Of a stretch of DNA of 64,000 nucleotides, positions 1 to 64,000 are shown piece after piece. The position numbers and the translations under genes were made by a program. The notes beneath the pieces were generated by a model that saw only the letters and a list, made by a program, of their open reading frames with translations, ran no database searches and was not told where the DNA came from. Source of the DNA: Agrobacterium tumefaciens (lineage in GTDB: Bacteria; Pseudomonadota; Alphaproteobacteria; Rhizobiales; Rhizobiaceae); the NCBI RefSeq assembly GCF_005221385.1, contig NZ_CP039903.1, positions 2,857,001 through 2,921,000 on the forward strand. The letters are read 5' to 3'. The stretch's first letter is position 1. Each line of letters starts with the position of its first letter.

Positions 1-245
1 CCATCGCCTGGCGGGGGATTTTTTTCATCCTGCCCGCACCGATCTTTTTCGGCTTCACGGTCCGTGGATTGGGTTTCGTACCGGCACTGTTTTTCAGCGC
101 ACTTATCGCAGCCTTCGCCTCGCACAAGATGAGCCCGCTGATGGCCGTCGTTATCTCCGCGGCCATCACGGTCTTCTCCGTTGCTGTGTTCAATTATGGT
201 CTCGGCCTGCCATTCCAGCGCTTCGGCCCCTGGCTTAAATTTTGA
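1..245 (+). CDS. tctB: TctB family tripartite tricarboxylate transporter, small permease subunit (3' end only)
   Basis: The open frame enters from the left edge (first full codon at base 3) and ends at TGA 243-245, giving 80 residues. They are hydrophobic, with two or three membrane segments and an Arg-Gly break, as in the C-terminal half of the four-helix TctB subunit. The family role is the small membrane subunit of a secondary, sodium- or proton-driven carboxylate importer that works with TctA and a periplasmic TctC. The call rests mostly on tctA starting 9 bases downstream; the fragment alone would only say 'membrane protein'. TctC would lie left of the window. Confidence 0.75.
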   Translation, partial: IAWRGIFFILPAPIFFGFTVRGLGFVPALFFSALIAAFASHKMSPLMAVVISAAITVFSVAVFNYGLGLPFQRFGPWLKF

Positions 246-254
246 GGCGCCCCG

Positions 255-1760
255 ATGGATTTGCTTGATAATCTCGCTCTTGGTTTCGTCACCGCTTCGT
301 CGCTGGCAAACCTTTTTTTCTGCCTGATCGGCGTGTTGCTCGGCACCCTCATCGGCGTGTTGCCGGGCATCGGCGCAACGGCGACCATCGCCATGCTGCT
401 GCCGATCACCTTTCAGCTTGAGCCCGTCTCGTCGCTGATCATGCTCGCCGGTATTTATTATGGCGCGCAATATGGCGGCTCCACCACGGCCATCCTCATC
501 AATATGCCGGGGGAGTCCTCCTCCGCCGTGACTGCCATTGATGGTTACCAGATGGCGCGCAAGGGCAAAGCCGGCGCTGCACTTGCAATTGCCGCCATCG
601 GCTCGTTTTTTGCGGGTACGGTTTCCACCTTCCTCGTGGCAATCTTCGCGCCGCCTCTGACGGCAATCGCGCTGGAATTCGGTGCCGCTGAATATTTCTC
701 GCTGATGGTTGTCGGCCTTGTCTCGTCCATCGCGCTTGCCCATGGCTCCATCGTCAAGGCGCTGGCCATGGTCGTGCTCGGTCTGCTGCTCGGTCTGGTC
801 GGTACGGATATCTACAGCGGCACGCCGCGCTTCACCCTCGGCATCCGCGAATATGCCGATGGTCTGAACTTCGTTGCGGTCGCCGTGGGCGTGTTCGGCA
901 TTGCGGAAATCCTGCGCAATCTCGAGAATGAACGCACCCGGTCGGTGCTGATCGCCAAGGTCAGCAGCCTGATGCCGTCGAAGGAAGATTTCAAGCGTAT
1001 GATCGGCCCGGTGCTACGCGGCACGGTTATCGGCTCGGCTCTCGGCATCCTGCCGGGCGGTGGGGCAATTCTTGCGGCTTTTGCCTCCTACACGGTGGAA
1101 AAACGCGTCTCCAAGAACCCGGAAGAATTCGGGCATGGCGCGGTTGCCGGCGTTGCCGGTCCGGAATCGGCCAATAATGCCGGCGCGCAGACCTCCTTCA
1201 TCCCCCTGCTGACGCTTGGCATTCCTGCCAACCCGGTCATGGCGTTGATGATCGGTGCGATGATCATTCAGGGCATCGTGCCGGGTCCGAACGTTGCAAC
1301 CGAACAGCCGGCGCTGTTCTGGGGCATCATCGCCTCCATGTGGATCGGCAACCTGATGCTCGTCATCCTCAACCTGCCGCTGATCGGGCTGTGGGTGAAG
1401 CTCCTGACGGTGCCTTATTACGTGCTGTTCCCCATCATCATGGCCTTCTGCGCCATCGGGGTCTACAGCGTCAATTCCAACGTCTTTGATCTCTACGCCG
1501 TCGCCTTCTTCGGTTTCATCGGTTACGTGCTGGTAAAACTGCGCTGCGAGCCCGCTCCACTGCTTTTGGGCTTCGTTCTCGGGCCGCTGCTGGAGGAAAA
1601 CCTGCGTCGCGCCATGATTCTGTCGCGCGGCGATCCGACCACCTTCGTCACCCGGCCGATCAGCGCCACCCTGCTTTTCATCGCTCTGGCCGTGCTGATC
1701 GTCGTCTTCCTGCCAAGCGTGAAGAAGAAACGCGAAGAGGTTTTCGTGGAAGAAGACTGA
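255..1760 (+). CDS. tctA: TctA family tripartite tricarboxylate transporter, large permease subunit
   Basis: This 501-residue inner-membrane protein has about 11-12 hydrophobic segments, the usual length and pattern for TctA. The N-terminal glycine-rich stretch ([20 protein letters not shown], about residues 35-54) and the second one ([17 protein letters not shown], about 263-279) are the two repeated family signature regions. The segment with [19 protein letters not shown] (about residues 304-322) is also typical. TctA forms the transport path for citrate-like dicarboxylates or tricarboxylates delivered by a TctC binding protein. The substrate cannot be read from the sequence. The start ATG follows the tctB stop by 9 bases, so the two are co-transcribed. 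The C-terminus is charged and cytoplasmic. Confidence 0.93.
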
Positions 1761-1780
1761 ACAATATCAAAATGTGAGAC

Positions 1781-1810
1781 GCCGGCGATGGAAACATCGC
1801 CGGCTTTTTT
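1781..1810 (+). terminator. Rho-independent terminator after tctA
   Basis: A perfect 10-bp stem GCCGGCGATG/CATCGCCGGC with a GAAA loop is followed directly by TTTTTT, 20 bases after the tctA stop. This is a textbook intrinsic terminator closing the tct operon. Confidence 0.9.
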
Positions 1811-1908
1811 GTGTCTGGATCGGTTGCGACGAATTCGCTTCACGAAAGCGACATATGGTTGACTCACGCTCGTTTAAGCCCAAGGAAGGGCGGGAAAGAG
1901 AGGTCGAT

Positions 1909-2121
1909 ATGACGTCGGAAACCGAAAAACGGATCATTGCGCTCGAGGAGACGATCGCACATCAGGCAAAGACCATCGAGGAGCTGTCCGACCAGTTGAC
2001 GGAACAGTGGAAGGTGGTGGAGCAGACCCGCGCCAAGCTAGACCGCTTGACGGAAAGGTTCCTGAGCCTTGAGGAGCAGTCGCTGGACGCGCCTGCCATC
2101 ACCCGGCCACCGCACTACTGA
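1909..2121 (+). CDS. slyX: SlyX family protein
   Basis: This is a 70-residue acidic coiled-coil protein. Heptad-like hydrophobics run from residue 7 to about 55 (IIALEETIAHQAKTIEELS), and the C-terminus ends in PPHY, the SlyX hallmark. The biochemical role of SlyX is unknown; it was named from its position beside slyD in enterobacteria. I chose ATG 1909 because GGGAAAGAGAGG lies just upstream and the protein then has normal SlyX length. The frame stays open further upstream, but that part would read through the tctA terminator region. It is probably co-transcribed with the DUF924 gene 13 bases downstream. Confidence 0.85.
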   Translation: MTSETEKRIIALEETIAHQAKTIEELSDQLTEQWKVVEQTRAKLDRLTERFLSLEEQSLDAPAITRPPHY

Positions 2122-2134
2122 CAGGGAGCACCCG

Positions 2135-2686
2135 ATGAAAAACGACACAGTCGCACTTGCCGCCGAAATCACCAATTTCTGGAAAAAGGCCGGGCCGGAC
2201 AAATGGTTCGACAAGGATGCCGCTTTCGACAATCACTTTCACGACCGCTTCCGCGACGCCCATTTCGCTGCCGCACGGCGTGAACTGGATGGCTGGCTCG
2301 CGGGTGCGGAAAGCAGCCTCGCGCTGATGCTCCTTCTCGACCAGTTCCCGCGCAACTGCTTTCGTGGCACCGCCCATATGTATGCCACCGATCCGCTGGC
2401 ACGCCTGTTTGCCGATGAAGCCATACGCCGAGGTCACGATCAGGCAGTGAGCGAGGATTTACGCGTTTTCTTCTATCTGCCCTTTTCCCATGCGGAGGAT
2501 ATTGCGGCCCAGCAACGCGCCTGCGACCTGAACCAGCCCCTTGGCGGGCTTTATCTCCACCACGCCGAAGAACATCGCGATATCGTCGAACGTTTCGGCC
2601 GCTTTCCGCATCGCAACGACATATTGCTGCGGGAAACGACGCCGGAGGAACGGCAATATCTGGAGGAAGGCGGCTTTTCCGGCTGA
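2135..2686 (+). CDS. DUF924 family protein
   Basis: This 183-residue soluble protein has the DUF924 pattern. An N-terminal FW followed by GPDKWF (about residues 14-25) leads to the central LLLDQFPRNCFRGTAHMYATD motif region (about 67-88), then a helix-rich C-terminal half with the FYLPFSHAED segment. The fold is TPR-like helical and no enzymatic function is established for the family. ATG 2135 has the ribosome-binding sequence CAGGGAG 5-6 bases upstream. The gene ends just before a shared terminator facing dnaJ. Confidence 0.85.
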   Translation: MKNDTVALAAEITNFWKKAGPDKWFDKDAAFDNHFHDRFRDAHFAAARRELDGWLAGAESSLALMLLLDQFPRNCFRGTAHMYATDPLARLFADEAIRRGHDQAVSEDLRVFFYLPFSHAEDIAAQQRACDLNQPLGGLYLHHAEEHRDIVERFGRFPHRNDILLRETTPEERQYLEEGGFSG

Positions 2687-2698
2687 ATTTGAAATGAA

Positions 2699-2729
2699 AA
2701 CGCCGCCAGTCCCGAAGAATGGCGGCGTT
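2699..2729. terminator. Bidirectional terminator between the DUF924 gene and dnaJ
   Basis: A 10-bp inverted repeat AACGCCGCCA/TGGCGGCGTT has a 11-base loop. The flanking A-run (left) and T-rich bases (right) suit termination from both converging genes. Confidence 0.75.
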
Positions 2730-2754
2730 ATTAATTGGACGTAGCCGGTGGTAA

Positions 2755-3888
2755 TCAGCCGTCGAAGAATTCCTTCATCCGGGCAAAGAAGCCGGTTGAT
2801 TCCGGATTGTTCTCCTTGGAGGAGAGCTGTTCGAATTCCTGCAACAGCTCGCGCTGACGCTTGCTGAGCTTCTGCGGCGTCTCGATCTGGATCTGAATGT
2901 AGAGATCACCCGTCTGCGCCGAACGCAGCACCGGCATGCCCTTGCCCTTCAGGCGGAACTGCTTGCCCGGCTGGGTGCCTTCCGGAACCGTGACGCGCGA
3001 CTTCGTACCGTCGAGCGTCGTGACATCAAAGGTGCCGCCAAGCGCTGCCGTCGTCATCGAAATCGGCACGGTGCAATAAAGATCGGCACCGTCGCGCTGG
3101 AAGAACTCATGCGGTCGCACGGACAGGAAGATATAAAGATCGCCTGCCGGGCCGCCACGCATGCCGGCCTCGCCTTCACCCTGTAGACGAATGCGCGTGC
3201 CATCCTCGATGCCCGAGGGAATGTTGACCGAAAGCGAACGCTCTTCCGTCACACGGCCCTGACCATGGCACTTGCCGCACGGATCGGAAATCGTCTGGCC
3301 GCGACCATGGCAGGTCGGGCAGGTGCGCTCCACCGAGAAGAAGCCCTGTGCGGCGCGCACGCGACCGGAACCCTGACAGGTGGCGCAGGTCTTGGGCTGG
3401 GTGCCGGGTTTGGCGCCCGAGCCGGAACAGACGTCGCAGGTAATCGAGGTCGGAACCCTGATCTGCGCCGTCTTGCCGGCGAAGGCTTCCTCCAGCGTGA
3501 TTTCCATATTGTAACGAAGATCGGCCCCGCGCTCGCGCCCGCCGGAAGAGCGGCGCGCACGACCGCCACCCATCATCTCACCGAAAATGTCTTCGAAGAT
3601 ATCGGAGAAGCCGCCATTGGCGAAACCGCCGCCGCCCATGCCACCGCCACCCATGCCGCCATTTTCAAACGCGGCGTGGCCGAAACGGTCATAGGCCGCA
3701 CGCTTTTGCGGATCCTTCAGCGTTTCATAGGCCTCGTTGATTTCCTTGAATTTCCGTTCGGAATCAGCATCGTCAGGGTTTTTGTCCGGATGGAATTTCA
3801 TCGCGAGTTTGCGGAAGGCGCTTTTCAGCTCTTTTTCGTCCGCGGTCTTGCTGACGCCAAGTGTTTCGTAAAAGTCTGCTTTCGCCAT
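2755..3888 (-). CDS. dnaJ: Chaperone protein DnaJ (Hsp40)
   Basis: This 377-residue type I J-protein stimulates the DnaK ATPase and delivers unfolded clients to it. The N-terminal J domain (residues 1-70) contains the HPD motif in [19 protein letters not shown] glycine/phenylalanine-rich linker (about 73-115) follows. The zinc-finger domain carries all four CxxCxGxG repeats ([32 protein letters not shown]). The C-terminal substrate-binding domains end at about residue 375. It lies 90 bases downstream of dnaK on the same strand, so it is most likely expressed from the dnaK heat-shock promoter. Confidence 0.98.
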
Positions 3889-3978
3889 TAAGATAACAAG
3901 CCCCGCAAATGGATTTCCGGCTGCACGTCGGCAGCCGGATATCTTGCATGTATAGACAGGAGACTAAAAGTCACGCGA

Positions 3979-5883
<1,905 letters not shown>

Positions 5884-5979
5884 GCTCTTCTCTCCTTGAA
5901 GCGAGCTGCCGGAACCCCGTGAGGCATTCTTGTGGCAACTCCTTGACTTGGATTTGCAACATTCGCTGCAGTTCTGCGG

Positions 5980-6011
5980 CGTATATAAGGAGCGATTTTT
6001 CCTGCTGCAAG
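5980..6011 (-). promoter_or_regulatory. Sigma-32 type heat-shock promoter of dnaK
   Basis: On the minus strand the sequence reads CTTG, 18 bases, then CTTATATACG. This matches every fixed position of the alphaproteobacterial RpoH consensus as I remember it (CTTG-N17/18-CYTATNTNNG). It would place transcription start about 90 bases upstream of the dnaK ATG. No CIRCE element (TTAGCACTC inverted repeat) is present in 5884-6190, which fits RpoH rather than HrcA control. Outside this promoter I see no other feature in the 307-base stretch between dnaK and the tRNA gene. Confidence 0.8.
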
Positions 6012-6190
6012 GCGCAAGAGAGGGGTAAGCGCAGCAAAAAGCGCAGGAAACCTCAGTCTGTGCAGAAGCATAGCCATCAACGCTTGCGGAAACGGGAAAA
6101 CGCGACTTTGACGCTATGCGTGGCCGGGTATCCTGAAGATATATCCGGTAATGGCTTGGAGCAACGCCGGCGGCTAAAGATGAGGTGAAA

Positions 6191-6280
6191 TGGCGGACAG
6201 GGTGGGATTCGAACCCACGGTACGCTTTCACGCACACACGCGTTCCAGGCGTGCGCCTTAAACCACTCGGCCACCTGTCC
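6191..6280 (-). tRNA. tRNA-Ser (anticodon GGA)
   Basis: This 90-base class II tRNA includes an encoded 3' CCA. Acceptor arms GGACAGG and CCTGTCC pair. The D arm contains GCCGAGTGG. The anticodon stem CACGC/GCGTG closes a CTGGAAC loop with anticodon GGA. A long variable arm (GTGCGTGAAAGCGTAC region) is typical of tRNA-Ser. The T arm has GTGGGTTCGAATCCCAC. It reads UCC/UCU serine codons. Confidence 0.97.
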
Positions 6281-6331
6281 TTTTTTCAAATCTGCATGTT
6301 TTGAAGAATGCAAATCACTGGAACGGCGCGA

Positions 6332-6359
6332 TATATACCGATGAATTCGCAGGGATCAA
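6332..6359 (-). promoter_or_regulatory. Candidate sigma-70 promoter of tRNA-Ser
   Basis: On the minus strand TTGATC, 16 bases, then TATATA. This would start transcription about 40-45 bases before the tRNA. It is a sequence match only. Confidence 0.4.
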
Positions 6360-6500
6360 CACGAATCTGACAGTTTTTTGAAATGTCGGCAATTTCCTGC
6401 ATTTCGATGCGGTTGCAAACGGGTTTTACCGCCTTTATCGATGCGCTATATGTTTCAAAACATGTCCGTTGAAGAGACGGACCACAACCGAGGTGTCCGG

Positions 6501-6818
6501 ATGAAAGCTTTTTTGCGGTTTTTGAGCTTTCTTCTCCTTCTCGCGGCGGTTTTTCTGGGTGTGCTTGATTCGATCCGCTCGGTTTCCACGTCCTCGGTCA
6601 ATATTACCGGCATCCTGTCCGTCTGGAATTATCTTCTTCCTGCCTCGCGCACCATGGTGGAAGCCGCCGTGGGTCACTATATTCACCCTGAAGCGTGGCG
6701 CTTCATTGAAAACGCGCTGTCGGCGCTGCCCGCATTTGCTTTTTTCCTCGTCCTGTCCCTGCTTTGCTGGATGGCCGGTTACAGGAAGCACAAGGCGATG
6801 AGGCGCTTGCCGGTCTGA
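6501..6818 (+). CDS. Small hypothetical membrane protein
   Basis: This predicted 105-residue protein has two clear hydrophobic segments, about residues 5-22 (FLRFLSFLLLLAAVFLGVLD) and 73-93 (ALPAFAFFLVLSLLCWMAGY). A soluble loop of about 50 residues lies between them, and the tail is basic (RKHKAMRR). This gives two transmembrane helices with the loop probably periplasmic. I do not recognise a named family. The start at ATG 6501 is preceded by a purine-rich GAGGTGTCCGG; the frame is open further upstream with no better signal. It stands alone between tRNA-Ser and msrA, and coding bias resembles its neighbours. Confidence 0.65.
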   Translation: MKAFLRFLSFLLLLAAVFLGVLDSIRSVSTSSVNITGILSVWNYLLPASRTMVEAAVGHYIHPEAWRFIENALSALPAFAFFLVLSLLCWMAGYRKHKAMRRLPV

Positions 6819-6894
6819 TTTTTCAGCCTGAACGACCTTGCGCCCGCAGTTGTGAACCATGAGAAGCGGCGATATTGGCCGCACGGAGGTCCCG

Positions 6895-7545
6895 ATGTTC
6901 CTGTTCGATACGCTTTCAAAAAAGACGACGATGCCGACCGAAGAGACGGCTCTGCCGGGTCGTGAAGAGGCGCTCGTCGTGCCGGAGAACCATTTCGTCA
7001 ATGGTCGGCCGTTGAAAGGCCCTTATCCAGACGGTTTGGAAATCATCTATCTCGGCATGGGCTGCTTCTGGGGCGCGGAGCGGTTGTTCTGGCAGACGCC
7101 GGGCGTTTGGGTGACGGCGGTGGGTTATGCCGGCGGCTTTACAGAGAATCCGACCTATCAGGAGACGACGACCGGCCAGACGGGCCACGCCGAAGTCGTG
7201 AAGGTCGTCTATGATCCGGCTGTGATCTCGTTGTCGGGCCTGCTGAGGATATTCTTCGAGGAGCATGATCCGACCCAGGGGATGCGGCAGGGCAACGATG
7301 TTGGCACGACCTATCGTTCGACAATATATGCGACGACCGAAGGCCAGCTGCAGCAGGCGCAAAAGGCGCGCGACACTTTTCAGCAGGCGCTGGAGGCGGC
7401 AGGCCATGGACGGGCCATCACCACCGAAATCGGGCCGCTTGAAACATTTTATTATGCTGAGGACTATCATCAGCAATATCTTGCCAAGAACCCGGGTGGC
7501 TACTGCGGCTTGAGGGGAACCGGCGTAAGCTGCAATATCGACTAG
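6895..7545 (+). CDS. msrA: Peptide-methionine (S)-S-oxide reductase MsrA
   Basis: This 216-residue enzyme reduces the S-epimer of methionine sulfoxide in proteins and free methionine, using thioredoxin. The catalytic motif is [13 protein letters not shown] (about residues 54-66), with the nucleophilic Cys of GCFWG. YAGG, the Thr/Glu-rich [10 protein letters not shown] segment and [21 protein letters not shown] are all typical. A resolving cysteine region is present near the C-terminus ([13 protein letters not shown]). ATG 6895 is favoured by CGGAGG 8 bases upstream and gives the common long form of rhizobial MsrA. It is probably monocistronic. Confidence 0.95.
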
Positions 7546-7683
7546 ATTTTTTGCAGGTCGCCCCGGTGGAAAGACCAAAAAAGCGCCAGATAAAAGTTTT
7601 TCCACCGGGTCAAAAAAACCGGATGAATTTTTCATTGAGCCATGCAAGGATATGAGGCAAGCACAGCCGGTATAACGGTTGGC

Positions 7684-7724
7684 GGTTCCGCAGACATTCC
7701 CGGTAAACGGGATTGCGGGAGGAC
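7684..7724 (+). other. Structured 5' leader of the nucleoside transporter operon (function unknown)
   Basis: Within the 214-base msrA-bmp gap, nested arms can pair: GGT/ACC outside, CCGCA/TGCGG in the middle, and TCCCG/CGGGA around a GTAAA loop. A GGAGG lies inside the right arm. It sits about 36 bases before the transporter ATG. I compared it with the purine riboswitch core and see no convincing match, so this is only a folded leader of unknown role. Confidence 0.35.
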
Positions 7725-7759
7725 CCTTATAATATCAATTGCAACAACAGGGCTGCACA

Positions 7760-8752
7760 ATGAAAAAATCCCTTCTGACGCTGTTTGCGCTTGCCGCAAT
7801 GTCGGCTTCCGCGCTCGCTGCGGATGTCAAGCCGGCGCTGGTTTATGGCACGGGCGGCAAGTTCGACAAGTCGTTCAACGAAGCCGCTGCGGCCGGCGCT
7901 GAAAAGTTCAAGGCGGAAACGGGCATCGAGTACCGTGACTTCGAGCCGACCAGCGACACGCAGGGCGAACAGGCCATCCGCAACTTCGCCAGCAAGGGCT
8001 TCAACCCCGTCATCGCCGTGTCCTTCGCCTGGACCTCGGCCATGGAAAAGGTTGCAGCCGAATTCCCCGACACCAAATTCGTGATTGTCGATTCCGTTGT
8101 CGAACTGCCGAATGTCCGCTCCGTCGTCTATAAGGAGCATGAAGGTTCCTACCTCGTCGGTCTGCTGGCGGGCATGGCTTCCAAGACCGGCAAGGTCGGC
8201 TTCATCGGCGGCATGGATATTCCGCTGATCCGTAAGTTTGCCTGTGGTTATGCCCAGGGCGCCAAGGCGGCCAACGACAAGATCGAAGTCTTCCAGAACA
8301 TGACCGGCACCACGGGTGCTGCCTGGAACGATCCGGTGCGCGGCGGCGAACTCACCAAGAACCAGATCGACCAGGGTGCGGACGTGATCTACGCGGCAGC
8401 CGGTGCGACCGGTATCGGCGTGCTGCAGACCGCCGCCGACAACAAGAAGTTCTCGATCGGCGTCGATTCCAACCAGAACCACCTGCATCCGGGTTCCGTT
8501 CTGACCTCCATGGTCAAGCGCGTCGATCTGGCAGTCTATAATGCCTATAAGGATACCAAGGACGACAAGTTCACCCCCGGTATCGTGGCGCTCGGCGTCA
8601 AGGAAGACGGCGTGGCCTATGCGCTTGATGACAACAACAAGGCCCTGATCACGCCTGAGATGATTGCTGCCGTGGACAAGGCGAAGGCCGACATCATTGC
8701 CGGTACCATCAAGGTTCATGACTATATGGCGGACAATTCCTGCCCGAAATGA
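7760..8752 (+). CDS. BMP family ABC transporter substrate-binding protein (nucleoside)
   Basis: This 330-residue periplasmic protein has a clean signal peptide ending ALA-ADVKP near residue 22. The mature part begins with the BMP/Med family pattern: VYGTGGKFDKSFNEAAAAGA, FASKGFNPVIAVSF, and GKVGFIGGMDIPLIRKFACGY. That family binds purine or pyrimidine nucleosides. The downstream ATPase, two permeases and nucleoside catabolic enzymes support a nucleoside substrate. ATG 7760 follows CAGGG by about 7 bases and begins MKKSLL, a natural signal-peptide start. A hairpin after the gene would let it be made in excess over the membrane parts. Confidence 0.93.
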   Translation: MKKSLLTLFALAAMSASALAADVKPALVYGTGGKFDKSFNEAAAAGAEKFKAETGIEYRDFEPTSDTQGEQAIRNFASKGFNPVIAVSFAWTSAMEKVAAEFPDTKFVIVDSVVELPNVRSVVYKEHEGSYLVGLLAGMASKTGKVGFIGGMDIPLIRKFACGYAQGAKAANDKIEVFQNMTGTTGAAWNDPVRGGELTKNQIDQGADVIYAAAGATGIGVLQTAADNKKFSIGVDSNQNHLHPGSVLTSMVKRVDLAVYNAYKDTKDDKFTPGIVALGVKEDGVAYALDDNNKALITPEMIAAVDKAKADIIAGTIKVHDYMADNSCPK

Positions 8753-8767
8753 TATGATATGTAACTG

Positions 8768-8801
8768 GGGCGCATGATGAATTTTCATCTTGCGCCCTTT
8801 T
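8768..8801 (+). terminator. Intra-operon hairpin after the substrate-binding protein gene
   Basis: A 7-bp GC-rich stem GGGCGCA/TGCGCCC, extended inside by ATGA/TCAT, is followed by TTTTC. It lies between the binding-protein gene and the ATPase gene of one operon, so it probably acts as a partial terminator or 3' mRNA stabiliser. Confidence 0.65.
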
Positions 8802-8834
8802 CATATCCAGCCTTCGGAGAGGTTAGGTTTGAGT

Positions 8835-10340
8835 ATGGATCCTGCAATCGAGCTCGTGGGCATCGACAAGAAATTCGGTGCCGTTCACGCCAACAAGAAT
8901 ATCAATCTGACCGTCGCCAAGGGCACGATCCACGGCATCATCGGGGAAAATGGCGCCGGAAAATCGACATTGATGTCGATCCTCTATGGTTTTTACCAGG
9001 CAGATGCTGGCGAAATCCGGGTAAACGGCGCTCCCGTTGCGATCCGTGACAGTCAGGCCGCGATCAGTGCGGGTATCGGCATGGTGCATCAGCACTTCAT
9101 GCTTGTGGAAAATTTCACCGTGCTTGAAAACGTCATGCTGGGTGCGGAGGGCGGCGCATTGCTGGCCAGGGGCAGGGCCGGAGCGCGCAAGGAGCTGAAG
9201 CGTCTGGAGGATGATTACGGGCTGGAAGTCGATCCGGATGCGGTGATCGAAGAACTGCCTGTTGGTCTGCAGCAGCGCGTCGAAATCCTCAAGGCCATGT
9301 ATCGTGGCGCCGAAATCCTGATCCTCGATGAGCCGACCGGCGTTCTGACGCCGGCTGAGGCCGATCACCTTTTCAAGATCCTCGGCGTTCTGCGTGAGCA
9401 GGGCAAGACCATCATCCTCATCACGCACAAGCTGCGCGAAATCATGGCGATCACGGACTCCGTCTCCGTCATGCGCCGCGGCGAAATGGTGGCAACCCGC
9501 AAGACCTCCGAGACCAGCGTCGAGGAACTGGCAGAACTGATGGTTGGCCGGCGCGTGCTGCTGCGGGTGGAAAAGGGCGAGACGACGCCGGGCGATGTTC
9601 TCCTCTCCATCCGCAATCTCACCGTCAAGGACAGCCGCGGCGTCACCATGGTGGATGATGTGTCGCTGGACGTCCGTGCCGGTGAAATCGTCGGCATCGC
9701 CGGGGTCGCCGGCAATGGTCAATCGGAACTGCTGGAAGCCATCGCCGGCATACGCAAACCATCTTCGGGCGAGATATGGGTGGATGGCCAGAAGGTGGAC
9801 CGTCCCGATCCGGCGATCCTGCGCAAACTTGGTTTGGCGCATATCCCGGAAGACCGCCATCATATGGGCCTGGTGTTGAAATTCGAGGAATATGAAAACT
9901 CCATCCTCGGCTATCACCATGACGAGCGTTACGGCAGGGGACCTTTCCTGAACCCTGAGGCCATCCGTAAGGATGCCGTCGAAAAGATCGAGAAATATGA
10001 CATCCGCCCGCCGAACCCTCATTTGAAGACCGCGAATTTTTCCGGTGGCAATCAGCAGAAGATCGTCGTTGCGCGCGAAATCGAACGTGATCCGAAGATG
10101 CTGATCATCGGCCAGCCGACTCGCGGTGTGGATATCGGCGCCATTGAATTCATCCATCGCCGCATCATCGAAATGCGCGATGCCGGCAAGGCGATCTTGC
10201 TGGTTTCGGTCGAACTCGATGAAATCCGTTCCCTTTCGGACCGGATCATGGTCATGTTCGCCGGCCGTGTCGTTGGAGAAAAAACGGCGGAAGCCGAAGA
10301 ACAGACGCTGGGCCTGATGATGGCCGGCATCGCCGCATGA
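8835..10340 (+). CDS. Nucleoside ABC transporter, double-domain ATP-binding protein
   Basis: This 501-residue tandem ATPase resembles the sugar/nucleoside (RbsA-like, YufO-type) ATPases. The first nucleotide-binding domain (residues about 5-240) has Walker A GENGAGKST and Walker B EILILDEPTGVLTP. The second (about 260-500) has a degenerate Walker A GVAGNGQSE and a signature NFSGGNQQKIVVARE with Walker B MLIIGQPTRGVD. This asymmetry is normal for the family. ATG 8835 is annotated here, but TTG 8829 sits at better spacing (6 bases) from GGAGAGG, so the protein may start two residues earlier. It powers the two permeases that follow. Confidence 0.94.
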   Translation: MDPAIELVGIDKKFGAVHANKNINLTVAKGTIHGIIGENGAGKSTLMSILYGFYQADAGEIRVNGAPVAIRDSQAAISAGIGMVHQHFMLVENFTVLENVMLGAEGGALLARGRAGARKELKRLEDDYGLEVDPDAVIEELPVGLQQRVEILKAMYRGAEILILDEPTGVLTPAEADHLFKILGVLREQGKTIILITHKLREIMAITDSVSVMRRGEMVATRKTSETSVEELAELMVGRRVLLRVEKGETTPGDVLLSIRNLTVKDSRGVTMVDDVSLDVRAGEIVGIAGVAGNGQSELLEAIAGIRKPSSGEIWVDGQKVDRPDPAILRKLGLAHIPEDRHHMGLVLKFEEYENSILGYHHDERYGRGPFLNPEAIRKDAVEKIEKYDIRPPNPHLKTANFSGGNQQKIVVAREIERDPKMLIIGQPTRGVDIGAIEFIHRRIIEMRDAGKAILLVSVELDEIRSLSDRIMVMFAGRVVGEKTAEAEEQTLGLMMAGIAA

Positions 10341-10347
10341 GGCATGA

Positions 10348-11451
10348 ATGAGCACCGCTTCCGCACCCCTACCAAACTGGATCAGCTACGGCCTGTTGCC
10401 ATTGCTGAACGTCATCACCGCCTTTCTGATTTCCGGGCTTGTCGTCTGGTCGATCGGCGAAAATCCGCTGGCAGCACTTCGCCTGCTGATCGAAGGCGCG
10501 CTCGGCCGTGGCGATGCCATCGGCTTCACGCTGTTTTATACGACAAGCTTCATCTTCACCGGTCTCTCCGTCGCCGTGGCTTTCCATGCCGGCCTGTTCA
10601 ACATCGGCTCCGAAGGTCAGGCCTATATTGGCGGGCTGGGTGCGGCGCTGGTGGCGCTGGCGCTTGACCGTTACGTGCCATGGTACGTGACGATGCCCTT
10701 CGCCGTCATCGGTGCTGCGGTTTTTGGTGCCGCCTGGGCCTTCATTCCGGCCTGGCTGCAGGCCAAACGCGGCAGCCACGTGGTCATCACCACCATCATG
10801 TTCAACTTCATCGCTGCGGCCCTGATGGTCTACCTGCTGGTGAATGTGCTGATCGTGCCGGGCAAGATGGCGCCGGAAACGCGCACCTTTCTGCCCGGTG
10901 GCCAACTGCCGAAGCTGGACTGGCTGATGGCGTGGTTCGGCCTCAAGCTTGGGCCGGCGCCGTTCAACGTCTCCTTTCTTATCGCTCTGGTGATGTGTTT
11001 CCTCGTCTGGGTGCTGATCTGGCGCACCAAGCTCGGCTATGAGATGCGCACGCTCGGCGTCAGCCCTTCCGCCGCCATCTATGCGGGCATTCCCTATGCA
11101 CGCACGGTCATCATCGCCATGCTCATTTCCGGTGGTCTGGCGGGCATGATGGCGCTGAACCCGGTCATGGGGGCTTCCGCGCGCCTGCAGGTGGAGTTCG
11201 TCGGCGGTGCGGGCTTCGTCGGCATCGCCGTATCGCTGATGGGGCGAAGCCATCCGCTCGGCATCATTTTCTCGGCATTGCTGTTTGGTATTCTTTATCA
11301 GGGCGGTGCGGATCTTTCCTTCGAGATGCCGAACATTACCCGCGAGATGATCGTGGTTATACAGGGTCTGGTGATCCTGTTCGCCGGCGCGCTGGAATAT
11401 ATGTACCGGCCGGCGATCGTCCACATCTACCAGCGTTTGGCAAAGGGGTGA
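10348..11451 (+). CDS. Nucleoside ABC transporter permease (first)
   Basis: This 367-residue BPD_transp_2-type permease has about 9-10 membrane helices. Family landmarks are FHAGLFNIGSEGQAYIGGLG (about residues 83-102) and the cytoplasmic loop TLGVSPSAAIYAGIP (about 234-248), which contacts the ATPase. It starts 7 bases after the ATPase stop region (ATGA context near 10338-10350) and is followed by a paralogous permease. The pair forms the heterodimeric channel. Confidence 0.93.
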   Translation: MSTASAPLPNWISYGLLPLLNVITAFLISGLVVWSIGENPLAALRLLIEGALGRGDAIGFTLFYTTSFIFTGLSVAVAFHAGLFNIGSEGQAYIGGLGAALVALALDRYVPWYVTMPFAVIGAAVFGAAWAFIPAWLQAKRGSHVVITTIMFNFIAAALMVYLLVNVLIVPGKMAPETRTFLPGGQLPKLDWLMAWFGLKLGPAPFNVSFLIALVMCFLVWVLIWRTKLGYEMRTLGVSPSAAIYAGIPYARTVIIAMLISGGLAGMMALNPVMGASARLQVEFVGGAGFVGIAVSLMGRSHPLGIIFSALLFGILYQGGADLSFEMPNITREMIVVIQGLVILFAGALEYMYRPAIVHIYQRLAKG

Positions 11452-11457
11452 GCTGAC

Positions 11458-12429
11458 ATGGATTTTTTCGATATGCTGGTCAGCATTCTCGGCTCGACCG
11501 TCCGTCTCACCATCCCGCTTCTGTTCACTGCACTTGCGGGGCTGTTTTCCGAACGCGCCGGCGTGTTCGATATCGGTCTTGAAGGCAAGATGCTGGCGGC
11601 GGCTTTTGCTTCCGCCTGCGTCGCCTATCTTACCGCAAATCCGTGGGCCGGTCTTCTGGCCGGCATTGGCGTCTCCATCGCGTTCTCGCTGATCCATGGC
11701 TTTGCCGTTATCACCAATCGCGGCAACCAGATCGTTTCAGGGGTGGCGCTCAACTTCATCGCCGCCGGTCTGACGGTGGTTCTGGGCCAGGCATGGTTCG
11801 GGCAGGGCGGCCGCACGCCGCAATTGCCGGGGGAGGGTCGTTTTGCGCCGATCATCCTGCCCGGCGCGGATGCGATGCGCGAAGTGCCCTTCATCGGCCC
11901 GCTCTACGCCAATGTCATTTCCGGCAACAATATCCTCACCTATCTTGCCTTTCTGGCGGTGCCGCTCTCCTGGTGGGTGCTTTACCGCACGCGTTTCGGC
12001 CTGCGCCTGCGTGCCGTCGGTGAAAATCCGGGTGCTGTCGATACGGCTGGTATTTCGGTGACGTGGATGCGTTACCGCGCCGTCATCGTCGCTGGCTTCC
12101 TCTGCGGTTTTTCAGGCGCCTATCTTGCCGTCGCACAATCGGCGGCCTTCATCGCCAACATGTCGGCCGGCAAGGGCTATATCGCGCTCGCGGCGCTGAT
12201 CTTTGCGAAATGGAAACCGGTGCCGGTCATGTTCGCCTGCCTGCTGTTCGGTTTTCTCGATGCATTCGCCAATTTCATGCAGGGCAAATCCGTGCCTGGC
12301 ATCGGCGAAGTGCCGGTGCAGATTTTCCAGGCCATGCCCTATATCCTGACCTGCATCCTGCTTGCCGGTTTCATCGGCGTCGCCAAGCCTCCCAAGGCCG
12401 GTGGCGTTGCCTATGCGAAGGAGCGTTAA
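11458..12429 (+). CDS. Nucleoside ABC transporter permease (second)
   Basis: This 323-residue inner-membrane permease is paralogous to the upstream one. It carries LTIPLLFTALAGLFSERAGVFDIGLEGKM-type landmarks near residues 17-46 and the ATPase-contacting loop AVGENPGAVDTAGISVTWMR (about 180-199). It has about 9 hydrophobic segments. It begins 6 bases after the first permease stop and is followed 4 bases later by cdd, so transport and catabolism genes are in one transcript. Confidence 0.93.
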   Translation: MDFFDMLVSILGSTVRLTIPLLFTALAGLFSERAGVFDIGLEGKMLAAAFASACVAYLTANPWAGLLAGIGVSIAFSLIHGFAVITNRGNQIVSGVALNFIAAGLTVVLGQAWFGQGGRTPQLPGEGRFAPIILPGADAMREVPFIGPLYANVISGNNILTYLAFLAVPLSWWVLYRTRFGLRLRAVGENPGAVDTAGISVTWMRYRAVIVAGFLCGFSGAYLAVAQSAAFIANMSAGKGYIALAALIFAKWKPVPVMFACLLFGFLDAFANFMQGKSVPGIGEVPVQIFQAMPYILTCILLAGFIGVAKPPKAGGVAYAKER

Positions 12430-12433
12430 ACCC

Positions 12434-12838
12434 ATGCCCTCTGATCCAAAGTCCCACGCCCTGTTCGAGGCGGCGGTGGAGGCCATGGCCTTCGCTTATG
12501 CGCCCTATTCGAAATTTCCGGTCGGCGCGGCGATCCGCGCTGATGACGGCAAAATCTACAAGGGCGCCAATATCGAGAACATCTCCTTCCCGCAGGGTTG
12601 GTGCGCGGAACCATCAGCCATCAGCGCCATGATCATGGGCGGGGCAAAGAAGATCAGCGAAGTTGCCGTCATTGCCGAAAAGCTGCCGCTTTGCACGCCC
12701 TGCGGTGGTTGTCGCCAGAAGATCGCCGAATTCGCCACGCCGGAGACGAAGATTTATCTTTGCGACGAAACCGGCGTCCAGAAGGTCATGACCATGGAAG
12801 AGCTGTTGCCCTCCGTCTTCAAGACCGAGTTGCCCTGA
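12434..12838 (+). CDS. cdd: Cytidine deaminase
   Basis: This 134-residue zinc enzyme converts cytidine and deoxycytidine to uridine and deoxyuridine. The substrate loop AYAPYSKFPVGAAI, GANIENISFP, the zinc/proton-shuttle segment WCAEPSAI and PCGGCRQ (two zinc cysteines) are all present, so this is the small homotetrameric class. ATG 12434 begins the canonical length. Its stop overlaps the next start (TGATG at 12836-12840), showing translational coupling to punA. Confidence 0.95.
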   Translation: MPSDPKSHALFEAAVEAMAFAYAPYSKFPVGAAIRADDGKIYKGANIENISFPQGWCAEPSAISAMIMGGAKKISEVAVIAEKLPLCTPCGGCRQKIAEFATPETKIYLCDETGVQKVMTMEELLPSVFKTELP

Positions 12839-13638
12839 TGACGGATGGCTTGATCGATATTCTGGTGGAGCGCCTGAACGGCCTGATGCCGCGCGTCGCC
12901 ATCGTTCTCGGCTCTGGCCTGGGGTCGCTGGTGGAGGAAGTCAGCGACCCGGTCCGTGTGCCCTATGCCGATCTTCCAGGGTTTCCCGCCGGTGGCGTTT
13001 CCGGCCATGCGGGAGAACTGGTCGCCGGTTATCTCGGTGGCGAGCCCGTCATGATGCTATCCGGTCGGGTGCATTTCTACGAAAAGGGCGATCCGGCGGC
13101 GATGCGTCCGGTCATCGAGGCGCTGGCCGGTCTGGGCGTGCAATCGCTCATCCTCACCAATTCGGCGGGTTCGGTGAGGCAGGATATGCCGCCCGGCTCC
13201 GTCATGCAGATCACCGATCACATCAATTATTCCGGCATGAACCCGCTGATCGGCGAGGAAAGCGACCGCCGCTTCGTCGGCATGACCACGGCTTATGATC
13301 CGGACCTGATGCTGGCCATGCGCAATGCCGCGATCCGGGCGACGGTGCCTTTGTTCGGCGGGGTCTATATGTGGTTTTCCGGCCCGAGCTTCGAAACGCC
13401 GGCGGAAATTCGCATGGCACGGCTTCTGGGTGCCGATGCCGTCGGCATGTCCACCGTGCCGGAAGTCATCCTCGCGCGCTTTTTCGGGATGCGCGTTGCC
13501 GCCGCATCGGTTATTACCAATTACGGTGCCGGCATGACCGGCGCGGAACTGAGCCATGAGGAAACCAAGGACATGGCTCCCGTGGGCGGCAAACGACTTG
13601 CCGCTATTCTGAAGGAAATGATCTCAGGAGGAGCGTGA
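12838..13638 (+). CDS. punA: Purine-nucleoside phosphorylase (trimeric class)
   Basis: This 266-residue enzyme phosphorolyses purine (deoxy)nucleosides to base and (deoxy)ribose-1-phosphate. Phosphate and substrate motifs VLGSGLGSL (about 22-30), SGRVHFYE (about 74-81), LTNSAGSV (about 106-113) and the YMWFSGPSFETPAEIRM stretch mark the low-molecular-mass trimeric family (PNP/XapA type). VGMSTVPEV and TNYGAGM are also present. Specificity between guanosine/inosine and xanthosine is not decided by sequence alone. It overlaps cdd by 1 base and is followed by deoC. Confidence 0.93.
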   Translation: MTDGLIDILVERLNGLMPRVAIVLGSGLGSLVEEVSDPVRVPYADLPGFPAGGVSGHAGELVAGYLGGEPVMMLSGRVHFYEKGDPAAMRPVIEALAGLGVQSLILTNSAGSVRQDMPPGSVMQITDHINYSGMNPLIGEESDRRFVGMTTAYDPDLMLAMRNAAIRATVPLFGGVYMWFSGPSFETPAEIRMARLLGADAVGMSTVPEVILARFFGMRVAAASVITNYGAGMTGAELSHEETKDMAPVGGKRLAAILKEMISGGA

Positions 13639-13640
13639 CC

Positions 13641-14414
13641 ATGGAACTCCAGCGTCCGCGCGAAGCGGCTGCCCTCACTCTGTCCTTGCTGGACCTGACC
13701 AATCTTAAGGAAGATTGCACACCCGAGCAGATCGCTGCTTTGTGCCAGCGGGCGCATACGGATTATGGCAACACCGCCGCCATCTGCATCTGGCCGCGTT
13801 TCGTGGCGCAGGCGCGTGCGGCTTTCGGCAAAGAACACGCGATCCGCATCGCCACCGTCGTCAATTTTCCCTCGGGCGATCTTGATGTCGCGACTGTCGT
13901 GGCGGAAACCGAAGCCGCGATCCGCGATGGTGCCGATGAAATCGATCTGGTCATTCCCTACCGTAAATTCATAGCAGGCGATGAAGCGGCGGTTTCCGAG
14001 ATGGTGGCCGCCGTGCGTAAGGCCTGTGCGGCACCCGTGCTGCTCAAGGTCATTCTTGAAACCGGCGAGCTGAAGGACAAGGCCCTAATCCGCCGCGCCT
14101 CCGAGATTGCCATCGCCGAAGGGGCTGACTTCATCAAGACCTCGACTGGCAAGGTCGCCGTCAATGCCACCCTGGAGGCGGCAGACATCATGCTGCAGGC
14201 GATCCGCGACAGCCGTCAGAAAGTGGGCTTCAAACCCGCTGGCGGCATCGGCACGGTGGAGGACGCGACGCTTTACCTGCGGCTGGCGGAAACCATCATG
14301 GCTCCCAACTGGGCCATGCCATCAACCTTCCGTTTCGGTGCTTCCGGCGTTCTCGATGATGTGCTGAACGTGCTGGCTGGCGGCGAACCGGCCAAGGCCG
14401 CCAGCGGGTATTGA
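13641..14414 (+). CDS. deoC: Deoxyribose-phosphate aldolase
   Basis: This 257-residue class I aldolase splits 2-deoxyribose-5-phosphate into acetaldehyde and glyceraldehyde-3-phosphate. The Schiff-base lysine is in GADFIKTSTGK (about residues 161-171). VNFPSGD, DGADEIDLVIPY and KPAGGIG are the other conserved strands. A GTG at 13635 overlaps the punA stop, but ATG 13641 lies 9 bases after AGGAGG and is the better start. The product feeds glycolysis. The enzyme closes the pathway begun by deoA/punA and deoB. Confidence 0.94.
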   Translation: MELQRPREAAALTLSLLDLTNLKEDCTPEQIAALCQRAHTDYGNTAAICIWPRFVAQARAAFGKEHAIRIATVVNFPSGDLDVATVVAETEAAIRDGADEIDLVIPYRKFIAGDEAAVSEMVAAVRKACAAPVLLKVILETGELKDKALIRRASEIAIAEGADFIKTSTGKVAVNATLEAADIMLQAIRDSRQKVGFKPAGGIGTVEDATLYLRLAETIMAPNWAMPSTFRFGASGVLDDVLNVLAGGEPAKAASGY

Positions 14415-15727
14415 GCTTGATCCCGCAGGAAATCATCCGCCGCAAACGCGATGGCTTGTCTCTTGAGCCTCAGGAGATTGCCGCTTTCATAGAAGCGCTG
14501 TCGAAAGATGGCATATCGGAAGGGCAAGCGGCTGCTTTTGCCATGGCGGTGTTTTTCCGTGGCATGAACCGCAACGAGATGGTGGCGCTGACGCTCGCCA
14601 TGCGCGACAGCGGCGATGTCCTCTCATGGAGCGAGATTGGCAGACCTGTGGCGGACAAGCACTCGACCGGCGGCGTTGGCGATAATGTCTCCCTGATGCT
14701 TGCGCCGATCGTCACCGCCTGCGGTCTTGCCGTGCCGATGATTTCCGGCAGGGGCCTCGGCCACACCGGCGGCACGCTCGACAAGCTGGAAGCCATCCCC
14801 GGTTATAATGTCATGCCGAATGAGGCTTTGTTCCGCCGGACGGTGAGGGCGGTCGGCTGTGCCATCATCGGCCAGACGGGCGATCTAGCCCCCGCCGACA
14901 AACGCCTCTATGCCATTCGCGATGTTACCGCGACGGTTGATTCCATACCGCTGATCACCGCCTCCATCCTGTCGAAGAAGCTTGCAGCCGGGCTTGAGAC
15001 GCTGGTTCTCGATGTGAAAGTCGGCAATGGCGCTTTTATGCAGAGCGTTGACGACGCCCGCAATCTGGCCCGCGCGCTGGTCGATGTTGCGAATGGTGCG
15101 GGTCTTCTGACGACGGCCCTGATAACGGACATGAACCAGCCGCTTGGAGATGCCGCCGGCAATGCCGTCGAAATCGTCAATTGCCTGGATTTTCTGGCCG
15201 GTCGCAAGGCTGGAACCCGTCTCGAAAAGGTCGTCCTGTCCTTCGCTGCGGAAATGCTGGTACAGGCTCAAAAAGCCGCCACGCTGGAGGAAGGCGAGGC
15301 GCTGGCTACAGCCGCTCTGTCCTCCGGTCGGGCTATGGAAATCTTTGCGCGGATGGTTTCAGCGCTGGGCGGACCTTCGGATTTCGTTGAGAGCCCAATC
15401 CGTTATCTGCCGTCCGCGCCGGTTATTCTCCCGGTTCCGGCCGGGCGAAGCGGCTGGCTTAAATCCTGCGAGACGCGTGAACTTGGCATGGTTGTCGTCG
15501 AACTTGGCGGCGGCAGAAGAAAGCCGTCGGATACCATCGACCCGGCTGTCGGTATTTCGGATATCCTGCCGCTCGGCGTAAAGGTGGAAAAGGGCGAGCC
15601 GATTGCCGTTGTCCATGCGGCTTCTCCGGATGAGGCGGAACGTGCCGTCAAAAGGATAGCGGCCTGTTACGGGATCGCCGACAGCAAACCGGAGATCGTT
15701 GATCCTATCCTCGAGCGGATCACCTGA
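14411..15727 (+). CDS. deoA: Thymidine phosphorylase
   Basis: This 438-residue enzyme converts thymidine (and deoxyuridine) plus phosphate to base and deoxyribose-1-phosphate. The start is TTG 14411, overlapping the deoC TGA, and gives MSLIPQEIIRRKRDG, the conserved family N-terminus; TTG 14417 is a possible alternative. DKHSTGGVGDNVSLML and the signature SGRGLGHTGGTLDKLEAI (about residues 110-130) bind phosphate and substrate. The PYNP C-terminal domain occupies about 345-430. It is the last gene of the plus-strand nucleoside operon. Its 3' end overlaps the opposite-strand protease gene by 8 bases. Confidence 0.94.
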   Translation: MSLIPQEIIRRKRDGLSLEPQEIAAFIEALSKDGISEGQAAAFAMAVFFRGMNRNEMVALTLAMRDSGDVLSWSEIGRPVADKHSTGGVGDNVSLMLAPIVTACGLAVPMISGRGLGHTGGTLDKLEAIPGYNVMPNEALFRRTVRAVGCAIIGQTGDLAPADKRLYAIRDVTATVDSIPLITASILSKKLAAGLETLVLDVKVGNGAFMQSVDDARNLARALVDVANGAGLLTTALITDMNQPLGDAAGNAVEIVNCLDFLAGRKAGTRLEKVVLSFAAEMLVQAQKAATLEEGEALATAALSSGRAMEIFARMVSALGGPSDFVESPIRYLPSAPVILPVPAGRSGWLKSCETRELGMVVVELGGGRRKPSDTIDPAVGISDILPLGVKVEKGEPIAVVHAASPDEAERAVKRIAACYGIADSKPEIVDPILERIT

Positions 15728-16256
15728 CCAGCCGCATCTCGCCACCCGAGACTTTGAAGGATGACAATTGTTTCAAAAAGCTCATGCCGATCAGCATGTT
15801 GCTCAGCGCGTTATCCTTCAGCACCATGGCATCGACATTCTGAACGCGAATTGCGCCGATCTCCACACGGTCCAGCTTCACATAGGCCGCCATGGTCTGG
15901 CCATTGGCGGTTGAGATCGGATATTTGAAATCCAGGCTGTTGACGCCGTAACCAAGCCGACGCGCGATCGTCTCGTTGATTGCGACCATGGAAGCGCCGG
16001 TATCAACAAGCCCGTCGAAGGATTTGCCATTGATGCGGAAGGTCGCGTTGAAATGGCCGCGGGCATCTGCTTTCAGATTGACGCCGCCCAGCGAAACCGT
16101 TTGCGGCTTGGCGACCTCGGTCGCGGCCTCCGATTTATCCACGGCGGTTTCAGGGCGCGGCTGGAATTTCTCCACCAGCGCTGGAATTTGCGTGGCGCTG
16201 ACCGAAAGACCGATAAGCAGAAAAATCGTGCGCGCCAGCAAGTCGTTGCTCCTCAA
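15720..16256 (-). CDS. Retropepsin-like aspartic protease, TIGR02281 family
   Basis: This 178-residue protein has an N-terminal hydrophobic anchor (about residues 7-22). A short linker is followed by a single retropepsin-like domain. The catalytic signature is FDGLVDTGASMVAINETIARRLG with the active-site DTGAS (Asp near residue 83). NMLIGMSFLKQL near the C-terminus is the matching flap-side strand. Family members are membrane-tethered, dimeric, clan AA proteases of unknown substrate, common in Rhizobiales. It converges on deoA with an 8-base overlap. Confidence 0.85.
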   Translation of the reverse strand: MRSNDLLARTIFLLIGLSVSATQIPALVEKFQPRPETAVDKSEAATEVAKPQTVSLGGVNLKADARGHFNATFRINGKSFDGLVDTGASMVAINETIARRLGYGVNSLDFKYPISTANGQTMAAYVKLDRVEIGAIRVQNVDAMVLKDNALSNMLIGMSFLKQLSSFKVSGGEMRLVR

Positions 16257-16316
16257 AGCCCAAGGTTATTCCTGGATAGGATAGGCGCAAAACATGCTGA
16301 AATCTTAAAAGAAAAA

Positions 16317-16347
16317 GCCATTCGCCGCGTATCGGACGGCGAATGGC
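16317..16347 (-). terminator. Rho-independent terminator of upp
   Basis: A perfect 11-bp inverted repeat (GCCATTCGCCG/CGGCGAATGGC) with a 9-base loop. On the minus strand it is followed by TTTTT and lies 28 bases past the upp stop. Confidence 0.88.
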
Positions 16348-16375
16348 TCAAACGGTTAAGCGAAGATGAACGGCG

Positions 16376-17005
16376 TTATTTGGTGCCGTACATGCGGTCG
16401 CCGGCGTCACCGAGGCCGGGGACGATATAACCCTTCTCGTTCAGATGTCTGTCGATTGCGGCGGTATAGATCGGCACATCGGGATGCGCCTCGCGGAAAT
16501 TCTTGATGCCTTCCGGTGCTGCCAGCAGACACAGGAAGCGGATGTTCTTTGCGCCGCGTTCCTTCAGCTTTTCGACAGCGGCGATGGAGGAATTGCCGGT
16601 CGCCAGCATCGGGTCGACAACGATGACCAGACGGGCGTCGAGGCTTTCGGGAGCCTTGAAGTAATATTCGACGGCCTCCAGCGTATCATGGTCACGATAC
16701 ACACCGACATGGGCAACGCGCGCCGAAGGCACCAGTTCGAGCATGCCTTCCAGAAGACCGTTGCCGGCGCGCAGGATGGAGGCAAAAACCAGTTTCTTGC
16801 CTTCCAGAACCGGAGCCTGAATGGTTTCGAGCGGCGTGTCGATGGTTTCCATCGTCATTTCAAGGTCGCGCGTCACTTCATAGCAGAGCAGCGTCGAAAT
16901 TTCCCTGAGCAGGCGACGGAAGCCGGCCGTGGAAGTTTCCTTCTTGCGCATGATGGTAAGTTTGTGCCGCACCAGCGGATGTTCGATGACTGTGACGCCG
17001 TCCAT
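16376..17005 (-). CDS. upp: Uracil phosphoribosyltransferase
   Basis: This 209-residue enzyme makes UMP from uracil and PRPP, salvaging the base released by nucleoside phosphorolysis. It begins [17 protein letters not shown], the standard N-terminus. The [16 protein letters not shown] segment, the PRPP-binding [12 protein letters not shown] (about residues 130-141) and the uracil-binding C-terminal [10 protein letters not shown] are present. The frame is open about 120 bases further upstream, but only ATG 17005 gives the conserved start. It lies downstream of add with an 85-base gap and is followed by a strong terminator. Confidence 0.96.
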
Positions 17006-17090
17006 GAAACTGGCCTTCCTTTTTGATCTTGTGCCCCTGTCATTCACCGAAAGTGGGCTTTTCGCAAGCCTTCTTCGCGGTTTTACCCCG

Positions 17091-18080
17091 TCAACCGTCG
17101 TCTCGGGCGCGATCCAGTCTCGCAAGCAGCCGTTCGCGCGTCGCCTCGTCCACGAAGGCGCATTCCAGCGCGGTGCGGGTCATGTCGTTGATCTCGGCGT
17201 CACCGAAGCCGAACGCGTCGGCGGCCAACGCATATTCCCGGGCAAGCGATGTGAAGAAGAACGGCGGATCGTCGGAATTGATGCAGACACGCACTCCGGC
17301 GTCACGCAACGCCTTCAGCGGGTGGCTGGCGAAATCCGGATAAACACTGAGCGCGATATTCGAGCCGGGGCAGACTTCCAGAACCGTTCCCGTCTCGACC
17401 AGTCGGGAGACGAGATCGGCATCTTCGATGGCGCGCACGCCATGGCCGATGCGTGCCGGTTTGATGAGATCGAGTGCATCGGCAACGCTTTCCGGTCCGC
17501 AGACCTCGCCGGCATGGATCGTCAGCCCAAGACCCGCATCGCGGGCGATATCGAAGGCGCGCGCATAATCGGCAACCCGGCCCATGCGCTCTTCGCCCGC
17601 CATGTTAAAGCCGGTCACCAGCGGATGCCGGGCGCGCGCCGCATATTCCGCCGCCGCAATCACCCGTTCCGGGCCGAAATGCCGTTCGCCGGTAACGAGG
17701 ATACGGGTTTCGATGCCGGTCTTTTCCTTTGCAATCCGGATGCCTTCGGCGATTCCGGCAAGATAAGCGTCAGCGCCAAGTCCAATTCGGTCGCCATGAT
17801 CGGGCGAAATGATCAGCTCGCTGTAGATCGTGTTGGCTTGCGCAAGTTCGGTCAGATAGGTCTCGGTCAGGACAGCATAGTCCTCATCCGTCTTGAACAC
17901 CTGCGCCACCGCATCGTAGCACTGGATGAACTCGGCGAAATCCGACCAGACATATTGGCCGTCACGCAGGAAGCTGCTGGTGTCTATGCCGTATTTTTCT
18001 GCCTGTTTTGCGACGAGGGCAGGCGGTGCCGCACCTTCGATGTGGCAGTGGATTTCCGCTTTCAGCAAATGCGATGTCAA
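17091..18080 (-). CDS. add: Adenosine deaminase
   Basis: This 329-residue TIM-barrel metalloenzyme turns adenosine and deoxyadenosine into inosine forms, which PunA can cleave. Zinc ligands are in [10 protein letters not shown] (near residue 10) and HAGEV (about 191-195). GHGVRAIED and the metal/catalytic INSDDPPFF (about 268-276) complete the site. The start is TTG 18080, six bases after AGGAG and overlapping the deoB stop (TTGA), which strongly supports this unusual start and translational coupling. Confidence 0.93.
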
Positions 18081-19297
18081 ATGAAGCTCCTGCCGTGTGA
18101 ACCGGCCTCGATGCCAAGATGGTGGGCGATGCTTTCGCCGATATCGGCATAGCTTGAACGAATGCCGACATCACGAGAGCGGATGCCCGGCCCGAATGCC
18201 ATGATCGGCACCCGTTCGCGTGTATGATCGGTGCCTCGCCAGGTGGGGTCGCAACCATGGTCGGCGGTGAGAATGGCGATGTCTCCCGGCTTCATTTTAC
18301 GATGAATTTCCGGGATTCGCGTATCGAAAGCCTCAAGCGCGGCCGCATAACCGGCAACGTCACGACGGTGGCCATAAAGCATGTCGAAGTCGACGAAGTT
18401 GGTAAAGACGAGGTCGCCATTTTCAGCCTCGTCGATGGCCTGCAACGTCGCATCCATCAGGGCGGCGTTGCCATTTGCCTTGATGACGCGCGAGACGCCC
18501 TGATGGGCATAGATATCGCCGATCTTGCCGATCGCGTGCACTTTGCGCTCCGCCTCCACCAATCGGTCGAGCAGCGTCGGTTCGGGCGGCGGCACGGAAA
18601 AGTCGCGGCGGTTGCCGGTGCGTTCGAAGGTAGCGACCGTCTCGCCGATGAAGGGGCGGGCAATGACGCGGCCGATATTCAGCGGATCTAGCAACTTGCG
18701 AACCGTCTCGCAAAGCGCGATGAGCCTGGTCAGCCCGAAGTGCTTTTCATGCGCTGCGATCTGGAACACGGAATCGGAAGAGGTGTAGCAGATCGGCTTG
18801 CCGCTCCTGATATGTTCTTCGCCGAATTGCGCGATGATGTCGGTGCCGGAAGCATGGCAGTTGCCGAGAATGCCGGGAATATCAGCCTCTTTGCAGATGG
18901 CCTCCACCAGCTCCGGGGAAAAGGCGTCGCCCTCCGTCGGGAAATAACCCCAGTCGAAGGTGACAGGCGTTCCGGCGATTTCCCAGTGGCCGGATGGCGT
19001 ATCCTTGCCTTTTGAAACTTCGCTGGCTGAGCCATGCAGGCCGAAAATGCGTTCCGGTGGCTCCATGCCGGCGGGAATGTCGCCACTAGCCTGGCGCGCG
19101 ATCTCCAGCAAGCCAAGAGAGCACATATTCGGCAGCTTCAGCGGGCCGGATCGAAGCCCCGGCCTGTCGGCAGCACCTGCGGCACAGAACTCGGCGATGT
19201 GGCCAAGTGTATTGGCGCCAAGATCGCCATAGTGTTCCGCGTCAGGTGCACCGCCAACGCCGAAGGAATCCAGAACGAAAAGAAATGCTCTTGCCAT
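18077..19297 (-). CDS. deoB: Phosphopentomutase
   Basis: This 406-residue alkaline-phosphatase-superfamily enzyme interconverts (deoxy)ribose-1-phosphate and -5-phosphate. The metal site at the N-terminus is [34 protein letters not shown] carries the nucleophilic threonine. [27 protein letters not shown] and [10 protein letters not shown] supply the remaining metal ligands. It links the phosphorolysis products of punA and deoA to deoC. It is the first gene of the minus-strand deoB-add-upp unit; its promoter should lie in 19298-19410. Confidence 0.96.
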
Positions 19298-19410
19298 AAC
19301 TCACCGAAACAAAATGCGCCGACGGGCAATGTCAGGCCGAACTGTCGTTATAGATCAGCAAAACGTGAAGAAGGAAGCGCTTTTATGAACCATCCGGTAA
19401 AACCAGTGGT

Positions 19411-20172
19411 TCAATCAGCATCCCGTTTCGATTTCGGTGCGTTGAGGTTGCGCAGCACGTACCAGCCGGCCGCAACCACCATCGCTGCGAGAATATACCA
19501 GGTAACGGCATAGGAGAGGTGGCTGTTGGGGAAGGTAAGCATGGTTTTGCCGCCAACCGGCAGGCCGCCGGGATTGGGCGTCGCGTCCGCGTCGACGTAA
19601 AACGGCGCCACGTCAGAGAGGCCGGATGCCTGCGTGATCTGGGGAATATTGCGGGAATACCAGCGACCATTTGCCGGATCGTTGGTTCGAAGGAAAAGCC
19701 CGCCGGTTTCCGGCGCGCGCATCAGCCCAACGATCTCGACGTTTCCGGCCGCTTCCCCTTCCGGGCGCAAGGACGGATCGCGCCTGTCGGAGGGCACGAA
19801 GCCGCGATTGACGATGACGCTTGAGCCGTCGTCCCGCCGCAGCGGCGTCATGACCCAGTAACCGGGGCCGAGATCCGTGACCGTGTAGACCTGAACCTCC
19901 TTGTCGTTGAGCAGGGTGCCGGACAGTTTCACACGGCGATATTCGTAATCGGCGGGATCGGTGAGAGCAGGCCATTCGCCTGCGGCAGGCGCATCGACAG
20001 GCGCGGCATGGGCGCGGGCCTCGACACGCTCAATCAAGGCGAGCTTCCAGAAAAGGCGCTGGACCTGCCATGTTCCAAGCGCCAGCAGGCAGCCCGTCAG
20101 GATAATGGTCAAAAACAGGACGACGATTGCCGCAGGGCGGATACGCTGGTTTTGGGGTGCGATTTCGCTCAT
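19411..20172 (-). CDS. SURF1 family cytochrome oxidase assembly protein
   Basis: This 253-residue inner-membrane protein has one helix near each end (about residues 14-34 and 222-240) and a periplasmic domain between. The N-terminal LGTWQVQRLFWKLALIERVEARA and the central NRGFVPSDRRDP with GLMRAPETGG are SURF1 landmarks. SURF1 proteins assist heme a insertion in heme-copper oxidases. Here the gene follows cyoD after 177 bases and two hairpins, so it probably helps assemble the adjacent oxidase, though partial independence is possible. Confidence 0.9.
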   Translation of the reverse strand: MSEIAPQNQRIRPAAIVVLFLTIILTGCLLALGTWQVQRLFWKLALIERVEARAHAAPVDAPAAGEWPALTDPADYEYRRVKLSGTLLNDKEVQVYTVTDLGPGYWVMTPLRRDDGSSVIVNRGFVPSDRRDPSLRPEGEAAGNVEIVGLMRAPETGGLFLRTNDPANGRWYSRNIPQITQASGLSDVAPFYVDADATPNPGGLPVGGKTMLTFPNSHLSYAVTWYILAAMVVAAGWYVLRNLNAPKSKRDAD

Positions 20173-20255
20173 CTCATGGTCCTTGCGAAGCGCTTCTGGC
20201 AGCGAGATTGTCTGCTCCGGCAGGCCCCTTAGCCCGCATGCGCTTCATCCAGCAA

Positions 20256-20292
20256 ATAACCCCATAAATCGCGCCAGGATTCATGGGGTTAT
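20256..20292 (-). terminator. Second hairpin between cyoD and the SURF1 gene
   Basis: A 10-bp perfect inverted repeat (ATAACCCCAT/ATGGGGTTAT) has a 17-base loop and is followed on the minus strand by TTTG. It may attenuate read-through into the SURF1 gene. Confidence 0.45.
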
Positions 20293-20309
20293 GTGTTGGC
20301 GCGGAAAGC

Positions 20310-20333
20310 GGCCCGCCGGAAGTCCGGCAGGCC
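20310..20333 (-). terminator. Hairpin after cyoD
   Basis: An 11-bp near-perfect GC-rich inverted repeat (GGCCTGCCGGA/TCCGGCGGGCC on the minus strand, one G-T pair) has a 2-base apex and starts 17 bases past the cyoD stop. The T-run is weak (GCTTTCC), so it is a partial terminator at best. Confidence 0.5.
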
Positions 20334-20349
20334 GTTGATTTATGGCTGC

Positions 20350-20745
20350 TCAGGGCAGGTTTTTCACATCTTCGATGTGCAGCGGCATCATGTTCTTGTT
20401 CATGTTGTACATGACCCAGAGCGAACCGGAGAGCGTGATCAGGAGCACCACAACGGTGAAGATCAGCGCCATGAAGGTCCAGCCGCCTTCAGACTTGGTG
20501 TCCATGTGCAGGAAGTAGATCATGTGCACGAAGATCTGGATGACGCCCAGACCCATGATCGCGATGACCAGCAGCGTCTTGTTTTCCAGAACGTCGCCCA
20601 TGACCAGCCAGAAGGGGATCGCCGTCAGAATGACCGACAGGACGAAGCCGATCATGTAGCTTTTGAACGTGCCGTGGCTTGCGCCATCATGGTGATGGTC
20701 GTCGCCATGCGCGTCGTGATGTGCGTGTGCTTCGGAACTCATCAA
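20350..20745 (-). CDS. cyoD: Cytochrome bo-type quinol oxidase subunit IV
   Basis: This 131-residue subunit has a His-rich N-terminal tail ([15 protein letters not shown]), then three hydrophobic helices. [21 protein letters not shown] and [21 protein letters not shown] are typical of CyoD. It stabilises the oxidase complex. Its start overlaps the cyoC stop by 4 bases. The histidine-rich cytoplasmic tail is longer than in enterobacterial CyoD. Confidence 0.95.
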
Positions 20746-21368
20746 AGAACTCCCATGAGATAAACGAAGGAGAAGACGCCGATCCAGATGACGTCAAGGA
20801 AGTGCCAGAACATCGACAGGCACATCAGGCGGCGCTTGTTCGCCGGGATGAGGCCATGTTTGCCGACCTGGACCATCAGCGTGACGAGCCAGATGACGCC
20901 AAAGGTGACGTGCAGACCGTGCGTGCCGACCAGCGCGAAGAAGGCCGACAGGAAGGCCGAACGCTGCGGGCCAGCGCCTTCCTCGATCAGGTGATGGAAC
21001 TCGTAGATTTCGACCGCGAGGAAGGCGAGGCCGAACAGGCCGGTGACGCCGAGCCATATCAGCGTCGTTTTCACCTTCTTCTTTTCCATTTCCAGCATGG
21101 CGAAGCCATAGGTGATGGAGGAGAAGAGCAGGAAGCCGGTGTTGATGGCGACCAGCTTCAGGTCGAACAGGTCCGCACCCGAAGGGCCGGCCGCATAGTT
21201 GCGGCCGACAACGGCATAGGTGGCAAACAGCGTCGCGAAGATGAGGCAGTCGCTCATCAGATAAAGCCAGAAACCCAGCGACGTGCCGTTCTCCGGATGG
21301 TGGTCTTCCTTCAGGTAGAAGACCGGTGGTTCAGCGCCGGCGGCGCTTTGTGCAGGTGCATGAGCCAT
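20742..21368 (-). CDS. cyoC: Cytochrome bo-type quinol oxidase subunit III
   Basis: This 208-residue subunit has five membrane helices, as in Cyo[22 protein letters not shown] begins the first helix. The [16 protein letters not shown] segment and [20 protein letters not shown] at the C-terminus are signatures of the COX3 superfamily. It is part of the terminal oxidase that passes electrons from ubiquinol to oxygen. It starts 5 bases downstream of cyoB. Confidence 0.95.
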
Positions 21369-21373
21369 ATTCG

Positions 21374-23377
21374 TTACGCCTGTTCCGCAAGCAGCTTTGT
21401 ACGCTCAGCCTCGACAGTCGAAACGTCGGAAGCCGGAATGTAGTATTCGCGGTTGTAGTTGAAGGTATGGGCAATCGAGACTGCGATGATGGCGAGCATC
21501 GAAAGAGCCGCAAGCCACCAGATATGCCACACCAGGGCGAAGCCGAGGACGACGCTGATGGCGCTGATGATGACGCCCGCGCCGGTATTCTTCGGCATAT
21601 GGATCGGGATGAACCCTTCCTGCGGACGGTCGTAGCCACGCTTCTTCATGTCCGCCCAGGCATCCACGTCATGAATGACCGGCGTGAAGGCGAAGTTGTA
21701 GGCGGGCGGTGGCGACGACGTCGACCATTCCAGCGTGCGGCCATTATAGGGGTCGCCCGTCACGTCGCGCAGCTGATCGCGCTTGAGGTAGCTGACGATG
21801 AGCTGAATGACGAAGGAGGCGATGCCGAGCGCGATCAGGAAGGCGCCGAAGGCGGCGATCAGGAACCATATCTGCAGCGAATTGTCCTCGAACTGGCTGA
21901 TACGGCGGGTAATCCCCATCAGGCCGAGAATATAGAGCGGCATGAAGGCGAAGTAGAAGCCGATGAACCAGAACCAGAAGGACAGCTTGCCCCAGAACGG
22001 ATCGAGACGGTAACCGAAGGCCTTCGGGAACCAGTAGACGATACCTGCAAGCACACCGAACACCACGCCACCGATGATGGTGTTGTGGAAGTGGGCGATG
22101 AGGAACAGGGAGTTGTGCAGCACGAAATCCGCAGGCGGAACGGCAAGAAGAACGCCGGTCATGCCGCCGATGACGAAGGTGATCATGAAACCGATCGTCC
22201 AAAGCATCGGAACGTCGAAATTGATGCGGCCCTTATACATGGTGAAGAGCCAGTTGAAGATTTTCGCGCCCGTCGGGATCGAGATAATCATCGTGGTGAT
22301 GCCGAAGAAAGCATTGACGCTTGCGCCGGAACCCATGGTGAAGAAGTGGTGCAGCCACACGATGTAGGCGAGGATGGTGATGACACCCGTTGCATAAACC
22401 ATCGAGGCATAACCGAAGAGGCGCTTGCGGGAGAACGTCGCAACGATTTCCGAGAAAACGCCGAATGCCGGCAGTACCAGAATGTAAACTTCGGGATGGC
22501 CCCAGATCCAGATGAGGTTGACGTACATCATCGGGTTGCCGCCGAGATCGTTGGTGAAGAAATTGGTGCCAACGTAACGGTCGAGGGTGAGAAGCGCGAG
22601 TGTGCCGGTCAGGATCGGGAACGAAGCCACGATCAGGATGTTCGAACACAGCGATGTCCAGACGAAGATCGGCAGGCGCATCATGGTCATGCCAGGCGCG
22701 CGCATCTTGATGATCGTCACGATCAGGTTGATGCCTGAGAGTGTCGTTCCCACACCGGCGATCTGCAGACCCCAGATGTAATAATCCACCCCGACGCCCG
22801 GGCTGCCATCAATACCGGAAAGCGGCGGATAGGCGAGCCAGCCGGTCTGCGCATATTCACCGATGAACAGCGAGATCATGGTTATGACGGCGCCGGCCGT
22901 GGTCATCCAGAAGGAGAAGTTGTTGAGGAAAGGGAACGAAACGTCGCGTGCGCCGATCTGCAGCGGCACGACGAAGTTCATGAGACCGGTAATCATCGGC
23001 ATGGCCATGAAGAAGATCATGATGACGCCATGGGCCGTGAAAATCTGGTCGTAATGGTGTGGTGGAAGATAACCTTCCGAGCCGCCGGAGGCGATCGCCT
23101 GCTGGACACGCATCATGATGGCGTCGGCAAAGCCGCGCAACAGCATGACAAGCGCCAGAATGATGTACATGATACCGATCTTCTTGTGATCGATGCTCGT
23201 GAACCATTCGTTCCAGAGATAACCCCACAGCCGGAAATAGGTGAGGGCGCCAACGACGGCGATGCCGCCCAGCGCCACGGCCGCGAAGGTGGCGACAAGA
23301 ATGGGCTCGTGAAGCGGGATGGACTCCCATGTCAGCTTCCCGAACAGGAACGACGTTTGATCGGAATTGACGATCAT
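21374..23377 (-). CDS. cyoB: Cytochrome bo-type quinol oxidase subunit I
   Basis: This 667-residue heme-copper oxidase catalytic subunit has about 15 helices, the normal CyoB length. [20 protein letters not shown] contains a low-spin heme histidine. [19 protein letters not shown] holds the CuB histidine and its cross-linked tyrosine. [11 protein letters not shown] has the paired CuB histidines. [14 protein letters not shown] holds the high-spin and low-spin heme histidines. The proton-pumping subunit reduces oxygen to water with ubiquinol. It lies between cyoA (73 bases) and cyoC (5 bases). Confidence 0.97.
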
Positions 23378-23450
23378 TTTCAGCCTCTTGCGATTCTAAG
23401 ACGTAAGGTCGGCGCAGCCAGGCCGCGCCGAAGAATGCCGGGACGTATCG

Positions 23451-24524
23451 TCAGCCAGCGACTTGTTTGGTTTCCGGCAGCGCCGCAGGTTCGAAAGTCT
23501 GACCTTTGATCGCAGCTGGAGTGGATTGGGGGCCGCTGGCGACGCCGTAAGGCGCAAGCGGTGTGCAGACAACGGAGTTCAGCGCCTTGGCGATGTCGAT
23601 GCCTTCCTTGCCTCCGCCGCCCTTGGCGTCGATATGCATCATGTCGCGCATGCAGAGCTTGTTGGGTTCGACACAGCGGTTGAGGATGGCGCTGTAAAGC
23701 TGCGGATCGACCGAGGCGAAATATTGCACCGGCTCGCGCTCAGAGGGCTTTGCAAACTCCAGATATTCCTGACGGCCGAAGCCCTTGCCGCCTTCTTTCG
23801 CCTTGGCAACCCACTCATCGAAGCCTTGCTGGCTGAGACCGTGGAACTTGAAGCGCATGTGGGAGAAGCCGGGGCCGGAGAAGTTGGCCGAGAAGCCGTC
23901 ATAGACGCCTTCCTTGTTGATGACGGCGTGCAGCTTGGTCTGCATGCCGCCCATGGCATAGATCTGGCCGGCGAGTGCGGGAACGAAGAAGGAGTTCATC
24001 GCGGTCGTTCCGGTGATCTTGAAGTTGATCGGAACATCGACCGGAGCGGCGAATTCATTGACGCTGCCGATACCGAGTTCGGGATAGAAGAACAGCCACT
24101 TCCAGTCCATGGCTACCACTTCGACCGTGATCGGCTTGATATCGGCGGTGACCTGACGGTTTTCGTCGATGCGCTCCAGAGGACGGTAGGGGTCGAGACG
24201 GTGGGTGGAAATCCAGGTGACCGTGCCGAGCATCAGGATGATGGCGACAGGGGCCGACCAGATCACCATTTCAAGGCGCGTGGAGTGGTGCCATTCGGGA
24301 TCGTAATCCTCGGCTTTCGCCGATTCGCGATATTTCCACGCGAAGAACAGCGTCAGCACGATGACCGGGACGATGATCAGCAGCATCAGAACCGTGGACG
24401 TGATGATGAGATCGCGCTGCTGGATGGCGACGTCGCCCGAGGGATTCATGACCACGAGGTTACAGCCGCTGAGCAGCAGCAGTACCGGAATAGCCAGAAG
24501 GGCGGATGGGATTTTTTTGATCAT
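23451..24524 (-). CDS. cyoA: Cytochrome bo-type quinol oxidase subunit II (lipoprotein)
   Basis: This 357-residue protein has a signal peptide with lipobox LLSGC (Cys near residue 22), two membrane helices and a periplasmic cupredoxin domain. That domain lacks CuA cysteines, as expected for a quinol oxidase. NSFFVPALAGQIYAMGGMQTKLH is the conserved core. ATG 24524 gives MIKKIPSALLAIPVLLLLSG, a natural lipoprotein leader; the frame is open almost 200 bases further upstream without a signal. The C-terminus is about 40 residues longer than in E. coli and ends with a Pro/Ala-rich tail. Confidence 0.95.
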   Translation of the reverse strand: MIKKIPSALLAIPVLLLLSGCNLVVMNPSGDVAIQQRDLIITSTVLMLLIIVPVIVLTLFFAWKYRESAKAEDYDPEWHHSTRLEMVIWSAPVAIILMLGTVTWISTHRLDPYRPLERIDENRQVTADIKPITVEVVAMDWKWLFFYPELGIGSVNEFAAPVDVPINFKITGTTAMNSFFVPALAGQIYAMGGMQTKLHAVINKEGVYDGFSANFSGPGFSHMRFKFHGLSQQGFDEWVAKAKEGGKGFGRQEYLEFAKPSEREPVQYFASVDPQLYSAILNRCVEPNKLCMRDMMHIDAKGGGGKEGIDIAKALNSVVCTPLAPYGVASGPQSTPAAIKGQTFEPAALPETKQVAG

Positions 24525-24829
24525 GCGCACGTTCTCTGAACTCGTACAGTTTGGATTATGCCGCGAATAATTGCCGAACATCATTTTTAGAATGAGGTAT
24601 ATTGTCGCGGTGCAGCGAAACCTTCGCGATGCACCATGTGCGGGCAGAGCTGCGTTTGAAGGCGGAGCGGCTGCATTATCGCATAGCGAGCTTGCGGGGC
24701 AAGCCTTTCTTATCAAACTTCAATTGACGTTACGGAGGGTGCGTGTGACAATCCGTCGCATCGTAACGCAACGGAAGAGGAGCCCGAGCGTTACAGGGAA
24801 TGGTTCGACCATGACGCAGGAGGGATATT
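24525..24829. promoter_or_regulatory. Divergent intergenic region cyoA / MHS transporter
   Basis: This 305-base gap holds no gene that I can support. It must contain the promoters of both flanking units. The motif CGTTAC/GTAACG occurs three times within 67 bases at 24728-24733, 24763-24768 (inverted) and 24789-24794, on the transporter side. I cannot assign a regulator. Confidence 0.4.
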
Positions 24830-26158
24830 ATGAGTTATAGCAATGCTGCTCCATCATTTGGGCAGGCGCCGGAAGCCAATGGTCATGGAACAGATCCGGT
24901 CAAGGTAGATCCGGATCGCATCACGATTGCGGTCATTCTTGCCAGAATGACGGAGTTTTTCGACTTTTTCATCTACGCCATCGCCTCCGCCCTCGTTTTT
25001 CCGCACGTCTTCTTTTCCTTCGTCGATCCGCTGACGGCCACGCTTTACTCCTTCGCGGTGTTCTCTCTCGCCTTTATCGCAAGGCCGATCGGCTCGCTGA
25101 TCTTCCTCCAGATCGACCGCAAGTTCGGCCGTGCCGTCAAGTTGATGGCGGCGCTGTTCACGCTCTGTGGCTCCACCATGGCGATCAGTTTCCTTCCGTC
25201 CTATGCGGAAGCCGGCATGCTTGCTCCCTGTCTTCTGGCAGTGTTCCGCATCGGCCAGGGGCTCGGTCTCGGCGGCGCCTGGGATGGTCTCGTCTCGCTG
25301 CTTGCCATGAATGCACCGCAGAAACAGCGTGGCTGGTACGCCATGATGCCGCAGATCGGTGCGGCCATGGGCTTCGGTCTTGCCAGCGCCTTTTTCATCG
25401 TTTTCGTCACGCAGCTTTCCAATGCGGAATTCCTCGCCTGGGGCTGGCGTTTCCCCTTCTTCGTGGCGCTGGCGCTCAATGTTCTCGCGCTCTTTGCCCG
25501 CCTGCGCATGATCGTCACGCCGGAATTCCAGGCCATGCTGGAACAGCATGAGCTGGAGCCGCGCCCGATGTTCAAGATGCTGCGCTCGCAGTTTCCGGTC
25601 GTGGTCACCGGTGCCTTCGTGCCGCTGGCAAGCTTTGCGCTCTTCCACCTCGTCACGGTATTCCCGCTGAGCTGGGTGTCGCTCAATACAAGCCAGCGGG
25701 TCTCGGACTTCCTGTTCGTGCAATTCGTCAGTGCCATCATCGCCGGCGGTATGATCGTGGTGTCCGGCATTCTGGCCGACAGGATCGGGAGGCGGAAGCT
25801 TCTGGCTATCGCTGCGGTTCTCATCGGTCTTTTCAGCCTCGTGGCACCCGTTCTTCTGGGCTCCGGCGATATCGGCCGCTACTTCTTCGTTCTGATCGGC
25901 TTCGCGTTGCTTGGCCTGTCCTTCGGTCAGGCGGGCGGTGCACTGGCATCCCGCTTCAGCCGTGAATACCGCTATACCGGCGCATCACTTACCTCGGATA
26001 TTTCCTGGCTGATCGGCGCCGGTTTCGCACCGCTCGTTGCTCTCGGATTTTCGTCTAAATTCGGACTGTTCGCCGTCGGAATTTACCTGATGTCGGGTGC
26101 CGTCTGTACGCTGGTTGCCCTCTGGTTCAGCCGAACGCTGGAAATGCCTTCGGACTGA
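24830..26158 (+). CDS. MFS transporter, metabolite:H+ symporter (MHS) type
   Basis: This 442-residue inner-membrane carrier has 12 hydrophobic segments. ARMTEFFDFFIYAIASALVF (first helix, about 39-58) and RPIGSLIFLQIDRKFGRAVK (between helices 2 and 3) match the MHS pattern of major facilitator proteins. FRIGQGLGLGGAWDG is the helix-4 motif. ADRIGRRKLL repeats the signature in the second half. MHS members import organic acids such as shikimate, proline/betaine or citrate; the substrate cannot be told here. It is divergent from cyoABCD and followed by a terminator. Confidence 0.88.
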   Translation: MSYSNAAPSFGQAPEANGHGTDPVKVDPDRITIAVILARMTEFFDFFIYAIASALVFPHVFFSFVDPLTATLYSFAVFSLAFIARPIGSLIFLQIDRKFGRAVKLMAALFTLCGSTMAISFLPSYAEAGMLAPCLLAVFRIGQGLGLGGAWDGLVSLLAMNAPQKQRGWYAMMPQIGAAMGFGLASAFFIVFVTQLSNAEFLAWGWRFPFFVALALNVLALFARLRMIVTPEFQAMLEQHELEPRPMFKMLRSQFPVVVTGAFVPLASFALFHLVTVFPLSWVSLNTSQRVSDFLFVQFVSAIIAGGMIVVSGILADRIGRRKLLAIAAVLIGLFSLVAPVLLGSGDIGRYFFVLIGFALLGLSFGQAGGALASRFSREYRYTGASLTSDISWLIGAGFAPLVALGFSSKFGLFAVGIYLMSGAVCTLVALWFSRTLEMPSD

Positions 26159-26190
26159 TCTGGGCAATTTAACAATCCTCGCAGCCATCG

Positions 26191-26226
26191 CGCCGCGGAA
26201 TCCTGTCGGATTTCGCGGCGTTTTTG
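26191..26226 (+). terminator. Rho-independent terminator of the MHS transporter gene
   Basis: Inverted repeat CGCCGCGGAATCC/GGATTTCGCGGCG (one mismatch) has a 4-base TGTC loop and is followed by TTTTTGTTTTTTT, 33 bases after the stop. Confidence 0.88.
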
Positions 26227-26256
26227 TTTTTTTATTGCGCGAGGCCGTTTTTAATC

Positions 26257-26283
26257 TTGACTCGGCCGTTCATGAAATATTAT
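26257..26283 (+). promoter_or_regulatory. Candidate sigma-70 promoter upstream of the GltB-like gene
   Basis: TTGACT, 15 bases, TATTAT. The spacing is short but both hexamers score well. It implies a leader of about 275 bases before the GltB-like start at 26567. That leader holds the inverted repeat and short ORF listed below. Confidence 0.4.
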
Positions 26284-26303
26284 GTAAGCAATACTGACAT
26301 AAT
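26279..26303. promoter_or_regulatory. LysR-type T-N11-A inverted repeat, candidate operator
   Basis: ATTATGT, 11 bases, ACATAAT: perfect 7-bp arms with the exact T-N11-A geometry of LysR-type regulator sites. It overlaps the candidate -10 element. LysR proteins such as GltC control glutamate synthase genes in other bacteria; no lysR gene lies next to it here. Confidence 0.45.
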
Positions 26304-26347
26304 TAAGTGTGTCTCACTGCCGGAAATGCCGGCCATCAGGGAACGCG

Positions 26348-26446
26348 ATGCGAACGACGACGATCATTATTTGCGAAAAAGCGGCCATTGCCGCCACGCC
26401 GTTTGCCGGCCGCAAAACGACCGTTCGCGCCATTAAACGCCGATAA
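26348..26446 (+). CDS. Possible 32-residue leader peptide
   Basis: A short ORF (ATG 26348, TAA 26444-26446) starts 4 bases after AGGGAA. It encodes a basic peptide beginning MRTTTIIICEK and ending RAIKRR. It sits in the leader of the GltB-like gene, in the 408-base gap 26159-26566. GC-rich arms (CTGCGG/CCGCAG near 26477-26494) follow it, which could allow attenuation. There is no known homologue in my memory, and coding potential of so short a frame is weak evidence. Confidence 0.25.
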   Translation: MRTTTIIICEKAAIAATPFAGRKTTVRAIKRR

Positions 26447-26566
26447 GCAGAAAAAGAGGAGCAGCCAGGTCGCCTGCGGCTCCGCCCGCAGAGTGCCGGC
26501 TGACGCGCCGGGTTTCGGGAAAAAGAGGGTGATGCCGCGCGAAATGCGCAACGAGAGGAGAGTGCC

Positions 26567-29500
26567 TTGAGCGTGACGGAGCAAAAATTCGGCCTTTACG
26601 ATGCGGCTTTTGAAAAAAGCAGCTGTGGCGTCGGTTTCATCACCCGCAAGGACGGCGTGCAGACGCATGATGTGCTGAAGCGCGGTCATGAGGCGCTCTG
26701 TGCCGTGCCGCATCGCGGCGGCATGTCGGCGGAAGGCGTTGGCGATGGTGCGGGCGTGTCGCTGGACCTGTCGCTCTCCTTTTTTCGTGAGCTGACGGGA
26801 CAAGGTGCCCTCAAGGCCGGCCGGTTCGGCGTCGGCAATTTCTTTCTGCCGCAGAACCCGGCTTTCCACGGTGAGGCCGTCGGTATTATCGGCAGCGCCC
26901 TGAAAGAGCAGGGCTTTTCGGTCCTGCTGGTCCGCGATGTGCCGGTCAATGACGCGGCCATCCGTCCCGCCGCAATCCCCTACCAGTTACCGATCCGCCA
27001 ATGGGTCTTTTCGGCACCAGTGGAATGCGCAACCCTTGCCGAGTTCGATTGGCGCATCCACAAGGCGCTGCTTGCCATCGAAGCGCTCGCTTACACCGTG
27101 CCGGAGCTTGCCGGTTTTTACCCTCTGTCGCTCAGCGCGCGCACGCAGGTGCTCAAGGGCCGTCTGAACTCCCAGGAGGTTATGCCCTATTTCTGCGATC
27201 TGACCGACCCGCGCCATGAAGTGCATACGATGTATTTCCACACGCGGTTCTCTACCAATACCGATCCGCACCCCTCCATGGCGCAGCCCTTCCGCCTGAT
27301 GGCGCATAATGGTGAGCTGAACACCGACAAGAAGAACCGGCTGTCAGAAGCGGCGGTGGCGCTGGCGAAGAATGCCAGCATTATCCGGCCGAAGGGCCAG
27401 TCGGACAGCTGCCGTCTGGACCAGACATTGCAGGCGCGGGTGATGGAGGATGGTCTCGACCTCGTCACCGCCGTGGTCTCGATGATGCCGCCGGCCTGGG
27501 AAAACGACGACACCCTGTCGCCGGGTGTGAAGGCGATGCTGGAATATTTCTCGCTCTATGAAGAGAAAAACGACGGCCCCGCCGCGCTGATCTTCGGCGA
27601 CGGCACTATCATTGGTGCACGTCTCGATCGCCTTGGCCTGCGCCCGCTGCGCACCGTCGAGACGGAAGACTATCTCTGTGTCATGTCTGAGGCAGGTCAG
27701 ATCGCCTTTCCGGCGGAAAGCGTCATCCGCCGCGGCCGCATTGAGGCGGGCGGCATGCTCTATTACGATCATGCTGAGCGTCGTGCCTTTTCCACGGTCG
27801 AGGCGCTGGAGCTTCTGGCCTCGCAGCGGGACTATTCGTCGCTGCTATCTGAAGCGCGAGTGATGCTTGGTGATCTGCCGGAAGTGCCCGCCGACAAGCA
27901 AGGCTCACCGTTGCGCTATAATGGCGATCTGGAACGGCACCAGCGTTATGTCGCCTATTCGCACAATCAGGAAAGCTTCAAGTTCCTGATGGACCCGATG
28001 CTGGCCTCCGGTGCGGAAAAGATTTCAGCGATGGGGTACGGCAATGCCATCAACGCATTGTCCGATCAGGAAGGTGGGGTTGCGAAGTATTTCTCGCAAC
28101 GTTTCGCGCAGGTCACCAACCCACCGCTCGACAGTATCCGTGAGGCCGATGGTATGACGCTACGCGTGGCGTTGGGCGCAAAGCCGAATAGCGGCGCGGC
28201 CAAGGCCCGCCAGATCGTCGTGCGGTCGCCGATCCTCACCCACCTCGACATGCTGCGCATTCGCGAGCAGCCCGAGACACCCGTTCGTCGTTTCGAGATG
28301 CTCTATACGCCGATCTTTGATGCGGCTGATGCCAATGAGGCAGCCCTTCGGCAAGCGATCGATGGCCTCTGCGACGAGGTTGCGGCTTTCGCAGCCGAGC
28401 AGGGCGGGATTGCCGTCATCACCGACCGGCATGTCTCGGCAGGCCGCGCGGCCTTGCCGATGATCATGGTCGTTTCCGCCATCAATCAGCGGCTGATCGA
28501 GGAAGGTCTGCGGCTACGTGTTTCCCTGATCGTCGAGAGCGGCCAGTTTTCCTCCTCCCATCATATCGCAGCCGGCCTCGGTTTCGGTGCTTCGGCGGTC
28601 TATCCGCTCGGCGTACAGTTCCGTGCGGAAGAGAAATTCGGCGCCGAGGCCGACAAGGCGTTCAAGCGCTTCGCCAAGGCGGCGGAAAAGTCGTTGATGA
28701 AGACCATGGGCAAAGTCGGCCTGTGCACGGCGGAAAGTTATATCGGCGGTGAGTTCTTCGAGCCGAATTTCCTCGACACCAACGATCCCGTCCTGAAGCG
28801 TTATTTCCCCAATGTGAAGACCCCGGTTGGTGGCGTCACCTTCGCCGTCATCGCGCAGGCTGTTGCGGACTGGCACCGCAAGGCGCTTTCGGTGAAGGGG
28901 GAGAACGACATTCCGCTGCTCGGTCTTTTCAAGGAACGCGCTGAAGGTGCCGGCCATTCTTATGGCACGACGGCAGTTCGCGGCTTCGTGGACATGACGG
29001 AGGAAAAGATCGGTTTCGACAAGGGAACCGAAAACGAGGAGGCTCTGCGCCTTCTGCCGCTTAACCGGCTGGAGGACGCTTTTGGTCTTAATGATGCGGC
29101 CTATTATCACAACAGCTTCGACCGGCTGACCCCGGAGGCCATCGACGCATTCGAGGTGACGCCCGGTTATCGTTCCTTTGCCCGTATGATGGCAGAAGAA
29201 AGGGCGCGCCGCCCGGCCGCCCTGCGCGATGTTCTGGAATTGCCGGCCGATGTGACCTTTGCCGGTTCGGCCGAAGAATTCCGCCGGGAAATGGGGCGGT
29301 TTTCCCGGCAGGGCAATAACAGCTTCATGGTGCGCGGATTGCGCTGCGAAGAGGCAGGAGACAGCGCGTTCCGGCTACAGCTGATCGGCCCACATGGTCA
29401 TGAACTTGCCCGCCTCGCGGCACTCGGCCAGTCGCTGCTCGACCGTTTCGGTGACGATATCGCCGGCCATTGGCTGGAAGGTGGTGCGCTCATGGTGCAG

Positions 29501-32071
29501 GCGAAGGGAGAGGCATCCACTTATCTCTCACTTATCCGCACCGCACCGGATAGTATTCCGCTTGAGACCGTGCAAAAGGCAAGCGAGATCACCAAGACCC
29601 TCGCATCGGGTGCCATGAGCCATGGCGCGCTGGTTGCGGCCGCCCATGAGGCGGTTGCCCACGGCACCAACATGGTTGGTGGCATGTCCAATTCCGGCGA
29701 AGGCGGTGAGCATATCTCCCGTTACGGCACCATCCGTGCCTCGCGCATCAAGCAGTTCGCCTCCGGCCGCTTCGGTGTCTGGGCCGGTTATCTTGCCGAT
29801 CCAATGCTGGAAGAGATCGAGATCAAGATCGGCCAGGGCGCAAAGCCGGGCGAGGGCGGGCAGTTGCCGTCTCCCAAGGTGACGGTGGAAATCGCGGCGG
29901 CACGCGGCGGCACGCCAGGCGTCGAACTCGTCTCGCCACCGCCGCATCACGATACCTATTCGATCGAAGATCTGGCCCAGCTCATTCACGACGCCAAGGC
30001 GGCGCGGGTGCGCGTCATCGTCAAGCTCGTGTCGTCGGAAGGCATAGGCACGATTGCAGTCGGCGTTGCCAAGGCTGGTGCCGACGTGATCAACGTTGCA
30101 GGCAATACCGGCGGCACTGGTGCGGCGGCCGTCACCAGCCTCAAATATACCGGCCGCGCGGCGGAAATCGGCATTGCCGAGGTGCATCAGGCACTCTGCG
30201 CCACCGGCCTTCGTGCCAAGGTGCTGTTGCGTTGTTCCGGCGCGCACCAGACGGCGAGCGACGTGGTGAAATCGGCGTTACTCGGCGGTGATAGTTTCGA
30301 ATTCGGCACAACGGCGCTGATGATGCTGAAATGTGTGATGGCGAAGAACTGCAACATCAAGTGCCCGGCCGGTCTCACCACCAATCAGGAAGCCTTCAAC
30401 GGCGATCCGCGGGCGCTGGCGCAATATCTCATGAACATCGCCCATGAAACGCGCGAGATTCTGGCCGGGCTTGGCATTGCCTCGCTGCGGGAAGCCCGTG
30501 GTCGTTCTGACCTTCTTCACCTCCTCGATCATCCGGCGAGCGTCGGCCAGCTTGACCTCCGGGCAATGCTTGCCGTGGTCGAAGAGGTGAAGATCGACAG
30601 CCCGGTCTATATGGAAAAGGACTTCGCACTCGACGATGCCTTCATCGATCTCGTGCGTTCGGCGTTGGTCGACAGCAAGCGAGACAATATCGAACTTGGC
30701 GGCAATCGTTTCCTCAACAATTGCAACAAGAGCGTCGGCGGCCAGCTCGCCGTCGATATCGAACGCATGCTGAACCACGAACTTTCCGATGAGCAGCTGG
30801 ACGCGCTTCCGGCTGTCAAGCGGGATGGCCGTGGCCGCCGTTTTCTGGAAGCAGGTTCGGTGCGCATCGATACGTCAGGTTCCGCCGGTCAGTCCTTCGG
30901 CGCTTTCTGCAACGACGGCATGGTCATGGTGCATACCGGCACCTGCAATGACGGTGTCGGCAAAAGCGCTTGTGGCGGCACCATCGTCGTGCGCTCGCCC
31001 GGCGGCGGTTCGCAAGAGGCGGGTGGTAATGTGCTGGTCGGTAATTTCGCGCTGTTCGGCGCAACCGGCGGCCGCACCTTCGTGGAAGGGCAGGCGGGCG
31101 ACCGTTTCGCAGTGCGTAATTCCGGCGCCACCGCCGTGGTCGAAGGCGTCGGCGATTTTGCCTGCGAATATATGACCAACGGCGCGGTTCTCAACCTCGG
31201 CAGTTTCGGCAAGGGTTTTGGTAACGGCATGAGCGGTGGCTTCGTCTATCAATATGATCCCTATGGCGATCTGCCGAAGAAGGTCAGCCATGATTCCATC
31301 CTGCTCGGCTCGATCACCGGTGAGGATGAACAGGCAGCGATCCACAATCAGGCAGTCCACCAGCTTCTGAGCCTGCATGTCGCAGAGACCGGCTCGGCCA
31401 AGGCGGCATGGCTTCTGGAAAACTGGGAAAGCGAACAGCATAATTTCGTCTACGGTATGCCGCGCGCCCTGCTGCTTTATCAGGACAGCGACGAAATCCT
31501 CAAAGCAAAGCCCCGCAAGGAATTGCTGGAGGAACTGGCCTCGGCACTTGCCGCCCATCAGCTGCGCAAGTTCAAGCTCGCCTATCGCGACCGCAAGGCT
31601 GTCTTGAACGGAACAGTGCCGGGTTATGGCGAGACGGATACAGAAGACATGTATGCGCTGCTTAATAACTACACCGTGTTGAGCATGGCGCAGGCCATCG
31701 CCCTGCAACGGTTGCCGATGGCATCCGGCCCTTCTGATCCCGCCATCGAAAAGGCTGTGCGCAATCTCATCCTCACGGAAGATTACGCGCTGATGCAGCG
31801 GCTGCTGAAATATGCCCGCGAAGCGCTTTTCGACCATAGCGACGAACAGCTTGCGGTGATGATCGCGGCCAAGCGGCTCGATGATTACAAGCAGGCGCTG
31901 GCACGCCGGAACATATGGTCGGTGGACAGCCCAGGCACCTATGGCTGGATCATTCAGCAGAACAGGAAAAACATCGAGAAGATCGGCCGCCTGCCGGGCT
32001 TCGAGGAGCTTTTCGCCGCTCGAGCCATTCCAGACCTTGCCACCGCATCCAGCCAGAACAGGGCAGCATGA
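26567..32071 (+). CDS. Glutamate synthase large-subunit-like protein, extended (1834 aa)
   Basis: All alpha-subunit domains of glutamate synthase are recognisable. A class II glutaminase domain follows a 19-residue propeptide, with Cys20 in KSSCGVGF as the presumed N-terminal nucleophile and HNGELNTDKKNR downstream. The FMN/synthase domain lies at about 1020-1400, and the GxGxG beta-helix at about 1455-1560. The cluster motif is C1256-x5-C1262-x3-C1266 (CVMAKNCNIKC), one residue shorter than the C-x5-C-x4-C I know for the 3Fe-4S site. At 1834 residues it exceeds normal GltB (about 1500), with roughly 190 extra residues after about 1640. The start is TTG 26567, seven bases after GAGAGGAG. No gltD is adjacent; a diflavin reductase gene overlaps the stop. 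It could be a true NADPH glutamate synthase with an unusual electron donor, or a different amidotransferase. Confidence 0.85.
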   Translation: MSVTEQKFGLYDAAFEKSSCGVGFITRKDGVQTHDVLKRGHEALCAVPHRGGMSAEGVGDGAGVSLDLSLSFFRELTGQGALKAGRFGVGNFFLPQNPAFHGEAVGIIGSALKEQGFSVLLVRDVPVNDAAIRPAAIPYQLPIRQWVFSAPVECATLAEFDWRIHKALLAIEALAYTVPELAGFYPLSLSARTQVLKGRLNSQEVMPYFCDLTDPRHEVHTMYFHTRFSTNTDPHPSMAQPFRLMAHNGELNTDKKNRLSEAAVALAKNASIIRPKGQSDSCRLDQTLQARVMEDGLDLVTAVVSMMPPAWENDDTLSPGVKAMLEYFSLYEEKNDGPAALIFGDGTIIGARLDRLGLRPLRTVETEDYLCVMSEAGQIAFPAESVIRRGRIEAGGMLYYDHAERRAFSTVEALELLASQRDYSSLLSEARVMLGDLPEVPADKQGSPLRYNGDLERHQRYVAYSHNQESFKFLMDPMLASGAEKISAMGYGNAINALSDQEGGVAKYFSQRFAQVTNPPLDSIREADGMTLRVALGAKPNSGAAKARQIVVRSPILTHLDMLRIREQPETPVRRFEMLYTPIFDAADANEAALRQAIDGLCDEVAAFAAEQGGIAVITDRHVSAGRAALPMIMVVSAINQRLIEEGLRLRVSLIVESGQFSSSHHIAAGLGFGASAVYPLGVQFRAEEKFGAEADKAFKRFAKAAEKSLMKTMGKVGLCTAESYIGGEFFEPNFLDTNDPVLKRYFPNVKTPVGGVTFAVIAQAVADWHRKALSVKGENDIPLLGLFKERAEGAGHSYGTTAVRGFVDMTEEKIGFDKGTENEEALRLLPLNRLEDAFGLNDAAYYHNSFDRLTPEAIDAFEVTPGYRSFARMMAEERARRPAALRDVLELPADVTFAGSAEEFRREMGRFSRQGNNSFMVRGLRCEEAGDSAFRLQLIGPHGHELARLAALGQSLLDRFGDDIAGHWLEGGALMVQAKGEASTYLSLIRTAPDSIPLETVQKASEITKTLASGAMSHGALVAAAHEAVAHGTNMVGGMSNSGEGGEHISRYGTIRASRIKQFASGRFGVWAGYLADPMLEEIEIKIGQGAKPGEGGQLPSPKVTVEIAAARGGTPGVELVSPPPHHDTYSIEDLAQLIHDAKAARVRVIVKLVSSEGIGTIAVGVAKAGADVINVAGNTGGTGAAAVTSLKYTGRAAEIGIAEVHQALCATGLRAKVLLRCSGAHQTASDVVKSALLGGDSFEFGTTALMMLKCVMAKNCNIKCPAGLTTNQEAFNGDPRALAQYLMNIAHETREILAGLGIASLREARGRSDLLHLLDHPASVGQLDLRAMLAVVEEVKIDSPVYMEKDFALDDAFIDLVRSALVDSKRDNIELGGNRFLNNCNKSVGGQLAVDIERMLNHELSDEQLDALPAVKRDGRGRRFLEAGSVRIDTSGSAGQSFGAFCNDGMVMVHTGTCNDGVGKSACGGTIVVRSPGGGSQEAGGNVLVGNFALFGATGGRTFVEGQAGDRFAVRNSGATAVVEGVGDFACEYMTNGAVLNLGSFGKGFGNGMSGGFVYQYDPYGDLPKKVSHDSILLGSITGEDEQAAIHNQAVHQLLSLHVAETGSAKAAWLLENWESEQHNFVYGMPRALLLYQDSDEILKAKPRKELLEELASALAAHQLRKFKLAYRDRKAVLNGTVPGYGETDTEDMYALLNNYTVLSMAQAIALQRLPMASGPSDPAIEKAVRNLILTEDYALMQRLLKYAREALFDHSDEQLAVMIAAKRLDDYKQALARRNIWSVDSPGTYGWIIQQNRKNIEKIGRLPGFEELFAARAIPDLATASSQNRAA

Positions 32072-33834
32072 TGAAGATACCTTACATTCCACAGGATGCG
32101 CCGTTTAACGGCGACCAGCGCGCCTGGCTCGCCGGTTTTCTGGCCGGGCTCCACTCCCGCACCGCCATCAGCCTCGAGACATCGGTGGCCTCTGCTGCCC
32201 CCAAGGCGACGGCCAGCCTGCTGAACATCCTTGTCGGCACCCAGACTGGCAACGCCGAGGCCTTGGCGATGGATATCGCTGCCGCTGCCCGCACCCAGGG
32301 CATGCAGCCCGTGGTAACGGCGCTGGACGACGTTTCCATGGACAGTCTCGGCTCCATGAAGCGGGTCATCGTGGTCACCTCGACCTATGGCGAAGGCGAG
32401 ATGCCTGACAATGCCCAGCTGTTCTGGGAAGCGCTTGCCGCCGATGGTGCACCGCGATTGGATGAGATGAATTTCGCTGTTCTTGCACTCGGCGATACCG
32501 GTTATGACGGCTTCTGCCAGGCGGGCAAGCTTATCGATACGCGCTTTGAACAGCTCGGCGGCAAGCGCATGAAGACGCGTATTGACTGCGATATCGATTT
32601 TGAGGATGCCGCCGCCGCCTGGATCGGCGAGACGCTGCCGCTTGCCCTCGCCATCGATGGCGGCAATGCAGCCGCGGTGACGCCTGTGGTCGCCGAGCCG
32701 CCGGCACGGGTAAAACAGGGCTGGGGTCGCAAGAACCCCTATTCGTCACGGGTGAGCGTCAATCGCCTCCTTTCCGGGCCGGCCTCGTCCAAGGAGATTC
32801 GTCATTACGAATTCGATCTTGGCGCGAGCGGCCTCGACTATGAGGCCGGTGATGCACTTGGTGTGGTCCCCCTCAACGATCCGAAACTGGTCGGTGCTCT
32901 GCTCGATTGCTTTGGAGCGAGTGCGGATGGCGAGGTCGCCGGGCTCGACCGGCCGGTTGGCGATGCGCTTCTGAACATGTTCGAGATATCGACGCCTTCG
33001 CGTGAGTTGGTGGCCGAAATCGGCAAGCGCGCAGGATATGACGAGTTGAGCCATATCCTTGCCAACGGAGACAGGGAGCAGCTTGCCGCCTTTCTCTGGA
33101 GCAAGGATATTCTCGATCTGCTCAATCTCGGCGGAAAGCCCATATTCGATCTTGCCGAATTCGTGACCTTCCTGAAGCCGCTGCAGCATCGCGCTTACTC
33201 CATCTCCTCCAGCCCACTGGTTGCGGAAAACAGCGTGCATCTGACGATCGCCAGCGTGCGTTATCGTGCCGAAGGCCGCGAGCGTGGCGGCGTATGCTCC
33301 ACCTATCTGGCGGATCGGGTGGAAGCCAACCAGAATGCCGGGATTTTCGTTTCGCCCAACAAGGCATTCCGCGTGCCGCAGAATAATGACGCGCCTGTCA
33401 TCATGGTCGGACCGGGCACGGGCATCGCGCCTTTCCGGGCCTTTCTGCAGGAACGGCAGGCAAGGGGTGCAAACGGCAGGAACTGGCTGTTCTTTGGCGA
33501 CCAGCACCGTCAGACGGATTTCATCTACGAAAACGAGCTTGGCAAGATGAGCCGTGATGGCGTGCTGACGCGCCTCGACCTTGCCTTCTCGCGGGATCAG
33601 GCGGAAAAGATCTATGTCCAGACCCGCATGCGCCAGAACGGCAAGGCGCTTTATCAATGGCTCGAAGAAGGCGGATATTTCTACGTCTGCGGTGATGCGA
33701 CCCGCATGGCGAAGGATGTAGATGACGCCCTGCACCAGATCGTCGCCGACGAAGCCGGCATTTCTGCTGAAGCGGCAAGCGATTATGTGAACCGGTTGAA
33801 GCGCGAAAAGCGTTATCTGCGTGACGTCTATTAG
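32068..33834 (+). CDS. CysJ-like diflavin reductase (flavodoxin-FAD/NADPH domains)
   Basis: This 588-residue protein has an N-terminal segment (PFNGDQRAWLAGFLAGL) typical of 'sulfite reductase subunit alpha' proteins. A flavodoxin domain (about 60-200) has the FMN loop VGTQTGNAEA and TSTYGEGEMPDNAQ. The FAD domain has RAYSISSSPL. The NADPH domain has VGPGTGIAPFRAFLQER and ends near the aromatic C-terminus YLRDVY. Such proteins pass electrons from NADPH through FAD and FMN to a partner. ATG 32068 overlaps the stop of the GltB-like gene (ATGA), implying tight co-expression. There is no cysI here, so the GltB-like protein is the obvious candidate partner; that is inference. Confidence 0.88.
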   Translation: MMKIPYIPQDAPFNGDQRAWLAGFLAGLHSRTAISLETSVASAAPKATASLLNILVGTQTGNAEALAMDIAAAARTQGMQPVVTALDDVSMDSLGSMKRVIVVTSTYGEGEMPDNAQLFWEALAADGAPRLDEMNFAVLALGDTGYDGFCQAGKLIDTRFEQLGGKRMKTRIDCDIDFEDAAAAWIGETLPLALAIDGGNAAAVTPVVAEPPARVKQGWGRKNPYSSRVSVNRLLSGPASSKEIRHYEFDLGASGLDYEAGDALGVVPLNDPKLVGALLDCFGASADGEVAGLDRPVGDALLNMFEISTPSRELVAEIGKRAGYDELSHILANGDREQLAAFLWSKDILDLLNLGGKPIFDLAEFVTFLKPLQHRAYSISSSPLVAENSVHLTIASVRYRAEGRERGGVCSTYLADRVEANQNAGIFVSPNKAFRVPQNNDAPVIMVGPGTGIAPFRAFLQERQARGANGRNWLFFGDQHRQTDFIYENELGKMSRDGVLTRLDLAFSRDQAEKIYVQTRMRQNGKALYQWLEEGGYFYVCGDATRMAKDVDDALHQIVADEAGISAEAASDYVNRLKREKRYLRDVY

Positions 33835-33877
33835 AAGCGGAGTATGTGGGAGGTCCCCTCTTGCTGCGCCTTATGGC

Positions 33878-34471
33878 TCAGCAATTGGTGCAGGTGACCT
33901 CCGCATCGCGCTGCTTGAAGAAATAATCACGGCCGATGGTGATCGACCTTACGCCGGACGAGGCGATGTCGGGCATGAACATCAGCAACTCATGCTGGAT
34001 GGAAAGCTCGACGTGAATGAGAAAGCTGTTTTCGATGAGCAGGCGGGTTGGAACCGCCACTGCCGATCCCACCGCATATGGTCTCTGGTCGTTCTCATCC
34101 CAGGACCAGGCAATTTTCGCTTGTTTCTGCTTGTCAATCGTTACGCCGCTGATCTTCAGCTTCAAACCATTCGTGCTGTAAGGCGCGAAGACAGCCGCCG
34201 CAACATTCTGCATGTTTTTGAGATAAGTCTTGTCGACGGAGCTCGTTTTGGAGATCAGGTCGTTGATCGTCGCTGAAGCGCTGCTTGCTCGCTTATAGGT
34301 ATTGTAACCGATGGTCAGCTCGAAGGATGTCACGTAAAGGGCGAGCAATATCGGGAAGAGAATTGCGAATTCCACAGCGCCCACACCACGGCGATCTTTT
34401 ACGAAGCGTGTGACGAGTGCTGTAAAACGAAGTCTGCCGTTCGCGACGGCGGCCATCAGCCCTGCCATCAT
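33878..34471 (-). CDS. TadE/TadF-like pilus assembly protein (second)
   Basis: This 197-residue protein has the pseudopilin-like N-terminus of the Tad system. A basic cytoplasmic stretch is followed by RRGVGAVEFAILFPILLALY, with the Glu of the VEFA motif and a single membrane helix (about residues 33-53). The rest is periplasmic and ends with a CTNC cysteine pair. TadE/TadF proteins are processed by the TadV prepilin peptidase and help assemble Flp pili. ATG 34471 overlaps the stop of the upstream paralogue. No flp, tadV or cpa genes lie nearby. Confidence 0.75.
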   Translation of the reverse strand: MMAGLMAAVANGRLRFTALVTRFVKDRRGVGAVEFAILFPILLALYVTSFELTIGYNTYKRASSASATINDLISKTSSVDKTYLKNMQNVAAAVFAPYSTNGLKLKISGVTIDKQKQAKIAWSWDENDQRPYAVGSAVAVPTRLLIENSFLIHVELSIQHELLMFMPDIASSGVRSITIGRDYFFKQRDAEVTCTNC

Positions 34472-35064
34472 GAGCCCCCGCTTGTGGTGTATTTCTCGTT
34501 CACGAAAGCGTCGGTCGCGACGATAAGGAAATGCGAGGGCATAGACCCGTCAGCTGGACGTATTTTTGTAAGATAAGGTCGGATGATATCGGCGATGACA
34601 CGCCAGCGATAATAAACGCGCAGCATGTTGATCGTTTCCGGTCCGCCCGGCTTGAAGCCGAATTGCGCCGTGTCGAGATCGTAATATTCGCCGTAAGCCT
34701 TCAGTGGCACCGTCGTGGGTATGTCCTTGAAGGCGGGAAAGGAGCGAAGGTCGATATAGAGTTTTTGTTCGGTTTTGATCTCATCCGCAGAGCAGGTGAT
34801 CATCACCGAGACTTCGTTGCAGAAGCTCTTGCGAAAATCCTCTTTCGAAATCGAACTGCTGATCTGCCCGGTGCGCAGACGCCTCGCCATGGTTTCCGTG
34901 GCATTCACGACGACCTGTTCCGCCATCAGGGCGATGAAAGTCTCAATAATCGCAAAAACGACGAGGAAATAGGGAATGGCGAGAATCGCGAATTCAATGG
35001 CCGCTGTCCCTTCGCGCGAGACCCCGAATTTTTTCAGCAATGGCGTCAGTCTGGCCAGTCGCAT
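34468..35064 (-). CDS. TadE/TadF-like pilus assembly protein (first)
   Basis: This 198-residue protein has SREGTAAIEFAILAIPYFLV near residues 16-35 as the TadE-type cleavage and membrane segment, with the conserved Glu. The periplasmic part contains two cysteines (FCNEVSVMITC) that may form a disulfide. It is the first gene of a two-gene unit with the paralogue downstream (4-base overlap). It is close to the neighbours in base composition. This is likely a minor pseudopilin pair separate from the main tad cluster. Confidence 0.75.
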   Translation of the reverse strand: MRLARLTPLLKKFGVSREGTAAIEFAILAIPYFLVVFAIIETFIALMAEQVVVNATETMARRLRTGQISSSISKEDFRKSFCNEVSVMITCSADEIKTEQKLYIDLRSFPAFKDIPTTVPLKAYGEYYDLDTAQFGFKPGGPETINMLRVYYRWRVIADIIRPYLTKIRPADGSMPSHFLIVATDAFVNEKYTTSGGS

Positions 35065-35201
35065 ATGTGTCGATCTCTAGAATATGCGGCAAGCGCAACC
35101 GTTGAATTTGTTGCGGACCATAACCAGCCCGGTGTTTAAATTCAGTTACTTCGATGAATTATACTTTAGTGATTTCCGAAATTGAGACGGTGCATAATAC
35201 A

Positions 35202-35225
35202 AAAAGCCCGGCATATTGCCGGGCT
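35202..35225. terminator. Bidirectional-looking terminator after fabI
   Basis: AAAGCCCGGCA/TGCCGGGCTTT with a 2-base apex forms an 11-bp perfect inverted repeat with A/T-rich flanks. It lies 25 bases past the fabI stop (minus strand) and is the likely end of the fabA-fabB-fabI transcript. Confidence 0.85.
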
Positions 35226-35249
35226 TTCGTTGAACCTGAAAAGGCTGGG

Positions 35250-36062
35250 TTATTCTGCATCCGCCCTGGAGAGAACCTCGAGCGTGGGTGTCGAGGTGAT
35301 GTTATAACCGCAGTCCACATAATGGCATTCGCCGGTTACGCCGCGCGACAGGTTGGACAGCAGGTAAAGCGCCGATCCGCCGATATCCTCGATATCCGCC
35401 GTACGCCTCAGCGGCGCGTTCTTCTGGTTCCATGCGTAAATAGCACGGGCGTCGGAAATGCCGGCGCCCGCCAGCGTGCGGACCGGGCCAGCCGAGATGG
35501 CGTTGACGCGAATATCGCGCGGGCCGTAATCGGCAGCGAGATAACGCACGGACGCTTCGAGTGCCGCCTTGGCGACGCCCATGACGTTGTAGTTCGGGAT
35601 GACGCGTTGCGAACCATTATAGGTCAGCGTCAGCATCGAGCCGCCATTCGTCATCAGTTCGGCGGCACGCTTGGCGATTTCCGTAAATGAGAAGCAGGAA
35701 ATGACCATGGTGCGGCTGAAATTGTCGCGGGTTGTGTTCGCGTAGAGACCCTTCAGCTCATTCTTGTCGGAAAAGCCGATGGCGTGCACGACGAAATCCA
35801 GCGAGCCCCATTTTTCGCGGATTGCCGCAAAAAGCGCGTCCACAGAGGCGATGTCCTCGACATCGCAAGGCACGATGAAGTCGGAACCGAGTTCTGCGGC
35901 AAGCGGTTTTACGCGTTTGCCAAGCGCTTCGCCCTGATAGGTGAAGGCCAGTTCCGCGCCCTGCGCCGCAAGTGCCTTGGAAATACCCCAGGCGATGGAG
36001 TGATTGTTTGCGACGCCCATGATGAGGCCGCGTTTACCCTGCATGATGCCGTTCATGGGCAA
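35250..36062 (-). CDS. fabI: Enoyl-[acyl-carrier-protein] reductase (NADH)
   Basis: This 270-residue SDR-fold enzyme performs the last reduction of fatty-acid elongation. The cofactor loop is GLIMGVANNHSIAWGISKAL with the FabI-type N-x-x-S-I-A-W-G. DIASVDALF and LDFVVHAIGFSDKNELKG follow. The catalytic pair is Tyr-x6-Lys (Y-NVMGVA-K in PNYNVMGVAKAALEASVRYL). It directly follows fabB (next base), so it belongs to the fabA-fabB-fabI operon. Rhizobia often have a second FabI elsewhere. Confidence 0.95.
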   Translation of the reverse strand: MPMNGIMQGKRGLIMGVANNHSIAWGISKALAAQGAELAFTYQGEALGKRVKPLAAELGSDFIVPCDVEDIASVDALFAAIREKWGSLDFVVHAIGFSDKNELKGLYANTTRDNFSRTMVISCFSFTEIAKRAAELMTNGGSMLTLTYNGSQRVIPNYNVMGVAKAALEASVRYLAADYGPRDIRVNAISAGPVRTLAGAGISDARAIYAWNQKNAPLRRTADIEDIGGSALYLLSNLSRGVTGECHYVDCGYNITSTPTLEVLSRADAE

Positions 36063-37286
36063 TTATCCGTTATGACGCTGGAAGACCAGCGTGGCGTTGG
36101 TGCCGCCGAAGCCGAAGGAATTGGAAAGGATGGTGTCGATCTTGGCGTTGTCGATGCGGCTGCGAACGATCGGAACGCCCGCAAATTCCGGGTCAAGTTC
36201 GGAAATATGTGCGCTTTCGCCGATGAAGCGTTCCTGCATCATCAACAGGCCGTAGATCGATTCCTGCACGCCGGCCGCACCGAGCGAATGGCCCGTGAGG
36301 GACTTGGTCGACTGGATATGCGGGATCCTGTCGCCGAAGACTTCCCGGATCGCACCGATTTCCTTGCTGTCGCCAACCGGCGTCGAGGTGCCGTGGGTAT
36401 TGATGTAGTCGATGTCGCCCTTGACGGTGGCGAGTGCCTGCCGCATGCAGCGGATCGCGCCTTCGCCTGATGGAGCCACCATGTCGTAACCGTCGGAGGT
36501 TGCCCCGTAACCGACGATCTCGGCGTAAATCTTCGCACCACGCGCCTTTGCATGTTCCAGCTCTTCGAGAACCAGCACGCCAGCGCCGCCAGCGATGACG
36601 AAGCCGTCGCGATTAACGTCATAGGCCCGCGAAGCGAGGGAAGGCGTTTCGTTATATTTGGACGACATTGCGCCCATGGCGTCGAAGAGGTTGGACATCG
36701 ACCAGTCGAGGTCTTCGTGGCCGCCTGCAAACATCACATCCTGCTTGCCCCACTGGATCATCTCGGCGGCGTTGCCGATGCAATGCGCCGAGGTGGAGCA
36801 GGCTGACGAGATCGAATAGTTGACGCCGTGGATCTTGAACCAGGTGGCGAGTGTCGCGGACGCGGTGGACGACATGGCCTTCGGCACTGCGAAGGGGCCG
36901 ATACGCTTCGGGCTGTTGTTCTTCAGCGTGATATCGGCCGCTTCAACGATGGTGCGGGTGGAAGGACCGCCCGAACCCATGATGATGCCGGTGCGTTCAT
37001 TGCCGCTGATGTCGCTCTCTTCGAGACCGGAATCGGCGATCGCCTGTTTCATGGCGACATGGTTCCACGCGCCGCCCTGCGACAGGAAGCGCATGGCGCG
37101 GCGGTCGACCAGATCGGTCGGGTCGAGAGACGGTTTGCCCCAGACCTGGCATTTGAAACCGTGTTCGGCAAAATCCGGCGAAAATGAAATGCCGGATTTG
37201 GCATCGCGCAACGATGCGGTGACTTCAGCGGCATCACCGCCGATGGAAGAAACAATACCGAGGCCGGTGACAACAACTCGTCTCAT
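36063..37286 (-). CDS. fabB: Beta-ketoacyl-[acyl-carrier-protein] synthase I
   Basis: This 407-residue thiolase-fold condensing enzyme elongates and is needed for unsaturated fatty acids. The active cysteine is in [19 protein letters not shown] (about residue 163), and the two catalytic histidines are in [11 protein letters not shown] (about 298) and [10 protein letters not shown] (about 333). The C-terminal [14 protein letters not shown] is the family signature. It lies 75 bases downstream of fabA, and that pairing supports FabB rather than FabF. Confidence 0.95.
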
Positions 37287-37361
37287 GAAAGGGACCTTTT
37301 CTTAAGATTTCGGCTGGACGACCGACGCCGCCCGGCCTTGCCAAGACTTATTCCGTCTGCT

Positions 37362-37877
37362 TCAGGCGGTCTTTTCTTTCGACAGCCCTACACGAAGGTC
37401 CGTCGCCTGATAAATGGTTTCTCCGTCGGCCTTCAGCCAGCCGTCGGCGGTTCCAAGCACCAGACGGCCGCGCATCACACGCTTGAAATCGATACCGTAT
37501 TGCAGGAGCTTGGTGTTCGGGCGAACCATGCCCTTGAATTTGACTTCGCCGGTGGAAAGCGCCATGCCGCGGCCTTCTTCACCCAGCCAGCCGAGGAAGA
37601 AACCGGTCAGCTGCCACATGCCGTCAAGGCCGAGGCAGCCCGGCATGATCGGGTTGCCCTGGAAGTGGCAGGGAAAATACCAGTCATCGGGGCTGACATC
37701 GTATTCGGCGCGGATGAAACCCTTGTCGAACGCGCCGCCGGTTTCGGAAATTTCGGTGATGCGGTGAACCATGAGCATGGGGGGCAATGGGAGCTGGGCA
37801 TTTCCCGGGCCGAACAATTCGCCGCGACCGCAGGACAGGATCTCCTCATAATTGTAACTTGATTGCCTCGTTGCCAT
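37362..37877 (-). CDS. fabA: 3-hydroxydecanoyl-[acyl-carrier-protein] dehydratase/isomerase
   Basis: This 171-residue hot-dog fold enzyme introduces the double bond of anaerobic unsaturated fatty-acid synthesis. [11 protein letters not shown] and [20 protein letters not shown] contain the catalytic histidine, and the latter region is the family signature; the active-site aspartate is in [13 protein letters not shown] 37877 ([14 protein letters not shown]) gives the standard FabA N-terminus. The frame runs 42 bases further up without a better signal. It is divergent from irr, a neighbourhood common in alphaproteobacteria. Confidence 0.96.
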
Positions 37878-38194
37878 ACCGCTTTCACTTCCCCAGTTAC
37901 TGGTGTTGATTGACTTCACTAGAGCAAGTTAGGTTCAAAATGAAGCGCTGCAAGGGCAGAGGCCGTTTCGCCCCCATTCTTTGTCTTCAGAACCTTCTTT
38001 GCAGAAGTCATTACCTCAATATGTCGTCCGCATACAGGAACCATCCGGCAGGAACCAGAGGAAATTTGCAAGAATGGCCGGTTTGCCGCCATTTGCCGCG
38101 TCTCGCGGCGCTGAAACTATTGAAAGCATTCGCTGCAAAAGATATATGCTAATGCAATTGGTGAATTTCACCCCTGTGCTTGGAATGGGATTGC
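37878..38194. promoter_or_regulatory. Divergent intergenic region fabA / irr
   Basis: A 317-base gap with no supported gene. It contains the perfect palindrome listed separately at 38160-38172, and AGAA-N2-TTCT at 37990-37999. The latter resembles, but does not fit, the AGAA-N3-TTCT core of the Irr-responsive ICE element as I know it. Confidence 0.4.
38160..38172. promoter_or_regulatory. Perfect palindrome just upstream of irr
   Basis: GGTGAA-T-TTCACC, 13 bases, centred 29 bases before the irr ATG. This position suits an operator over the start of transcription or translation. The binding protein is unknown. Confidence 0.45.
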
Positions 38195-38614
38195 ATGGCA
38201 TTTGACGCCACTTTGGATATCGGAACGAGGCTGCGGCGCTCGGGGCTGCGCCCCACGCGTCAGCGTGTGGCTTTGGGCGATCTTCTCTTCGCAAAGGGTG
38301 ATCGCCACCTGACGGTCGAGGAACTGCACGATGAGGCGGTCACCGCTGGCGTGCCTGTTTCTCTCGCCACGGTCTATAACACGCTGCATCAGTTTACCGA
38401 GGCCGGCCTCATCCGCGTTCTGGCTGTCGAGGGTGCGCGCACCTATTTCGACACCAACGTGTCGGATCACCACCATTTCTTCGTTGAGGGCGAGAACGAG
38501 GTTCTCGACATCCCCGTCAACAATCTCCACATCGGCAACCTGCCGGAAGCGCCTGAAGGCATGGAAATCGCCCATGTAGATGTGGTCATCCGCCTTCGCC
38601 GCAAGCGCGGCTGA
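38195..38614 (+). CDS. irr: Iron response regulator Irr (Fur family)
   Basis: This 139-residue transcriptional regulator controls heme and iron genes in Rhizobiales. A winged-helix DNA-binding domain (about 10-85) has RLRRSGLRPTRQRVALGDLL and SLATVYNTLHQFTEAGLIR. The metal and heme-related histidine cluster DHHHFF (about 92-97) is the Irr hallmark. The dimer domain ends in a basic tail (RLRRKRG). It lacks the N-terminal heme regulatory motif (GCPW) of Bradyrhizobium Irr, as expected for the Rhizobiaceae type. ATG 38195 gives the conserved MAFDATLDIGTRLR start. Confidence 0.93.
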   Translation: MAFDATLDIGTRLRRSGLRPTRQRVALGDLLFAKGDRHLTVEELHDEAVTAGVPVSLATVYNTLHQFTEAGLIRVLAVEGARTYFDTNVSDHHHFFVEGENEVLDIPVNNLHIGNLPEAPEGMEIAHVDVVIRLRRKRG

Positions 38615-38639
38615 GGCCCTCGGCAGATACCGGAAATGA

Positions 38640-38663
38640 AAATGGCGCCCACGGGCGCCATTT
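38640..38663. terminator. Bidirectional terminator after irr
   Basis: A 10-bp inverted repeat AAATGGCGCC/GGCGCCATTT has a 4-base CACG loop, with A-run left and T-run right. It separates converging irr and the TRIC-like gene. Confidence 0.85.
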
Positions 38664-38687
38664 CTGTTTCAGGCGGCTTTAGCCCGC

Positions 38688-39326
38688 TCACTTCATGATA
38701 TCTTCGGGGCGCCTGCCGGGCTTGGCCCTGTAGGGCGGGAAAGTCCATCCGAAGATCAGCGCTCCAGACCGGACGCCGAAAGCCGTCAATACGCCGGCGG
38801 CGGATGCGGCATAAAGCGGTGCGCCGAGGAAATAGACGACAATGAAGGTGGAAGAGCCCAAAAGCGCGCAGGTGATGTAGATTTCCGGTCGCAGAAGCAC
38901 GGAGGGTTCCCCGGCGAGAATATCGCGCAGCACGCCGCCGAATGTGGCCGTCAGAACACCGGTGACAATGGCAACCGTTGCAGAGCCGCTTGCGGCGAGG
39001 CCCTTGGCTGCCCCCATCACGCAATAAGCGGAGAGGCCAAGGGCATCGAGCCATAGCAGCACCCGGTAACGGGATTCGAAAAGATGTGCTGTAAAGAACA
39101 GCAGGACAGCGACCGATACGCAGACCAGAATATAGGTTGGGTTCACCACCCAGAAGACCGGCGCCCTGCCCAGCACGAGGTCACGCACCGTGCCACCGCC
39201 GATCCCGGTCGCGGCTGCGAAAAACAGGAAACCGATCAGGTCGAGCTGCTTGCGCGAGGCGGCCAGGGCACCGGTTGCGGCAAAGATGGCGACACCGGCA
39301 TAGTCGAGAAAACCCAGCAGTGTCAT
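38688..39326 (-). CDS. TRIC-like cation channel family protein (UPF0126/YicG type)
   Basis: This 212-residue inner-membrane protein has seven hydrophobic segments. It is built as two repeats of the glycine-rich motif: FAAATGIGGGTVRDLVLG and GVLTATFGGVLRDILAG. This duplicated GGGxxRD pattern is diagnostic for the family, which structural work links to trimeric intracellular cation channels. The physiological ion in bacteria is unsure. ATG 39326 (MTLLGFLDYAG) is the usual start; a GGGGGAACC lies just upstream. It is a single gene converging on irr. Confidence 0.88.
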   Translation of the reverse strand: MTLLGFLDYAGVAIFAATGALAASRKQLDLIGFLFFAAATGIGGGTVRDLVLGRAPVFWVVNPTYILVCVSVAVLLFFTAHLFESRYRVLLWLDALGLSAYCVMGAAKGLAASGSATVAIVTGVLTATFGGVLRDILAGEPSVLLRPEIYITCALLGSSTFIVVYFLGAPLYAASAAGVLTAFGVRSGALIFGWTFPPYRAKPGRRPEDIMK

Positions 39327-39447
39327 AAAAAGGTTCCCCCGAAACATGGGCTGCGAACACGTCAGTGTCGCGCAAGCACTAAACTCTAGGCTGGCCGCCC
39401 GGATGATCGCAACATCCATAACCGAAACGGATGCAAAGGAAAATGCC

Positions 39448-39921
39448 GTGCGAATCGCTATCGTTGTCGCTCTTCAGACACTGGTTCTTCTGATGTTTCC
39501 GGTGGCGCTGGCGGCACAGCAGCAGCTGGTGAACGATCCCGAGATTTATGAAAAGGACCATTTCCGCAAGGAGTGCAAGGTGGCGGCCTTCGGCGACGAT
39601 TTTGTCATACGGCTGGATATCAATAATGACGGGCTGATGGATGCCGTCGTCAATCACGGTGTTCTGGATTGCGACGGCGAAAAAGGCCGCGCCTGTGACG
39701 ACGAGGGATGCCCTTACAATTTCTATGTCCAGGTGAAGGAGGGCGGTTATCTGATGATCGCCACGGCCCGAATTTACGGCTACGATTTCATCAAGCGTTT
39801 CGGCAACATGGTCTTCGTGCTGAAGATGCATCCGCGTTATTGCGAACGCACCGACAAGGAGCCTTGCCTGATGACGGTGCGGGTGCGCGGCACGAAATTC
39901 GTCACCATTTCGCGAAAGTGA
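39448..39921 (+). CDS. Secreted hypothetical protein with a calcium-loop-like motif
   Basis: This 157-residue protein starts at GTG 39448 in the annotation, because AAGGA lies 7 bases before it and the result is a clean signal peptide (RIAIVVALQTLVLLMFPVALA, cleaved near AAQQQ). The mature part contains DINNDGLMDAVV, a DxNxDG loop like those of EF-hand or FG-GAP/VCBS repeats. It also has six cysteines in three close pairs, which suggests disulfides in the periplasm. I do not recognise a named family. Codon use matches the neighbours. An earlier start at ATG 39403 is less likely. Confidence 0.7.
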   Translation: MRIAIVVALQTLVLLMFPVALAAQQQLVNDPEIYEKDHFRKECKVAAFGDDFVIRLDINNDGLMDAVVNHGVLDCDGEKGRACDDEGCPYNFYVQVKEGGYLMIATARIYGYDFIKRFGNMVFVLKMHPRYCERTDKEPCLMTVRVRGTKFVTISRK

Positions 39922-39933
39922 CGGCGGCAGTCC

Positions 39934-40644
39934 TTATGGCGCAATCCGCCGGATTTTGACCCTCTGATTGTATCGCTGGCGAAGCGAGCGCGGAATGACG
40001 AGGGTGGCGAAGCCTATAGCGAAAACCGAAGCCGCAACCACCCATAGGGCATCCGAATGCAGTGTGGCGCCTAACACGGCGCCGCAGATTGCGCCGGTGA
40101 TCATGCCGAGCCATGGTACGATCTGGATGCCCCAGTCGAGGCTGCGTTCGCCGAGCAGAAAGCGACCGATGCCGCGACCGAAACGGGAAAGGGCGCCGGT
40201 TACATAGGTCAGCCCGATAGGCAGCCCCTCAATATGCTCCACGGCGGCATTGACCATGCCCATGGCAAAAACGACGAGATAAAATTGCACGAGACCGGAA
40301 GCCTCGTCGCGCAGCAGTGCCGCAATCGCCAGCAGCCCGCCCACCGTCATAAGAACCGCAAAGATGCGTCGGTCGAATTTATGCGCCACCACGATGCCGC
40401 CGGCATTGCCCGCCACGAAGGCGACGATGGCGAAAAGCAGTTTGACGGCGTGGGCGTATATGCCTGCCTCCATCGAGACTGCAGCGCGTGTGGTGTTGCC
40501 AGTCATGAAGGAGACGAAATCTCCGGAAACGTAAAGACCCACCGCATCCGTCATGCCGGCGATGAAGGAAATGGCGGCAACCAGCGCAATGCCGGTTCCG
40601 GTGCGCCTTGCCTTGATGATGTTGCGACGTCTCTGTCTGGTCAT
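39934..40644 (-). CDS. YoaK family (DUF1275) membrane protein
   Basis: This 236-residue protein has six hydrophobic segments. SFIAGMTDAVGLYVSGDFVSFMTGNTTR near residues 26-53 is the DUF1275 signature region (Asp/Ala-rich helix, then FxxxxTGN). AGNAGGIVVAHKF is the second-repeat counterpart. The function of the family is unknown; some annotate it as a transporter-like protein. It converges with the secreted hypothetical gene 12 bases away. Confidence 0.85.
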   Translation of the reverse strand: MTRQRRRNIIKARRTGTGIALVAAISFIAGMTDAVGLYVSGDFVSFMTGNTTRAAVSMEAGIYAHAVKLLFAIVAFVAGNAGGIVVAHKFDRRIFAVLMTVGGLLAIAALLRDEASGLVQFYLVVFAMGMVNAAVEHIEGLPIGLTYVTGALSRFGRGIGRFLLGERSLDWGIQIVPWLGMITGAICGAVLGATLHSDALWVVAASVFAIGFATLVIPRSLRQRYNQRVKIRRIAP

Positions 40645-40752
40645 GGCAGCTCGATGCGAAAACGGCGAACCGGTGCAGGTCCGTATAACTCTATGTGTAG
40701 GACGGTAGGTGCCCGATTTGCAATCTTTCCGGAAGCGAGCAAACGCCTCTAC

Positions 40753-40766
40753 TTTGTCTAGACAAA
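40753..40766. promoter_or_regulatory. HutC-type GntR operator in front of the ABC transporter operon
   Basis: A perfect 14-bp palindrome TTTGTCTAGACAAA whose core GTCTAGAC fits the HutC-subfamily consensus GTMTAKAC. It lies 80 bases before the binding-protein gene. The last gene of the same operon encodes a HutC-like GntR regulator, so autoregulation is the natural reading. Confidence 0.7.
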
Positions 40767-40845
40767 TCTAAAAACCCTGCCTACGATGCCTCAAATAAAG
40801 CGATAAAAAATGTCGCACAAAAATAAATCAAAAGGGGTTCAGACC

Positions 40846-41787
40846 ATGAAAAAAACGTGGGTTATCGCCACAATTGCAGCGCTTCTCTCATCCGCTTCCG
40901 CCTATGCTGAGACATCGGTGACCATCGGCATGTCCGGCTGGACCGGTTTTGCGCCGCTTACCCTTGCCAAGCAGGCGGGTATTTTTGAAAAGAACGGCCT
41001 GAAGGTCGATATCAAGAAGATACCGCAGGCCAGCCGGCATCTGGCCCTCGCTTCCGGTGACATCCAGTGCGCCGCCACCACGGTGGAAACATGGATCGCC
41101 TGGAACGCCAATGGCGTGAAAGCGACCCAGATTTTCCAGATGGACAAATCCCATGGTGCCGATGGTATCGCGGTGCGCAGCGACGTCTCAAAGGTCGCGG
41201 ACCTCAAGGGCAAGACGATTGCCGCTTCCGCGCCGGGCACCTCTCCCTATTTCTTCCTTGCCTGGATCCTCAAGGAAAACGGCATGACCCTGAAGGATGT
41301 GAAGGTCGTCAACCTTGAGCCGGGACCGGCCGCGCAGGCATTCGTCGCCGGCCAGAATGATGCGGCCATGACCTATGAACCCTATCTGTCCACCGTGCGC
41401 GCTGCCCCCGACAAGGGCAAAATCCTCGCCACGACGCTCGATTATCCCGCTGTTATGGATACGTTCGGCTGCACACCGGATTTCCTGAAGGACAATCCGC
41501 AGGCGGCGAAAGCCCTGGCGGACAGCTATTTCCAGGCGCTCGACCTCATCAAGGCGGACCCTGAGAAATCCTATGCGACGATGGGTGCCGATGTGAAGCA
41601 GGCGGGAGAGGCCTTTGCGGCTTCGGCAAAGTTCCTGGAATGGCAGGACAAGGCCGCCAACCAGAAATTCTTCGAAGGTGAGTTCAAGACCTTCTCCGAA
41701 AAGTCGGCCGATCTGCTTCTCGAAATCGGCGTGATCAAGTCGAAGCCCGATCTTTCGACGCTCGCGGATACATCCTTCATCAAGTAA
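40846..41787 (+). CDS. ABC transporter substrate-binding protein (nitrate/taurine/thiamine-precursor type)
   Basis: This 313-residue periplasmic protein has a signal peptide (MKKTWVIATIAALLSSASAYA, cleaved before ETSV). The mature part is of the NMT1/TauA-like class: GMSGWTGFAPLTLAKQAGIFEKNGL, then GKTIAASAPGTSPYFFL and EPYLSTVR. These proteins bind small organic or inorganic anions or amines; the ligand here cannot be told. ATG 40846 is preceded by AAAGGGG. It heads an operon of binding protein, permease, ATPase and GntR regulator. Confidence 0.88.
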   Translation: MKKTWVIATIAALLSSASAYAETSVTIGMSGWTGFAPLTLAKQAGIFEKNGLKVDIKKIPQASRHLALASGDIQCAATTVETWIAWNANGVKATQIFQMDKSHGADGIAVRSDVSKVADLKGKTIAASAPGTSPYFFLAWILKENGMTLKDVKVVNLEPGPAAQAFVAGQNDAAMTYEPYLSTVRAAPDKGKILATTLDYPAVMDTFGCTPDFLKDNPQAAKALADSYFQALDLIKADPEKSYATMGADVKQAGEAFAASAKFLEWQDKAANQKFFEGEFKTFSEKSADLLLEIGVIKSKPDLSTLADTSFIK

Positions 41788-41928
41788 CGCCCACAGGCGG
41801 CTTCATTCCCCTGCCGGAATGTTGCCGCCAATGACATGCAGGAAAGCGTCTTCTACGCCGCGAATGGCGTGAGGCGCCTTGAGGCCGCGGCGCAGCTGCC
41901 GCGCTGGTTCTCCCACACAGGCGACAGA

Positions 41929-42702
41929 ATGCAACCACTTCAACCCATCAGGAACAGCACGAGAATTGCCCTCGGCATTCTGTTCTTCGTGCTGTTTTTC
42001 TCCGCCTGGGGCCTCGCCACGCTGGGCGGCTTCGTATCGCCGACTTTTCTGGCCGACCCCATCACCATGCTGAAGGACGGCATCTATCTGCTGACCGATC
42101 AGGGCTTTGCCAGTGATATCGGCATGACCATCTGGCGCGTGGTGGGCGGTTTTGTGCTGGCGTCGGTCGTCGCCGTGCCTGTTGGCATCGCCATGGGGGC
42201 TTATAAGCCCATCGAGGCTTTGCTTGAGCCCTTCGTATCCTTCGCCCGCTACCTCCCGGCTTCCGCCTTCGTGCCGCTGCTTATTCTTTGGGCCGGCATT
42301 GGTGAGATGCAGAAACTACTGGTTATCTTCATCGGCGCGGTCTTCCAGATCATCCTGATGGTGGCCGTGGCTGTCGCCGGCACGCGGCGCGATCTGGTGG
42401 AGGCCGCCTACACGCTGGGTGCGAAAGACCGGGGTGTGGTGCGCCGTGTCCTTATTCCCGCCAATGCGCCTGACATTGCCGAAATCCTCCGTCTCGTTCT
42501 CGGCTGGGCCTGGACCTATGTCATCGTCGCCGAACTCATCGGTGCTTCCTCGGGCATCGGTTATATGATTATCAACAGCCAGGCGTTGATGGCGACCGGC
42601 CAGATCATCTTCGGCATCATCGTCATCGGTGTTATCGGCCTCATTTCCGATTTCGCGTTCAAATCGCTGAACCGGAAGCTTTTCGCCTGGAGGCTTGCCT
42701 GA
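41929..42702 (+). CDS. ABC transporter permease (BPD_transp_1, SsuC/TauC type)
   Basis: This 257-residue inner-membrane permease has six helices. The ATPase-contact EAA loop is EAAYTLGAKDRGVVRRVLIP (about 167-186), followed by the conserved AWTYVIVAELIGASSGIGYMI. ATG 41929 is chosen because it gives the usual length; another ATG at 41836 would add 31 residues of non-hydrophobic sequence and cannot be ruled out. The stop overlaps the ATPase start (TGATG). Confidence 0.88.
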   Translation: MQPLQPIRNSTRIALGILFFVLFFSAWGLATLGGFVSPTFLADPITMLKDGIYLLTDQGFASDIGMTIWRVVGGFVLASVVAVPVGIAMGAYKPIEALLEPFVSFARYLPASAFVPLLILWAGIGEMQKLLVIFIGAVFQIILMVAVAVAGTRRDLVEAAYTLGAKDRGVVRRVLIPANAPDIAEILRLVLGWAWTYVIVAELIGASSGIGYMIINSQALMATGQIIFGIIVIGVIGLISDFAFKSLNRKLFAWRLA

Positions 42703-43487
42703 TGAGCGAACTCGTTATCAAGGGCGTCAGCCGCACCTTTCCGGGCGTGCAGGGCGGGCAGCCGACACTGGCCTTGCAGCCGACCAATCTGGAAATCCCG
42801 CGAAATGATTTCGTTACCATCCTTGGCCCGTCGGGCTGCGGAAAATCGACCCTGCTGCGCATCATCGCCGGGCTTGACCGCCCGACGACCGGCGAGGTCC
42901 TGCTGTCCGGCAAGGCGGTGACGGGACCGGGAGCGGATCGCGGCATGGTGTTCCAGTCCTACACGCTGTTTCCCTGGCTGACGATCCGCGAAAACGTCGC
43001 CTTCGGTCTGCGCGAACGCGGCGTCGCCGAGAAGGAAAAATGGGAGATCGTCGATAGTTATATCGATAAGGTCGGCCTGCGCGGTTTCGAGAACCATTGG
43101 CCGAAACAGCTGTCCGGCGGCATGCAGCAGAGAACGGCCATTGCCCGCGCCCTGGCGAACGGCCCGAAAATCCTGCTGCTTGATGAGCCTTTTGGCGCTC
43201 TCGACAACCAGACGCGCGGGCTGATGCAGGAATTGCTGCTCGGCATCTGGGAGCGGGAGCAGAAGACCGTCATTTTCGTCACCCATGACATCGAAGAAGC
43301 GGTCTTCATGGCATCGCGTGTGGTGACCATGTCGGCAAGGCCGGGTCGCATCAAGTCGATCACGCCGGTCGACCTGCCGCATCCGCGTCACTACACCGTC
43401 AAGGCCAGCCCGGAATTTTCGCAGCTGCGCGCGAAGCTGACGGAGGAAATCCGCAGCGAGGCGATCGCCGCCGCTGCCCATGGATAG
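42702..43487 (+). CDS. ABC transporter ATP-binding protein (SsuB/TauB type)
   Basis: This 261-residue cytoplasmic ATPase has Walker A GPSGCGKST (about residues 43-51), Q-loop MVFQSYTLFPWLT, signature LSGGMQQRTAIARAL, Walker B ILLLDEPFGALD and the H-loop VTHDIEEAVFMA. The arrangement is that of nitrate/sulfonate/taurine importers. It overlaps the permease by 1 base and is followed 35 bases later by the GntR gene. Confidence 0.92.
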   Translation: MSELVIKGVSRTFPGVQGGQPTLALQPTNLEIPRNDFVTILGPSGCGKSTLLRIIAGLDRPTTGEVLLSGKAVTGPGADRGMVFQSYTLFPWLTIRENVAFGLRERGVAEKEKWEIVDSYIDKVGLRGFENHWPKQLSGGMQQRTAIARALANGPKILLLDEPFGALDNQTRGLMQELLLGIWEREQKTVIFVTHDIEEAVFMASRVVTMSARPGRIKSITPVDLPHPRHYTVKASPEFSQLRAKLTEEIRSEAIAAAAHG

Positions 43488-43522
43488 TTGATCCAGCGAA
43501 CCGGGAGGAGAGAAGCATCGGG

Positions 43523-44260
43523 ATGAGGAGTACAGGCGCCGATCTTCAGGAGAAATCACTGCACGAGCGCATCCGCAACGATGTCGAGCGCCATATCATG
43601 TCAGGCGAATGGCCGCCGGGCTATCGTATTCCCTTCGAACACGAGATGACCCGGCAATATGCCTGTTCGCGCATGACGGTGAACAAGGCGTTGGGCGAGT
43701 TGGTGCAGCGCGGCCTGATTGAAAGACGCCGACGCCTCGGCACCTTCGTTCGCCAGCCCCATGCGCAATCGGCCGTGCTGGAAATCCATGATATCGAGCG
43801 GGAGGTTCAGGCCCTCGGCCTCGTTTACGGATACCGTCTAGACAAGCGACGTCTGCGCCCTGCGGGTGAAAAAGACAGCGCGGCAATGGCGCTTGCCGCC
43901 GACGCCCGGGTGCTGGAACTCACCTGCACGCACTTTGCCGGCGGCATTCCCTTTTGCCTTGAAGAACGCATTATAAATGTCACCGCCGTCCCGGAGGCGG
44001 AATTTACGGATTTTTCGCAGACCGGTCCGGGCACCTGGCTGTTGAAGATGGTGCCCTGGAGTGCAGCCGAACATCGCATCAGCGCAGTCTCCGCCGACCG
44101 CAAGAATGCGGTGGCGTTGGGCATCGCATCCGGTGCAGCATGTCTGGTCATCGACCGCCGTACCTGGCACGGGACGGATTACGTCACCCGCGTTCGGGTG
44201 ACCTATCCCGGCGACCGGCATGCCCTGGTGGCGCAATTTTCGCCGTCGCAAAACGGCTGA
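43523..44260 (+). CDS. GntR family regulator, HutC-like with UTRA domain
   Basis: This 245-residue regulator has an N-terminal winged helix (about 12-78): LHERIRNDVERHIMSGEWPPGYRIPFEHE, then CSRMTVNKALGELVQRGLI and RLGTFV. This is close in style to the histidine-utilisation repressor HutC. The UTRA effector domain spans about 100-240. No hut genes are present, so the effector is more likely the substrate of the preceding ABC importer. A core operator octamer GTCTAGAC occurs inside this gene (43836-43843) as well as before the operon. Confidence 0.9.
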   Translation: MRSTGADLQEKSLHERIRNDVERHIMSGEWPPGYRIPFEHEMTRQYACSRMTVNKALGELVQRGLIERRRRLGTFVRQPHAQSAVLEIHDIEREVQALGLVYGYRLDKRRLRPAGEKDSAAMALAADARVLELTCTHFAGGIPFCLEERIINVTAVPEAEFTDFSQTGPGTWLLKMVPWSAAEHRISAVSADRKNAVALGIASGAACLVIDRRTWHGTDYVTRVRVTYPGDRHALVAQFSPSQNG

Positions 44261-44284
44261 GGCCACGCGAGCGGTCACTTTTTT

Positions 44285-44336
44285 GTAAAGAAGAGTTTAC
44301 GGGTCGTCTTTTGATAATATAATAGTTGTCAAAAGA
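44285..44336. promoter_or_regulatory. Two inverted repeats upstream of exbB
   Basis: GTAAA-N6-TTTAC at 44285-44300 and TCTTTTGA-N14-TCAAAAGA at 44307-44336 (perfect 8-bp arms). Both lie in the AT-rich 193-base exbB upstream gap. TonB-system genes in rhizobia are usually iron-controlled, but the second repeat does not have the TGA-N9-TCA spacing I associate with RirA sites. Confidence 0.45.
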
Positions 44337-44453
44337 ACTCAGGTTTATTATCGGAACGTCAAGCTTTCACGACGGCATCCGTTCATGACCCCGGCTTTCA
44401 CGAACCGGCCAATCTACGGATGAGTTCATCGACGGAAATCCGGGATAAAAATT

Positions 44454-45662
<1,209 letters not shown>

Positions 45663-45668
45663 TCGGTC

Positions 45669-46154
45669 ATGGCTGGCGGTATTCGCGAAAATAGCGGAGA
45701 CGATCTCTCCGAAAACCACGAGATCAACGTCACGCCATTCATCGACGTGATGCTGGTTCTGCTCATCATCTTCATGGTGGCTGCGCCGTTGGCCACGGTG
45801 GATGTGAATGTCGATCTTCCCGCATCCACCGCCAAGCCGGCGGAGCGTCCGGAAGAACCGCTTTATCTGACGGTCAAGGACGATCTCTCGCTTAACCTCG
45901 GCAATGATGTCGTTGCCCGGGAAGCACTGGCGGCCTCGATCGACCGGCAGACGGGTGGCAAGAAGGATACGCGCATTTTCCTGCGCGCCGACAAGGCCGT
46001 CGACTACGGTCACTTCATGGAAATCATGAACCTGCTTAGGGATGCCGGCTATCTGAAGATCGCCCTGGTGGGTCTGGAAAATGTCGGTGCGGCATCGCCG
46101 CCCGCCAATGCTGCCCAGCCCGCCGCGCCGACGGCGCCGGGAACGGCGCCATGA
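45669..46154 (+). CDS. exbD: TonB-system protein ExbD
   Basis: This 161-residue protein has one membrane helix (about residues 22-43). The start is cytoplasmic: ENHEINVTPFIDVMLVLLII carries the proton-carrying Asp of the PFIDVMLVLL motif. The periplasmic domain follows and ends with an Ala/Pro-rich tail. It forms the proton motor with ExbB. It starts 6 bases after exbB and its stop overlaps the tonB start by 4 bases. Confidence 0.95.
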   Translation: MAGGIRENSGDDLSENHEINVTPFIDVMLVLLIIFMVAAPLATVDVNVDLPASTAKPAERPEEPLYLTVKDDLSLNLGNDVVAREALAASIDRQTGGKKDTRIFLRADKAVDYGHFMEIMNLLRDAGYLKIALVGLENVGAASPPANAAQPAAPTAPGTAP

Positions 46155-47077
46155 CTGAAAACGGCTACCCGCAGTCCCGACATTCCCGTCTGGGGGAAGT
46201 GACGCTGTGGTCCGCCGCGGCGCTGCTGATGCTGAGCGTTCATGCCGGTTTTGCCTATTATCTGATGCAGGAACCGGAAGAACTCGATGCCGGCGGGCCG
46301 CCGCCAGCTGCGATCATGATCGAGATGGCGGCGATACCGGAAGCCGTCCACACCGAGGAAACGACACCGGCGCAGGACGTCGAGGACGCCGAAGAGGTAA
46401 AGAGCGACAACAGCCAGCCGATGGAGGAACCTCCACCGGAGGAACCGCCGCCACCGGAACCGGTTGCGGAAACGCCACCGCCGGAACCCCTGCAGCCGCC
46501 GGAACCGCCGGTTGAGGAGATTGTCGAGCCGCAGGAAATTCCTGAGCCGGTAGAGCAGATCGACCCCGTGCAGGAACAGATGATGGCGGAACTCGAAAAT
46601 ATCGAGGTTCCCTTGCCTGTCATTCGGCCGCCACCGCCGCCCGTTGAAAAGAAGGTCGAAAAGAAAGAGCCGGAAGAGAAAAAGAAGGTCGAGCGCCAGC
46701 GCCCCAAACCGCAGCAGGCATCGGAATTGCGTGAAACGGCAAAGGCCGAGGCACAGCAGTCCGACAGGACAGCGGCATCGCGCAACAATGCCGGGTTCTT
46801 TTCTTCTTCTTCCGCCTCACCGGCAAAGTGGGGATCGAAGGTTCGCTCACATATCCAGCGGCGCAAGCCACGTTCGCTTCGCAGTGATGCAATGACAGCA
46901 ACGGTGCGGTTCAGGGTCAATGATGCAGGCGCGATCAGCGGGGTCAGCGTGGTCCAATCTACCGGCGATTCCTCAATCGACCAGCAGATTGCGGCCTGGA
47001 TTCAGAGTGCGTCACCTGTGCCTGCTCCGCCTCCGGAAGCAAGCAAGACGATCACGCTACCGATCAGCATCCGCTAG
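46151..47077 (+). CDS. tonB: Energy transducer TonB
   Basis: This 308-residue protein has an N-terminal anchor (about residues 18-39, LWSAAALLMLSVHAGFAYYL). A Pro/Glu-rich rod (about 85-165) turns into a Lys/Glu-rich stretch (about 165-185). The C-terminal domain (about 225-308) has TATVRFRVNDAGAISGVSVVQ and ends in PISIR. It transmits proton-motive force to outer-membrane receptors for siderophores or heme. It is last of the exbB-exbD-tonB operon. Confidence 0.94.
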   Translation: MTENGYPQSRHSRLGEVTLWSAAALLMLSVHAGFAYYLMQEPEELDAGGPPPAAIMIEMAAIPEAVHTEETTPAQDVEDAEEVKSDNSQPMEEPPPEEPPPPEPVAETPPPEPLQPPEPPVEEIVEPQEIPEPVEQIDPVQEQMMAELENIEVPLPVIRPPPPPVEKKVEKKEPEEKKKVERQRPKPQQASELRETAKAEAQQSDRTAASRNNAGFFSSSSASPAKWGSKVRSHIQRRKPRSLRSDAMTATVRFRVNDAGAISGVSVVQSTGDSSIDQQIAAWIQSASPVPAPPPEASKTITLPISIR

Positions 47078-47080
47078 AGC

Positions 47081-47138
47081 CCGTTTAAATCAAACGGATA
47101 TGTCCACTATTCCTCACGCGCATATCCGTTTGCGCGTG
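47081..47138. repeat. Interlocked inverted repeats after tonB
   Basis: Three overlapping inverted repeats occupy 58 bases: CCGTTT/AAACGG (47081-47097), CAAACGGATATG/CATATCCGTTTG (47091-47102 and 47121-47132, perfect 12 bp, 18-base spacer), and CACGCG/CGCGTG (47115-47138). The first two share AAACGG, so the hairpins exclude each other. There is no T-run, so it is not a standard terminator. It may be a copy of a dispersed rhizobial intergenic palindrome. Confidence 0.6.
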
Positions 47139-47207
47139 AATAAGATTTCGCGAATGTTTTCGATGGTGTAGGTCTTTGTCGACTTTACCAAGCAGAGGCA
47201 TTCCGGA

Positions 47208-48197
47208 ATGAAATTCTCAATAGCAGAGGCGGAGGATCTCGTATCCTCTATCTTTGAGCGCAACGGCGTTCTGCCGCAAAACGCCCGCTCGGTCGCGAAG
47301 GCGCTCGTCGCATCTGAAGCTGCCGGCCAGAGCGGTCACGGTTTTCGCCGTATCCCCGTTTATGTCCGCCAGGCGCGGGTGGGAAAAGTCGATGGCAAGG
47401 CGCGGCCGGTGGCGACGCACGTTAAGCCGGGCGTGCTGTCGATCGACGCCAACCACGGCTATGCCTATCCGGCGATTGATTGCGCGCTGGAGCAGTTGCC
47501 TGAAATGGCCCGGCAGCAGGGCATTGCGCTTGCCGCCATCCATCGTTCCCATCACGCCGGCGTCATGGCATTAACTGTCGAGCGTTTTGCCGAGATGGGT
47601 CTTGTCGCGCTGATGTTCGCCAATGCGCCGGCATCCATGGCCCCGTGGGGTGGCAACAAACCGCTATATGGCACCAATCCGATCGCATTCGCTACCCCGG
47701 TTGGTAGCTCCGATCCTCTGGTGATCGATCTGGCGCTTTCCAAGGTCGCGCGCGGAAAGATCATGGCGGCCCGCCAGAAGGGCGAGACTATTCCGGGTGA
47801 CTGGGCGCTCGACAGAAACGGCCGGCCAACGACCGACCCTGAAGAAGCCATCGAGGGAACCATGGTGCCCGCGGGCGAGGCGAAAGGTGCCGCACTGGCG
47901 CTGATGGTGGAAATCATGGCCGCCGCACTCACCGGTGGAAATTTCGCGTTCGAAGCCTCTTCACTTCTGGATGATAAGGGCGCGCCACCATCACTTGGCC
48001 ACACGATCATCGTCATCGACCCGGTATCCTCGGGTGGTGCAGTCTTTACTGAACGACTGGCGCTCATAGCCGGCGAGATAGAAAAGCAGGAGAATGTGCG
48101 TTTGCCCGGCCGCCGTAGCCAGGGCGTTCGCCGGCAGGCGCTGGAAAGCGGCATCGTCGTCGAAAGCGATATTCTCGCTGAAATCCAGTCGCTTTAA
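47208..48197 (+). CDS. Ldh2/malate-lactate dehydrogenase family oxidoreductase
   Basis: This 329-residue NAD(P)-dependent enzyme belongs to the malate/L-lactate/ureidoglycolate dehydrogenase family, which is unrelated to classical LDH. SGHGFRRIPVYVR, IHRSHHAGVMALTVERFAE (with the catalytic-region histidines, about 111-129), PLYGTNPIAFATP and EAKGAALALMVEIMAAALTG are the family landmarks. Substrates in the family include malate, 2-oxo acids, ureidoglycolate and piperideine carboxylate, and I cannot choose among them. It has its own terminator. Confidence 0.85.
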   Translation: MKFSIAEAEDLVSSIFERNGVLPQNARSVAKALVASEAAGQSGHGFRRIPVYVRQARVGKVDGKARPVATHVKPGVLSIDANHGYAYPAIDCALEQLPEMARQQGIALAAIHRSHHAGVMALTVERFAEMGLVALMFANAPASMAPWGGNKPLYGTNPIAFATPVGSSDPLVIDLALSKVARGKIMAARQKGETIPGDWALDRNGRPTTDPEEAIEGTMVPAGEAKGAALALMVEIMAAALTGGNFAFEASSLLDDKGAPPSLGHTIIVIDPVSSGGAVFTERLALIAGEIEKQENVRLPGRRSQGVRRQALESGIVVESDILAEIQSL

Positions 48198-48216
48198 ACA
48201 GCTGTAAAATGAAAAA

Positions 48217-48242
48217 CCCGGCGGACCTGATGATCCGCCGGG
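48217..48242 (+). terminator. Hairpin after the Ldh2 gene
   Basis: A 9-bp perfect inverted repeat CCCGGCGGA/TCCGCCGGG has an 8-base loop, 20 bases after the stop. An A-run precedes it, but only CAAACC follows, so termination may be stronger for minus-strand transcripts. Confidence 0.6.
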
Positions 48243-48420
48243 CAAACCGTTTATGGCCGCTTTTCAATTGCGTCGATATGGACAGGAAATCATTTCCGGT
48301 CCGCTTTTGGTCCGCCATCCCGCCATCGAAATGATGGGATTTTGACGCAGAAAGCCGCTCATCCGGTTTTGGCCTATGGGAAGGGGACGTCTCCACATAA
48401 GCCTCTGAAGCGAAAAAGCC

Positions 48421-48666
48421 TTAGATATCCTGCTCGATCAGGCCACGCAGCAGGGCAATGCTGACGGCATTCAGCAGATTGGTGGCACCCAGCCGGTTAC
48501 GCACCACTTCCAGCGCGTCCTTCACCTCTGCCTCGGTCGCACCGGTCACAAGGGCGATGTGGGAGGGGTGTTTACCCCGCGCCACCAGTCCCAGATAGTG
48601 CCGTTCCCGGTCAGATAGGGCGATCTCGCGCGTCTGGCGATGTTCATGCGGCGTTTTTAAAGACAT
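48421..48666 (-). CDS. Stand-alone LuxR-type helix-turn-helix protein
   Basis: This 81-residue protein is almost entirely a GerE/LuxR DNA-binding domain: IALSDRERHYLGLVARGKHPSHIALVTGATEAEVKDALEVVRNRLGATNLLNAV-type spacing with the Leu/Arg/Glu/Arg start and RNRLGATN end. No sensor or receiver domain is attached. The recognition helix (about 42-55) is less basic than usual, so DNA binding is not certain. A purine-rich AGAAAG precedes ATG 48666. It may be a small regulator or a domain remnant; the intact frame argues for the former. Confidence 0.7.
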   Translation of the reverse strand: MSLKTPHEHRQTREIALSDRERHYLGLVARGKHPSHIALVTGATEAEVKDALEVVRNRLGATNLLNAVSIALLRGLIEQDI

Positions 48667-49134
48667 GTTCTTTCTGCCTCAAAAGAGATTGACCTTCCCG
48701 GCTTTGCGATCAGGTAATGATTTCATTCCCCGAGGCCCGCCCGCGAACGTTCTGTCTGCACGCGAACGGAAACGTCGATTTCGCCAATAGGTTTCATCTG
48801 GCATCAGGAATATGCAATGATGGCCGCTTTCGCAGCCAGCCGGCCCAGCATCGACGTTGTTCCGGGGCATAGGGAGCGCTGCCCCACTGACACTCACAAA
48901 ACCGGAATCGGTTGTGGATCAGAACAATGTGCAGATTCAAAGCTTTGGAATGTTTTCCGTCACACCCGAAGGGCCACGCGGCGCTCTAATAGGCGATATA
49001 CTGCGCCAATAGAATAACATCTCGCGCCAAGTTTTGCGCTTTTGTTGTTATGTTTCGGCACAGAAGCCGGGAAAAGCCGACATATTTCTGAATTTTAATG
49101 TGTAATTTCGAAATATTGGTGCTGAAAATCTGTT
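48667..49134. other. Gap of 468 bases without a supported gene
   Basis: The stretch between the LuxR-type and AraC-type genes has only short frames on either strand with no start signal or coding bias. Bases about 49040-49135 are AT-rich compared with the surroundings. It should hold the promoter of the LuxR-type gene, since AraC-type transcripts end here. I see no clear operator or RNA. Confidence 0.5.
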
Positions 49135-50175
49135 TTATCCGGCGGAATGATGCGCATGTTTCTTGCGAATATCCGTCGGGGTCGCCCCAAACCAGCGGGA
49201 AACGGAGCGCGAAAACGCACCGGGCGTCGAATATCCCAATCGATAGCTTATGTCGGAAACCGAAAGGTCGCTCTCCACCAGAAGCTTGAAGCCGGCATTT
49301 TTGCGTATGGCGTCCTTTATCTCGTTGAGATTGGTGCCAAGTTCGGCAAGCCGCCGCTGAAAACTCCGTTCGGAAAGATTGAAGTAGGGGGCGATTTCGC
49401 CAAGTGAAAGCTCCGCATCCGACAGCCGCATCTGCATATACCGTTTTACCTGATCGATGAAATGTGTTGCATCCACTGATGTTTCCGGTCGCAGCATCCG
49501 GCATTGAAGGTTCATCAGTTCGAACAGCCGCTCATCTGCGTTCGGATTGGCCACGTCGAGGAGCGATACAGGAAGACGCATCGTGTGGATCGCCTGGGAG
49601 AAGCTGATCCGTTTGGTCATTCTTTCTTTAAATAGCTGAATATTATTCGGTTTCTGCCGTTCCAGACCGATTTCGACCTGATTGATGCGCTCACCCAGAA
49701 TATCGCGAAGACGCTGGATCAGAACTGTCAGGGAAAGATCCACATATTGATCACGCTTGACGATGACGGGCGCGAAGGACCAGGAAAGCGTTACATGTGT
49801 GGTATCCGCAACCATGGTAAAATTGCTGTTGTTGGTCGCGTAATAAACGTGATCCTGAAGAAACCGCAGGAAAGCCCGCACCGTCGGCGCGCTGATCAGA
49901 CCGTAACCAAATGCACCGGATGCGCCGGCCGGAAAAGCGGAGGCGCATTGCAGACCGAAGGCGTCGTCACCGGAAATCAAGGCGCAGGTTTCGAGCAATC
50001 GGCATAATCTGTCGAGGCTTATGCGCTCCGTCAAACTGTCGAAAGTGGCGGGATCAATATCGAGAGCCTTGCAGATGGGGACGATATCGATGCCGCGCGA
50101 GCGCGCATAATTGCTAACGCCGGCGGCCAGACCAGCCACCACAGTTATCTCGTCACTGACCCTCTTTTCGGGCAT
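49135..50175 (-). CDS. AraC family regulator with Arabinose_bd-type N-terminal domain
   Basis: This 346-residue regulator has an N-terminal domain (about 20-210) of the type found in OruR/ArgR-like AraC proteins: SRGIDIVPICKALDIDPATF, then FGYGLISAPTVRAFLRFL. The C-terminal double HTH (about 245-340) contains LSLGEIAPYFNLSERSFQRRLAELGTNL and LSVSDISYRLGYSTPGAFSRSVSRWFG, the second an AraC signature. The target is unknown. It stands downstream of phnN by 93 bases on the same strand, but a link with phosphonate use is not shown. Confidence 0.9.
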   Translation of the reverse strand: MPEKRVSDEITVVAGLAAGVSNYARSRGIDIVPICKALDIDPATFDSLTERISLDRLCRLLETCALISGDDAFGLQCASAFPAGASGAFGYGLISAPTVRAFLRFLQDHVYYATNNSNFTMVADTTHVTLSWSFAPVIVKRDQYVDLSLTVLIQRLRDILGERINQVEIGLERQKPNNIQLFKERMTKRISFSQAIHTMRLPVSLLDVANPNADERLFELMNLQCRMLRPETSVDATHFIDQVKRYMQMRLSDAELSLGEIAPYFNLSERSFQRRLAELGTNLNEIKDAIRKNAGFKLLVESDLSVSDISYRLGYSTPGAFSRSVSRWFGATPTDIRKKHAHHSAG

Positions 50176-50268
50176 CCCTCGCCTTGGCGTACCATGTTTG
50201 GAAATTGTCGCCTGATGGTAAGCTTTGTGTGACCTTTTGTCGAGCGGCCCGGGCCTCAGATATCAAGA

Positions 50269-50862
50269 TCAGTCGCGGCCGGCGCTTTGTTCCAGCACCT
50301 GCATGATGGTCTTGCCCGCATCTTCGATCGCGCCGCTATTATCCACCGTCGTTACGTCAAAGTCTCCGACGACCGTAAGCGAGCTGCGTTCCAGGCGCCG
50401 CAGAATATCCTCGCGGCTTTCCCGCCCGCGCTGTTCCAGCCGCTGCGCCAGCACTTCCGGCCGGGCGACGATGTTCACCACCCTGAGACGGGAAAAGGCG
50501 GAACTGAACTCAGGCAAGGCCGAGCGGGAACCGTTGGCAATAACCACGTCTCCCGCCTCAAGTTGGCGATAGACGGCAGCCGGGATGCCATATTTCAGCC
50601 CATGCGCCTGCCAGAAGACGGCGAATGCGCCCTCATCCTGCAGCCGGTTGAACTCCTGCATCGAAACGGCATCGTGATTTTCGCCGCCGGCATCCCCGCT
50701 GCGGGTAATCACCCGGCGGGTGAAATGAAAGCCGGGCCGTCCGGACAATTGCCTTGCCGCATAGTCCATCAGCGTATCCTTGCCGGCCCCGCTTGGGCCG
50801 ACAACCACGATCATCGTGCCGGGCGTTTTCTCACGCCGGCTGTCTTCTCCGTTGCCGGTCAT
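50269..50862 (-). CDS. phnN: Ribose 1,5-bisphosphate phosphokinase PhnN
   Basis: This 197-residue P-loop kinase phosphorylates ribose 1,5-bisphosphate to PRPP, the last step that recycles the ribose unit in C-P lyase metabolism. Walker A is VVGPSGAGKDTLM (about residues 20-32). RRVITR and IANGSRSALPEF follow in guanylate-kinase-like order. The start overlaps the phnM stop by 4 bases. It ends the DUF1045-phnM-phnN unit. Confidence 0.94.
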   Translation of the reverse strand: MTGNGEDSRREKTPGTMIVVVGPSGAGKDTLMDYAARQLSGRPGFHFTRRVITRSGDAGGENHDAVSMQEFNRLQDEGAFAVFWQAHGLKYGIPAAVYRQLEAGDVVIANGSRSALPEFSSAFSRLRVVNIVARPEVLAQRLEQRGRESREDILRRLERSSLTVVGDFDVTTVDNSGAIEDAGKTIMQVLEQSAGRD

Positions 50863-51995
50863 GCCACGCGCTTGCCCTGACGCCAGACCGAGCGGGTGAC
50901 GGGCACGCCATCTTCGCGGTGAACCCGCACCAGATCGGCCCGCAATCCAGTTGCGATACGGCCGCGGTCAAGAAGGCCAACCGTCCGAGCCGGCGTGGCG
51001 GTGACCATACGCAGCGCTTCCGGCAGGGTGATGGCTTCCACCTGATCGGCAAGCAGGAACGGTGCGAAAAGCAGGCTGAAGGGCACATAGTCGGAAGAAA
51101 GAACATCCAGCACGCCGATCTCGGCGAGATCGCGGGCGGCGATGTTGCCGGAGTGAGACTTGCCGCGAACGATGTTCGGAGCGCCCATCAAGACGCTCAT
51201 GCCGGCGCTGTGAGAGGCTTTTGCAGCCTCAACGCTGGTGGGGAATTCCGCCAGTTTAACGCCGTGGCCGATGGCTTCGCCCACATGCGCTTCGGTGGCG
51301 TCGTCATGGCTTGCGACGGTGATGCCGCGCTTGGCGCAGCTGGCGGCCAGATAATCACGGTGCTTGGCGGAATATTCGGCCGATGCGGCCTGCCGCCGGC
51401 GCACGAATTCGGCAAAAGCCTCGTCGCTCAGCCCGCGCTTCTTCTGGTAATAGAAGATGTACTGATCCATGGACTGGAACTGGCGCTGACCCGGGGAGTG
51501 GTCCATCAGCGAAATCAGCCGCACGCGCGGATCGGTTTCGAAATCTTCGAAATGGTCCAGAACATCAGCGGAGGCGACCTCACAGCGCAGATGCAGCAGG
51601 TGATCTGCGCGCAAGCGGTTCTGATCCGCCGCCGCTTCGATGGCATCAGCCATTTCCCGCATTTCGCCCTTTTTGAAGCCGCCATCCTCGTCCGAGCCGA
51701 GCCTCAGGCAATCGAATACGGTGGTGATGCCTGATGACGCAACCTGTGCATCATGGGCCTGAATGGCGGCGATCTTATCCCAGATCACGCCGGGGCGCGG
51801 TGAATAATGCTGTTCTAGATGGTCGGTATGCAGTTCCACCAGACCCGGGATCAGGAAATCGCCTTCGAGGTCTTCCCCGGTTTTGGAGGCGCCTTCACTG
51901 ATATCGGCAATCTTGCCGTCGCGGATCAGAACGGACCCCAGAATGATATCGTCTTCCAAAACGATACGGGCATTGGAGAGGGCGTGCTCGGTCAT
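50859..51995 (-). CDS. phnM: PhnM, 5-phosphoribosyl 1-phosphonate (triphosphate) diphosphohydrolase
   Basis: This 378-residue amidohydrolase-superfamily enzyme removes pyrophosphate from ribosyl phosphonate triphosphate, the substrate step before C-P cleavage. Metal-binding landmarks are VELHTDHLEQH (about residues 54-64), ISLMDHSPGQRQF (about 170-182), VASHDDAT and the C-terminal LLDRGRIATGLRADLVRV. It overlaps both neighbours by 4 bases (DUF1045 upstream, phnN downstream). Confidence 0.95.
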   Translation of the reverse strand: MTEHALSNARIVLEDDIILGSVLIRDGKIADISEGASKTGEDLEGDFLIPGLVELHTDHLEQHYSPRPGVIWDKIAAIQAHDAQVASSGITTVFDCLRLGSDEDGGFKKGEMREMADAIEAAADQNRLRADHLLHLRCEVASADVLDHFEDFETDPRVRLISLMDHSPGQRQFQSMDQYIFYYQKKRGLSDEAFAEFVRRRQAASAEYSAKHRDYLAASCAKRGITVASHDDATEAHVGEAIGHGVKLAEFPTSVEAAKASHSAGMSVLMGAPNIVRGKSHSGNIAARDLAEIGVLDVLSSDYVPFSLLFAPFLLADQVEAITLPEALRMVTATPARTVGLLDRGRIATGLRADLVRVHREDGVPVTRSVWRQGKRVA

Positions 51996-52690
51996 GGGTT
52001 CGCATCTTTCTTTGGCTGCTGGCCAAACGGGTGCCAGCGATGAACGGTAAAGGGGGCGCCGCGCGTTTCTTCAATGAACAAAGCGAGGCCGGAAATGGTG
52101 AGAGGCTGATCGACGAATTCGGCAAAACGCGCAGAAAGCACCTCTTGCATGGTGGGCTGGTCGTCCTCGTCGATACGACCGGTCAGCGTCATGTGAAAAC
52201 GGAAGTCGTCCATGACATGCGGATAACCCCAGAGTGACAGATTTTGCCGTTGGCTCTCCGTCAGCATTTGTGGCCGCCGGCGGGCAATATCGGTCTCGGA
52301 CAGAGGCGCGCGAAATCGGTCGAAATGGTCGACGATCTCGGCCGCGAAATCCTGCAGTGGCTGGTAGGTCCGGTCTGGAACCAACGCGAAAAACGGTCCG
52401 AGCGCGCCAACGACGACGCGCGGGATGTCGAAGGCCGGCTGGCTTGCGGCAAAACCCTCGACGGCGGCGAGAAGCTCGGCCTCGCTGTATTTTTCGGCAA
52501 GCTCGAAAGGAGCCTTCAGGGTTGCGTGGAAACCGTAACGGCGGGGTTCTTCCGTCATTTCCGCATAGGCGTCATGATCATCATGCAGCGTACCGGAAAA
52601 TGCATTGCGCCCAAGCCAGCGCGACGCTGCTTCAGTCAGCGGATGATCTTTAGCCGGAGAAAAATAGATGGCGTAGCGCACGGCAAGCAC
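51992..52690 (-). CDS. DUF1045 family phosphonate metabolism protein
   Basis: This 232-residue protein belongs to the phosphonate-associated 2H-phosphoesterase-like family. The two histidine motifs are GFHATLKAPF (about residues 54-63) and FHMTLTGRI (about 163-171), matching the HxT(L) pattern of cyclic phosphodiesterases. It is known only from phn loci; a role in hydrolysing a cyclic ribose phosphate formed after C-P lyase is plausible and is my inference. The start is GTG 52690, with another GTG three codons later. It heads the phnM-phnN unit. Confidence 0.88.
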   Translation of the reverse strand: MLAVRYAIYFSPAKDHPLTEAASRWLGRNAFSGTLHDDHDAYAEMTEEPRRYGFHATLKAPFELAEKYSEAELLAAVEGFAASQPAFDIPRVVVGALGPFFALVPDRTYQPLQDFAAEIVDHFDRFRAPLSETDIARRRPQMLTESQRQNLSLWGYPHVMDDFRFHMTLTGRIDEDDQPTMQEVLSARFAEFVDQPLTISGLALFIEETRGAPFTVHRWHPFGQQPKKDANP

Positions 52691-52975
52691 TCTTCAGTGT
52701 CATGGAAAACCAGGGATGAGAAGCTATTTGGCGTGACTCGCCCGCTTCCCGCAAGGTCAGGAGTGCGAGGTAATCGCTTTCCGTGACAGAATGATGATGC
52801 AGATGGAAAAAAGCACATTCGAAATGCGGTTAAGCCCCTGCACGCACCTTTGGGGCGCCCGGACCTCGGGGTGAATGCGTCAGGGACAAAAAAACGTCTT
52901 TGGGCGGGTGGTTTTATGGGGCGGGGAAAGGAAAGCTGTTACGGCCTTCGCATACAGTCCCGCCCCTTTTATGGC

Positions 52976-54325
52976 CTAATGCTGCGTTTTCCCAATCAGG
53001 CGCGAACGCAGCGAATTGGAGATATGGTCGAACAGGAAAACGACGAAGAGGATGAGCAGGACCATATAGGCAACCTTGTCCCAGTCGGCGTTGGTACCCA
53101 TCGCTTCCAGCAGCTTCAGGCCGATACCGCCCGCACCCACCGCACCGATGATAGTGGCGGAGCGGGTGTTGCTTTCCCAGAAATAGAGCGACTGGGAAAT
53201 GAAGACCGGCAGCACCTGCGGAAGCACGCCGAAACGATTGACGGCAATCGGGGAAGCACCGACCGATTTGACGCCCTCGCGCTGCTTGTCATCGACATTC
53301 TCCAGCGCCTCGGCATAGACCTTGCCGAGCGCTCCGGTATCGGTGAAGAAGATCGCGGCAATGCCGGGGATCGGTCCGGGACCGAAACTGCGGGTGAAGA
53401 ACAAAGCCCAGATCAGCATGTCGATCGAACGCAGGAAGTCGAACAGACGCTTCATGCCCCAGTTGGCAGCCCTGTTGGCGGTGATGTTGCGCGCGGCGAT
53501 GAAGGCGAGCGGCAGGGCAACGAGCGTGCCGAACAGCGTGCCCACAAAGGCCATGACCAGGGTCTGCATCAGCTTGGAAAGAATATCGGCATGCTGCCAG
53601 ACGCTGTTGTCGAGGAAATCATCGACCATGTGGTTGATATTCGAGCGCTCGGGATCGAGCCTCTCACCCCACAGCGCCAGAGCCGCGAGTTCGCCATAGC
53701 CTTTACCCCAGAATTCCGACTTGGTGTCGAACAGGAAGTTTGCCCATCCGAGGAACCGGCGCTGCACATAGACCTGGCTGGTGCGGATTTCCGCCTGGCC
53801 GGCAAAACCGTAATGGACGAGAACCTTGTTACCGTCCTGCTGGATTTCTTCCGGCAGTTCCTCAGGTGCCCGCGCCTGCTCACCATTGATGATGACGGGG
53901 TAGTTCTTGCCGTCGACATAAACATCCACCCGGGTTGGCGTCACGTCGAGGCGGTTTTCCATGCCTGCATAAATCACGCTGTAGCCGCCATCCGGCAGGG
54001 GCTGCAACCAGTCGATCTTTGAGTCGACCGGATATTGCCCGCGGCTGGACCACTGCGGCGCCACCTTGCCATCTTCGAAGCGCAGGCGCGGCTGGGCACG
54101 CCAGGAATACCAGTCCTGAATATAGCTCGAGGCTCGATCCCAGCGGCCCTGCATGAAAGCCGGCCCGACATTAAAGAAGAAAAAGCAGCTGATGAGATAA
54201 ACGACGGTGGCGAGAATACCGACCAGCAGACCGTAACGCTGCATGAAGCCGCGTTTGAAAATCGCGGGATGCGCGGCGGTCAGCCTTTCGCGCTCGGCAG
54301 TGTTGAGAATGAAGCTTGAGGACAT
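52976..54325 (-). CDS. phnE: Phosphonate ABC transporter permease PhnE (second, with periplasmic insertion)
   Basis: This 449-residue permease is much longer than standard PhnE (about 260-330). After the first helix (about residues 27-50) there is a hydrophilic region of roughly 170 residues (about 55-225), predicted periplasmic. Six-helix BPD_transp_1 core follows, with TLVMAFVGTLFGTLVALPLAFIAARN and the EAA-type loop EGVKSVGASPIAVNRFGVLPQ (about 352-372). The C-terminal AVGAGGIGLKLLEAM is a PhnE landmark. It pairs with the upstream PhnE (1-base overlap) as a heterodimer. Confidence 0.93.
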   Translation of the reverse strand: MSSSFILNTAERERLTAAHPAIFKRGFMQRYGLLVGILATVVYLISCFFFFNVGPAFMQGRWDRASSYIQDWYSWRAQPRLRFEDGKVAPQWSSRGQYPVDSKIDWLQPLPDGGYSVIYAGMENRLDVTPTRVDVYVDGKNYPVIINGEQARAPEELPEEIQQDGNKVLVHYGFAGQAEIRTSQVYVQRRFLGWANFLFDTKSEFWGKGYGELAALALWGERLDPERSNINHMVDDFLDNSVWQHADILSKLMQTLVMAFVGTLFGTLVALPLAFIAARNITANRAANWGMKRLFDFLRSIDMLIWALFFTRSFGPGPIPGIAAIFFTDTGALGKVYAEALENVDDKQREGVKSVGASPIAVNRFGVLPQVLPVFISQSLYFWESNTRSATIIGAVGAGGIGLKLLEAMGTNADWDKVAYMVLLILFVVFLFDHISNSLRSRLIGKTQH

Positions 54326-55311
54326 CAGGCTGCTCCCCGTCCGAATTCGAAGGATTGATGGCCGATCAGTCTGCGGCGCAGCCAGCTGGAAAACTGGTCG
54401 ACGGCGATGATGGTGATCAGCAGCAGGATGATGATGGCATAAGTCTTGGAAGCATGATCGTTGCCGATCGACAGCCGGAACACCTCGCCGATGCCGCCGC
54501 CGCCGACAGCACCGATGATGGTTGAGGCACGCACGTTGATTTCGGCGCGCAGCAGCGCGTAGGAGACAAAGTTAGGCAGAACCTGCGGCACGATGGCGAA
54601 ACGGACCCGCTCCAGCCAGTTGGCGCCGGCGGCGCGCAGGCCTTCATCGGGCTTCATGTCGGCATTTTCCACCACTTCGAAGAACAGCTTGCCCAAAGCG
54701 CCGATCGTGTGGACTGAAATGGCGATGATCGCCGCAATCGGACCGATCGAGAGAATGGCGGTCAGTAAGCCGGCGACGACGATTTCCGGAAAGGCGCGCA
54801 GCACTTCCATCACCCGGCGCACCACCCAGCGCACGAGACCGGCGCCGACAAGGTTGGTGGAGGCGAAGAAGCAGAGCACGAAGGCGAAGCCGGTGCCGAT
54901 GATTGTCGAAACAAGCGCGATGTTGAGCGTGATGATCAGCTGATAGATGAAGTGCGGGATGTAAAAGCTGTCGGTGATGTAAACACGGTCTGCGACGTAA
55001 TTATATTTCAGCGAACCGTCCGCATAGGGTGACGGCAGGTCGAACATCGCCCGGAAGATTTCCAGCGGGCTGTCCGGCACGAAGGTTTTCATGAAGTCGA
55101 AGAAATAGGGCAGGCGCTCGAAGAATTTGCCTGAATTGGCCGCGTTGGCGAAGTTCAGGGAAGCGGCGAGGATGACGAGGAAGATCACGAGCGAAATAAC
55201 GGTATAAATCCGTCTCGTCGCAAGCTGCTGTTGATAATGACGCATGACCGTCTGGGACGATGCGCTCAATCCCTTGGGGGAGAGGGTGCCATGATGCAGT
55301 GAGGTCGCCAT
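54325..55311 (-). CDS. phnE: Phosphonate ABC transporter permease PhnE (first)
   Basis: This 328-residue permease has an N-terminal helix (about 37-57), then a periplasmic stretch and the six-helix core. ALVSTIIGTGFAFVLCFFAS starts the core, the loop EGLRAAGANWLERVRFAIVPQ (about 232-252) contacts PhnC, and AVGGGGIGEVFRLSI is the PhnE C-terminal motif. ATG 55311 gives MATSLHHG and normal length; the open frame upstream covers the hairpin after phnD. Its stop codon shares one base with the second permease start. Confidence 0.94.
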   Translation of the reverse strand: MATSLHHGTLSPKGLSASSQTVMRHYQQQLATRRIYTVISLVIFLVILAASLNFANAANSGKFFERLPYFFDFMKTFVPDSPLEIFRAMFDLPSPYADGSLKYNYVADRVYITDSFYIPHFIYQLIITLNIALVSTIIGTGFAFVLCFFASTNLVGAGLVRWVVRRVMEVLRAFPEIVVAGLLTAILSIGPIAAIIAISVHTIGALGKLFFEVVENADMKPDEGLRAAGANWLERVRFAIVPQVLPNFVSYALLRAEINVRASTIIGAVGGGGIGEVFRLSIGNDHASKTYAIIILLLITIIAVDQFSSWLRRRLIGHQSFEFGRGAA

Positions 55312-55333
55312 GCCGCTTTTTCCTTTATTGGCA

Positions 55334-55365
55334 AAAGCGGCGGCGCCGCAAGGCACCGCCGCTTT
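55334..55365 (-). terminator. Intra-operon hairpin after phnD
   Basis: A 10-bp perfect stem AAAGCGGCGG/CCGCCGCTTT is followed on the minus strand by TTG. It sits 18 bases after the phnD stop and before phnE, so it probably favours phnD over permease expression, as is usual for binding-protein genes. Confidence 0.65.
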
Positions 55366-55382
55366 CGGGTATGATCGCAGGA

Positions 55383-56288
55383 TCAGCCGCCGATAACGGA
55401 CTTACGGGCGTCGATGATCGTCTGGTAGAAGGACGGGTCGACCTTGATGTAAGCGGTGTTCTTGCCCTGGGTGAAACCCTGGAAGCAGGCGAGGTCCTTC
55501 TTCGGCAGTTCCATGAAGAAGTTTTCTACCTTCTGCTTCATGGCGTCGCCGAGCTTGTTGGTGACCATGAGCGGGCCGTTCGGGATCAGCGGCGACTTCC
55601 AGACTTCGACGATATCGTCCATGTCGAGATTGCCCTTCTTGACCATCTGGTAGAGGTTGCCGGCGGTGTAGCCCTCTTCCCACTTGCCAACGCCCGAACC
55701 GAAGGTGGTGCCAACGTCGAACTTCTTGTCGAGAACGGCGAGAACGAGGTTTTCATGGCCGCCGCCGAAGCCGGTTTCGGCGAAGTATTCCTTCACCGGA
55801 ACGCCGGTTTCCTTCGGAATAGCCACGTTCGGGACGAGGAAGCCCGAGGTGGAGTCAGGATCGGCAAAACCGATCTTCTTGCCCTTGGCGTCAGCCAGCG
55901 TCTTGATGCCGCTGTCTTTGCGGGCAACCATGATCGTGTAATAACCGGTCGAACCGTCAGCGCCGGCCGTGGTCAGGATCGGATCTACGGCTTTCGGATC
56001 GGCAAGAGCGATCTTGGCGTAGGAGGACGCGCCCATGGAAGCGATGTCGATGGTGCCGCCGAGCAGACCCTGGATGACGCCGTTATAGTCCGGCGACGGG
56101 AAAACCTGAACTTCGGAAACGCCGGTCGCAGCCTTCAGGCCATCGGCAACGCACTTCGTGTTGCGGATCTGGTCGGCTTCGTTTTCCGAACCGTCGAGAC
56201 CGATACGCAGGACCTTGACGTCCTGAGCCATGGCGGAACCGGCCAGAACGCCAAGGGCGACTGCCGAAAGAAGGATTTTCTTCAACAT
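55383..56288 (-). CDS. phnD: Phosphonate ABC transporter substrate-binding protein PhnD
   Basis: This 301-residue periplasmic protein has a signal peptide ending SAMA-QDVKV near residue 22. IGLDGSENEADQIRNTKCVADGL, DYNGVIQGLLGGTIDIASMGASSYAKI and GFADPDSTSGFLVPN are the PhnD/phosphite-binding family landmarks, including the Ser-Thr-Ser loop that binds the phosphonate. It delivers phosphonates to PhnE-PhnE-PhnC. It lies 85 bases downstream of phnC. Confidence 0.96.
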   Translation of the reverse strand: MLKKILLSAVALGVLAGSAMAQDVKVLRIGLDGSENEADQIRNTKCVADGLKAATGVSEVQVFPSPDYNGVIQGLLGGTIDIASMGASSYAKIALADPKAVDPILTTAGADGSTGYYTIMVARKDSGIKTLADAKGKKIGFADPDSTSGFLVPNVAIPKETGVPVKEYFAETGFGGGHENLVLAVLDKKFDVGTTFGSGVGKWEEGYTAGNLYQMVKKGNLDMDDIVEVWKSPLIPNGPLMVTNKLGDAMKQKVENFFMELPKKDLACFQGFTQGKNTAYIKVDPSFYQTIIDARKSVIGG

Positions 56289-56373
56289 GGACTTTCTCCT
56301 GTTTCCCGGCGAGCCGGAGTTTGTTGTGAAGTGTCGGCCCTTGACGCGGGCACAAACGATGCTGAGCGGTTCC

Positions 56374-57234
56374 TCAGAGCCCGGCGAGAGCGAGCGGTTC
56401 GGGACCGGCAGATTGCTGCACCGGACGCGCGGGAAGCTGCGCGCCGGGAATATTGATGCTGGTCGAGGTCATGGTCTCATCGATGCCAGCCCCTTGAGAA
56501 TCGGTTCCGTAAATCTCCGTTACGGCCGAAGCGGTCAGTTCCGCCGGCGTTCCGTCAAAGACGACGCGGCCCTGCGACATGCCGATGATGCGCTCGCAAT
56601 AATTGCGCGCCGTATCCAGCGTATGCAGATTGGTGATGACGGTGATGCCTTCGCGCTCGTTGATGTCGCGCAGCGCATCCATCACGATCTTGGCATTGAG
56701 CGGGTCGAGCGAGGCAATCGGCTCATCGGCCAGAACCATCTTCGGAGACTGCATCAGGGCGCGGGCGATGGCGACGCGCTGCTGCTGGCCGCCGGAAAGC
56801 GTGCCCGCGGCCTGCATGGCCACATGTTCGATGCCGAGCCGCTCGAGCGCGGCGATCGCCATCAGGCGCTCATCATTGGTGAAGATGTTGAACAGGCTGA
56901 GCGCTGTCGAACGGTGGTTGAGACGGCCGAGCATGACATTGGTGAGCACATCCAGGCGCGGCACCAGATTGAACTGCTGGAAGATCATGGCACAGTCGCG
57001 CTGCCAGTTGCGGAGCGCCGCACCCTTCAGCGCCGATACTTCCGTGTCGTTGAAATAGATGGAACCCGAGGAGGGATCAACGAGGCGGTTGATCATGCGC
57101 AGCAGCGTTGATTTTCCCGCACCCGAGCGTCCGATAACGCCGACCATCTGGCCCTGCGGTATTTCGACGTTCACGGCATCGACCGCAGTATGGTTGCCGA
57201 AACGGCGCGTGACTTGCTTCAGGTGAAAGCTCAT
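56374..57234 (-). CDS. phnC: Phosphonate ABC transporter ATP-binding protein PhnC
   Basis: This 286-residue ATPase has Walker [21 protein letters not shown] (about 33-52), signature [15 protein letters not shown] (about 146-160), Walker [14 protein letters not shown] and H-loop NLHTLDTA. The C-terminus carries about 30 extra Pro/Ala-rich residues. ATG 57234 is annotated; TTG 57246, four codons earlier, is a possible start because AAGAAG lies just before it. It is the first gene of the phnC-D-E-E unit, with a Pho-box-like site about 60-80 bases upstream. Confidence 0.95.
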
Positions 57235-57294
57235 TTCCCCGTCCAATCTTCTTTTTTGACGGGGTTCGGCGTAACAGCGGTGCGTGAAGTGTGG

Positions 57295-57312
57295 ATGTCA
57301 GTTTCATGAATA
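57295..57312 (-). promoter_or_regulatory. Pho-box-like site upstream of phnC
   Basis: On the minus strand the two 7-base half-sites with a 4-base spacer read TATTCAT-GAAA-CTGACAT. Against CTGTCAT the second half matches 6 of 7 and the first 4 of 7. It lies 61 bases before the phnC ATG. Confidence 0.5.
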
Positions 57313-57421
57313 AAATATTACAGAATTCGCAGATACGACACCCGGGGGTTCGCCGACAAACCTCTCGTCAGGCATGTCATGAGCAGGAAATCCCACCGGC
57401 ATATCTGGAGCCGACAAACAG

Positions 57422-57447
57422 AAATCCCGGGACGTGGCCCGGGATTT
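57422..57447 (-). terminator. Terminator between the acetyltransferase gene and phnC
   Basis: A 10-bp perfect inverted repeat AAATCCCGGG/CCCGGGATTT with a 6-base loop is followed on the minus strand by CTGTTTG. It starts 25 bases past the acetyltransferase stop and separates phnG-L from phnCDEE. Confidence 0.78.
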
Positions 57448-57472
57448 GCAATTGCTTCGCTATGAGCGGAGT

Positions 57473-58090
57473 TCATCCACCATATTTCGCCACGAAATCC
57501 TCGGCGGCGAGCGCGCGGAAATCATCGAGCGCGCCGCGCAGTCTGGCATGGTCCCAATCCCACCAATTCAGATCGTCCATGCGCCGGCCAAGCTCCGCTG
57601 GAAAACGCTCGCGGATCAGCCGGGCGGGCACGCCACCGACGATGGTATAGGGCGCGACATCTTTCGATACCACCGCGCCAGCCCCGATCACTGCACCGTT
57701 CCCCACCGTCACGCCGGGCAGGATGGTCGCGCCATGGCCGATCCAGACATCATGGCCGATCACCACCCGCTTGGCGCGGCGGGCGGCGAAGAAATCCGTT
57801 TCATCCTCAGCGTCGTCCCAGTAACTGCGGGCGCGATAGGTGAAATGGTGCAATGTCGCCCGCTGCATCGGGTGATTGGTGGCGTTGATGCGGACGGAGG
57901 CGGCGATATTGACGAATTTGCCAATGATGGCGCACCAGATCGCACCGTCCTGCATGACATAGGAATAGTCGCCCATCTCAACCTCTTCGAGGCGGCAGCG
58001 TTCCGAAATTTCGGTATAGCGGCCGATCGAGGAGTTGGTGACGCGGGCGGTTTCGTGAATGACGGGTTCGAGACCGACCTTGACACTCAT
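57473..58090 (-). CDS. Phosphonate-cluster hexapeptide-repeat acetyltransferase
   Basis: This 205-residue left-handed beta-helix protein belongs to the xenobiotic/chloramphenicol acetyltransferase-like family found in phn loci. Hexapeptide repeats run through [31 protein letters not shown] segments and again at [34 protein letters not shown] carries the likely catalytic histidine. [12 protein letters not shown] is the C-terminal cap start. It may acetylate aminoalkylphosphonates, a job done by GNAT-type PhnO in enterobacteria; that is inference. ATG 58090 overlaps the phnL stop (ATGA). Confidence 0.88.
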
Positions 58091-58794
58091 GCCGCTGCCT
58101 TCCGGGGAGAGAATTGCGAGACGTCGAGAATGCGGTCGGCCACGGCTTCCCGCACTTCCTCGTCGTGGAAGATGCCCAGCAGCGCGGTGCCCTTTTCTTT
58201 TTTCTCCCTGATCATGTCGACGACCACGCGCCGATTTGTGGCGTCGAGTGAGGCCGTCGGCTCGTCGAGAAGCAGGATCGCATGATCGGTGATGAAGCCG
58301 CGCGCGATGTTGACGCGCTGCTGCTCGCCGCCCGAAAAGGTTGCGGGCGGAAGCGACCACAATTCCCGTGGCAGGTTCAGCTTCGAAAGCAGCGTCGCCG
58401 CCTGTTCGCGCGCATCTTCGGCGGCCACCTTGCGGGCCAGAAGCGGTTCGGCAACGACATCGATGGCAGCGACACGCGGCACGGTGCGCAGGAACTGGCT
58501 GACATAACCGATCGTGTGATGGCGAATTTCGAGGATCGTCCGCGGCGAGGCATTGCCGATATCAACGACCTGATCCCCGTGGCGGATGAGGATCTGCCCG
58601 CTGTCGATGGCGTAGTTGCCATAGAGCATTTTCAGGATCGAGCTTTTGCCGATACCCGATGGGCCGCCGAGCACGACGCATTCGCCGCCGCAAACGGAGA
58701 AATTGACATCGCGAACGACCGGCAATTCGATGCCGTCGCGAAGATGCATGGTGAAGCTTTTGAAGACTTCCGAAACGATAAGGGGCGTCGGCAT
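58087..58794 (-). CDS. phnL: C-P lyase system ABC-type ATPase PhnL
   Basis: This 235-residue ATPase-like protein has Walker [21 protein letters not shown] (about 42-61), signature [16 protein letters not shown], Walker [14 protein letters not shown] and [15 protein letters not shown]. PhnL, with PhnK, belongs to the C-P lyase complex rather than to an importer. ATG 58794 is chosen; it is 4 bases after the phnK stop. It needs PhnI and a triphosphate donor to attach phosphonate to ribose. Confidence 0.95.
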
Positions 58795-58798
58795 GGCG

Positions 58799-59575
58799 TC
58801 AAACCTGCAGAATAGAGGAAACAAGCAATTGCGTGTAAGGCTCGCGCGGATCGTCGAGCACCCGGTCGGTGAGACCATGCTCGATGACGTCGCCGCCCTT
58901 CATCACCATCATGCGATGGGAAAGCAGTCGCGCCACCGCCAGATCATGGGTGACGACGACGACGGCAAGGCCGAGATCGTTGACGAGGCCGCGGACCAGA
59001 TCAAGCAGGCGTGCCTGCACGGAGACATCGAGACCGCCGGTCGGTTCGTCCATGAAGACAAGGCGCGGCGAGGTGACGAGATTGCGGGCGATCTGCAGGC
59101 GCTGGCGCATGCCACCGGAAAAGGCACGCGGCTGATCGTCGATACGGTCGGTGCCAATTTCCACCCGCTCCAGCCATTCGCTGGCCGATTGCCTTATATT
59201 GCCATAATGCCGATTGCCCACGGCCATCAGCCGTTCGCCGACATTGGCGCCGGCCGAAACAGCCATACGCAACCCGTCCGCCGGGTTCTGGTGAACGAAG
59301 CCCCAGTCGGTGCGCATCAGGAAACGGCGTTCGGCCTCACCCATGTGGTAGAGGTCGCGCACAGAGCCGTCGCGCATGCGATATTCCACGCTGCCCGCCG
59401 TTGGCATCAGCCGAGTGGAAATGCAGTTGAGAAGCGTGGTCTTGCCGGAACCGGATTCTCCGACAATGGCCAGGACCTCGCCCGGATAAAGTTCAAAGGA
59501 AACGTTGCGGCAACCAGCCCGGTCGCCGTAATATTTGGAAACGTCCCGGACTTTCAGAAGTGGTGCGTCGCTCAT
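58799..59575 (-). CDS. phnK: C-P lyase system ABC-type ATPase PhnK
   Basis: This 258-residue ATPase has Walker A VGESGSGKTTLLNCIS (about 37-52), Q-loop WGFVHQNPADGLRM (PhnK-specific), signature AFSGGMRQRLQIARNL, Walker B LVFMDEPTGGLDVS and VVTHDLAVARLL. In E. coli PhnK docks on PhnJ of the PhnGHIJ core. ATG 59575 overlaps the phnJ stop by 4 bases and gives MSDAPLLKVRDVSKYY. Confidence 0.96.
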   Translation of the reverse strand: MSDAPLLKVRDVSKYYGDRAGCRNVSFELYPGEVLAIVGESGSGKTTLLNCISTRLMPTAGSVEYRMRDGSVRDLYHMGEAERRFLMRTDWGFVHQNPADGLRMAVSAGANVGERLMAVGNRHYGNIRQSASEWLERVEIGTDRIDDQPRAFSGGMRQRLQIARNLVTSPRLVFMDEPTGGLDVSVQARLLDLVRGLVNDLGLAVVVVTHDLAVARLLSHRMMVMKGGDVIEHGLTDRVLDDPREPYTQLLVSSILQV

Positions 59576-60474
59576 TCTGCGGCCTCCTTCACATCCGCCA
59601 GCATATGGCCCTTGTGGCCATGGGCGCGGCGGTCCTCGCAATGGTCGGTATCGGAGCAGACGAACATCCGCCCACCCTTGTCATCAAGCACCACCTCGTC
59701 CAGATAGACATTCTCGCCGCCGCACAGTGCGCAGGGCTTGTCGAAGCGCTGAATTTCAAACGGATGGTCCTCGAAATCCAGGCTGACCACGTCGGTATAG
59801 GGCGGCACGGCATAGATGCGCTTTTCGCGCCCAGCGCCGAACAGCTGCAGCGCGTCCGACATATTCATTTTCGGATTGTCGAATTTCGGCGTCGGCGAAG
59901 GATCCATCACATAGCGTCCGGCAACCTTCACCGGGTATGCATAGGTGGTGGAGATGCGGCCGTTGCGGGCGATGTCTTCGTAGAGCTTGACGTGCATCAG
60001 GCCATATTCTTCCAGCGCGTGCATGACGCGGGTTTCGGTCTCGCGTGGCTCGAGGAAGCGCAAGGGTTCGGGAATGGGAACCTGATAGACCAGAACCTGT
60101 CCGGAATGCAGTTCTTCCTCCGGAATGCGGTGCCGCGTCTGGATGATGGTCGCATCCCTGGTGCGGGTGGTGACGGCAACATTCGCCACCTTCTGGAAAA
60201 AGGCGCGGATGGAAACCGCGTTGGTGGTGTCGTCGGCGCCCTGGTCGATGACCTTCAGCACATCGTCGGGGCCGACGATGGAAGCGGTCAACTGCACACC
60301 GCCGGTGCCCCAGCCATAGGGCATGGGCATTTCACGGGAGGCGAAGGGAACCTGATAACCGGGAATGGCAATGGCCTTCAGGATCGCCCGGCGGATCATC
60401 CGTTTGGTCTGTTCGTCCAGATAGGCGAAGTTGTAGGCAGCCAGCCCGTCGTCAAATGAAACTTCTTTAAGCAT
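59572..60474 (-). CDS. phnJ: Carbon-phosphorus lyase PhnJ (radical SAM-type)
   Basis: This 300-residue enzyme breaks the C-P bond, releasing the alkane and ribose cyclic phosphate. The C-terminal cysteine set CALCGGENVYLDE and FVCSDTDHCEDR supplies the 4Fe-4S cluster ligands and the reactive cysteine, in the same order as in E. coli PhnJ. FDDGLAAYNFAYLDEQTKR and PMPYGWGTGGVQLTAS are other conserved blocks. It is preceded by a 133-base gap to phnI, unusual in a cluster where genes otherwise overlap. Confidence 0.96.
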   Translation of the reverse strand: MLKEVSFDDGLAAYNFAYLDEQTKRMIRRAILKAIAIPGYQVPFASREMPMPYGWGTGGVQLTASIVGPDDVLKVIDQGADDTTNAVSIRAFFQKVANVAVTTRTRDATIIQTRHRIPEEELHSGQVLVYQVPIPEPLRFLEPRETETRVMHALEEYGLMHVKLYEDIARNGRISTTYAYPVKVAGRYVMDPSPTPKFDNPKMNMSDALQLFGAGREKRIYAVPPYTDVVSLDFEDHPFEIQRFDKPCALCGGENVYLDEVVLDDKGGRMFVCSDTDHCEDRRAHGHKGHMLADVKEAAE

Positions 60475-60510
60475 TGCGCGTTAACCTTGCGAAAAAAGGA
60501 GTACAAGCTC

Positions 60511-60606
60511 ATGGAGATTGGAATTCTTGCAGCCGTGTTCTTTGCTGTTTTTGCAGCATCGACCGTCTTTTGCGCTTACTGGTTTGGAGAGCAGCACAGC
60601 CGCTGA
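60511..60606 (+). CDS. Possible 31-residue membrane microprotein antisense within phn
   Basis: ATG 60511 to TGA 60604-60606 lies on the plus strand inside the phnI-phnJ gap. It encodes MEIGILAAVFFAVFAASTVF and then CAYWFGEQHSR. A single hydrophobic helix (about residues 3-24) and a short charged tail fit a small membrane protein. AAGGAG lies 9 bases before the ATG. Almost the whole gap is taken up by this frame, and it ends 1 base from the phnI stop. It would be transcribed against the phn operon. It is unrecognised and could be chance. Confidence 0.45.
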   Translation: MEIGILAAVFFAVFAASTVFCAYWFGEQHSR

Positions 60607-60607
60607 G

Positions 60608-61717
60608 CTATTCGGCTGCATCGCCCATCCACTCCGCGCCATCAGCGTTGATCGCCTCGAAATCGGCGCGCATTTTCCTGACCAGACCGAGTTCGGCCTG
60701 AAAATCCACGTAATGCGGCAATTTCAGATGTTCGACGAAACCCGTCGCCTGGACGTTGTCTGCATGTGAAATGACGAATTCTTCATCCTGCGCCGGGGCG
60801 ACGACATCTTCGCCGAATTCACCGGCGCGAAGCGCGCGATCGACCAGCGACATGGCCATCGCCTTGCGTTCGCTCTGGCCGAAAACCAGACCATAACCGC
60901 GGGTGAACTGCGGTGGCGCTTTGGCCGAGCCCTTGAATTGGTTGACCATCTGGCATTCGGTAACCTGGATGTCCCCAAGCGAGACGGTAAAGCCGAGTTC
61001 GGGAACCTCCAGCTCCACTTCAACATCACCGATGCGGATTTCACCGACGAAGGGATGCGTGCGGCCGTAACCGCGCTGTGTCGAATAGGCGAGTGCGAGA
61101 AGGAAGCCCTCGTCACCGCGTGCCAGCGATTGCAGACGCAGGTCGCGTGGCATCGGAAATTCCATCGGCTCGCGCGTCAGATCGCCGGCAATATGCTCAT
61201 CAGGCATATCACCATCGCTTTCGATCAGCCCTTCTTCGGCGAGAATGTCGGAAACCCGCATGACATAATCCGGCTCGCCTTCACGAATGGCGGGGGTTTC
61301 GACAGCCTCGTCTTCGAGCAGCGAGGGATCGAGTAGACGGTGGGTATAATCGAAGGTCGGTCCCAGCAATTGCCCGCCCGGCAAGTCCTTGTAGGTTGCC
61401 GAAACGCGTCGCTGCACCGTCATGTCAGCCGTATTGACCGGCAGCGAATAGCCGAACCGCGGCAACGTGGTGCGGTAGGCGCGCAGCAGGAAGATGGCCT
61501 CGATCATGTCGCCGCGTGCCTGCTTGACGGCAAGGGCTGCAAGCGACTGATCGTAAAGTGAGGCTTCCGCCATGACGCGGTCGACGGCGAGTGAAAGCTG
61601 GGAAACGATCTGCGTGACAGTCATCGCCGGCAGGTCACGGTCTCCGCGCCGCTTGTCGGCCAGAAGCCGGTGGGCGTTGGCGATGGCGGTTTCCCCGCCT
61701 TTGACAGCAACATACAT
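60608..61717 (-). CDS. phnI: C-P lyase complex subunit PhnI
   Basis: This 369-residue subunit is the nucleosidase/phosphonate ribosylation component that, with PhnG, H and L, attaches phosphonate to the ribose of ATP. MYVAVKGGETAIANAH at the start, GGQLLGPTFDYTHRLLDPSLL and RGYGRTHPFVGEIRIGDVEVE are strongly conserved blocks, and the C-terminus has HVEHLKLPHYVDFQAELG. ATG 61717 follows GGAGG of the phnH end by about 8 bases. Confidence 0.96.
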   Translation of the reverse strand: MYVAVKGGETAIANAHRLLADKRRGDRDLPAMTVTQIVSQLSLAVDRVMAEASLYDQSLAALAVKQARGDMIEAIFLLRAYRTTLPRFGYSLPVNTADMTVQRRVSATYKDLPGGQLLGPTFDYTHRLLDPSLLEDEAVETPAIREGEPDYVMRVSDILAEEGLIESDGDMPDEHIAGDLTREPMEFPMPRDLRLQSLARGDEGFLLALAYSTQRGYGRTHPFVGEIRIGDVEVELEVPELGFTVSLGDIQVTECQMVNQFKGSAKAPPQFTRGYGLVFGQSERKAMAMSLVDRALRAGEFGEDVVAPAQDEEFVISHADNVQATGFVEHLKLPHYVDFQAELGLVRKMRADFEAINADGAEWMGDAAE

Positions 61718-61718
61718 C

Positions 61719-62327
61719 TTATGCCTCCACGGATTTAATACGCGTCGTGCGCGGCAGGCAGACGAATTTGTCGGCGCAGGTCAGAATGACATCGACGCCG
61801 CGCGGGAAAATGGCGTTGTTCTCCGCCCAGAGCCTCGGGAATATCTCCGGCAGGCCGGAAGGGCTGATGATATTGATGTGGCGGATGCCGGGGCCGGACA
61901 GCATTAATTCCTGTCCGCCATCAAGATCTGGCAATTCGATGATGACCGTCGTCGAACGGTCGGGATATTCCTGGCTTCCCTGAGCGAAAAGGCCGAAGGA
62001 GGCAATGGTGCTGCCCGCCTCGATCACGGCGAACTGCGCAGCCCCCTTTTCTTCCGTCGCAATCGCGCCGGTGTGAAACCCAACCCAACCCGGCACGGCC
62101 GTTTTCCGCAGCGCGCCGCTCAGCCAGACTGGTGTGTCGTGGTCGCAGAGCGCCAGCAGAACCGCACCCGTTGCGGTGGCAAGCGGTGCCGGCGGGGTAA
62201 CTGCGGTTTCGATCGTCTGCGGTGTGCCCGGCCGGGCCATGCCGTCCATCAGCTTTTTGAAAACCCGTTGGGAATCGAAGACGGCGTCGGAAAAACCGCC
62301 CGTCAATGCTTCGGCTTTGACACCCAT
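61719..62327 (-). CDS. phnH: C-P lyase complex subunit PhnH
   Basis: This 202-residue subunit of the PhnGHIJ core has a PLP-transferase-like fold without the cofactor. FSDAVFDSQRVFKKLMDGMARPG is the conserved N-terminal block; LALCDHDTPVWL and SGPGI with WAENNAIFPRGVDVI follow. ATG 62327 overlaps the phnG TGA (TGATG) and has AGGAGAAG upstream, so it is preferred to the in-frame TTG just before. Confidence 0.94.
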   Translation of the reverse strand: MGVKAEALTGGFSDAVFDSQRVFKKLMDGMARPGTPQTIETAVTPPAPLATATGAVLLALCDHDTPVWLSGALRKTAVPGWVGFHTGAIATEEKGAAQFAVIEAGSTIASFGLFAQGSQEYPDRSTTVIIELPDLDGGQELMLSGPGIRHINIISPSGLPEIFPRLWAENNAIFPRGVDVILTCADKFVCLPRTTRIKSVEA

Positions 62328-62788
62328 CAATCTTCTCCTCGAACCATGGTGAAGAAATCGACACGCGTGGCGGCGGTCTCTTTTGTTTTCCGCTGTTTTT
62401 CCTCGGTCAGTCTTTTTTCGACCGGTGAGAGAAGCTCGGTTTCAATGAAGTCCCGCGTCGGATTTTCCTGCCAGAGCGCGTCGAAAACGGCCGCGTACCA
62501 GGCCTTCTTGCGGCCGGTGCCGAGAACATGGGCATGGCCGACAGTGCCGGAAGCAAGCTTGATCGTTGCGCGGGTAACGGTGGTTTCACCCAGATTGAAA
62601 GGCGCGCCGCCGCCGCCGATACGTCCCTTGACCATGACGAGGCCGGTTTCCGGTCCGCGCACATTTTCCATCTGCGGGCTGGCGTCCTGCCGGTTCCAGA
62701 CCGTTTCGAGTTCCTGAACGGTTGCGCGGGCGAGAAGGGCCGCCACCCGCTTCCTTCCCGCATGTATATTCGCAGCTTCGTTATTCAT
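62327..62788 (-). CDS. phnG: C-P lyase complex subunit PhnG
   Basis: This 153-residue subunit is the first gene of the lyase operon. GRKRVAALLARATVQEL, RGPETGLVMVKGRIGGGGAPFNLGE-type sequence and VGHAHVLGTGRKKA are PhnG landmarks. ATG 62788 has AGAGG 6-7 bases upstream and begins MNNEAANIHAG; the open frame further upstream passes through the PhnF operator. PhnG helps PhnI make the ribosyl phosphonate. Confidence 0.95.
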   Translation of the reverse strand: MNNEAANIHAGRKRVAALLARATVQELETVWNRQDASPQMENVRGPETGLVMVKGRIGGGGAPFNLGETTVTRATIKLASGTVGHAHVLGTGRKKAWYAAVFDALWQENPTRDFIETELLSPVEKRLTEEKQRKTKETAATRVDFFTMVRGED

Positions 62789-62802
62789 CGCTTGACCTCT
62801 AA

Positions 62803-62827
62803 TGTCTATTGATATAGACAACTATAC
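62803..62827. promoter_or_regulatory. PhnF-type operator in front of phnG
   Basis: TGTCTAT-N4-ATAGACA (62803-62820, perfect 7-bp arms) overlaps TATAG-N4-CTATA (62813-62826). The GTCTAT/ATAGAC halves resemble the HutC/PhnF consensus GTMTAKAC. The site lies between the Pho box and the phnG start, where bound PhnF would block transcription. Confidence 0.7.
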
Positions 62828-62854
62828 AATATAAGCTACAATTAACGGCGATGA

Positions 62855-62872
62855 ATGACAAGCGTGTGACAT
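62855..62872 (-). promoter_or_regulatory. Pho-box-like site upstream of phnG
   Basis: On the minus strand ATGTCAC-ACGC-TTGTCAT: two 7-base halves with a 4-base spacer match CTGTCAT at 5 of 7 and 6 of 7. It lies 67 bases before the phnG ATG and overlaps the start codon of divergent phnF. PhoB would activate phnG upstream of the PhnF operator. Confidence 0.6.
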
Positions 62873-63608
62873 GAGCCCTGCAGCAGCAATGAAAAGAAAG
62901 AACGGCGTCGCGCTCTGGCGGCAGATTGCCGACCGGATCAGAGGCGAGATCGCGGCAGGCGATCACGACGAAACCGGCATGTTGCCGCCGGAAATGGCGC
63001 TGGCCGAAAAATTCGGCGTCAACCGCCACACCGTCAGAAGCGCCATTGCCGCATTGGCGAGCGAAGGCATCCTCGAGCCGATGCAGGGGCGTGGCACGAT
63101 GATCGCCCGCAAGGAACGGCTGAGTTTTCCGATTTCACTGCGCACACGGTTCACGGCAGGCATCGCAGATCAGGTGAAGGAAATGGAGGCGCTGCTTCTT
63201 TCCCACACGACCGAACCCGCAAGCGCCGATCTGGCAGCGCGGCTGCAACTGCAGACCGGCGCACCGCTCGTGCGTCTGGAGACCTTGCGCAAGGCTGACA
63301 CCCGGCCGGTTTCCCGCTCGACCACGTGGTTTCCGGCGGATCGTTTTGCCGGAATTGGCGAGGCCTATCAGAAAAGCGGCTCGATCACGGCCGCTTTCAA
63401 ATCGCTCGGCGTGGCCGACTACGTGCGCATTTCCACCGTCATCTCCGCCAGCCATGCGGATACGCAGGATCTGGCCGATCTCGAATTGTCGCCGGGCGCG
63501 ATTCTACTCGTCACCCAGGCGCTGAATGCCGATATGGATGGCGTGCCGGTGCAATATGCCGTCAGCCGATTTTCGGCCGATACCGTCGAATTCACGGTGG
63601 AAAATTAG
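62871..63608 (+). CDS. phnF: GntR family regulator PhnF
   Basis: This 245-residue regulator has a winged-helix N-terminus (about 10-80): ALWRQIADRIRGEIAAGDH, FGVNRHTVRSAIAALASEGIL and QGRGTMI. The UTRA domain spans about 95-240, with SRSTTWFPADRFAG typical of PhnF. It is divergent from phnG and probably represses that operon through the adjacent inverted repeats. It converges with dapB, with 2 bases between the stop codons. Confidence 0.94.
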   Translation: MSPAAAMKRKNGVALWRQIADRIRGEIAAGDHDETGMLPPEMALAEKFGVNRHTVRSAIAALASEGILEPMQGRGTMIARKERLSFPISLRTRFTAGIADQVKEMEALLLSHTTEPASADLAARLQLQTGAPLVRLETLRKADTRPVSRSTTWFPADRFAGIGEAYQKSGSITAAFKSLGVADYVRISTVISASHADTQDLADLELSPGAILLVTQALNADMDGVPVQYAVSRFSADTVEFTVEN

Positions 63609-63610
63609 GC

Positions 63611-64000
63611 TTATTCCGTCTGCGAAAGACCGAGCACATCCAGCATGGAATAGAAGCCCGGCTTCTTGTCTAAAGCCCAGACAGCTGCCGCAATCGCACC
63701 GCGTGCGAAAATGGAGCGGTCGCCGGCATAGTGGGAAAGCTCGACGCGTTCACCCTCGCCGGCAAAGATCACCGAATGTTCACCGATCACCGAACCGCCG
63801 CGCAGCGTGGCGAAACCGATGGTGCCAGTCTCCCGCGCACCCGTATGTCCGTCGCGCACGCGAACGGAAGAGGTGGTGAGATCGACCTTGCGGCCGGCCG
63901 CGGCCGCTTCACCCAGCAAAAGCGCCGTGCCGGAAGGCGCGTCCACCTTGTGCTTGTGGTGCATTTCCAGGATTTCGATGTCCCAGTTCTGCGCATCCAG
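63611..64000 (-). CDS. dapB: 4-hydroxy-tetrahydrodipicolinate reductase (C-terminal part)
   Basis: The last 129 residues of DapB lie in the window; the N-terminal NAD(P) domain is beyond the right edge. [20 protein letters not shown] contains the catalytic His and Lys and the substrate-binding DAPSGTA signature. [20 protein letters not shown] and [20 protein letters not shown] continue the conserved substrate domain. DapB makes tetrahydrodipicolinate for lysine and cell-wall synthesis. It is unrelated to the phn locus that it converges on. Confidence 0.96.

Follow-up and report, generated by a model that had tools for sequence, protein, structure and literature searches.

The locus described here raises the question of what supplies electrons to an oversized glutamate synthase subunit whose neighbour is a CysJ-like diflavin reductase in place of GltD. 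It lies in a window of 64,000 nucleotides from Agrobacterium tumefaciens (contig NZ_CP039903.1); all positions are those of the window and all features are on its + strand. The pair is probably a two-component NADPH-dependent glutamate synthase with an iron-free diflavin protein in GltD's place, often serving as an iron-starvation isozyme.

Organization of the long-form GltB

The first gene (26567..32071) encodes a long-form GltB, a glutamate synthase alpha-like subunit of 1834 amino acids, as judged from its open reading frame and domain matches. The start codon is TTG, with GAGAGGAGAG upstream. All four GltB Pfam domains were found (PF00310, residues 20-425; PF04898, 460-732; PF01645, 994-1304; PF01493, 1423-1589), in agreement with the earlier note, which had seen a complete set of glutamate synthase alpha domains. 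The protein narrowly misses the curated large-subunit model NF008730, its score of 1037 lying below the cut-off of 1047.

The presumed glutaminase nucleophile is Cys20 (CGVGF, codon at 26624..26626), which is kept in 81/81 aligned loci. The synthase-loop/glutaminase motifs IK..QGAKPGEGGQLP and GGTGA are present in 170/170 stored long-form proteins, as are RFSTNT, HNGE[LI]NT and G.SDS in 164/164 of those longer than 1600 residues. The FMN-site loop is altered, reading SGAHQT in 151 of the 170 long forms vs 0/18 canonical GltBs. The canonical-type DGG pattern is absent from all 170, and canonical GltBs themselves carry it in just 9/18 cases.

The three-cysteine cluster motif (Cys1256, Cys1262 and Cys1266; 30332..30364, by motif and alignment) reads CVMAKNCNIKC, i.e. 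C-x5-C-x3-C, whereas the canonical GltB of the same genome has CIMMRKCHLNTC, i.e. C-x5-C-x4-C. The shortening, already noticed in the window, extends to the whole family: it was found in 170/170 stored long forms vs C-x5-C-x4-C in 18/18 canonical GltBs. The long forms depart in this way from the C-x5-C-x4-C pattern of [3Fe-4S] ligands in the GltBD-type enzyme.

Alignment with canonical GltB reveals two further regions. An internal insertion spans about residues 774-994 (28886..29548); within residues 770-1000, 144 positions face gaps in the canonical protein. The earlier note did not list this insertion, nor did it have the likely iron regulation or the distinction between genomes that carry gltBD and those that lack it. 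The second region is a C-terminal extension that marks the family (residues 1665-1834; 31559..32068); it runs about 170 residues past the canonical end, somewhat shorter than the 190 estimated before. Its predicted structure is a confident all-helical domain, for which comparison with the PDB gave no clear fold match. As the earlier note proposed, it may be the docking part.

The diflavin partner and the two-gene module

The long gltB stop codon overlaps the start of the second gene in ATGA at 32068-32071, exactly as previously read. This gene (32068..33834) encodes a CysJ-like NADPH-FAD-FMN diflavin reductase of 588 amino acids, assigned by its open reading frame and domain matches (flavodoxin, FAD_binding_1 and NAD_binding_1) and presumed to be the electron donor. 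The closest solved structures are those of CysJ (6efv, 9c91, 1ddg), with which it shares the flavodoxin-FAD-NADPH layout. It differs from CysJ in being partnered with GltB rather than CysI and in scoring 612 on the CysJ equivalog TIGR01931, below the cut-off of 668.15; the broader model PRK06214 is passed (463.9 vs 432). A check for conserved cysteines gave no set resembling a cluster site.

Together, the long gltB and the diflavin gene form a conserved module: the latter lies directly 3' of the former in 80/80 fetched loci from two phyla and in 8/8 further genomes of the same order, which bears out the co-occurrence that the earlier note proposed to look for. Adjacency in all 88 loci examined is not due to chance. 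The divergences of the two proteins correlate with r = 0.92 (81 loci), and a search of the 80 fetched loci for gltD gave no match.

It is known that the GltB-like subunit of ferredoxin-dependent glutamate synthase (Fd-GltS) works without GltD, and in the structure-database comparison the solved Fd-GltS forms 1llw/1ofd match the long GltB. The pair differs from Fd-GltS in the dedicated NADPH diflavin gene that always adjoins, as well as in the extension and the short motif. This constant neighbour speaks against a single subunit reduced by ferredoxin.

The diflavin protein could instead be the sulfite reductase flavoprotein of the genome, with ferredoxin or flavodoxin feeding the long GltB. It resembles CysJ, it is the sole PF00667 protein of the window's genome, and a CysI-like gene is located elsewhere in this genome. 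Such an assignment is very unlikely in view of the constant adjacency to the long gltB and of the pair loci, none of which (0/80) has a cysI-type match; a flavoprotein found consistently beside a sulfite reductase hemoprotein in relatives had been named beforehand as evidence against the pairing. By eye, the CysI-like gene of the window's genome has a ferredoxin-NADP reductase-like neighbour. Furthermore, another diflavin gene directly adjoins a PF01077 gene in five genomes (G067, G084, G076, G165 and G160), so the diflavin protein of the pair is spare there; its best identity to the diflavins adjoining PF01077 genes is 41-45% in four genomes and 31% in the fifth.

Replacement of gltBD

The absence of gltD, claimed in the earlier note, holds for the locus but not for the genome: a canonical gltB (1581 amino acids) with gltD adjoining it is located on another contig. 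This gltD adjoins its own canonical gltB, and a gltD elsewhere serving the long form, which would have spoken against the replacement of GltD, was not found in the material examined.

A sample of 150 genomes of the order contained 9 with the long form and 141 without it. Canonical GltB is absent from 7/9 long-form genomes vs 10/141 others (Fisher p = 2e-6), the former figure being inflated by kinship as the seven fall in four families. None of these seven has a GltD-class match beside a gltB, and swaps between the long form and canonical GltB were seen within one genus and two families. One of the long-only genomes, G119 (Cohaesibacter sp. ES.047), gave no PF00208 dehydrogenase match. Neither GltB form was found in G122, although it is congeneric with two long-only genomes.

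Since canonical GltB is missing from most long-form genomes of the sample, including a swap inside a genus, the long form is most likely a working glutamate synthase. In some Hyphomicrobiales the pair seems to have displaced gltBD and to be the only full-size glutamate synthase found there. Substitution of GltD by the diflavin protein, as proposed in the earlier note, is supported by the constant adjacency, the matched divergence, the kept motifs and the genomes where the pair replaces gltBD.

Alternatively, the product of the long GltB might not be plain glutamate: the enzyme could belong to the related reductive glutamine amidotransferases, use a different 2-oxo acid and depend on the diflavin protein as its reductase. 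The altered FMN-site loop and cluster spacing, the insertion, the extension and the iron-gene neighbourhoods of some lineages are compatible with this. It is quite an unlikely explanation, as the catalytic-loop motifs are kept, canonical GltB is lost in 7/9 long-form genomes of the sample, and swaps occur within a genus and two families.

Proposed electron path

Canonical NADPH-GltS has a single [3Fe-4S] cluster, and its GltD subunit holds two [4Fe-4S] clusters (PMC8097209). The pair resembles this enzyme in the four GltB domains, the presumed Cys nucleophile, the glutaminase and synthase loops and the NADPH-fed second subunit. It differs in having a CysJ-like diflavin protein as that subunit and a cluster motif one residue shorter, as well as in the C-terminal extension, the internal insertion and the often iron-type promoters.

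We infer the activity and the following path. The FAD of the diflavin protein would accept hydride from NADPH, and the FMN of its flavodoxin domain would split it into single electrons. These would cross the three-cysteine site of the long GltB and reach the FMN of the synthase, which in turn would reduce the imine formed from 2-oxoglutarate and glutamine-derived ammonia. The diflavin protein would thereby replace GltD along with its two [4Fe-4S] clusters.

Predicted iron control

A predicted RirA-type iron-responsive operator, CTTGACTCGGCCGTTCA, is located upstream of the pair (26256..26272, with TGA-N9-TCA at 26258-26272). It overlaps a -35-like TTGACT, with which its left half coincides. 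The RirA operator is given as TGA-N9-TCA in passages of two papers (PMC8822346, PMC6386902). RirA-type boxes were found in 31/39 alphaproteobacterial pair promoters vs 177/2145 controls (8%), and IdeR-type boxes in 21/34 actinobacterial pair promoters vs 6/1855 controls (0.3%), both counts being inflated by kinship among loci. IdeR-type boxes were called at 13 or more of 19 positions of the IdeR consensus. The box is absent from 8/39 and 13/34 of these promoters, respectively, and none was seen in the pair promoter of Ketogulonicigenium.

The 5' leader contains a predicted ORF of 32 codons, alike among Agrobacterium loci (26348..26446), and an inverted repeat GGAGC...GCTCC kept in Agrobacterium and Rhizobium leaders (26458..26483). 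The whole leader folds no better than shuffles (z 0.77) and has no Rfam match.

Iron-related genes accompany some loci. A HemS-like gene lies directly 3' of the pair in 18/80 loci as a raw count, one of them (L077) being a partial match. An annotated siderophore cluster lies beside the pair on a Ketogulonicigenium plasmid, siderophore transport genes lie near it in some loci, and a flavodoxin gene follows it in R. koreensis. In 55/80 loci the fetched flanks contain no HemS, siderophore-interacting or strong TonB-receptor match.

Alongside a coexisting gltBD, the pair often looks iron-regulated, and we infer induction at low iron for the sake of iron sparing. In gltBD-containing genomes, including this one, the pair would often be a second isozyme, turned on under iron shortage by RirA in alphaproteobacteria and by an IdeR/DtxR-type regulator in actinobacteria. 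A literature search found no enzyme assay and no expression data for the pair.

It is possible, though rather unlikely, that the synthase is diflavin-driven and the boxes serve an end other than iron sparing, e.g. resistance to oxidative loss of [4Fe-4S] clusters or glutamate supply for siderophore synthesis. The siderophore transport genes mentioned above would fit this. Published work also links RirA to oxidant resistance and describes the loss of its cluster in the presence of oxygen (PMC6386902, PMC6748827). Against this stands the fact that the swapped subunit is exactly the carrier of two [4Fe-4S] clusters, as well as the flavodoxin gene of R. koreensis; no genes for siderophore synthesis came to notice next to the pair. 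Replacement of ferredoxin by flavodoxin is a familiar iron-saving swap. The pair resembles such swaps in having a flavin protein in place of iron-sulfur carriers and iron-regulator boxes; it differs in that a central nitrogen enzyme exchanges an entire subunit along with a matched catalytic one.

Biological significance

Glutamate synthase is one of the main routes by which nitrogen enters metabolism; in the bacterial and plant forms known so far, electrons arrive through GltD-type subunits or ferredoxin. A CysJ-like diflavin protein in this role would constitute a third electron route for the enzyme. A bolder version, which we consider unlikely, is a third, diflavin-driven class of glutamate synthase whose short three-cysteine site would no longer hold [3Fe-4S], so that the route from NADPH to glutamate would be wholly iron-free; bacteria would turn to it for central nitrogen assimilation once iron is exhausted, and in some lineages the change would have become permanent. 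The databases label the long GltB 'glutamate synthase-related protein' and the diflavin protein 'sulfite reductase subunit alpha', and metabolic models may therefore misread them. In many bacteria the pair appears to be retained as an additional enzyme for times of low iron, and a small number appear to depend solely on it. If, as it appears, unrelated iron regulators control the pair in two phyla, nitrogen assimilation would be linked to iron economy via an isozyme swap.

The long GltB and the adjacent diflavin protein

The long gltB ORF (26567-32071, + strand, 1834 residues) and the diflavin ORF (32068-33834, + strand, 588 residues) were delineated by ORF reading and Pfam, and the stop of the former shares ATGA with the start of the latter. 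Four of four GltB domains are present in the long GltB, and the diflavin protein comprises flavodoxin, FAD_binding_1 and NAD_binding_1 domains, which bears out the earlier note's description of the overlapping pair. According to NCBIfam the long GltB scores slightly below the cut-off for the glutamate synthase large subunit (1037 vs 1047); the diflavin protein falls below the CysJ cut-off (612 vs 668.15) and passes the broader sulfite reductase alpha model (463.9 vs 432). Relative to the canonical GltB of the same genome, the long GltB has the C-terminal extension proposed earlier, although with ~170 residues (1665-1834) and not ~190, as well as an internal insertion (gaps in canonical GltB opposite 144 residues of 770-1000). 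The shortened cluster motif was also read correctly: C-x5-C-x3-C is found in 170/170 stored long-form sequences (the query counted) vs C-x5-C-x4-C in 18/18 canonical GltBs. CG[VI]GF occurs near the N-terminus of 149 of the 164 long forms above 1600 aa; among the other 15 the cysteine lies within CGVGL or CGVGV in 6, and the N-terminal start is too late to show it in 9.

The leader before long gltB in Agrobacterium (~300 nt) contains a 32-codon ORF (window 26348-26446) and a GGAGC/GCTCC inverted repeat (window 26458-26483), conserved in Agrobacterium and shared by Rhizobium loci. The leader has no Rfam match, and its folding energy is not unusual.

The extension as query matched 231 proteins; among the matches listed (120 of 231) are Rhizobiaceae, Rhodococcus, Mycobacteroides, Mycolicibacterium, Nocardia, Streptomyces and Methylobacillus. 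A search from the protein of G119, an order genome matching Cohaesibacter sp. ES.047 by protein identity, gave 74 matches, 49 of them new, the new ones including Cohaesibacter, Pseudovibrio, Gemmobacter, Paracoccus, Hyphomicrobium and Azorhizobium. Relatives sought in one-per-species genomes gave 212 coding stretches, and in the best 80 loci, which were kept, the diflavin gene lies directly behind long gltB in 80/80, its product showing 58-96% identity to that of the window (the L091 copy is in two pieces). The extension was also found in 9 of 150 genomes drawn from the order of the window's genome, this genome among them, and the tandem recurs in 8/8 others. No gltD or cysI match was found in the 80 loci. 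The divergences of the two proteins correlate with r = 0.92 (81 loci), part of which is expected from common descent alone. In loci L035, L075 and L091 the match to long gltB is split over two pieces or frames, as would result from gene breakage or misassembly.

Other diflavin genes were observed as well. In 5/5 Mycobacteroides-type loci a second diflavin protein (538 aa; L061 163-1779, - strand) is encoded ~3 kb upstream of the pair, with at most 52% identity to the GltB-linked ones. At L131 (G076:C5:668000-673500) a further one lies between a PF01077 gene and a nitrate-reductase-like gene (by eye), which suggests repeated recruitment of this reductase family.

Canonical GltB and other glutamate-synthase-like genes

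The genome of the window comprises 5.5 Mb in 4 contigs. The absence of gltD noted earlier is true at the pair locus but not genome-wide: a canonical gltB (1581 aa, C-x5-C-x4-C) is adjoined by gltD on another contig. The window's diflavin protein is the sole PF00667 (FAD_binding_1) match of the genome, and the dehydrogenase domain PF00208 has no match there. A CysI-like gene elsewhere is neighboured by CysG-like and ferredoxin-NADP reductase-like genes (names by eye). A split GltS-like set (L014, G000:C2:877000-886000) lies beside a glutamine-synthetase-like gene and consists of a 301-aa amidotransferase, a 228-aa GXGXG-like and a 502-aa FMN-synthase-like protein (names by eye); we take it to be reminiscent of GlxBCD/MgsABC.

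Of the 150 order genomes, 133 encode canonical GltB (best E 1e-146 or better). It is absent from 7/9 long-form genomes (G051, G061, G067, G084, G088, G119 and G149) vs 10/141 genomes without the long form, 5 of these 10 being <80% complete (Fisher p = 2e-6 for all 150 genomes, 2e-7 for 131 good ones; the seven represent four families and fewer than seven events). Within genus g24, G021 and G103 have canonical GltB only, G067 the long form only and G134 (78% complete) neither; families f14 and f44 show a like swap. Neither form was detected in G122, a congener of G051 and G088.

Fer4_20 has no match in G061, G067 and G088, and the matches of G051, G084, G119 and G149 fall outside the 84-97-bit class present in 18/18 long-form genomes with canonical GltB; judged by score class, these matches are probably not GltD. 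PF00208 has no match in G119, only weak ones in G051, G067, G088 and G149 (mainly in ~1620-1640-aa frames), weak ones in G061 (among them one of 42 bits, in a 385-aa frame) and a clear one in G084. Some of the seven have smaller proteins with the Glu_synthase domain PF01645. The pair can, as it appears, be the sole full-size glutamate synthase of a genome.

Iron-type promoters and neighbours

Promoters were scanned in 73 of the 80 loci (39 alphaproteobacterial, 34 actinobacterial), leaving out 4 Methylobacillus loci and 3 without a gene start. The operator of the iron regulator RirA is described as TGA-N9-TCA in PMC8822346 and PMC6386902. It is found in 31/39 alphaproteobacterial promoters vs 177/2145 other stretches of the same loci, a difference inflated by kinship. 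In L034, one of the 31, it stands off its usual position; that position has TCC or TCT instead of TCA both in L034 and in most of the promoters scored as misses. The left half of the box overlaps a -35-like TTGACT, and several sites are extended dyads CTTGA-N9-TCAAG. An IdeR/DtxR-type box, scored against the consensus of these iron regulators (at least 13 of 19), occurs in 21/34 actinobacterial promoters vs 6/1855, likewise inflated by kinship.

Five copies of the strict form CTTGACT-N7-TCA were found in the window's genome: before long gltB; between genes for an Rrf2 protein and a solute-binding protein, which resemble rirA and fbpA; between genes for another Rrf2-like regulator and an FAD-dependent oxidoreductase-like protein (by eye; L126, G000:C1 near 2972714); and twice with no recognised iron gene near. 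Among 25 long-form genomes the strict box is present in 10/18 with canonical GltB vs 0/7 without (p = 0.02), or 1/7 if a stray TGA-N9-TCA in L122 is included.

A HemS/ChuX-like gene lies directly behind the pair in 18/80 loci (Mycobacteroides 5, Mycolicibacterium 5, Nocardia 3, one of them, L077, a partial match, Rhodococcus 2, Roseibium 2, an unclassified actinobacterium 1), and also in G076, where an Rrf2 gene lies upstream in divergent orientation. By Pfam, four HemS-like proteins near the pair were confirmed, as were siderophore-interacting proteins (L030, L089), TonB receptors (L068, L048) and the flavodoxin of R. koreensis; FecR-, TonB-receptor- and MacA-like genes are found in 4/4 Methylobacillus loci. 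Within the retrieved flanks, HemS, siderophore-interacting or TonB-receptor (the last at 100 bits or above) matches are present in 25/80 loci and lacking in 55/80, with no control rate alongside. Visual inspection of the genes next to the pair in the long-only genomes revealed no iron genes other than a BtuF/FecB-like one in L116.

The extension was found on nine plasmid records, four of which were inspected. On the conjugative Ketogulonicigenium plasmid pKvSKV1 (L133) the pair is followed by hypothetical and AraC genes and then by annotated siderophore genes (receptor, binding-protein and siderophore-interacting), and its promoter has no iron box; such a conjugative-type plasmid is a likely route of spread. 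The Tsukamurella plasmid has a HemS match (31 bits) behind the pair and an IdeR-like box (14 of 19) before it. On the Neorhizobium plasmid a RirA-type box is present and iron neighbours are absent; the Shinella plasmid has neither box nor such neighbours.

Putative electron path and role

In ordinary NADPH-GltS, according to PMC8097209, electrons pass along NADPH-FAD-[4Fe-4S]-[4Fe-4S] in GltD and then [3Fe-4S]-FMN in GltB, and assembly needs both GltD clusters. Conservation in 81/81 loci extends to the FMN, FAD and NADPH motifs of the diflavin protein and, in the long GltB, to the putative nucleophilic cysteine and all three cysteines of the cluster motif. No cluster-like cysteine set was found in the diflavin protein, whose four conserved cysteines (81 loci) are scattered. 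The path would then run NADPH-FAD-FMN in the diflavin protein, to the three-Cys site and to FMN in the long GltB. The extension, confined to the long form and modelled with a mean pLDDT of 87.6, is a natural candidate for the part docking the diflavin protein.

The loop at the FMN site is altered (SGAHQT in 151/170 long forms vs 0/18 canonical), which leaves room for another substrate of the long GltB. Since no GltD is involved, eight fewer iron atoms per protomer would be needed, and this saving fits a putative role of the pair as an iron-starvation isozyme.
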